A DNA stretch of 32,679 nt, from contig CACBMD010000015.1 of NCBI GenBank assembly GCA_902539895.1, positions 1 through 32,679 of the forward strand, written 5' to 3'. Position 1 is the first letter of the stretch. Each line of letters begins with the position of its first letter. This DNA comes from an uncultured SAR116 cluster alpha proteobacterium (GTDB taxonomy: Bacteria > Pseudomonadota > Alphaproteobacteria > Puniceispirillales > Marisalimonadaceae). Under the pieces are notes generated by a model, which ran no database searches, was not told the DNA's origin, and saw only the letters and a list, made by a program, of their open reading frames with translations. Shown here one piece after another: positions 1 to 32,679 of this stretch. Made by a program: the position numbers and the translations under genes.

Positions 1-1503
1 TCCAAGAATCTTCACGGTATTAAAAAAAATTTACAAAATTTAGTTGTTGAAAAATTTAAAGAAACAATTTTACCTGTTCCGGGTGGAGAAGATAAGGAAG
101 CATTAGTGAATGCTTTGCACTTAGTAATAAGAGAGAAAATTACTGGTTCTAACTCCCCTCCTAATACATCTGTTTCTTTGGAGAAATGGCGACCTTGGAT
201 TAATAACAAAATTGGTAACCTTCTAAACCAACTCGCAGAAAATACTACTAATCAAGAAGTTTTTGCAAAATACACAAAAGAATTGTTATCAGCATTACAT
301 GCTGACATTGGAGAAAGAGATCCTAATAATGATGGTGAAAATGAGGATACTGAAGACAACAATCCAGATGAGAATGAAGAAAACGATTCATCTGCAGAAA
401 GTGAAAGTAATAACGATGAAGATGCCGGATTAGATAGTAGTAGTGATGCCCAAGACAATGATCAAGAAATACAAGGTGATACTCAAGACGCCGATGCTGA
501 TAATGAAGATGGAGAGAGTGAGGGTGAAATCGTTCCTAATCCTTTGTCAGGGGATAACATAGGTAAAAATAATATTAATTATAATTATCAAGTCTTTTCT
601 ACTAAATACGACGAAATCGTCAATGCTACAGAATTATGTGAAGAAGATGAACTAAGCCGGCTTAGAGGGACACTTGATAAACAACTTGAAAATCTTCAAG
701 GTGCTATAGCTAGATTGGCTAATAAACTTCAAAGAAAATTACAAGCTAAACAGAATAGATCCTGGAACTTTGATCTTGAAGAAGGGATGTTAGATGCATC
801 AAAATTAGCTAGAGTAATTACTCAACCATTATTCCCACTTTCTTATAAGCAAGAGAAAGATATGAAATTTAGAGATACTATAGTGACTTTGCTAATAGAT
901 AATTCTGGGTCAATGAGGGGTAGGCCTATAACTATTGCAGCAATTTGTGCTGACATTATGGCTAGAACACTTGAAAGATGTGGTGTCAAAGTTGAAATCT
1001 TGGGTTTCACCACAAAAGCATGGAAGGGTGGTCAATCGCGGGAACAATGGATAAATGAAGGTAAACCAACTTATCCTGGAAGATTGAATGACTTAAGGCA
1101 TATAATTTATAAACCAGCAGACGCACCATGGAGAAGGGCAAAAAACTCACTTGGATTAATGCTTAGAGAGGGAATTTTAAAGGAGAACATAGATGGTGAG
1201 GCATTAATCTGGGCACATGAACGACTATTAGGTAGAGTTGAAGATAGAAAAATCCTTATGGTTATAAGCGATGGTGCGCCCGTTGACGATACTACACTTT
1301 CTTCTAATAGCGGCAACTACTTAGAACTTCATCTGAAACAGGTAATCTCATTTATAGAAAACAGATCACCAGTAGAATTAGTTGCAATTGGTATTGGTCA
1401 CGACGTTACCCGTTATTATGATAAAGCAGTAACACTTACTGATGCCGAGCAATTGGGTGGAGCTGTTACTGAACAGCTAGCTGATTTATTCAATGAAGAA
1501 TGA
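1..1503 (+). CDS. cobT: Cobaltochelatase subunit CobT, 5'-truncated by window edge
   Basis: CobT is the large accessory subunit that, with the AAA+ protein CobS, drives cobalt insertion by CobN in aerobic cobalamin synthesis. The reading frame is open from the first base, so the GTG at 106 is not a likely true start. 500 residues are visible and the N-terminus lies outside the window. A very acidic, low-complexity Asp/Glu/Asn linker spans nt 310-540, as is typical of CobT. The C-terminal half is a von Willebrand A domain with the MIDAS motif DNSGSMRG at nt 898-921. The frame stops 2 nt before the convergent rpmB. CobT next to rpmB is an order I recall from other alphaproteobacteria. Many lineages keep CobS/CobT without a full cobalamin pathway, so the presence of cobT does not prove B12 synthesis. 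Family assignment is firm; role in this organism is uncertain. Confidence 0.93.
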
Positions 1504-1505
1504 TA

Positions 1506-1805
1506 TTAGGAAGAGCTAACTTCTTTTTTTAAATTTTTTTGAATAGATCTTTTAATTGCTATAGCTTGAGGTGCTAACACTCTATTACTTGTCTTTGATA
1601 AGTAATCATCTATTCCGCCATTCTTTTCTACAGACTTTAAAGCTCTTACAGATACTTTCATGCTAATGAATTTATCTAAGGACTTACTGAAGAACTTAAC
1701 ATTTTGAATATTAGGTAAAAATTTTCTTTTGGTTTTATTTTTTGCATGACTAACGTTATTGCCACTCATAACACTTTTACCTGTAATTTCACAAACTCTA
1801 GACAT
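1506..1805 (-). CDS. rpmB: 50S ribosomal protein L28
   Basis: L28 is a protein of the large ribosomal subunit. The 99-residue product begins MSRVCEITGKSVMSGNNVSH, the conserved L28 N-terminus, and its length fits alphaproteobacterial L28. I chose the ATG at 1805 over an in-frame TTG at 1817 because the family starts at MSR and a GAGG Shine-Dalgarno lies 7 nt upstream of this ATG. The alternative start would add four unconserved residues. It is downstream of pyrD on the same strand, but its own strong promoter (1832-1860) suggests largely independent transcription. It meets cobT tail to tail with a 2-nt gap. Confidence 0.95.
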   Translation of the reverse strand: MSRVCEITGKSVMSGNNVSHAKNKTKRKFLPNIQNVKFFSKSLDKFISMKVSVRALKSVEKNGGIDDYLSKTSNRVLAPQAIAIKRSIQKNLKKEVSSS

Positions 1806-1831
1806 TATATACCTCAAAATTAGCCTAGTGT

Positions 1832-1860
1832 CTTATAAGATAGCAAGCCTTGAAGGTCAA
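1832..1860 (-). promoter_or_regulatory. Sigma-70-type promoter of rpmB
   Basis: On the minus strand a TTGACC -35 box (1855-1860) is separated by exactly 17 nt from a TATAAG -10 box (1832-1837). Each hexamer has one mismatch to the sigma-70 consensus. Transcription would start near 1825, giving a leader of about 20 nt with a GAGG ribosome site before the rpmB ATG. The -35 box overlaps a short inverted repeat CTTGA/TCAAG (1849-1861) that I consider incidental. It is one of the cleanest promoters in the window and fits a highly expressed ribosomal protein gene. The call rests on sequence match only. Confidence 0.7.
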
Positions 1861-1878
1861 GTTAAATGGTAGAGGAAT

Positions 1879-3003
1879 CTAATTTTTATGATTTTTAAAA
1901 CCATTAATTGCAACATTCATGGCTTCTTTGGGATTATCAATAACACCTACTATATCAAGAATATTTTTTATATGATCTCTTTTCATTAATTCTAACATGC
2001 CACTTATTATTTTATTTGCTACCAAAGGTCCTTCAAATGTTAGAGAAGAATATAATTGCACTAAATGTGCTCCACACAAAATCTTTACATAAGCAGTTTT
2101 ACTGTCAGAGACACCACCAGCTGCAATTATAAATAATTTATAATTATTATTTTTAATTATTTTGTTAGCTCGTGATAAAATATCAGTTGATTTTTTAAAT
2201 AGTGGTTTCCCAGACAAGCCTCCTAATTCATTAGATTTTTTTGATTTTAGATTATTGTCTCTATCTAAAGTCGTATTAGAAATGATCAATCCAAAAATCT
2301 TTTGTGAATGGGCTGTTTCAATAATAGAGTTCAATGTCTGCTGATTTATGTCTGGAGCAATCTTCAAAAAAATTGGCAATTTTTTATTAAAAGTTTTAGA
2401 TATAGCAATGCCGTCTTTAACAAAATTTATTACTTTTTCTAAATTCTCCTTTTTTTGAAAGTCTCTTAAGTTTGGTGTGTTTGGTGAAGACACATTTATA
2501 GAAATATAGTCGGCAAACTCTGATAAATTTTCAGCAAGAACTCTATAATCGTTAAACCTATCTTCACTATCTTTGTTGGGACCAATGTTTACACCAACAA
2601 GAAAATTACTTCCTACAGGGAAACTTTTTCTATAATGCTCTAATTTTTTTTTGGCTTCTAACATACCTAAATTGTTAAAACCATTTCGGTTTATTATAGC
2701 TTTATCTTTTTCTAACCTAAAAATTCTTGGTTTTGAATTTCCATGTTGAGGCATTGGTGTAATAGTACCAACTTCAGTGAAACCAAAATTCAAAAAATGA
2801 ACTTTGTTTATTACTTCTGCATTTTTATCAAAGCCAGCAGCTATACCAAGTAAATTTTTACAAATCAAATTACCGAGGTTAACAGGAATTACACTTTGAT
2901 TTAATCTTGGATGCAAGCCAATCTTCAAAGATTTTATAGTTAATTTGTGGGCAATTTCTGGATCAAGTTTTCTTACAAAAAAAGTAATAAATTTCCATAT
3001 CAT
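1879..3003 (-). CDS. pyrD: Dihydroorotate dehydrogenase (quinone), class 2
   Basis: This enzyme oxidises dihydroorotate to orotate in pyrimidine synthesis, passing electrons to membrane quinone. The 374-residue length and the N-terminal helical extension before the barrel (residues 1-45, rich in hydrophobic and basic residues) mark the membrane-associated class 2 enzyme. Visible motifs are the FMN-site segment GIAAGFDKNAEV (near residue 54), the substrate and catalytic serine region ISINVSSPNTPNLRD (about 168-182), GGLSGKPL (about 242) and the phosphate-binding IIAAGGVSD. The gene begins 5 nt after the lysK stop, so the two are very probably co-transcribed. A 73-nt gap with a promoter separates it from rpmB. 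Confidence 0.96.
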   Translation of the reverse strand: MIWKFITFFVRKLDPEIAHKLTIKSLKIGLHPRLNQSVIPVNLGNLICKNLLGIAAGFDKNAEVINKVHFLNFGFTEVGTITPMPQHGNSKPRIFRLEKDKAIINRNGFNNLGMLEAKKKLEHYRKSFPVGSNFLVGVNIGPNKDSEDRFNDYRVLAENLSEFADYISINVSSPNTPNLRDFQKKENLEKVINFVKDGIAISKTFNKKLPIFLKIAPDINQQTLNSIIETAHSQKIFGLIISNTTLDRDNNLKSKKSNELGGLSGKPLFKKSTDILSRANKIIKNNNYKLFIIAAGGVSDSKTAYVKILCGAHLVQLYSSLTFEGPLVANKIISGMLELMKRDHIKNILDIVGVIDNPKEAMNVAINGFKNHKN

Positions 3004-3008
3004 TTTAT

Positions 3009-4610
3009 CTATTCTTTAACTAATTTACCTAATATAACGTTTTCTAATAATTTTATAGTTGATTCAATGCCATAGAGTTTTATAAAACTTCCCATTCTAG
3101 GTCCTTCAGATTGCCCCAAAACAGTCTCATACAAACCTTTAAACCATTCACGTAAATTTTCGTATTCAAGTTTTTTTCCAACTGCAAATACTATAGCTTG
3201 AATATCATCAGAAGTTGTTTCATTATTTAGTGTTGATAAAGTATTAATTAATTCATTAATACCTTTTCTCTCTTTTTCATTTGGTAGCCTATACTTCTTA
3301 TGAGGTTCAATTTTTTCTTTATAATAATTAACCGCTAAATTAATTAAATCATCTAATTCTTTAGTTCTTTTTGAATTGGGTGAGTAGGTTTTAACATATC
3401 CCCACACTATATCTGGATCACTTGCATAACATACAGACACTAAATTTAACAATAAAGTATATGTAACTGGAGGATTATTAAATTTTGGTGAACCTTTATG
3501 TAAATGCCATACTGGGTTATTAATTTTTTCACGCACATCTTGCTCATTATATTTTTTCAAATGTGAAAAATATTCATCCGTTGTTTTTGGTATTACATCG
3601 AAAAAAAGCCTTTTAGCTCTTTTTGGATTTGTATACATAAACAAGCTCAAAGATTCAGATGAACCATATCTCAACCACTCCTCAATTGATAATCCATTGC
3701 CTTTCGATTTAGAAATTTTTTCACCGTTATTATCTAAAAAAAGTTCGTATGAAAAACCTGAAGGTGGTGTTCCTCCAAGAATTCTTAGAATTTTGCTGGA
3801 TAAAGTTACACTTTCAGATAAGTCTTTCCCTGACATCTCATAATCTACACCTAAGGAAAACCACCGCATCGCCCAATCACACTTCCACTGCAACTTGCAT
3901 GATCCACCAAGAATAGAAACGGTAACTAATTCTTTAGTATCTTGGTCAATATAACTTACAGTGTTATTTTTAGTATTAATTGAAGTGATGTTAACTTGCA
4001 AAACTTTACCAGATTTTGGGCAGACTGGAAGAAACGGGCTGTAAGTTTTTCTACGATCTTCACCTAAAGTAGGCAAAATTATATTTTTTATTTTGTCGTA
4101 ATTTAATAAAATTTTTTTGAGTGCCTCATCAAATTTACCACTTTTATAGCATTCTGTAGCTGAAACAAATTCATATTCAAAATTAAAGTAGTCTAAAAAT
4201 TCCTGTAATTTATGGTTATTATGATCACCAAAACTATTAAATTTTTCAAAAGGATCAGGTACACTGGTTAAAGGATGTTCAATAAATTTCTCAAGTAAAT
4301 CTTTGTTAGGAACATTTTCTGGAATTTTACGAAAGCCATCCATATCGTCTGAAAAACATATTAACTTTGTGTTTCTCTCAGTTAAAACTTCAAACGCGTT
4401 ACGTACAATGTTAGTCCTTGCAACTTCACCAAATGTTCCAATATGAGGAAGTCCTGAAGGTCCATATCCAGTTTCAAACAGAACAGGGGTATTGTCATCT
4501 CTGGGAGTAGAACTCTCAATCTTACCCAGTCTATCCCTTAGATTTCTAGCTTCAACAAAAGGCCAAGCATTGGATTTTTCTGCAAAATTTTTAATCTCTG
4601 ACTTTTCCAT
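3009..4610 (-). CDS. lysK: Lysyl-tRNA synthetase, class I
   Basis: It charges tRNA-Lys with lysine. The 533-residue protein is the class I type, found mainly in archaea, alphaproteobacteria and spirochaetes, and not the common class II LysS. Evidence is the HIGH-type motif within GYGPSGLPHIGTFGE (residues 48-62, PHIGT), the KMSKS-type loop KISKSKGNG near residue 297, and a C-terminal helical anticodon-binding region. No class II motifs occur. It starts a minus-strand run with pyrD 5 nt downstream. The upstream 132 nt contain the groEL terminator followed by an AT-rich stretch where its promoter must lie; I could not identify convincing -35/-10 boxes there. This gene is one of the strongest lineage markers in the window. 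Confidence 0.95.
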   Translation of the reverse strand: MEKSEIKNFAEKSNAWPFVEARNLRDRLGKIESSTPRDDNTPVLFETGYGPSGLPHIGTFGEVARTNIVRNAFEVLTERNTKLICFSDDMDGFRKIPENVPNKDLLEKFIEHPLTSVPDPFEKFNSFGDHNNHKLQEFLDYFNFEYEFVSATECYKSGKFDEALKKILLNYDKIKNIILPTLGEDRRKTYSPFLPVCPKSGKVLQVNITSINTKNNTVSYIDQDTKELVTVSILGGSCKLQWKCDWAMRWFSLGVDYEMSGKDLSESVTLSSKILRILGGTPPSGFSYELFLDNNGEKISKSKGNGLSIEEWLRYGSSESLSLFMYTNPKRAKRLFFDVIPKTTDEYFSHLKKYNEQDVREKINNPVWHLHKGSPKFNNPPVTYTLLLNLVSVCYASDPDIVWGYVKTYSPNSKRTKELDDLINLAVNYYKEKIEPHKKYRLPNEKERKGINELINTLSTLNNETTSDDIQAIVFAVGKKLEYENLREWFKGLYETVLGQSEGPRMGSFIKLYGIESTIKLLENVILGKLVKE

Positions 4611-4682
4611 AACTTAATTTAAATAATATTTTATTGCTATATGAGTTAATAATAGTAAGCAACAAATAATCAAATAATTATC

Positions 4683-4720
4683 AAAAAAAAACACCTCTAA
4701 CTAATAAAGCTAGAGGTGTT
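4683..4720 (-). terminator. Intrinsic terminator of groESL
   Basis: On the minus strand a perfect 10-bp stem (arms 4711-4720 and 4690-4699) with an 11-nt loop is followed by a run of eight T (4683-4690, whose last base is shared with the stem). This is a textbook Rho-independent terminator, placed 23 nt past the groEL stop codon. It is the only unambiguous intrinsic terminator I found in the window. Confidence 0.92.
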
Positions 4721-4742
4721 AAAATAATAAAGTAGAGCAGAA

Positions 4743-6431
<1,689 letters not shown>

Positions 6432-6470
6432 TCAAATTATAAAGTAATTATTATTTCTTATTGAGAATAA

Positions 6471-6758
6471 TTAACCCATTATTCCCATGATATCGCTTTC
6501 TTTCATGATCAAAAGATCTTTACCATCAAGCTTAACTTCAGTACCGGACCATTTTCCAAAAAGTACAACATCACCTTCTTTTACATCTAAAGGTTGAATC
6601 TTTCCAGTCTCGTCACGTGCTCCAGAACCTGCTGCAATAATCTTACCTTGCATTGGCTTTTCTTGTGCTGAATCTGGAATAATTATTCCACTAGCTGTTT
6701 TTTCCTCTGCTTCGAGGCGCTCAACAACAACTCTGTCGTGAAGTGGCCTAAACTTCAT
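6471..6758 (-). CDS. groES: Co-chaperonin GroES (Hsp10)
   Basis: GroES is the heptameric lid of the GroEL folding chamber. The 95-residue protein begins [20 protein letters not shown], carries the mobile-loop region [20 protein letters not shown] (residues 21-40), and ends in the usual [13 protein letters not shown]-type strand. Length is normal. The ribosome site reads GGGAGAAAAGG on the minus strand just upstream of the ATG. It is the first gene of the groESL operon, with an RpoH-like promoter candidate about 60-90 nt upstream. Confidence 0.98.
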
Positions 6759-6818
6759 GCCTTTTCTCCCTTATAAAAATGTTAAAGTTAAACAATAAAT
6801 ACATTATTGATCCAGTTT

Positions 6819-6847
6819 AAATAGTGTAATTAAATGTAACTTTCAAG
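6819..6847 (-). promoter_or_regulatory. Candidate heat-shock (RpoH) promoter of groESL
   Basis: On the minus strand CTTGAA (6842-6847) is followed, 18 nt after its CTTG, by ACTATTT (6819-6825). The alphaproteobacterial RpoH consensus is roughly CTTG-N17/18-CYTATNT, so only the first base of the -10 element is off. The predicted start near 6812 gives a leader of about 54 nt. I looked for a CIRCE operator (TTAGCACTC-N9-GAGTGCTAA) in 6759-6924 and did not see one, so sigma-32-type control without HrcA is the simplest reading. This is a consensus match without experimental support. Confidence 0.5.
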
Positions 6848-6924
6848 ATTAAATAAAAAAAATATTTAAAATATTGCTTTTAAGATAAAACATCACATAT
6901 ACATAAAAAAAGCGTCAATTTACA

Positions 6925-7935
6925 ATGAACTCAATTTCAAATCAAACATATATAAATACATGGCTATACATTACAATTGTAATGGTAGTTCTAATGATAC
7001 TAATTGGCGGTATTACTAGGTTGACAGATTCTGGTTTATCAATGGTTGAATGGAGACCAATTTGGGGGTTTTTACCACCTATTACTGATGAAGAATGGAA
7101 AAGAGTTTTCTCACTTTACATGAGTTCACCAGAATATATTTTTAAAAATCAAGGTATGAGCATCATAGAATTCAAAAAGATATTTTTTTGGGAATACTTT
7201 CATAGATTATGGGGAAGATTAATTGGTATCGTTTTTATTATTCCGTTAATTATTTTTTATTTGTTTAATAAAATTCCGAATTCAATTTTATTAAAATTAT
7301 TAACTATTTTGTTTTTTGGGAGTTTACAAGCAATCATAGGCTGGTGGATGGTAAAGTCTGGTCTTGTAAATGATCCTACAGTTTCACAATATCGTTTGGC
7401 TGTCCATTTATCTAATGCATTGTTAATATTATTCCTTTTAATTTGGACTTTATTGGAATTTAAGAATGGTCACTCTAAAATTAAATTAGACTTCAGTTTC
7501 ATAATTTTTTGTTTTTTATTTACAACAATTATAGCTGGTGCATTTGTTGCTGGAATGGATGCTGGCTTGATGTACAACGAATACCCTTTAATGGGATATA
7601 GTTTTATCCCAGAAAATTATGGTGAAAATGGGCTTTTAGATCCATTTGAAAATCCTGCCTCAGCTCAGTTTCATCACAGACATATAGCTTTATTCACTAC
7701 AATTTGTGTGCTGATATATTGTTACAGAAACTATACACAAAGTAGTGATGGAATTGTTAAGAAATACTCCCTGTTTATGAGTGCAATAGTATGTTTCCAA
7801 TTTTTCTTAGGTATATTTACCTTAATTAATATGGTTCCAATTTACTTAGGAGCTCTTCATCAAACTGGAGCAGTTATTTTATTCATATTTCTTACAATTA
7901 TAATGCATAGATTGAATATAATTAGAATTAATTAA
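6925..7935 (+). CDS. ctaA: Heme A synthase (COX15/CtaA family)
   Basis: This inner-membrane enzyme converts heme O to heme A, the cofactor of aa3-type cytochrome c oxidase. The 336-residue protein has about eight membrane segments arranged as two repeats, each with conserved heme-ligand histidines: [12 protein letters not shown] and AVHLSNALL in the first half, [13 protein letters not shown] and [12 protein letters not shown] in the second. The opening [18 protein letters not shown] is the hallmark of the mitochondrial/alphaproteobacterial COX15 type. It is divergent from groES, and its last 8 nt overlap the convergent aspS. It implies an aerobic organism with a heme A oxidase; no oxidase genes lie in this window. 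Confidence 0.95.
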
Positions 7936-9697
7936 GTTTGGTTTTTTTGTCTAATTTAATACCTAATTCTTTTAATTGAAGTTCGTTTATTTCGTTTGGT
8001 GCGTTCATCATCAAATCTTCTGCCTTACCAGTCATTGGAAATAAAATTACTTCTCTTATATTTGGCTCATCAGCTAATAACATTACAATACGATCAATAC
8101 CTGGAGCTATACCTCCATGAGGAGGTGCACCAAATTTAAAAGCATTAATCATGGCTGGAAATTTATTGTCAACAACCTGGGGCTTGTGACCTGCAATTTC
8201 GAAAGCTTTATACATTATTTCAGGAACATGATTTCTTATAGCACCAGATGAAAGCTCAATTCCATTACAAACTAAGTCGTATTGATATGCGAGAATATCT
8301 AGTGGATTTTCATTCAACAATACCTCCATACCTCCTTGTGGCATAGAAAAAGGATTATGAGAAAATTCTATTTTGCCAGTATTTTCGTCTTTTTCAAACA
8401 TAGGGTAATCTACTATCCAACAAAATTTAAATATGTTTTTTTCAATTAATTCTCTGTCTGTTGCAATTTTAACTCTGGCTTTTCCTGCTAAATTAGCTGC
8501 TTCACTCTCTGATGCACAAGAAAAGAACAGAGCATCTCCATCATTAAGATTAAACAAGGTCTTCATTTCAAGAGATTTTTCAATTCCCAATGCATTTGCA
8601 ATTGGTCCTTTAGCAGAATTTTCACTAAAAATAATATATCCCATTCCAGGCGCACCCTCTCCTTGGGCCCAACTATTCATTCTATCAGCAACCGAGCGTG
8701 AACCACAATTCGGACCAGGAACAGCTCTTACTACAGATCCATTTTCAATTGATTTTGCAAAAATAGTAAAACCAGAATTTCTAAAAATGTCAGTTACATC
8801 TTGAATCTCAAGAGCAAATCTCAAGTCAGGTTTGTCATTACCATATTTCAACATTGAGTCTTTATAAGTGATTCTTGGGAAAATCTCATCAATATTTTTG
8901 TCTGAATATTTTTTAAAAACTTCTTTAATCACAGGTTCTACAGCTTGAAAAACGTCTTCTTGTTCAACATATGACATTTCTAAATCAAGCTGATAAAATT
9001 CTCCAGGCGATCTGTCAGCTCTACTATCTTCATCCCTAAAACATGGCGCTATTTGAAAATATTTATCAAAACCAGACACCATTATGAGTTGTTTAAATTG
9101 CTGAGGAGCTTGAGGCAAAGCATAGAACTTTCCTTTATTCAGTCTAGAGGGAACTAAAAAATCTCTTGCACCTTCTGGACTAGAAGCGGTTAAAATTGGT
9201 GTTTGAAATTCTAAAAATCCTAACTCTAACATTTTATTTCTAATAGTTTGAATAACATTAGATCTTAAGACAATATTTTCATGAGGCCTACTTCTTCTTA
9301 AGTCTAAATATCTAAATTTTAATCTAGTTTCTTCGCCATAATCTTCATCCGAATTAACTTGCAAAGGTAATGTTTTTGATTGGGAAATAACTTCTAATTC
9401 AGACAAATTTATTTCTATTTTACCTGTTGGTAAATTATCATTAATAGTTTCATCCGATCTTTCCACAACTATTCCTGATACAGTTATTACACTTTCTAAA
9501 GGTAGGCTTTCAAAAATAGAAAAATTCTTATTTGATGCATCAACAACAACTTGTGTTAATCCATAATGATCTCTAAGGTCTACAAATATTAATTGTCCAT
9601 GATCTCTTTTTCTGTGTACCCAGCCCGATAACTTTACCTGGTCGTTAACATTTTCAATTTTTAATTCATTACATTTATGAGTTCTATATTTATGCAT
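7928..9697 (-). CDS. aspS: Aspartyl-tRNA synthetase, bacterial type
   Basis: It charges tRNA-Asp. The 589-residue length fits the bacterial enzyme: an N-terminal OB-fold anticodon domain (residues 1-105, with [20 protein letters not shown]), a class II catalytic core, and an inserted GAD domain. Motif 2 is visible around [10 protein letters not shown] (near residue 220) and motif 3 as [14 protein letters not shown] near the C-terminus. Many alphaproteobacterial AspRS enzymes are non-discriminating and also make Asp-tRNA-Asn for GatCAB amidation; whether this one does cannot be told here. The DUF1289 gene is 10 nt upstream. The 3' end overlaps ctaA by 8 nt. Confidence 0.97.
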
Positions 9698-9707
9698 TTG
9701 AAAATTC

Positions 9708-9899
9708 CTATAAATTAGAATTAAATTTATTGTGAGATCTGTTTTTGATCTCTTTCATAATCTCTAAAGCTTTTTGATTATCTATCAGTGGCCAAATAGC
9801 GATTTCGTCTGACGAACGAAGACATCCCAAACATAAATTACTTTTAGGATCAATTGAGCAAACTCCTATACAAGGACTAATTTTATTCATTTGCCCCAT
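9708..9899 (-). CDS. DUF1289 family small cysteine protein
   Basis: A 63-residue protein with the DUF1289 cysteine pattern: C10, C14, C23 and C26 in [19 protein letters not shown], followed by R-x3-E-I-x2-W. The spacing suggests a small metal-binding (zinc or Fe-S) knuckle, but the biochemical function of the family is not established as far as I know. I chose the ATG at 9899 because AGAGGA lies just upstream; the Met at residue 4 is a possible alternative. It sits between the DJ-1-like gene (15 nt upstream) and aspS (10 nt downstream) and is probably co-transcribed with both. Confidence 0.85.
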
Positions 9900-9914
9900 T
9901 CACATCCTCTTTTA

Positions 9915-10469
9915 TTAATTATTTTCTACAATAGCTTGTGCAAGCATTTCTAAAAGATCAGAAATTCCTAACTCACCACTGGTTGCGCTTATCAAATTAT
10001 TATCTCTTACCGTTGGTTTATCAATAATTTCTGCACCAGCAGCAATTAAAAGAGCACTATCCGCATCTGATGCGGCAACTTTTCTACCTTTCGCGGCATC
10101 TATAGTAGTAAGTAAAATTGAGGAAACACCAGCCAAAGCGACTGGTTCATTTTCTCTTAAAAAAGCTCTTAAGATTCTTCTTACATGAAGATCGTTACTC
10201 AAAGTTTCAATTTGATTTGCTCCACCTGGTACAATTAAAGCATCAAAATCTATAGCCAATGTCTCAGAAACTGGTTGATCAACAGGATAAGATAATCCCC
10301 ATTTCTCTGATGCCCAACCATTAGTCGTACCAATATCTCGAGAAATTATAGTGTAAGAACCTTCAGCAGCTAAAATTGTTTTCTGTATTATTAAAAATTG
10401 TTCTTCATTAAAACCACTTGCTACCATCACAGCAATTTTTTTACCCTTAAACGCTGATGTATTAGACAA
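9915..10469 (-). CDS. DJ-1/PfpI superfamily protein, likely non-catalytic
   Basis: A 184-residue single-domain protein of the DJ-1/PfpI fold, closest by eye to the C-terminal domain of large-subunit catalases. Visible motifs are KKIAVMVASGFNEEQ (10-24, with the conserved acidic pair), FDALIVPGGANQIETL (75-90) and KGRKVAASDADSALL (about 127-141). In catalytic members the nucleophile sits in a (I/V)CHG elbow after the PVA strand. Here that stretch reads PVALAGVSSILL (109-120), with Gly in place of Cys and Val in place of His, so protease, deglycase or amidase chemistry of the usual type is unlikely. A structural or binding role is inferred. It precedes the DUF1289 gene. Confidence 0.85.
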   Translation of the reverse strand: MSNTSAFKGKKIAVMVASGFNEEQFLIIQKTILAAEGSYTIISRDIGTTNGWASEKWGLSYPVDQPVSETLAIDFDALIVPGGANQIETLSNDLHVRRILRAFLRENEPVALAGVSSILLTTIDAAKGRKVAASDADSALLIAAGAEIIDKPTVRDNNLISATSGELGISDLLEMLAQAIVENN

Positions 10470-10510
10470 AATGAACTCCTAATTTTTTGTTTTAAATTCT
10501 ATAAAAGATT

Positions 10511-10534
10511 TAGATTAGCTTATCAAGTAATCTA
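10511..10534 (-). terminator. Weak hairpin after the YnjC-like permease
   Basis: A perfect 7-bp inverted repeat, TAGATTA (10511-10517) and TAATCTA (10528-10534), lies in the 72-nt gap between the permease stop and the DJ-1-like gene. On the minus strand it is followed by AAATCTTTTAT, a poor U tract. It may attenuate transcription between transporter and downstream genes. The stem is AT-rich and weak, so this is tentative. Confidence 0.25.
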
Positions 10535-10541
10535 GTTAAAA

Positions 10542-12227
10542 TTAAATTTTCCATTTTACAGTTTTTCTATTTATGAATGCAACAGTGAACAATAATAAGA
10601 TTGGAAACAATATTTGGAAAAATGTTGCAATGCCCAGATCTTCTTTAGAACCACTCAAAGCTAAATTTAGAGCCTCGACCGTCAAAGTTGTAACTCTGCC
10701 CGCTCCTATAAAATAAACAGGTACATACAAAGCAAAAGAAACTATCATGCCTATAGCGAATGAAGTCATTAGAGAAGGTAAGACTAGTGGAATTTTTATC
10801 TTAAACAACCTAACTATTCTGTTTTTTCCTAGACTAGAAGCTACTTTTATATAATCAGTTTTAACTTCTCTCATAGCTGGAGCAAGTATGATAAAACAAT
10901 ATGGTATGACATAAAATAATTGAACAAATATAAGTGGTATTAAAAAACTACTAAAATTAAAAAATATCATAAAACTCTGTATTCCAATTAAAAAAGAAAT
11001 TTGGGGAATAAATAAAGGAGTAAATATAATCCATTCAAATTGAGTTTTTGTTATGTTTAAATAGTCTAATAATTCAACCCACAAAATTATCAACGATATA
11101 GACAATAATGAAACCATCAAAGGAATAAATATAGAAATTAAAATCAATGATTTATTCTGATAATAAAAATTTAAAAAATTTTCTATGTTTAAATCATTTG
11201 GAAAAAAATTTGGAAAGTACCAATTTTCACTAAATCCCCACAAAATAGAACAAATTATACCCATAAAAGATAATAAAAATAAGATTATATTAAAACATAA
11301 AATAGTAATTTTCAAAAACTCTGATTTAAATGAAATGATTTTTATAAAAAAAATATAAAATAATTTTAACTTAATTATTTTCTCAAAAAAAATCCAAACT
11401 ATAAGTAAAATTATAATTATAAATAATTGTATTAAAGATAAATTTGAAGCTATGAAGAATGAGTCCATATCTGAAGATTGAAAGATTTGCAAAATTCTTA
11501 CTGATAAAGTGGAAGGAGTTGATGGTGCCAAAAGTAAAGACATATCAACCACTGATGACGAAAATGCAATGATTATAAATATAACAAGTCTAATTTTTTT
11601 GTAAATGATTGGAAAAATTAATATAAACCAGGTAGAAAAACTCGAATGCTTAAGTGATTTGCCCATATCAAAAAATTTCGATGAAGAAAACTCTCTCAAA
11701 GCTGATAAAGACACCAAGATTAGGAATGGAATTTCTTTTAAAATGAGGCCTAATATTAAAAAAAAACCATATTCATCTGGAAATAAATAAGAGTTTGGAG
11801 GTCTATCAAAACCTGTTAACCAAGGTGAAACAGACCTTAATAATAATCCACTTGGAGACAAAAGAAAAATTAAACCAATAGCCATTGTAATATGTGGTAG
11901 AGCAATTAAAGGTGATATGATGATTTTTAGATAATTATAAAATTTAGTTTTAAAAAAATATAAAAGAATAACTTGAGAAAAAAATAACGCTAAAGCAGTT
12001 GAAACTAAACCAGTAAATATCGACAATAATATTGACTTATATATCCCTGGAATATTTATTGATATATAAAAATAATTTAAGCTAAGTTCATCTTTTCCTA
12101 AAGTTGGTAAATAATTAAATGATGGTAAAAAAAAGCCTAAAAAACCAAACAATATAGGTAGAGTGATAATTATTCCAATAAACACTATTGAAACTTTGGA
12201 AAGGAGCCGGAGAAAATTATTTACCAT
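10542..12227 (-). CDS. ABC transporter permease, YnjC-like (two fused domains)
   Basis: A 561-residue inner-membrane protein with about 12 membrane helices, built as two binding-protein-dependent permease halves in one chain. This is the architecture of ThiP, FbpB and YnjC permeases. Each half has an EAA-type cytoplasmic loop that docks the ATPase: REFSSSKFFDMGKSLKHSSF near residues 177-196 and REVKTDYIKVASSLGKNR near 449-466. It begins 7 nt after the stop of a YnjB-like binding protein, so the pair is one transport unit. No ATPase gene follows, which is unusual because ynjBCD normally includes ynjD. The substrate is unknown; YnjBCD is often annotated as thiamine- or sulfate-related without firm proof. 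Confidence 0.85.
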   Translation of the reverse strand: MVNNFLRLLSKVSIVFIGIIITLPILFGFLGFFLPSFNYLPTLGKDELSLNYFYISINIPGIYKSILLSIFTGLVSTALALFFSQVILLYFFKTKFYNYLKIIISPLIALPHITMAIGLIFLLSPSGLLLRSVSPWLTGFDRPPNSYLFPDEYGFFLILGLILKEIPFLILVSLSALREFSSSKFFDMGKSLKHSSFSTWFILIFPIIYKKIRLVIFIIIAFSSSVVDMSLLLAPSTPSTLSVRILQIFQSSDMDSFFIASNLSLIQLFIIIILLIVWIFFEKIIKLKLFYIFFIKIISFKSEFLKITILCFNIILFLLSFMGIICSILWGFSENWYFPNFFPNDLNIENFLNFYYQNKSLILISIFIPLMVSLLSISLIILWVELLDYLNITKTQFEWIIFTPLFIPQISFLIGIQSFMIFFNFSSFLIPLIFVQLFYVIPYCFIILAPAMREVKTDYIKVASSLGKNRIVRLFKIKIPLVLPSLMTSFAIGMIVSFALYVPVYFIGAGRVTTLTVEALNLALSGSKEDLGIATFFQILFPILLLFTVAFINRKTVKWKI

Positions 12228-12234
12228 TTATGAC

Positions 12235-13479
12235 CTAATTATTTGAGCCATATTTTTCTATCCACCCTTCTTCTATGATTTTAACCCAGGAGGGATGTGG
12301 CTCCTCCAGTTTCATTGTTAACTCTTCATTTGAAAGTGTTGCAAGACCTCTTGGAAGAGAAGTAAATTTATTTTTCCAATTTTTATCTAATTTTGCTACT
12401 GAAATAACACTTGGGTCACCCCAAAAAGTCTTGTCTTGTTTTTTTAATTGAGCTTCCGGTGATATCAAGAAATTGACAAAGATTTTAGCAGCAGTTTTTT
12501 TACCAGAGTTATATGGAATTGCTAAAAAATGGACGTTAGCAAGAGTTCCATCTTTATGTATGAAACTTCTTGTAGTGTTAGGTAACTTTCCTTCAGAAAT
12601 TGCATTTGAAGCGTGCGCTATATTAAAGGCCATTCCAATGTCAATTTCTCTTTCTGCAACTAATTCTGTTAAAGCTAAATAATTAGGGGGGTAATTTTTG
12701 CCTTCTCTCCACAAATATGGAGTTGTCTCATCTAACCATTTCCATAATGGGCTAAGAACATCTTTATGCTTATGAATAATATACTCTGATTTCAACAAGC
12801 TTTTATTATCTATCAACTCAATTAAAATTTGTTTTAAAAAACTAGTCCCCGTAAAATCTGGTGGCTGAGGAAAAGTAAACCTACCCTTATTTCTGATTAT
12901 ATAATCTTTTAATTCAGATGCTGATCTTGGAGGTGATTTAATGTATTTACTATCGTAATAAAAATTTAATTGTGATACTCCCCAAGGCATTTCCATACCT
13001 TCTGTGGGAACTCCAAAATCATTTAACAAAGTAGGGTTATTTTCAAAATCTAAATACTTAGAATTTGGTAAGTCTCTAATCCAATTTTCAGAGAGAAGCA
13101 TATTATTTTTCTTCATTACTGAAAAATTTTCTCCATTAATCCATACTAAGTCGACGGCTCCATTTTTGTCTTTTTTGACATTTTTTTCTGATAATATTCT
13201 TGCTACCACATTAGCAGTATCAGTTACTTTTACGTGTTTAACCGTTATGTTATATCTTTTTTTAACTTCATCTGAAGCCCATTTGATATATGAGTTAATA
13301 TTCTTAGCGCCACCCCATGCATGAAAAAAAATTGTTTGTCCAGAAACTTTGTTGGCTTTTATGTCCCAATCATTCTTTTTTTCTGTGGCATTGGTGTAAG
13401 AACTATTTATAAAAACAATACTAATAAAAAAACACCTAAAAACTAATTTAGCTAAATTATCTGCTAGTTTTAAATACAT
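12235..13479 (-). CDS. ABC transporter substrate-binding protein, YnjB-like
   Basis: A 414-residue periplasmic binding protein with a hydrophobic N-terminal export segment (about residues 12-31, ending near SSYTNA). The opening of the mature region, GQTIFFHAWGGAKNINSYI (about 48-66), and the following KWASDEVKKRYNI resemble YnjB (COG4134). Length is close to the family norm of about 390. It is the first gene of the run that continues into the permease. A GAGG ribosome site lies just before the ATG. Upstream is a perfect 10-bp inverted repeat (13518-13544), a candidate operator. Ligand unknown; extracellular solute-binding role is firm. Confidence 0.87.
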   Translation of the reverse strand: MYLKLADNLAKLVFRCFFISIVFINSSYTNATEKKNDWDIKANKVSGQTIFFHAWGGAKNINSYIKWASDEVKKRYNITVKHVKVTDTANVVARILSEKNVKKDKNGAVDLVWINGENFSVMKKNNMLLSENWIRDLPNSKYLDFENNPTLLNDFGVPTEGMEMPWGVSQLNFYYDSKYIKSPPRSASELKDYIIRNKGRFTFPQPPDFTGTSFLKQILIELIDNKSLLKSEYIIHKHKDVLSPLWKWLDETTPYLWREGKNYPPNYLALTELVAEREIDIGMAFNIAHASNAISEGKLPNTTRSFIHKDGTLANVHFLAIPYNSGKKTAAKIFVNFLISPEAQLKKQDKTFWGDPSVISVAKLDKNWKNKFTSLPRGLATLSNEELTMKLEEPHPSWVKIIEEGWIEKYGSNN

Positions 13480-13517
13480 TTAGATTTACCTCAAAGTTTG
13501 TTCTTGAATAGACAAAT

Positions 13518-13553
13518 ATTGATATTAGATATATTAATATCAATGGTAGCTAC
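13518..13553. promoter_or_regulatory. Inverted repeats between divergent ynjB-like and yggT genes
   Basis: The 113-nt divergent gap holds a perfect inverted repeat: ATTGATATTA (13518-13527), a 7-nt spacer, then TAATATCAAT (13535-13544). Directly beside it is the palindrome GTAGCTAC (13546-13553). Arm length and position between two divergent starts suit a dimeric repressor or activator site for the transporter, though a leader hairpin in the ynjB transcript is also possible. No regulator gene is adjacent. No convincing -35/-10 pair was identified around it. Confidence 0.4.
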
Positions 13554-13592
13554 TATCTCCAAAATACTCAACATAGAAATAGTTATGTAATT

Positions 13593-13877
13593 ATGAATGC
13601 CCTTTTGATCTTGATAAATGAAATTATAACACTCTACTTATATACATTATTCGTATATGTTATAATGAGTCTTCTAATCCAATTTCAAATGATTAATAGC
13701 TATAACAAAATTATAAATACAATTTTTAGAGCATTAATATCTTTGCATGAACCTTTATTAGGAAAAATAAGACAATATATACCATCTCTATCAGGAATAG
13801 ATTTATCCCCTGTAATTGTTATTCTTTTATTGAGCTTTTTAAAAAACTTAATTCAAGATTATAGATTAGGATTATAA
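13593..13877 (+). CDS. YggT family membrane protein
   Basis: A 94-residue protein with two hydrophobic regions (about 5-33 and 71-87) around a short amphipathic stretch. The segment EPLLGKIRQYIPSLSGIDLSPVI is the family signature (LxP(L/I)R-like region followed by GxDxSP). YggT proteins are inner-membrane proteins with roles suggested in osmotic shock tolerance or cell division/plastid-type membrane organisation; exact function is unsettled. In many alphaproteobacteria yggT is followed by a DUF167 gene before folD. Here folD follows after 8 nt with nothing between. The start has no obvious Shine-Dalgarno. Confidence 0.88.
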   Translation: MNALLILINEIITLYLYTLFVYVIMSLLIQFQMINSYNKIINTIFRALISLHEPLLGKIRQYIPSLSGIDLSPVIVILLLSFLKNLIQDYRLGL

Positions 13878-13885
13878 ATTAATTT

Positions 13886-14806
13886 ATGACGATTATAAAT
13901 AAAATAATTGATGGAAAAATGTATGCTGAAAAACTGTTAGAAGAAATTCATCCTCTAAGCAAAGAATTTGTACACAATTTTAATCGTAAGCCATGCCTTA
14001 CTGTCATACTAGTTGGAGACAATTCAGCTAGTAAAATATATGTAAAAAATAAAATCCTAATAGCCAAAAAAATTGATATAGAATCTAGAGAAATCTTACT
14101 TGGTTCTGATATTACAGAAGAAGAATTAATACACCATATCTCAATACTTAATAAGGATCAAAATGTGGATGGAATTCTTGTTCAACTTCCACTTCCAAAA
14201 CATATTTCAGAAAAAAAGATCATTAATTTAATTAGCCCATCAAAAGATGTTGATGGATTTCACCCAGAGAATTTTGGTAAACTTTTCATGGGGGACCCAA
14301 AATTTATTCCATGTACACCCTTAGGCTGTCTTTATATGTTGAAGCACGAAATTGACGATATAAAAGGGAAAAACGCCGTTATAATTGGGAGATCAAACAT
14401 TGTTGGAAAACCAATGGCATCACTGTTACTATCTTCAGACTGCTCAGTGACAATAATTCATTCAAAAAGCAAAAACATTGAAGTACATACTAGAAAAGCA
14501 GACATCTTAATTGTAGCAGTGGGTATTCCTCAAATGATTGATGAAAAATTTATTAAACCAGATGCGATTGTAATAGATGTCGGAATTAATAGATTAGAAA
14601 CTAAAAATAATGATAATCCTAGTAATAAGGGAGTACTTGTTGGTGATGTCAAATTTGAAAATGTTTTAAAAATTGCCAAAAAAATTACCCCTGTTCCTGG
14701 GGGAGTTGGACCAATGACAATTGCATGCTTAATGTATAACACTGTCAAGGCTGCCTATATTAACAAAAAAAATGATTTTATTAATGTCTTAGAAGGAATT
14801 TTATAA
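13886..14806 (+). CDS. folD: Methylenetetrahydrofolate dehydrogenase/cyclohydrolase FolD
   Basis: FolD is the bifunctional enzyme converting 5,10-methylene-THF to 10-formyl-THF through methenyl-THF, in the cytoplasm. The 306-residue protein shows the YVKNK catalytic Y-x3-K element (near 52-56), VDGILVQLPLPKH (about 93-105), KDVDGFHPENFGKL, PCTPLGC, the NADP-site GRSNIVGKPMASLL (about 169-182) and the C-terminal PVPGGVGPMT. Its stop codon shares one base with the start of the downstream HIG1-type gene, which indicates translational coupling in the yggT-folD-HIG1-ATR run. Confidence 0.98.
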   Translation: MTIINKIIDGKMYAEKLLEEIHPLSKEFVHNFNRKPCLTVILVGDNSASKIYVKNKILIAKKIDIESREILLGSDITEEELIHHISILNKDQNVDGILVQLPLPKHISEKKIINLISPSKDVDGFHPENFGKLFMGDPKFIPCTPLGCLYMLKHEIDDIKGKNAVIIGRSNIVGKPMASLLLSSDCSVTIIHSKSKNIEVHTRKADILIVAVGIPQMIDEKFIKPDAIVIDVGINRLETKNNDNPSNKGVLVGDVKFENVLKIAKKITPVPGGVGPMTIACLMYNTVKAAYINKKNDFINVLEGIL

Positions 14807-15009
14807 TGGATTGGTTAAACATTACTTTATTTCTTTCTATGACATTAGTTGTTCTTATCCTTGCTTGGGGCTTGATAACAATGGCTAGAGGTGGAGAATA
14901 CAACAAATCACATAGCAATATTTTAATGAGATACAGAATAATTTTTCAAGCTATAGCAATATTAATTTTTATATGCTTATTAATATACAAGAGATATCAC
15001 AATGGTTAA
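14806..15009 (+). CDS. HIG1-domain two-helix membrane protein
   Basis: A 67-residue protein with two membrane helices (about 7-27 and 44-62) joined by a polar loop MARGGEYNKSHSNILMRYR. The loop and start of helix 2 contain R-Y-R-x3-Q (RYRIIFQ), matching the R-x-R-x3-Q core of the HIG1 family; the usual preceding Gln is Asn here. Alphaproteobacterial versions are annotated as twin transmembrane proteins, and their mitochondrial relatives (Rcf1/HIGD) tune cytochrome c oxidase. A similar role is inferred and would fit an organism with heme A synthase. It overlaps folD by 1 nt and the adenosyltransferase by 8 nt. Confidence 0.8.
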   Translation: MDWLNITLFLSMTLVVLILAWGLITMARGGEYNKSHSNILMRYRIIFQAIAILIFICLLIYKRYHNG

Positions 15010-15595
15010 ATTAAATAAAATTTATACCCGAACAGGGGACGACGGATCAACTGGATTAACCGATGGAAGTAGAGTTCCAAAGCACTCACCTAGACCACAA
15101 GCGTATGGTTCAGTTGATGAATTAAATTCCTCCTTGGGAATAGTATACTTTTGCTTAAACAAAGGAAATTCAAACTTACTTCATAATGAAATTAAAAATT
15201 TAATCAGAGAAATTCAAAATAATTTATTTGATTTAGGTGCAGATTTAGCAACACCAATATCGAAAAAAAAAGAAAAGTATCCAGCGCTTAGAATTAAAAA
15301 GGGACAAATTGATAAAATAGAAAATAAAATAGACTATTATAATAAGTCATTAAAACCTCTTAATTCCTTCATTTTACCAGGCGGGTCAGAAGCATCTACT
15401 TTGCTACACCAGTCAAGAACAATAGCTAGAAGAGCTGAAAGAGACATTAGTTTACTTTCAAGCACAGAAGATATAAACATACAATCTTTAATTTATTTGA
15501 ATAGATTGTCTGATTTATTATTTGTATTATGTAGAGTTTTAAACGAAAATGGATTAAATGATGTATTATGGATACCAGGTTTGAATCAAAAATAA
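15002..15595 (+). CDS. Cob(I)alamin adenosyltransferase, PduO type
   Basis: It transfers the adenosyl group of ATP to cob(I)alamin to make coenzyme B12. The 197-residue protein opens with the ATP-binding signature YTRTGDDGSTGLTDGSRVPK (8-27). It also carries SVDELNSSLG and the C-terminal helix pair RTIARRAERDI and NRLSDLLFVLCR with the conserved Arg residues. Its ATG lies within the end of the HIG1 gene. ATR followed by etfB and etfA is an arrangement I recall from other alphaproteobacteria. Together with cobT it suggests cobalamin is used, but no B12-dependent enzyme is in the window. Confidence 0.96.
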   Translation: MVKLNKIYTRTGDDGSTGLTDGSRVPKHSPRPQAYGSVDELNSSLGIVYFCLNKGNSNLLHNEIKNLIREIQNNLFDLGADLATPISKKKEKYPALRIKKGQIDKIENKIDYYNKSLKPLNSFILPGGSEASTLLHQSRTIARRAERDISLLSSTEDINIQSLIYLNRLSDLLFVLCRVLNENGLNDVLWIPGLNQK

Positions 15596-15605
15596 TTTAT
15601 TTACG

Positions 15606-15622
15606 AAAGGGAGTTTAGTTTG
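15606..15622 (+). promoter_or_regulatory. Shine-Dalgarno fixing the TTG start of etfB
   Basis: AAAGGGAG at 15606-15613 lies 6 nt before the TTG at 15620. The EtfB N-terminus ([18 protein letters not shown]) begins exactly at this TTG, and the next in-frame ATG, near 15717, would remove the conserved first strand. The site therefore decides a non-ATG start. Confidence 0.8.
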
Positions 15623-16369
15623 AAAATTTTAGTGCCTGTTAAAAGAGTGGTAGACTATAACGTGAAAGTCAGAGTTAAAAATGATAATTCTGGTGTTGAA
15701 TTAGAAAACGTTAAAATGTCTATGAACCCTTTTGACGAAATAGCTGTTGAAGAGGCTTTAAGATTAAAAGAAAAAGGTATAGCTAATGAGGTTATAGCTA
15801 TATCTATCGGTGCATCTCAAGTTCAAGAAACTATAAGAAATGCTCTTGCAATGGGAGCAGATTCAGGGATTTTTGTTGAATCCAACGATAATCTTGAACC
15901 ACTTAACGTAGCAAAAATTATTTCTTCTATTGCTAAAAAAGAAAATATCGATTTGATGATTTTAGGTAAGCAAGCGATAGACGATGATATGAATGCTACT
16001 GGTCAGATGATTGCAGCCTTATTAGATTGGCCTCAAGCTACTTTTGCAAGCAAAGTCGAAATTTCAGGGAAAACAGCCAAGGTTAGCCGCGAAGTTGACG
16101 GCGGAATTGAAAATATTGAAATTTCATTACCTGCAGTTATAAGCACTGACTTACGATTAAATGAACCCAGATATGCTAGCCTTCCAAACATTATGAAAGC
16201 TAAGAAAAAGCCAATTAGCGAAATTAAGATTGAAGATCTAAACATAGAAATAAAAAAACATTTAAGTATTTTAAAAGTTGAAGAACCTGCTAAACGTCAA
16301 TCAGGGATCATGTTAAAAACTGTAGATGAATTAGTTGATAAATTAAAAAATGAAGCAAAAGTAATATAA
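15620..16369 (+). CDS. etfB: Electron transfer flavoprotein, beta subunit
   Basis: EtfB pairs with EtfA to carry electrons from acyl-CoA and other dehydrogenases to ETF:ubiquinone oxidoreductase. The 249-residue protein has the N-terminal [28 protein letters not shown] (about 36-51), [14 protein letters not shown] and the AMP-site region [16 protein letters not shown] (about 116-131). It starts at TTG with a strong Shine-Dalgarno and is followed by etfA after 19 nt. The ETF-quinone oxidoreductase gene is not in this window. Confidence 0.97.
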
Positions 16370-16388
16370 AAAACTGAAGGAATATAAA

Positions 16389-17318
16389 ATGAAAGTACTC
16401 GCTATAGCTGAACATAATAACCATGAACTTTTGCCTGCTACATTACATACTGTAAACGCAGCCAGACAACTTGGCGATTGTGACTTGTTAGTTGTCGGTC
16501 ATAGTTGCCAAAAGGTTGTTGATAATGCAAGCAAAATTGATGGTCTCAATCAAGTTCTTTATTGCAATGATGAAATATATAAAAACTCAATAGCAGAAAA
16601 TTTATCTGTCCTTATTAAATCTATTGCACAAGATTATTCTCACATTTTATTTTCAAATACTGCTAATGGGAAAAATACAGCTCCTCGTTTAGCTGCTTTG
16701 CTAGATGTTATGATTGTTCCAGATATAATTGAAATAATAGATGAAAATACTTTTAAAAGACCAATTTACGCTGGCAACGCCATAGCCACTTGCAAAAGCG
16801 AAGATGCATGTAAAGTTATTACTGTAAGGACAACTGCATTTGAAAAAGCTTCATTGAATGAAAATAAAATTGAAACTGTATCTATTAAAGCTGAGAAAAA
16901 TACTGAATTAACAAAATATATTAATTCAGAACTTTCACAAAATGAAAGACCTGAATTAACTGCTGCTGATATTGTTGTTTCAGGTGGAAGAGGTCTTGGA
17001 TCAGCTGAAAACTTTCAAGTTCTAGAAAAATTAGCGGACAAACTAGGAGCAGCAATGGGGGCAAGTAGAGCGGCAGTTGATGCTGGCTATGTGCCCAACG
17101 ATTGGCAAGTAGGCCAAACTGGAAAAGTAGTTGCCCCAAATTTATATATAGCTGCTGGGATTTCTGGTGCAATACAACATTTAGCAGGCATGAAAGACAG
17201 TAAGGTGATTGTAGCGATAAATAAAGACGAAGAAGCTCCTATATTTTCTGTGTCCGACTATGGGCTTGCTGATGATTTATTTAAAACTGTGCCAGAAATG
17301 GAGAAACTAATAAAATAA
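16389..17318 (+). CDS. etfA: Electron transfer flavoprotein, alpha subunit
   Basis: EtfA binds FAD and completes the soluble ETF dimer. The 309-residue protein has the adenine-nucleotide-like N-terminal domain (1-190) and the C-terminal FAD domain, with VVSGGRGLGSAENF (about 197-210), AMGASRAAVDAGYVPNDWQV (about 218-237), GQTGKVVAPNLYIAAGISGA and the closing DYGLADDLFKTVPE. The 3' end overlaps the convergent TlpA-like gene by 12 nt. Confidence 0.97.
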   Translation: MKVLAIAEHNNHELLPATLHTVNAARQLGDCDLLVVGHSCQKVVDNASKIDGLNQVLYCNDEIYKNSIAENLSVLIKSIAQDYSHILFSNTANGKNTAPRLAALLDVMIVPDIIEIIDENTFKRPIYAGNAIATCKSEDACKVITVRTTAFEKASLNENKIETVSIKAEKNTELTKYINSELSQNERPELTAADIVVSGGRGLGSAENFQVLEKLADKLGAAMGASRAAVDAGYVPNDWQVGQTGKVVAPNLYIAAGISGAIQHLAGMKDSKVIVAINKDEEAPIFSVSDYGLADDLFKTVPEMEKLIK

Positions 17319-17840
17319 GCTTTTAATCTTATTAATTATTGCATCTTCTCCCCATTTTAAAATTCCCTCATGTTTTGAAATTATGAAACTATTTTGATTA
17401 ACTATTATTGTTGTAGGAATTCCTCTCAATTTTAATGCTTTAAAAATTTTCATTTCTTTATCAAAGAAGTGTTCTAAGTTTGAAGCACCATTATTAGATA
17501 AAAATTTTAATTGATCTTTAATATCTTTTTTATCTATTGATATAGTAAAAACATCTATATTAAATTTTTTAATTTTAGATTTTAATAAACTTAAATCAGG
17601 TAGCTCTTCTTTACATGGAATACACCAAGTAGCCCAAAAATTAATTACATAACCTTTTGTTAACAAATCCTGATTAAATTTTAATATTAAAGGCTTTTCT
17701 TTATTATCCAGAACCTTCAAAGTTGGGAATTTAATTTTATCACTTATTTTATCTAAATATTCGACAGCATTAGCATTTCCAGACAAAATTGTTAGAAACA
17801 ATAATATTATTATTTTTTTATTAAAATTTGATATAAGCAT
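17307..17840 (-). CDS. TlpA-like periplasmic thioredoxin
   Basis: A 177-residue exported thiol-disulfide protein. A signal peptide occupies about residues 8-26 (IIILLFLTILSGNANA). The thioredoxin active site is WATWCIPCKEELPDL, with C73 and C76, and the cis-Pro strand is GIPTTIIV. The TlpA/ResA family keeps periplasmic cysteines reduced, often for cytochrome c or cytochrome oxidase copper-site assembly; that role is inferred. It is transcribed divergently from argH across 53 nt, an arrangement I recall from other alphaproteobacteria. It overlaps etfA at the 3' end by 12 nt. Confidence 0.9.
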   Translation of the reverse strand: MLISNFNKKIIILLFLTILSGNANAVEYLDKISDKIKFPTLKVLDNKEKPLILKFNQDLLTKGYVINFWATWCIPCKEELPDLSLLKSKIKKFNIDVFTISIDKKDIKDQLKFLSNNGASNLEHFFDKEMKIFKALKLRGIPTTIIVNQNSFIISKHEGILKWGEDAIINKIKSLFY

Positions 17841-17893
17841 GTTAAGTATTACTTTAGATTAATAATTTATTAATATTTAATATAGATAATAAA

Positions 17894-19306
17894 ATGAAAA
17901 AAAGTAGTTTAGATAAGCAAAAAAGTAATAAAATTTGGGGTGGAAGATTTTCTACATCTCCTAGCAAGTTAATGGAGGAGTTTAATTCATCGATCCAATT
18001 TGATCAGTTTCTTTATGTCGAGGATATTGAAGGATCAATAGCACATTCAGAAATGTTGTCTAAACAAAATATTATTTCTAAAAAAGAGTTTTTATCTATT
18101 AAGTCTGGGTTAGAACAAATAAAAAAAGAAATATCCAACAAGGAGTTTAAATTCTCAACTAAACTAGAAGATATACATATGAATATTGAAAATAGATTAG
18201 TGGAAATAATAGGAGATACTGGTAAAAAATTACATACTGCTAGATCAAGGAATGATCAAGTCGCAACTGATATCAAATTATGGCTTAGGAAAAAAATTGA
18301 TGAAATAGAGTTAAGTCTGAAAAATTTGCAACGTACACTTATTGAAAAATCCGAAATATATCATGATCTTTTTATGCCTGGCTATACGCATCTTCAAGTT
18401 GGTCAACCAGTTACATTTGGTCATCATCTATTAGCTTACGTGGAGATGTTTGGTAGAGATAGGGGAAGATTACTTGACTGTAGAAAAAGAATGAATGAGT
18501 TACCTTTGGGTTCTGTTGCTTTAGCAGGTACTAGTTATCCAATAGATAGACACTTTGTAGCAGACAAACTTGGCTTTAATAAACCTACTGAAAATTCAAT
18601 GGATGCTGTTGCTGATAGAGATTTTGCTATTGAATTTATATCTGCATCATCGCTAATAGCTATACATTTATCTAGGCTTGCTGAAGAATTAGTTATTTGG
18701 TCGTCTGACAGGTTTAATTTTGTTAAATTGCCAGAAAACTTTACAACTGGCTCTAGTATTATGCCTCAAAAAAGAAATCCAGATGCAGCGGAATTAATAA
18801 GAGCTAAACCTGGTAGAATATTTGGTAACTTACTTAGTTTAATGACAGTTCTAAAAGGACTTCCAATGACATATGGCAAAGATATGCAAGAAGATAAAGA
18901 GCCAATCATTGATACTGCTAAAAATATTGAACTATGCATTTTAAATATGGAAGGTATGATCGCAGATATTGAACCTATTCCTGAAAAAATGATGGAGGCA
19001 CTTCAAAAAGGTTTTCCAACTGCTACAGACTTAGCAGATTACCTTGTAAAAAATCTTAAAATACCCTTCCGAGATGCTCATCATTTAACAGGTAAATTAG
19101 TTTTGTTAGCTGAGACAAAAATGACTTCTTTAGAAAATTTAACTTTAGAGGATATCCAAAGTGTTGTTCCTAATGCAGATTTAAATATATTAGGAGTTTT
19201 AAAGATTAAAAATTCTATATCAAGTAGAACATCTTATGGTGGAACAGCGCCGAAAAATGTTTTAAAAGCTACTAAAAATGCTAAAAAAAGATTTTTAGAG
19301 GAATAA
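17894..19306 (+). CDS. argH: Argininosuccinate lyase
   Basis: ArgH cleaves argininosuccinate to arginine and fumarate in the last step of arginine synthesis. The 470-residue protein shows the N-terminal KIWGGRFSTSPS, HTARSRNDQVATD (about 116-128), the TH-containing MPGYTHLQVGQPVTFGHH, and the fumarase-superfamily signature GSSIMPQKRNPDAAE (about 290-304) with its flexible catalytic serine loop. Length is normal. It opens the argH-lptM-lysA run; the lipoprotein gene starts 6 nt after its stop. Confidence 0.98.
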   Translation: MKKSSLDKQKSNKIWGGRFSTSPSKLMEEFNSSIQFDQFLYVEDIEGSIAHSEMLSKQNIISKKEFLSIKSGLEQIKKEISNKEFKFSTKLEDIHMNIENRLVEIIGDTGKKLHTARSRNDQVATDIKLWLRKKIDEIELSLKNLQRTLIEKSEIYHDLFMPGYTHLQVGQPVTFGHHLLAYVEMFGRDRGRLLDCRKRMNELPLGSVALAGTSYPIDRHFVADKLGFNKPTENSMDAVADRDFAIEFISASSLIAIHLSRLAEELVIWSSDRFNFVKLPENFTTGSSIMPQKRNPDAAELIRAKPGRIFGNLLSLMTVLKGLPMTYGKDMQEDKEPIIDTAKNIELCILNMEGMIADIEPIPEKMMEALQKGFPTATDLADYLVKNLKIPFRDAHHLTGKLVLLAETKMTSLENLTLEDIQSVVPNADLNILGVLKIKNSISSRTSYGGTAPKNVLKATKNAKKRFLEE

Positions 19307-19312
19307 TAAAGA

Positions 19313-19426
19313 ATGAATTTCAAAATCATATTTCTAGTTGTTATATTTTTATCGTCTATTTCTTTTTATGGTTGTGGAAGAAAAGACACACCTATAAAAC
19401 CTTCACAAATATTTACAAAAAATTAG
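19313..19426 (+). CDS. lptM: Small lipoprotein, LptM/YifL-like
   Basis: A 37-residue open frame between argH and lysA, easily missed because of its size. Residues 1-20 form a hydrophobic lipoprotein signal ending in the lipobox SFYG-C21, followed by GRKDTPIKPS. The C-G-x-K-G-x-P-x-x-P type mature start is the hallmark of LptM (formerly YifL), a lipoprotein that assists assembly of the LptDE lipopolysaccharide translocon. In many proteobacteria it sits just before lysA or dapF. Here G is replaced by D in GRKDTP, and -3 of the lipobox is Phe instead of the usual Leu. The start is supported by the spacing (6 nt after argH, 7 nt before lysA). The gene symbol is by analogy. Confidence 0.82.
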   Translation: MNFKIIFLVVIFLSSISFYGCGRKDTPIKPSQIFTKN

Positions 19427-19433
19427 ATTTCTC

Positions 19434-20696
19434 ATGTTGCCTAAAGGTTTTTACAGAGATGAGAATGGTGAACTTAATGTTCAAGGCATTAAAATAGATG
19501 CTCTTACTGAAAAGTATGGCACACCACTATTTATTTACGATACAGGATTAATGAAAGAAAGATACGAACTCTTTTTAAACACTGTTAAAAGTGTCAAGGG
19601 AAATATTCACTATGCTGTTAAAGCAAATGATTCAGTGAACATAATAAAATTTTTTGGAAAATTAGGTGCTGGGGCTGACATAGTATCTATAGGTGAATTT
19701 CAAAAATGTATTGCTGCTGGAATTACTCCAGATAAAATAATTTTTTCTGGTGTTGGGAAAGATAAAAATGAGATTGAAACAGCATTAAGAAATAATATTT
19801 TACAATTTAATATTGAATCAGAAGAAGAACTTTATGATATCCATGAAATTGCTTTGAAGCTCAAGCTAACAGCAAATATTTGTTTAAGGATAAATCCTGA
19901 CATTGCACCAAATACTCACAAAAAAATCTCAACTGGCGAAAAAGAAACTAAATTTGGAATTAATAATGAGGATATACTCTCAATCTATCAAAAATTGCAC
20001 AAATTAAAATATATTAATCCAGTTGGTTTAGGTGTTCACATTGGATCTCAAATTTTTGATTTCAATTTCTTTCACAAAGCATACTTAAACCTTAAAACTA
20101 TTGCTGACAATCTTAAAAGTAAAGGATTTAAAGTTCCTACTTTAGATTTAGGAGGTGGAATTGGAATATATTATGATCAAAATAAAAATCCAGATTTTGA
20201 TACCTATAAAAAAGTTATTTCTGATTTGTTTCTAGACTCTGAATATAAGCTAAGCTTTGAACCGGGAAGAAGCTTAATAGCGGAAGCAGGCATTTTAGTT
20301 ACAAAAGTTATAAGAAACAAAAAAAATAAAGATAAAAATTTTATTGTAATTGACGTAGCAATGAATAATTTAATTAGACCAACTTTATATGACGCATACC
20401 ATAAAATAGAACCTGTTAAAAAGATTCCAGGTAAAGAAATTATTGCAGATATTGTTGGACCAATTTGTGAAACCGGAGATTTTATTGCTCTAAATAGAAA
20501 AATTACTGAAGTTAATAATAATGATAAATTGATAATAAGAACTACAGGCGCATATGCATCTGTAATGAAATCCAATTATAATGCGAGAGTCGACGCAGTA
20601 GAAATTTTAATATATAACGGTAAATCATATAAGTTAAAACAAACTGATACTATTCTGGATATAATATCAAAAGAAAAGATAATAGAGTTCATTTAA
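19434..20696 (+). CDS. lysA: Diaminopimelate decarboxylase
   Basis: LysA decarboxylates meso-diaminopimelate to lysine, the last step of lysine synthesis, using PLP. The 420-residue protein shows the PLP lysine in YAVKAND (K63), GVHIGSQIFD (about 200-209), LDLGGGIGI (about 237), the phosphate-binding EPGRSLIAEAG (about 277-287) and the VGPICETGDF motif with the conserved cysteine (about 342-351). Length matches the family. It follows lptM by 7 nt and ends 2 nt before the convergent zinc-ribbon gene. Confidence 0.98.
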   Translation: MLPKGFYRDENGELNVQGIKIDALTEKYGTPLFIYDTGLMKERYELFLNTVKSVKGNIHYAVKANDSVNIIKFFGKLGAGADIVSIGEFQKCIAAGITPDKIIFSGVGKDKNEIETALRNNILQFNIESEEELYDIHEIALKLKLTANICLRINPDIAPNTHKKISTGEKETKFGINNEDILSIYQKLHKLKYINPVGLGVHIGSQIFDFNFFHKAYLNLKTIADNLKSKGFKVPTLDLGGGIGIYYDQNKNPDFDTYKKVISDLFLDSEYKLSFEPGRSLIAEAGILVTKVIRNKKNKDKNFIVIDVAMNNLIRPTLYDAYHKIEPVKKIPGKEIIADIVGPICETGDFIALNRKITEVNNNDKLIIRTTGAYASVMKSNYNARVDAVEILIYNGKSYKLKQTDTILDIISKEKIIEFI

Positions 20697-20698
20697 TA

Positions 20699-21526
20699 TT
20701 AAAATACTTTTTTTAACAACGTTGCTTTAACAGTTACATTATCTTTTTGATTTTGAATATTGACTCTAACTAATTTATTGAAACTTATTTCAGAGTTAGG
20801 AGAGATAATTTTATCTTCTAATATTAAAATTTTTTCCATAATAATTTTTCTATCTTCTCTTACTCCTAAGATTTTAATTCTAGGTACTAACATTGGTCTT
20901 TTTGATATGTTTTTTATGGCACCAGTAAATCTTATTTCTTGTTCTTGAACTTTAGCAACAAAATTGGTCAAGTTTAAATTCTTGGTGTCCGCCAAAATAG
21001 GCAAGTCAATTTTTGCAAAAATAGAGTTAATCTTTTCAATATAATTTTGTGTGTGATTTGGAATATAAAAAAAGCTATAACTTAATATTGTTGAACGAAA
21101 GAAAATTGCTAAAAAAAATGTTAAACATAAAGCAATAAAAAGAAATGGTAATATGTTTAACTTATTATTTTTCTTTTTATCATTTTCTTTTTTAATGTTT
21201 TTAATTTTGTTTTTATTATTCTCGTTAAGTTTGGATAATGACAATTCAGAAGCTATTTCTGCAACAGTTTTATTTTTTTGATCTAGTACAGGATTAGATT
21301 TTTTGGCTAAGATTTTTGATTTATCCTCTACTATTGATTTGATAGAGGCTAATTCTAGTTTGACTTTTTCGGATTTATTTTTATTTTCAATTGGATTTTC
21401 TACTGTGGTTGACGGTAAAGCCCATTTTTCATTACAAACTCCACATTTCAACCACTGAATATTCTTTGTCAAAATACTTTGATTCAGTTCAAATACGGTT
21501 CCACATGATTTACACGTTTCATGCAT
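20699..21526 (-). CDS. Zinc-ribbon (MJ0042-type) single-pass membrane protein
   Basis: A 275-residue protein with an N-terminal zinc ribbon (C5-x2-C8 and C28-x2-C31 in CKSCG and CGVCNEKW), a charged Lys/Asn-rich linker (about 40-125), one membrane helix (about 127-150, LPFLFIALCLTFFLAIFF) and a C-terminal domain resembling DUF3426 (LTNFVAKVQEQEIRFTGAIK onward). Alphaproteobacterial relatives often lie beside ftsEX; here those genes are absent and a YdcF-like gene comes next. The function of the family is not established. The topology implies a cytoplasmic zinc ribbon and a periplasmic beta-rich domain. Confidence 0.8.
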   Translation of the reverse strand: MHETCKSCGTVFELNQSILTKNIQWLKCGVCNEKWALPSTTVENPIENKNKSEKVKLELASIKSIVEDKSKILAKKSNPVLDQKNKTVAEIASELSLSKLNENNKNKIKNIKKENDKKKNNKLNILPFLFIALCLTFFLAIFFRSTILSYSFFYIPNHTQNYIEKINSIFAKIDLPILADTKNLNLTNFVAKVQEQEIRFTGAIKNISKRPMLVPRIKILGVREDRKIIMEKILILEDKIISPNSEISFNKLVRVNIQNQKDNVTVKATLLKKVF

Positions 21527-21573
21527 TTAAAAATACCTTACGAAATTGTTGAAATAATCATTTATATTATACT

Positions 21574-21599
21574 AACATGTGTTTTATTGCCAACATGTT
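21574..21599. promoter_or_regulatory. Paired ACATGT elements in a divergent gap
   Basis: In the 92-nt gap between the zinc-ribbon gene and the ydcF-like gene, AACATGT (21574-21580) and ACATGTT (21593-21599) form a 7-bp inverted repeat with a 12-nt spacer. Because ACATGT is itself palindromic, the two copies are also direct repeats 18 bp apart. This could be a two-site operator or a small hairpin. No function is assigned. Confidence 0.25.
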
Positions 21600-21618
21600 T
21601 AGTTAAATTGAATTTTTT

Positions 21619-22230
21619 ATGTTAAGCAGAATTTTTAAAACCTTTTTTATTTTTATGATAACTTCAATTTTTGTTCTTTTTTTTATTGGATTATACAACT
21701 TTAAAAATAATATATTATCTTTTACAAAACATAATAAAGAAAGTCCTAATATTGTAATATTAACTGGTGGAACTAATAGAATTAAAGATGGTTTGAAAAT
21801 TGTAAAAGATTTAAAAAAATCAAAAAAACACAACTACAAAATTCTTGTAAGCGGAACAGGCACAGGGTTTACCAAAAACAGTTTAAAAAATAAATTAGGA
21901 CCAAACTTTAATCCTCATTTAATTCAATGCTGCATTGACCTCGACAACGTCTCACAAAATACTCTTACTAATGCCAGTGAAACTTTAAAATGGACTAATA
22001 AAAATAATATAAAAGAGTTCATACTAATAACTAGTAATTATCACATGCCTCGTGCTTTGCTTGAGTTTAAGAATGTAATGCCAAATCTAAAAATTCATTC
22101 ATATGCAATTACTCCTAAAAAACATGACATTGAAAATTGGTTTGGTTCATATCAAACTTTTAGTCTAGTTTTTACAGAATATTGTAAACATATTGTTGCA
22201 AACGTAAGGATAAAGTTTTTTAAAACATAA
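21619..22230 (+). CDS. YdcF/SanA-like DUF218 membrane protein
   Basis: A 203-residue protein with one N-terminal membrane helix (about 7-26) and a DUF218 domain: IVILTGGTNRIKDGL (about 45-59), the mid-region NTLTNASETLKWTNK, and ITSNYHMPRALLEFK (about 135-149). The family includes YdcF, ElyC and SanA, linked to envelope integrity or lipid-carrier metabolism, with no settled reaction. In related alphaproteobacteria such a gene often follows ftsEX, which is missing here. It converges on tyrC with an 8-nt gap. No clear Shine-Dalgarno precedes the ATG. Confidence 0.82.
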   Translation: MLSRIFKTFFIFMITSIFVLFFIGLYNFKNNILSFTKHNKESPNIVILTGGTNRIKDGLKIVKDLKKSKKHNYKILVSGTGTGFTKNSLKNKLGPNFNPHLIQCCIDLDNVSQNTLTNASETLKWTNKNNIKEFILITSNYHMPRALLEFKNVMPNLKIHSYAITPKKHDIENWFGSYQTFSLVFTEYCKHIVANVRIKFFKT

Positions 22231-22238
22231 TTTATTTT

Positions 22239-23117
22239 TTATAATTGACCTGCTTCAATTATTTTTTTACGAATTGATCTTGTTCTCGAAAAAAAAGAAT
22301 GTAATTTCTGACCTTGTTTTTTTCTTATTGCTTTTTGAAGATCCGATAAGTCTTCGTTAAATCTTTGTAACATTTCAAGAACAGCCTCAGAATTGTTTAA
22401 AAAAACATCCCTCCACATAATTGGATCTGAAGCTGCAATTCTAGTAAAATCTCTAAACCCTGAAGCAGAAAATTTAATTACATCATTCTTTAAATCAGTT
22501 TCCAAATCAGAGGCTGTTCCAACAATAGTATATGCAATCAAATGTGGAAGGTGTGAAGTGATAGCAAGTATTTTGTCATGATATTCTGCACTTACGGTTT
22601 CAACAATAGAGCCTAAACTTTCAAAAAAGTTTGCGAGTTTTTTTGTTTGAACTGTTTCCTTATCATTTATAATCAACCAATATCTATTTTCAAATAGTGA
22701 GCTAAATCCAGATTTAGGTCCGGAGTATTCTGTTCCAGCAAGTGGATGTGATGGAATAAAATTAACACTAGTTGGAATGTAAGGATTAACGTCGTTTATA
22801 ACAGAATTTTTTGTGGATCCAGTATCAGTAACTGTGGCGCCTTCTTTTAATGAGGACGTAATTAATTTTGCTACCGTGTTCATAGAACCAACTGGTACCG
22901 CAAGTATCACTAAATCAGCATCCTTTACTGCATCATGAATTTTATCACAAACAAAAGTGGCTATTTTCATTTCTGATACAATTTCTCTGTGTTTTGAGTT
23001 TATATCATATGCAAAGGTAGTAACTCCTACTTTTTGTTTTTTATTAATTGCATGTAAAATAGAGGTTCCAATTAAACCTAACCCAATAATAGAAATTTTT
23101 TTAAATTCTGATTTCAT
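22239..23117 (-). CDS. tyrC: Prephenate/arogenate dehydrogenase (cyclohexadienyl type)
   Basis: This NAD-dependent enzyme of tyrosine synthesis oxidises prephenate or arogenate. The 292-residue protein has the Rossmann motif IIGLGLIGTSILHA (about 9-22), ADLVILAVPVGSM, the substrate-loop SHPLAGTEYSGPKSG (about 122-136) and the catalytic-site helix SHLPHLIAY with its histidines. It is the last gene of the minus-strand run chorismate mutase-hisC-tyrC, starting 2 nt after the hisC stop. Substrate preference (prephenate or arogenate) cannot be read from sequence; the gene is often annotated as cyclohexadienyl dehydrogenase. Confidence 0.93.
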   Translation of the reverse strand: MKSEFKKISIIGLGLIGTSILHAINKKQKVGVTTFAYDINSKHREIVSEMKIATFVCDKIHDAVKDADLVILAVPVGSMNTVAKLITSSLKEGATVTDTGSTKNSVINDVNPYIPTSVNFIPSHPLAGTEYSGPKSGFSSLFENRYWLIINDKETVQTKKLANFFESLGSIVETVSAEYHDKILAITSHLPHLIAYTIVGTASDLETDLKNDVIKFSASGFRDFTRIAASDPIMWRDVFLNNSEAVLEMLQRFNEDLSDLQKAIRKKQGQKLHSFFSRTRSIRKKIIEAGQL

Positions 23118-23119
23118 CT

Positions 23120-24208
23120 TTATTTTCTAAAAAAAGTTTTCAATTCATTTATAAATTTTAAATTTTCTTCTTTAGTACCAATTGAAACTCTTAGATAATT
23201 TGATAAACCATAAACTTTCATTCCTCTTACTAATATTCCTTTTGAAGCCAAAAAACTTTCTGCATTCTCTGCGCTATACTCAAGCTCAACAGGAAACTTT
23301 ATTAATAGAAAATTAGTAATAGAACTCTTAAATTCCAAATTAAGTAATTTCAATTCTTTTTCTAACCAAGACATCCATTTGAGATTATGTTGAACAGATT
23401 TTTTTTGAAACTCTAAATCTTCTAAAGCTGCAACACCTGCCATGATAGCAGCGACATTTACACTAAACGGACCACGTACTTTCATAAGGTTTTCAATTAT
23501 ATTTTCTGACGCATAACCCCAGCCTAATCTCAGAGAGGCTAAACCATGTAATTTTGAAAATGTTCTTAACATTATCACATTTTCATATTTTTCTGCTAGT
23601 TCACTACCATCTATATAATCATCATTAATAACAAATTCTGAATAAGCAGCGTCATAAACTAACAGAATATTTTTAGGAATTGATTCGTGTAGTCTAAAAA
23701 CTTCTTTCTTTGTTATAAAAGTACCAGTAGGATTATTAGGATTAGCTAAAAAAATTAACTTAGTTTTCCTACTTATCTTTGAAAGAATGTTATCAACACA
23801 AGCTGTATGATTTACATCATTTGCTACAACACCCATAGCACCAGCTATCGCAATGGCTTGAGGAAATTGAAGAAACCCAAATTCTGTATATATAGCTTCA
23901 TCATTATAGTTCAAAAAAGTTTGAGCAAGAATTGATATTAATTCATCGGAACCATTACCTAAAATAATTTTTTTCTTATTTAGTGAATATCTTTTAGAAA
24001 TTGCGCTTACTAATTCATCACTTACCTGTGGTGGATATCTATTTAGATCGCTAGAAAAAATTTTAAGAGCTTTAATGGCATTCAAAGATGCACCCAACGC
24101 GCTTTCATTTGCAGATAATCTAATTAAGTTATTTATTTTACTTTTGCCAAAATTTGGTTTGTAGGTTTGTAATTTTTCAATATTTGATTTTGGAGAAGGG
24201 AAATCCAT
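23120..24208 (-). CDS. hisC: Histidinol-phosphate / aromatic aminotransferase
   Basis: A 362-residue fold-type I PLP aminotransferase of the HisC family. Visible are RLSANESALGAS (about 31-42), ILGNGSDELI (about 81-90), the FLANPNNPTGTF substrate motif (about 153-164), VYDAAYSEF, the PLP-lysine segment RTFSKLHGLASLRLGW (about 215-230) and the C-terminal YLRVSIGT. Placement between chorismate mutase and tyrC suggests it acts in phenylalanine/tyrosine transamination, possibly also in histidine synthesis. Dual use is known for HisC homologues in this context; it is inference here. Confidence 0.94.
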   Translation of the reverse strand: MDFPSPKSNIEKLQTYKPNFGKSKINNLIRLSANESALGASLNAIKALKIFSSDLNRYPPQVSDELVSAISKRYSLNKKKIILGNGSDELISILAQTFLNYNDEAIYTEFGFLQFPQAIAIAGAMGVVANDVNHTACVDNILSKISRKTKLIFLANPNNPTGTFITKKEVFRLHESIPKNILLVYDAAYSEFVINDDYIDGSELAEKYENVIMLRTFSKLHGLASLRLGWGYASENIIENLMKVRGPFSVNVAAIMAGVAALEDLEFQKKSVQHNLKWMSWLEKELKLLNLEFKSSITNFLLIKFPVELEYSAENAESFLASKGILVRGMKVYGLSNYLRVSIGTKEENLKFINELKTFFRK

Positions 24209-24216
24209 GAATTATC

Positions 24217-24750
24217 CTAAGAATCTTCTTTTTTTAATTTTACAATGCTATAATCTTTTTGATTAATATCCTTATAAAGTGGTACATTTGCTATAACATC
24301 GAAATTCACTCTCATTTCAGTTTGTTTTGTTAGTTTGTCAATACTTTGGCTATCAATAAATCCAAGTTCTATGTCTTGTTTTTCCAATGAAGCAAGTAAA
24401 CTGACAACACTTGAAAAATAAGTAGTTTTAAAATAATTTCCGAAATGAGCTAAGTAGGCAGATTTAATTTCATCGTCATTCCCAGCAACACCAATTTTAA
24501 TGATTTTCTGCATTGACAAATTAGAAGAAATAATTTGACGCCAAACTTTTTCAACTAAAAATTTATCTAAGCCTAAATGTACTAATTTCTTAATTAAATC
24601 CTCTTCTCTTTTTGGATCAAAGGGGAAACTACCCTTTTTAGCATCCATAATCTTAGAGGCCAAGGATTGCCTTTCTATTATTAATTGGCATAAGTTCTTG
24701 TCAATCTCATCAATTCTAGACCTAAGTTCATTTAATTCTATATTATTCAT
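24217..24750 (-). CDS. Chorismate mutase (AroQ) with C-terminal extension
   Basis: The first ~85 residues form an AroQ-type helical chorismate mutase (chorismate to prephenate): ELRSRIDEIDKNLCQLIIER (8-27), the KxxR-like region FDPKREEDLIKKL and the third helix FLVEKVWRQIISSNLSMQ. Residues ~90-177 are an extra domain (KIGVAGNDDEIKSAYLAHF, then IELGFIDSQ) that looks like a shortened relative of prephenate-dehydratase-type binding domains; no TRF-type dehydratase catalytic motif is seen. Alphaproteobacterial homologues I know of are often near 280 residues, so this copy appears shortened. It leads the operon with hisC (8 nt on) and tyrC. Confidence 0.88.
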   Translation of the reverse strand: MNNIELNELRSRIDEIDKNLCQLIIERQSLASKIMDAKKGSFPFDPKREEDLIKKLVHLGLDKFLVEKVWRQIISSNLSMQKIIKIGVAGNDDEIKSAYLAHFGNYFKTTYFSSVVSLLASLEKQDIELGFIDSQSIDKLTKQTEMRVNFDVIANVPLYKDINQKDYSIVKLKKEDS

Positions 24751-24881
24751 GTTTCGCCTTTTTCTTTAAGTACACTTATATACTTTAATAAAATAAAATA
24801 AACTTTTTGATTAAATTAATTTTTATAATACGATAATTTTAATTAGTTATTTAATAATTTTTCAATTTTCAAAGGATTCAA

Positions 24882-25646
24882 ATGCTAGAAATCTTCATTA
24901 TTAATGCTTTATCAGATAATTATATTTATTTATTACGAAATGAACATAAAAATTTAACAAGCGTGATAGATCCAGGAGAAGCGGAACCAGTAATAAATTT
25001 TTTAAATAATAAGAGATGGCATTTAGATGAGATTATTAATACTCACCATCATCATGATCATGTTGGAGGAAATACAGAGCTTTTAGATATTTATAAATCA
25101 AAATTGATAGCTCCTTCTTATGAAAATGACCGTATTTCAAATATTGATATTCTTGTTTCAGATAATGAAACTATCAATATTACAGGCATACCTTCAAAAG
25201 TATTTCATACACCAGGTCATACATTAGGTCATGTATGTTTTTATATGCCTGAAGAGAAATGTTTGTTTTCAGGAGATACTTTATTTTATTTAGGTTGTGG
25301 TCGAGTTTTTGAAGGTACTATGGATCAAATGTGGTCAAGTTTGGTAAAACTTAAATTATTACCAGATGATATATCTGTATATTGTGGTCACGAATATACG
25401 TTATCTAATATGAAATTTGCTAAATATATTGATACTAACAATGATTTGCTAAATAAAATTAGCATAGAAATTAAAAATAAAAGAGAAAAAGGATTACCAA
25501 CTGTTCCATTTAATTTGGGAGTAGAAAAAAAAATTAATCCATTTTTAAGAGCAGACGATGAAAATTTTATAAGATCAGTTGGTTTAAATAGTAATAATGC
25601 TTCTGAATCTTTTGGAGAAATTAGGCTTAAAAAGGATAGTTTTTAA
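24882..25646 (+). CDS. gloB: Hydroxyacylglutathione hydrolase (glyoxalase II)
   Basis: GloB hydrolyses S-lactoylglutathione to lactate and glutathione, the second step of methylglyoxal detoxification. The 254-residue metallo-beta-lactamase-fold protein shows the dinuclear metal site THHHHDHVGG (about 54-63), HTPGHTLGH (about 109-117), FSGDTLFYLGCGRVFEGT with the bridging Asp, YCGHEYTLSN (about 167-176) and the C-terminal NPFLRAD substrate-site region. A Shine-Dalgarno AAAGGA precedes the ATG. It overlaps the convergent folB by 4 nt. The 131-nt divergent gap to chorismate mutase is AT-rich with no promoter I could call with confidence. Confidence 0.97.
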   Translation: MLEIFIINALSDNYIYLLRNEHKNLTSVIDPGEAEPVINFLNNKRWHLDEIINTHHHHDHVGGNTELLDIYKSKLIAPSYENDRISNIDILVSDNETINITGIPSKVFHTPGHTLGHVCFYMPEEKCLFSGDTLFYLGCGRVFEGTMDQMWSSLVKLKLLPDDISVYCGHEYTLSNMKFAKYIDTNNDLLNKISIEIKNKREKGLPTVPFNLGVEKKINPFLRADDENFIRSVGLNSNNASESFGEIRLKKDSF

Positions 25647-25999
25647 ATATTTGATAACTCGTAAGCAACTTCACAATCATTAAAAATATTAGGTTTAGAG
25701 ATGTTTACTTTTGCACCAATAACATAACTATTTACCATCAAAGTTGAATGAATCTTTTCTACGAGCACTTCTAGTAATTGGAAATGTTGACTTTGAATAA
25801 TATCAATTAGACAATTTCTAAATTGACTATAATCTTGCGTAGATTCTAGGTTATCTTGTTTAGGTTCAGAATCATTTGAAAGTAGTAATTCTACATTTAC
25901 TATTAATTTTTGTTTATTTTTTTTTTCGTGTTCATAAACACCTATTGATGCTTGTATGATCAAGTTATTTATAAGTATTTTTCTATTTCTTACCTTCAT
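25643..25999 (-). CDS. folB: Dihydroneopterin aldolase
   Basis: FolB converts dihydroneopterin to hydroxymethyl-dihydropterin in folate synthesis. The 118-residue protein has the family opening KILINNLIIQASIGVYEHEK (7-26, with the active-site Glu region), the central DYSQFRNCLIDIIQSQHFQLLE-type helix pair (quoted in part: SQFRNCLIDIIQ) and the C-terminal AKVNISKPNIF with the catalytic lysine. It is the last gene of the HAD-ABC-SDR-folB run and lies 12 nt after the pteridine-reductase-like gene. The last 4 nt overlap gloB. Confidence 0.92.
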   Translation of the reverse strand: MKVRNRKILINNLIIQASIGVYEHEKKNKQKLIVNVELLLSNDSEPKQDNLESTQDYSQFRNCLIDIIQSQHFQLLEVLVEKIHSTLMVNSYVIGAKVNISKPNIFNDCEVAYELSNI

Positions 26000-26011
26000 G
26001 CTAATATTTTA

Positions 26012-26785
26012 TTATAATCCAACATCTCTTCTTGGAGGAGCAAGATGCGCTCCACCGTCAAGAAGAGTTACATGGCCTGTCATAGATTTAGTATTTATAA
26101 TGAGTTGAATTGCATTTAAAATTTCTTCAACTGTAGAAGATGACTTCAACAAGTTTTTTTTATGAGATTTTTCAAAAGCTTTTCGATCTTGTCCTGGCGC
26201 TAACAAAGTTATTCCAGGTGCTATACCATTCACTCTTAAAAAAGAGGCATAGGTAAGTGCTGACATTTTTGTAAGACCATACATTGCTTGTTTTGATAAT
26301 GTGTAAGTATAGTAATCTGGATTCAATCCAAAAATTTTTGCATCGAGAATATTAATTACAAAGCCTTGAGAAATATTTTCATGTTTTTTCATCTTCATGG
26401 TGTATTTAGCTAATGCTCTAGTTAAAAGCGTAGGAGCAATAAAGTTTACTGACATGTGACGATGAAGCTCTTCCACTCTAAAATTATTTCCATTGTCATA
26501 ATTAAAATAACCGGCATTATTAATTAATCCAACCCATTTTGAATCTTGTGATTCAATTTCTTTTACTAATTTTTCAATATCTGAGAGACAAGTTAAATCA
26601 GCTTGATGTGTGCTTACATTTCCACCAATTTTCACTAAATAATCCGCTGTTTCTTCAGCCAATGTTTTCGATTTATTGTAATGAATAGCTATTTTCCAGC
26701 CCTTCTTTGTTAAATCAATAGCTATAAATTTTCCTAATCTTTTTGCTGAAGCTGTAACGAGTATTGTTTTATTTTTAATTTCCAA
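26012..26785 (-). CDS. SDR oxidoreductase, pteridine reductase/FolM-like
   Basis: A 257-residue classical short-chain dehydrogenase. The cofactor motif ILVTASAKRLGKFIAIDL (about 7-24) resembles the T-G-x3-(K/R)-R-x-G version of pteridine reductases, but the first Gly is Ala. NNAG is present (LINNAGYFNY, about 88-97) and the catalytic Tyr-x3-Lys appears in YYTYTLSKQAMYG. Linkage to folB, 12 nt downstream, supports reduction of dihydromonapterin or dihydrofolate, as for E. coli FolM. This would matter if the genome lacks folA or relies on an alternative DHFR. The exact substrate is inferred. Confidence 0.82.
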   Translation of the reverse strand: MEIKNKTILVTASAKRLGKFIAIDLTKKGWKIAIHYNKSKTLAEETADYLVKIGGNVSTHQADLTCLSDIEKLVKEIESQDSKWVGLINNAGYFNYDNGNNFRVEELHRHMSVNFIAPTLLTRALAKYTMKMKKHENISQGFVINILDAKIFGLNPDYYTYTLSKQAMYGLTKMSALTYASFLRVNGIAPGITLLAPGQDRKAFEKSHKKNLLKSSSTVEEILNAIQLIINTKSMTGHVTLLDGGAHLAPPRRDVGL

Positions 26786-26787
26786 AC

Positions 26788-27585
26788 TTATTTTTCCTTT
26801 TGCAGAACAGAGTATGAAGTATCTCTAATTGATTTTAAATATCCATTAAAAGATTTATCTTGCAATGATTTTCTGAGACCTAAATTTTGCCAAGACTGGT
26901 TATTAAAACTTTTGGGAGGATTGAATTTATTTATCACTCTTAGTGGCGCCATTCCTATTACCAAAACTTCATCACTTAATAAAGCTGCTTCTTCTATAGA
27001 ATGTGTAACCATTAACACAGTAAGGGAGTTTTTTTTTATTATTGAAACAAGCTCAGTTGAAATAATCTCTCTACTTAAGTTATCTAGAGCCGCAAATGGT
27101 TCATCTAACAATAATAAATTAGGACAAAAAAGCAATGCTCTCGCAATTGCAACCCTTTGTAATAAACCACCCGATAATTTATGAGGATAGTATGAAGAAA
27201 ACTCCCCTAACCCAATATTTTTTATAAGTTTATCTATGTCTTTATAGTTAGATTTTCTATTATTAGAATTAGCTAATAAAATATTATCATAAACACTTAA
27301 CCACGGCATTAAGGAAGGATTTTGTTGAATTAAAGTTACTTGGTTAATTACTTTAATCAAGGTCTGATTTTCAAATTTTATTTCTCCTTTTTCAGGTTCA
27401 ATTAACCCGGCAATTAATTTTAACAAGCTTGATTTTCCTGTACCTGAAGGGCCGATAATACTAGTAAATCTACCTTTTTTAATTTTACAATTAAAATTAT
27501 CTAAGATAATTTTTTTATTATTTTTTTCATAATATGAGAAAGATATGTTTTTTAAAATTAAATCATTTATTTGATCTGTTTTCAT
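26788..27585 (-). CDS. ABC transporter ATP-binding protein, NitT/TauT-like
   Basis: A 265-residue ABC ATPase with complete catalytic motifs: Walker A GPSGTGKSS (about 43-51), the Q-loop LIQQNPSLMPWLSV, signature LSGGLLQRVAIARAL (about 137-151), Walker B LLLLDEPFAALD and the switch histidine in MVTHSIEEAA. The GLGEFSSYYPHKLSGG segment and the C-terminal tail after VLVIGMAPLRVI look most like the nitrate/taurine/sulfonate group (COG1116). No permease or binding protein is adjacent. It is packed between the HAD gene (3 nt) and the SDR gene (2 nt). It might serve the orphan YnjBC-like pair at 10542-13479, or a transporter outside the window. Confidence 0.88.
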   Translation of the reverse strand: MKTDQINDLILKNISFSYYEKNNKKIILDNFNCKIKKGRFTSIIGPSGTGKSSLLKLIAGLIEPEKGEIKFENQTLIKVINQVTLIQQNPSLMPWLSVYDNILLANSNNRKSNYKDIDKLIKNIGLGEFSSYYPHKLSGGLLQRVAIARALLFCPNLLLLDEPFAALDNLSREIISTELVSIIKKNSLTVLMVTHSIEEAALLSDEVLVIGMAPLRVINKFNPPKSFNNQSWQNLGLRKSLQDKSFNGYLKSIRDTSYSVLQKEK

Positions 27586-27588
27586 ATC

Positions 27589-28584
27589 TTATGGAGCCTC
27601 AACAATGTAATCTGGAGAAATTTTAGTTTTTTTTATTATACTACCTACGTTTGTGTTTTTTAATAAACCATATTTTGTCATTAAAATAGATTTCAATCCA
27701 TAACTATTGGCACCTAAAATATCCGTATGTAGACTGTCTCCAACCATACCTATTCTAGATAAAGGAATATGTCTTCCTGATAGCTCATTTAATCTATTTA
27801 TAGCCAGCTCAAAAATTGTTGGGAAAGGTTTTCCCAACCAAAAAGGGAGATGAATGCCGTTTTTTATTAGATGTGATACATAATATGCGGGCTCCATACT
27901 AAATTTTTTTTCATGTGGAGCTACTAAATCTGGATTAGCTACAAATAAAGGTCTTGGATTAGCTTTTAAAGAATTAAACAAAATTTCTTGCCATACAGTA
28001 TCCCATTGTAGTGTTCCTAATAATATAAATGAGTTCATTTTATCAAACATATCTAGGTCTTGTTCAAGTTCAAAACTGCTAAGGTTGGGTATGTTAAAAT
28101 TATTACAAACATTACCCAAAACTCCCAAAGGACCCTTAGGTTGATTAAATGACAAAAATATTTCAGCAGTTTCTCTACTTGAGATTATTTCATAATTTGA
28201 AAATTCTAATCCTAATGAAGCAAGTTGATCTCTTTTTTTAAATGAATTATTACTTGCACCATTGGTTACAACAAGAAGAGTAATATTTTTTTGTCTAGCT
28301 TTTTCTAGTGTATTAATGATTCCAGGAATTAGTGAAGAACCAACATTTAACACACCAAAAGCATCTAATAACAAGGCTTCAAAATTATCTAAAATATTCT
28401 CTAATTTAGGGGCTAAAATTATGTCTTGATTATTTTCTTGATATTTTGGAAAAAAATCTCGCATACTTTCATAAATGTTTATGACAGAGTCCGCATTCAT
28501 ATCTTTGACTGGTGGAATTATAAATTTTTGATCAAATTGAAATTTTTCTAATACAAATTCAGATTTTATATTAAAATTTTTCAT
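27589..28584 (-). CDS. HAD superfamily class IIA hydrolase (TIGR01459-like)
   Basis: A 331-residue HAD phosphatase of the NagD-like class IIA group. Motif I appears as LLLDAFGVLNVGSSLIPG (about 71-88; DxFGVL with the nucleophile Asp), motif II as VVTNGAS, and the C-terminal motif III/IV as GMVGDSLHTDILGANSYGLK. These are the features of the TIGR01459 subfamily common in alphaproteobacteria, whose substrate is unknown to me. It leads a tight run with the ABC ATPase, the SDR and folB, so a phosphatase step in pterin or folate synthesis is conceivable but unproven. It is divergent from the FAD oxidoreductase gene across 47 nt. Confidence 0.87.
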   Translation of the reverse strand: MKNFNIKSEFVLEKFQFDQKFIIPPVKDMNADSVINIYESMRDFFPKYQENNQDIILAPKLENILDNFEALLLDAFGVLNVGSSLIPGIINTLEKARQKNITLLVVTNGASNNSFKKRDQLASLGLEFSNYEIISSRETAEIFLSFNQPKGPLGVLGNVCNNFNIPNLSSFELEQDLDMFDKMNSFILLGTLQWDTVWQEILFNSLKANPRPLFVANPDLVAPHEKKFSMEPAYYVSHLIKNGIHLPFWLGKPFPTIFELAINRLNELSGRHIPLSRIGMVGDSLHTDILGANSYGLKSILMTKYGLLKNTNVGSIIKKTKISPDYIVEAP

Positions 28585-28631
28585 TTTTATCTTAAATCCT
28601 CTAAATTATAACTATTTTTGAAAGGATAAAA

Positions 28632-29564
28632 ATGTCAAAAAAAGTGATAATAATTGGTTCAGGCATAGCAGGAATTTCGTCATCATTAAAGCTAAAATCT
28701 TACGGTATAAATTCAATTATTGTAGATAAAGGCAATTTTATAGGTGGAAGAGTAAGCACTAGAGAAGTAAAAAGCGTTTCTAGTTCAAGTTTTTTTTTTC
28801 ATGGTGCTCAATTTTTTACTGCCAAGACACATGAATTTAAAAAAATTATTAGTACTGGAGTTAATGGGAAATATATAAAAGAATTTGGAAATTTTGATCC
28901 TAAAAGATATAGGGGAAACAAAACAATGAGAGATTTTTTGCTTAATCTGTCAAATAAATTACACATCCAACAAAAAGTTAAAATTATTGGAATTAAACCA
29001 GATAATGATAAAATTAAAATTATTGATAATAAAATTAAAAAATGGGTAAGTTATGACGGTGTTATTTCAACACTTCCAGCACCACAGAACCATGAATTAT
29101 TAAATCAATTTCCTTTGTTACAAAAAACTCTCAAAACAGGATCATATCATTCATGTATAGCTCTAATGTTCACTTTTGATAAAATTCCATCAGGTCTAAA
29201 TACTTATTATGATTTTTATAAAAAACCAGGAATATTGAGTTGGATGGCATCTGGAAGCAACCTAAATGTTTGGACTGCTCATACTAATGAAAAATTTTCA
29301 GATTTAAATTATTATAAAGATAAAAATTTTCTAAAAGAAGAAATAATGTCTTCAATAAAACAGTTTTTTTTTAGTTCAAAGATTAAGTTTCATAGTTTAC
29401 ATGTTTGGAGATATGCTAAGGTGAAAAAAAAGTGCTTAGGGCCTCAAATTGATCCTAAATACTCAGTTGCAATTGCAGGAGATTTTTTGGAAGGTCCCAA
29501 TGTTGAGTCCGCATTTATTTCAGGAAATAAAGCAGCTAATTTAATTTTTAATAGACTTAAATAA
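28632..29564 (+). CDS. FAD-dependent amine oxidase-like protein (renalase type)
   Basis: A 310-residue flavoprotein with the dinucleotide motif IIGSGIAGISSSLKL (about 6-20) followed by an acidic Asp/Lys cap (VDKG), GGRVSTRE (about 38-45), the HGAQFFTA segment, and the C-terminal FAD-contact AIAGDFLEGPNVESAF (about 281-296). This arrangement fits the renalase-like COG3380 group. The substrate is not known. A good Shine-Dalgarno GAAAGGA precedes the ATG. A rhodanese gene follows after 33 nt and may be co-transcribed. Confidence 0.83.
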   Translation: MSKKVIIIGSGIAGISSSLKLKSYGINSIIVDKGNFIGGRVSTREVKSVSSSSFFFHGAQFFTAKTHEFKKIISTGVNGKYIKEFGNFDPKRYRGNKTMRDFLLNLSNKLHIQQKVKIIGIKPDNDKIKIIDNKIKKWVSYDGVISTLPAPQNHELLNQFPLLQKTLKTGSYHSCIALMFTFDKIPSGLNTYYDFYKKPGILSWMASGSNLNVWTAHTNEKFSDLNYYKDKNFLKEEIMSSIKQFFFSSKIKFHSLHVWRYAKVKKKCLGPQIDPKYSVAIAGDFLEGPNVESAFISGNKAANLIFNRLK

Positions 29565-29597
29565 GTTGATTATTTGATTTAAATAGAAAGAAAAAAT

Positions 29598-29993
29598 ATG
29601 ATTAAAGTAAAAACCTCAGTTACTAAACTTGTGGAAAGTGCGAAAAAACAAATAAATAATTTAGAAGTGAGTGATGCTATTAAAATGCATTCCAACAAAA
29701 CGAACTTATTTGTTGATGTTAGAGATATAAGAGAAATCCAAAAATCTGGACGCATATTAGGAGCAAAGCATGTTCCAAGATGTATGTTAGAGTTTTGGAT
29801 AGATCCTGAAAGTCCATATCATAAAAAAATTTTTAATGATAATTATCATTTTATTTTTTATTGTGCATCTGACTGGCGTTCGGCCCTTGCCACACTTTCA
29901 GCAAACGAAATAGGACTTTTAAATACCTCTCATCTAGTTGGGGGTTTTAATAAATGGTTAGAAGAAAGAGGACCAATTGAAAAACCAAAATAA
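29598..29993 (+). CDS. Rhodanese-like sulfurtransferase
   Basis: A 131-residue single-domain rhodanese. It has the VDVRDIREIQKSGRI stretch, the AKHVPRCMLEFWIDP loop and the active-site cysteine loop YCASDWRSALA (C near residue 93, matching C-x4-R). Persulfide transfer is the usual reaction; the acceptor is unknown. This version, with the long WIDPESPYHKK insertion, is widespread in marine alphaproteobacteria as far as I recall. AGAAAG precedes the ATG. The EamA transporter reading frame opens only 14 nt after its stop. Confidence 0.9.
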   Translation: MIKVKTSVTKLVESAKKQINNLEVSDAIKMHSNKTNLFVDVRDIREIQKSGRILGAKHVPRCMLEFWIDPESPYHKKIFNDNYHFIFYCASDWRSALATLSANEIGLLNTSHLVGGFNKWLEERGPIEKPK

Positions 29994-30007
29994 TTTATTA
30001 TAATTAA

Positions 30008-30892
30008 ATTAACATTAAGAGAGTTACTCGTATTTATAATACAATACCAATAATTTTTGTTACACTATGGTCATCAGCATTCATTACTAGCAAAATAATA
30101 GTTGATAATTCCCCACCTTTTTTTTCGCTTTCAATAAGATTTGGAATAGTTGCCTTTTTATTTTTCCTATTTTTTATTTTTTTTTCAAAACGTAAATATA
30201 TTTCTTTCAAATCTTTTAAAAATGCTTCCATTAGCGGACTTTTATTCCATGGTTTTTATTTAGGTGGAGTTTTTTTTGCTTTATCTAAAGGTATTTCAGC
30301 TACCCTCATAGCATTAATTGTTTCATTGCAACCTATTCTAACATCATTTCTAGCAAAAGTTTATTTGAATGAAACTTTAAGTAAATTTCAGTGGATAGGA
30401 ATCCTTTTAGGCTTTAGTGGTGCAATAATAATCATAATTTCTGATCTTGTTAGTGGTTTAACTATAGTTGCATTTTTTGCTGGAATTGTTGGACTAGTAT
30501 CTTCTTCACTGGGTATTATTTGGCAGAAAAAAATAGGATCTGATTTACCCTTGGCTGAAAATAATTTTTTACAAGCATTAAGTGCTGCAATTTTTCATCT
30601 TATTCTAGCGCTTTGCTTTGAAAATTTTTTTATAAATTTTTCAAATGATTTTATTTTAGCTATGTCATGGCAAATATTTGCTATTTCACTTGGTGCATTT
30701 TTAATTTTGATGTGGTTGTTAGCAAATAAGAAAGCGAATGAAACATCTACTTTATTTTTTTTAATACCGCCTATTTCTGCTTTACTCGCTTTCTTAATAT
30801 TAAATGAAACATTCACTTCTTATGACTTTTTGGGTTTGTTTCTTTCTTGTCTTGGAGTATTTATGGTTTCAAAAAAGAAAATAAAAATTTAA
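30008..30892 (+). CDS. EamA/DMT family transporter, probable non-canonical start
   Basis: A drug/metabolite-type exporter with about ten membrane helices in two EamA repeats. The frame is open from an ATT at 30008 (preceded directly by an in-frame TAA) to 30892, giving 294 residues, the normal family length. The N-terminal part reads NIKRVTRIYNTIPIIFVTLW (residues 2-21), continuing SSAFITSK, a good EamA helix 1. However, this region contains no in-frame ATG, GTG or TTG before the TTG at 30326, which would delete about a third of the protein, including the first helices. Likely starts are ATT at 30008 or 30014, or ATA near 30044 with AAGAGAG (30017-30023) as ribosome site. The substrate is unknown. 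A hairpin at 30898-30936 follows the stop. Confidence 0.75.
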   Translation: MNIKRVTRIYNTIPIIFVTLWSSAFITSKIIVDNSPPFFSLSIRFGIVAFLFFLFFIFFSKRKYISFKSFKNASISGLLFHGFYLGGVFFALSKGISATLIALIVSLQPILTSFLAKVYLNETLSKFQWIGILLGFSGAIIIIISDLVSGLTIVAFFAGIVGLVSSSLGIIWQKKIGSDLPLAENNFLQALSAAIFHLILALCFENFFINFSNDFILAMSWQIFAISLGAFLILMWLLANKKANETSTLFFLIPPISALLAFLILNETFTSYDFLGLFLSCLGVFMVSKKKIKI

Positions 30893-30897
30893 AGATT

Positions 30898-30936
30898 TTA
30901 CACTATTGTTTTTATTTTAAAACATTGATAGTGTAA
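30898..30936 (+). terminator. Hairpin between eamA and the glycine riboswitch
   Basis: TTACACTAT (30898-30906) and ATAGTGTAA (30928-30936) form a perfect 9-bp stem. Directly inside, TGTTTT (30907-30912) pairs with AAAACA (30919-30924), leaving a 3-nt bulge and a small loop, so about 15 bp in all. It starts 6 nt after the transporter stop. A proper U tract is lacking downstream (CTATATCAT), so it may be an imperfect terminator or an RNA-end-protecting structure that separates the transporter from the riboswitch transcript. Confidence 0.45.
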
Positions 30937-30948
30937 CTATATCATAGT

Positions 30949-31111
30949 CTTTTTATGTGAGAGAGTTAATTATAACCGCCGAAGGAGCAACCACCCCGGA
31001 AACTCTCAGGCACCCGAAACATAAAAAGTTGATAATCTGGAGAGTGATGATTTTATCATCCACCGAAGGGGTAAGCCAGTCTTGGTCAATCTTTCAGGTT
31101 CCGTGACAGAT
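30949..31111 (+). promoter_or_regulatory. Tandem glycine riboswitch
   Basis: Two glycine aptamers lie in series. In aptamer I, P1 is a perfect 10-bp helix (30949-30958 with 31019-31028), P2 a perfect 7-bp helix (GAGAGTT 30961-30967 with AACTCTC 31001-31007), and the conserved core CCGCCGAAGGAGCAACC and CTCTCAGGCACC are present. Aptamer II has P1 ATCTG (31035-31039) with CAGAT (31107-31111), GGAGAGTG, the core CCACCGAAGGGGTAAGCC and CTTTCAGGTTCC. Spacing, core sequences and the short linker match the classic cooperative glycine riboswitch. It precedes the DadA-like gene on the same strand. The promoter upstream could not be fixed. Confidence 0.95.
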
Positions 31112-31147
31112 GGGGTAGTGTTTAATTTAAAATTCTTTGTCACGGGG
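31099..31147 (+). promoter_or_regulatory. Riboswitch expression platform: hairpin hiding the ribosome site
   Basis: CCGTGACAGA (31101-31110) can pair with TCT-TTGTCACGG (31136-31145), giving a 10-bp stem with one G-U pair; UU (31099-31100) and GG (31146-31147) can extend it by wobble pairs. The 3' arm ends in GGGG (31144-31147), the only plausible Shine-Dalgarno, 6 nt before the ATG at 31154. The 5' arm shares 31107-31110 with P1 of aptamer II, so glycine-bound aptamer II and this hairpin exclude each other. No U tract follows, which favours translational rather than transcriptional control. Predicted outcome: glycine turns the gene on. Confidence 0.72.
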
Positions 31148-31153
31148 TTTATT

Positions 31154-32386
31154 ATGAAAAATATTGCAATCATAGGAGCAGGTATAACTGGGATAACAAC
31201 TGCTTACCAACTTTTAGAAAGAGGGTATGTTGTATCTGTTTTTGATAAAAACCGTTATGCAGCTATGGAAACAAGTTTTGCAAATGGTGGCCAATTATCT
31301 GCTTGCAACGCTGAAGTATGGAATAGTTGGTCAACAATAGGAAAAGGTATTCAATGGATGTTAAAAAAAGATGCACCATTGCTATTTAGTCCAAAGCTAA
31401 ACTTTCATAAAATTAGTTGGATAATGGATTTTATAAGTAATATTCCAGACCATAAAAAAAATACAATTTTAACAGCTAAAATGGCCATCAATAGTAGAGA
31501 TGAGTTCAAAAGAATACTAAAAAAAGAAAATATTGAACTAGATCTTGAAGAGAAAGGTATTATGCATTTATGTGAGTGTGATGCATCATTAGAACATGGA
31601 AGAGAGGTTAATAAATGGCTTCTAGAGGCAGGATTAGATAGGAAAGAAATTTCTAAAGATGAAATGTTATCTATTGAACCAACTTTAAATCTTAAGAATT
31701 TTATTGGTGGATTTTATACAAAAAGTGATATGTCTGGTGACATTCATAAATTTACAAAATTACTTGCTGATGCTTGTGAAAGAAAAGGTGTAAAGTTCTT
31801 TTACGAAACAGAAATTGTTAAAGTTGATCATGACAAGAAACAACCAATACTTACCTTTAATCAATCTAATGAAATTCAAAAACAAAATTATGATGGGATT
31901 GTAGTTTGTGCTGGTGTTAACAGTAAATTTATAGCTAACAACTTGGGTGATAAAATCAATATATATCCTGTAAAGGGGTATTCGATTACAATTATGCTTG
32001 ACGATAAAGAAAGCATAAAAAATGCTCCTTATGTGTCATTACTAGATGATAAAGCTAAAATTGTTTCAAGTAGATTAGGAAAAAATAGATTTAGAGTTGC
32101 TGGTACTGCTGAGTTTAATGGTTATAATAAAGACATAAGGGCTGATAGGATTAATCCTCTTATTAAGTGGTGTAACAAGCTTTTTCCTAAAGTGTCTACC
32201 GAACATGCTATACCATGGGCTGGTTTAAGACCTATGACACCAAATATGGTGCCAAAAGTTGGAGGTGGAAAGTTACCTGGTGTATTTTACAACACTGGTC
32301 ACGGACACCTTGGATGGACACTTAGCGCATTTACTTCTCAACAAATTTCAGAGCATATAATGAGAAAGGATAATGTTTTAAATTAA
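31154..32386 (+). CDS. dadA: DadA-like D-amino acid dehydrogenase / glycine oxidase-family flavoenzyme
   Basis: A 410-residue FAD enzyme of the DAO/DadA family that oxidatively deaminates amino acids and, in DadA, passes electrons to the respiratory chain. Visible are the FAD motif IAIIGAGITGITTAYQLLER (4-23), SFANGGQLSACNAEVW (about 43-58) and the C-terminal WAGLRPMTPNMVPKVGG and FYNTGHGHLGWTLSA. I chose the ATG at 31154; the in-frame TTG at 31082 lies inside riboswitch aptamer II and would add 24 unconserved residues. A tandem glycine riboswitch controls it, so glycine itself or a related small amino acid may be a substrate in this organism. It ends 3 nt from the convergent gyrB. Confidence 0.92.
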   Translation: MKNIAIIGAGITGITTAYQLLERGYVVSVFDKNRYAAMETSFANGGQLSACNAEVWNSWSTIGKGIQWMLKKDAPLLFSPKLNFHKISWIMDFISNIPDHKKNTILTAKMAINSRDEFKRILKKENIELDLEEKGIMHLCECDASLEHGREVNKWLLEAGLDRKEISKDEMLSIEPTLNLKNFIGGFYTKSDMSGDIHKFTKLLADACERKGVKFFYETEIVKVDHDKKQPILTFNQSNEIQKQNYDGIVVCAGVNSKFIANNLGDKINIYPVKGYSITIMLDDKESIKNAPYVSLLDDKAKIVSSRLGKNRFRVAGTAEFNGYNKDIRADRINPLIKWCNKLFPKVSTEHAIPWAGLRPMTPNMVPKVGGGKLPGVFYNTGHGHLGWTLSAFTSQQISEHIMRKDNVLN

Positions 32387-32389
32387 TTT

Positions 32390-32679
32390 TTATATATCTA
32401 AATTACTAACTTTAAGTGCATTGTCTTGAATAAATGTTTTTCTATGCTCGACAGCTTCACCCATCAATGTTGAAAACGTTTCTTCTGCATCACCCTCATT
32501 TTCAACCTTAACTTGAAGTAAAAATCTTGCATTTGGGTCAAGGGTTGTTTCCCAAAGTTGAACTGGATTCATTTCCCCTAATCCTTTATATCTGTTTACT
32601 TGAGATCCTTTTTTACCAATATCAGTTATCCTAGTAGCTAAATCAAGCGGACCTGTTATTTCATAATTTTCATCATGAG
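32390..32679 (-). CDS. gyrB: DNA gyrase subunit B, C-terminal fragment (cut by window edge)
   Basis: The minus-strand frame is open to the window end and gives the last 96 residues. It contains the conserved [20 protein letters not shown] (nt about 32550-32609) of the gyrase B TOPRIM/C-terminal region, then [15 protein letters not shown] and the end [14 protein letters not shown]. The [17 protein letters not shown] string and the FIQDNAL...NLD(I/V) ending point to GyrB rather than ParE. The ATG-initiated 60-residue frame starting at 32572 is just the internal Met of this motif. The 5' part lies outside the window. Confidence 0.93.

Follow-up and report, generated by a model that had tools for sequence, protein, structure and literature searches.

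The locus analyzed here raises the question of why a riboswitch of the glycine class should stand in front of a gene belonging to a family named D-amino acid dehydrogenase. It lies in an uncultured SAR116 cluster alphaproteobacterium (assembly GCA_902539895.1, 1.44 Mb and 69% complete), on a stretch of 32,679 nucleotides, hereafter the window, that makes up the entire contig 15 of the assembly (CACBMD010000015.1). Its close named relatives are marine SAR116 cluster genomes obtained from single cells, and one of these, L141, encodes a protein 94% identical to that of the window. A preliminary description had read the locus as a tandem glycine riboswitch that turns on a DadA-type gene by opening a hairpin over its ribosome-binding site, a reading that our analysis partly supports.

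Both aptamers are present on the forward strand and complete, as that description had claimed. Aptamer I (30946–31031) and aptamer II (31027–31119) score 61.7 and 57.1 bits against Rfam RF00504, far above the gathering cut-off of 32 bits, and overlap by 5 bases in a tandem riboswitch spanning 30946–31119. They are the only RF00504 matches in the assembly and form its single tandem switch. RNAalifold pairs 30941–30944 with 31030–31033 in a leader–linker helix (P0), giving the tandem arrangement of the class, and the outermost pair of this helix is A-U in 24 and G-C in 11 of 35 leaders, a two-sided change. A variant riboswitch with another ligand (glycine-GGAnGA, RF03166) was rejected, as the match of 68.4 bits falls below the cut-off of 110. 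The RNA is a canonical, ordinary member of the known glycine riboswitch class, and from this membership it is predicted to bind glycine.

A probable sigma-70 promoter precedes the RNA at 30906–30934, with a −35 element TTGTTT (30906–30911), a 17-base spacer and a −10 element TAGTGT (30929–30934). The evidence is conservation in the 35 leaders (T 32/35, T 34/35, and G 34/35 in the −35 hexamer; T 33/35, A 34/35, and final T 33/35 in the −10 hexamer); a consensus promoter scan did not list this pair and proposes others, for example 30917–30945. The position of the conserved pair would probably place the RNA start near 30941, close to the leader–linker helix. Transcription attenuation was rejected since no terminator-like site was found in 30850–31170, and control of the dadA-type gene is therefore most likely exerted on translation. 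The gene starts with ATG at 31154. Its longest open frame begins at an in-frame TTG inside aptamer II (434 aa, the added part being window 31082–31153), where gene callers could place the gene start; in some family members (L012, L094) a TTG is apparently the start codon of the same gene.

The leader downstream of the aptamers can form a hairpin in which 31101–31110 pairs with 31136–31145, perfectly except for one G-U. It is present in the minimum-energy fold of the leader (P = 0.999) and covers the Shine–Dalgarno GGGG at 31144–31147, pairing 31144–31145 directly, while four further outward wobble pairs (31097–31100/31146–31149) cover the remainder. The GGGG of the preliminary description holds for the window but not for most relatives, which have GGAG. 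Bases of its 5′ arm are also used by the 3′ side of aptamer II P1 (31035–31039 paired with 31107–31111, RNAalifold), so the computed folds are mutually exclusive, again as proposed, an arrangement expected of a translational ON switch. Enforcing P1 raises the unpaired probability of 31142–31145 from 0.00 each to 0.63, 0.43, 0.15, and 0.33, at a cost in minimum energy of 7.2 kcal/mol for the ligand-free P1 state (−52.4 vs. −59.6); the Shine–Dalgarno is only partly freed in this computed fold, in which ligand and tertiary contacts lie outside the model. None of the shorter transcripts tried had aptamer II P1 in its minimum-energy fold. The stability of the leader as a whole resembles that of shuffled sequences (z −0.34; 68 of 200 shuffles fold as well). 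RNAalifold, given the same 35 leaders, draws aptamer II with P1 and leaves the hairpin undrawn, as competing folds would allow.

Absence of hairpin covariation in relatives carrying the aptamers had been named beforehand as grounds for abandoning the proposal. Of the hairpin cells in the 35 leaders, all from the window's family, 93.9% are paired, compared with 35–51% in slid controls. In 11 of the 35 sequences both sides of one pair differ, with A-U replacing G-C; the remaining changes are one-sided or breaks. Three of five measures (cells paired, cells with a two-sided change, and covariation score) exceeded all 500 shuffles, and two (the number of pairs with a two-sided change and of further pair types) did not. 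Covariation of the hairpin is real and rests mainly on one pair; the five pairs of aptamer II P1, being invariant in the 35 sequences, supply zero covariation evidence.

A duplex between aptamer and Shine–Dalgarno stronger than in dinucleotide shuffles (p ≤ 0.05) occurs in 69 of the 71 dadA leaders of the order, many of which are near relatives of one another. The test fails for L037, a leader without a riboswitch, and for L043, which has aptamers (p = 0.80). The 5′ arm of the duplex lies at and past the end of aptamer II in the f4/g17 leaders (e.g., L079–L082), unlike its position in the window. Seven of 18 gcvT leaders from the same order pass, with start codons assigned by a simple rule, a 19th leader too short and unknown bases in one of the 18 (L105). 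Among loci from a broader genome collection 50 of 79 pass, one more being too short; these comprise all 16 SAR116-family leaders and 34 of 63 others, including L177, which passes despite having no aptamer match, and the other 29 of 63 fail.

The preliminary description had called for a search for conserved linkage between RF00504 and dadA in related genomes, and such linkage is widespread. Among 136 genomes of the SAR116 order, 71 carry NF009074, the family of the window's gene, over cut-off; these genes together with one contig-edge fragment gave 72 loci, and an aptamer lies directly upstream in 71 of them (the exception is G060/L037; L092 retains aptamer II only, at a contig edge). A class-wide sample of 385 genomes contained eight with NF009074 over cut-off, of which two belong to the order; five of the six other genes have RF00504 directly upstream, the exception (G325/L118) being a frame with a stop. 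The genome collection gave an aptamer directly upstream in 79 of its best 80 loci of at least 552, i.e., in the near part of the family, with 16 of the 80 being SAR116 loci that overlap the order's set; here the exception was a Granulosicoccus metagenome-assembled genome (L177). Carriers in this collection include Tateyamaria, Shinella, Ancylobacter, Paraburkholderia, Comamonas, Marinobacter, and Vreelandella, which from their genus names we take to represent many proteobacteria of the alpha, beta, and gamma classes. Outside SAR116 the RF00504 search often reports only the first aptamer.

No RF00504 match was found upstream of 22 sub-cut-off relatives (L119–L140, of which L130 has 226 bases upstream only), nor at E. 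coli dadA or at the paralogue L111 of the same assembly. On a 57-row protein tree the riboswitch label requires 3 changes compared with 19.3 in shuffles, and one gain with two losses is a possible history; the clade's basal branches include L118 and L119, which both lack the riboswitch, and L111 sits on a very long branch. The pairing of riboswitch and gene characterizes the enzyme clade across many proteobacteria and is not special to the window's genome. Chance pairing was rejected, given the hairpin kept in relatives and the linkage in 79 of the 80 genome-collection loci.

We also recorded several peripheral loci. L111 (G000:C3:18754-19950) is a second, distant DAO-family paralogue in the same assembly, with 132.6 bits to NF009074. 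A Comamonas testosteroni NFYY023 gene (L212, 4001–5212) has an internal stop, and its upstream aptamer still scores 80.2 bits. Ten genomes of other alphaproteobacteria (G172, G396, G472, G176, G302, G398, G474, G400, G206, and G404) lack an over-cut-off NF009074 gene yet carry either four or six RF00504 matches.

The controlled gene (31154–32386, forward strand) encodes a 410-aa FAD-dependent amino acid oxidoreductase, a full member of NF009074/PRK12409 at 633.6 bits (cut-off 494), which bears out its earlier assignment as DadA-type; NCBIfam names this family 'D-amino acid dehydrogenase'. The Pfam DAO match is 215.8 bits, and a predicted model built from 34 sequences (pLDDT 85.4) has the DAO fold. 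Among solved structures glycine oxidase tops the list of similar folds (Foldseek E 4.3e-24), and fold comparison gave Z scores of 37.8 for glycine oxidase (4ysh), 36.8 for L-proline dehydrogenase, and 36.6 for sarcosine oxidase, values too close for the fold to choose a substrate. The enzyme scores 136.1 bits against the ThiO model TIGR02352, below the cut-off of 250.8. The Arg of its WAGLRP motif is invariant in the 34 sequences and aligned in glycine oxidase 7cyx; we take this residue to be the holder of the substrate carboxylate. Identity to E. coli DadA, an annotated D-amino acid dehydrogenase, is 31% over 403 residues, and the two share a C-terminal GHGxLGWT motif. Because of this likeness the electron acceptor may tentatively be placed in the respiratory chain.

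If the enzyme disposes of glycine, the other routes for glycine in these bacteria become relevant. In the order, 41 of 136 genomes have GcvP over cut-off; the window's family contributes 0 of 58, and a single 17.6-bit match there (G030) was not accepted as real; a split GcvP would show, the larger half scoring 327–350 bits elsewhere, and was likewise rejected. GcvT over cut-off is found in none of the 40 genomes of the window's genus. TIGR00528 matches occur in 38 of these 40 genomes, all below cut-off, and the idea that the genus hides such a cleavage system was discarded; the nearest match (233.2 bits vs. 235.85) is in a 794-aa frame of G029, and most others are in frames of about 370, 980–1016, or 300 aa, which we read from their length as other GcvT-fold proteins. 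On these counts the window's family lacks a glycine cleavage system.

Within the order the two genes tend to exclude each other. Among 43 genomes that are ≥90% complete and ≤5% contaminated, a hand-tabulated set in which species are not independent, 16 have dadA only, 15 GcvP only, 3 both (the SAR116 genomes G039, G084, and G133), and 9 neither (Fisher p = 0.004); the GcvP count leaves out the weak match in G030 as well as fragments seen in G104 and G118. Replacement of the glycine cleavage system is no strict general rule, since 12 of 20 non-SAR116 genomes with a dadA-type gene have GcvP over cut-off and 3 more have it as split halves, with no match in 5. Because the two mostly coexist outside SAR116, the enzyme would there be an additional glycine outlet in most carriers; it would be the remaining one in the window's family. 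Sister lineages yielded 19 riboswitch-fetched loci with full-length or nearly full-length gcvT hits, and a riboswitch match is missing from some of the order's genomes with gcvP (e.g., G085, G106, and G107). A SAR116 genome with 6% contamination carries, in addition to the riboswitch before dadA, another one in front of a gcvT fragment (L107; G120:C153).

Malate synthase G, which could act as glyoxylate sink, is found over cut-off in 27 of the 40 genus genomes, including the window's assembly, and is matched in all five genus genomes that are ≥90% complete. A riboswitch at malate synthase in this assembly was looked for among the RF00504 matches and rejected, there being none. A 372-aa GcvT-superfamily protein whose score does not qualify it as GcvT is located ~11 kb from malate synthase G (G000:C7:36226-37155 and C7:22778-24919), and similar spacing is seen in relatives such as G012, G015, and G032. 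The riboswitch linkage, the missing glycine cleavage system, and malate synthase G together favor glycine as substrate without proving it, and we rate the chance that the enzyme oxidizes glycine as about even.

By a modest margin we favor the reading that the riboswitch is a translational ON switch of a glycine-disposing flavoenzyme. Without glycine, 31101–31110 would fold onto 31136–31145 and hide the Shine–Dalgarno; glycine would stabilize aptamer II, whose P1 would take 31107–31111, block the hairpin, and allow the flavoenzyme to be made. The enzyme would then oxidize glycine, probably to glyoxylate and ammonia, with electrons passing to the respiratory chain, and glyoxylate would be converted to malate by malate synthase G. 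Excess glycine would leave mainly through this enzyme in the window's SAR116 family; in other carriers the enzyme would mostly act beside the glycine cleavage system. Glycine would very probably switch expression on, and the reverse, in which glycine lowers expression or acts through mRNA stability with the hairpin not being the switch, is improbable: the Shine–Dalgarno that stays partly paired when P1 is enforced and the 29 of 63 non-SAR116 leaders failing the duplex test would fit it, but a conserved hairpin that shares bases with P1 and hides the Shine–Dalgarno, and the lack of a terminator-like site in 30850–31170, argue against it.

The substrate leaves more room for alternatives. The family name, together with the 31% identity and the common GHGxLGWT motif that link the enzyme to E. 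coli DadA, is what would be expected if the enzyme acted on D-alanine or other D-amino acids and glycine were a signal only, possibly as excess glycine disturbs alanine and cell-wall metabolism. We consider this unlikely, as the DadA-like relatives (L120–L140, 299–336 bits) have no aptamer match and the anticorrelation with GcvP within SAR116 is unexpected for a role in the cell wall. Glycine could also be the product, released from an N-substituted glycine (sarcosine, iminodiacetate, or a glyphosate-like compound) in a feed-forward loop. Sarcosine oxidase beta subunits and iminodiacetate oxidase do follow closely behind glycine oxidase in fold, and the frames with a GcvT-like domain (about 980–1016 aa, identified by length) suggest sarcosine or dimethylglycine catabolism; yet an enzyme that forms glycine and is activated by it would drive glycine higher, and ON switches tend to control glycine degradation and OFF switches uptake (available text of PMC6944388), making this quite an unlikely explanation. 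Returning to glycine as substrate, we put forward only tentatively that the PRK12409 clade is an unrecognized, riboswitch-linked respiratory glycine dehydrogenase (glycine to glyoxylate), one more target through which the glycine riboswitch would govern glycine disposal, next to the cleavage system and malate synthase; that gene and riboswitch may have been dispersed together among the alpha-, beta-, and gammaproteobacteria; and that the enzyme may have replaced the glycine cleavage system in SAR116 lineages, where glycine might consequently feed malate instead of one-carbon units.

Here the known ligand of a riboswitch names a metabolite that matters to an enzyme family labelled by similarity only. 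If the glycine reading is true, it would correct how a gene carried by many proteobacteria is annotated, give the glycine riboswitch another target, and explain glycine disposal in ocean bacteria without a glycine cleavage system. Published targets, in the portions available of PMC2211319, PMC3766115, PMC6944388, and PMC12452182, are gcv genes, glcB, serC, serA, sdaA, glyA, transporters, and COG4198; twelve orthologues assigned to 'glycine metabolism' are counted, without being named, in the available text of Sun 2013 (PMC3766115), and that of Kazanov 2007 (PMC2211319) mentions further annotated targets, also unnamed. The texts searched, which excluded supplements, contain no report of a glycine riboswitch before a D-amino acid dehydrogenase gene, our literature search returned nothing on PRK12409, and the SAR116 papers searched make no statement on glycine, gcv, or riboswitches save for glycine betaine. 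PMC5760752, in which both riboswitches and D-amino acid dehydrogenase are mentioned, concerns an unrelated subject. The target looks unreported, and it may already be listed in supplements.

Among known systems, the RF00504 switch before gcvT, present in several genera of the same order, has the same two aptamers, linker, and leader–linker helix; it differs in its target and in the duplex test, passed by 7 of 18 gcvT leaders versus 69 of 71 dadA leaders. The SAR11 glycine riboswitches before gcvT and glcB, as described in the accessible parts of PMC2704228, PMC5069720, and PMC2211319, resemble the present case in belonging to marine alphaproteobacteria with small genomes and in having a non-gcv target, but the target here is an amino acid oxidoreductase and the switch is on a different contig from malate synthase. 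ThiO (PDB 4ysh, 1ng3, and 7cyx) shares the fold, and in 7cyx the aligned WAGLRP Arg, whereas the window's enzyme is below the ThiO cut-off and has GHGHLG in place of the GHYRNG motif of 7cyx. E. coli DadA, for all its shared identity, falls on the tree outside the riboswitch-linked clade and has a locus without the aptamer, and NF009074/PRK12409, of which the window's gene is a full member, records no glycine link in its name.
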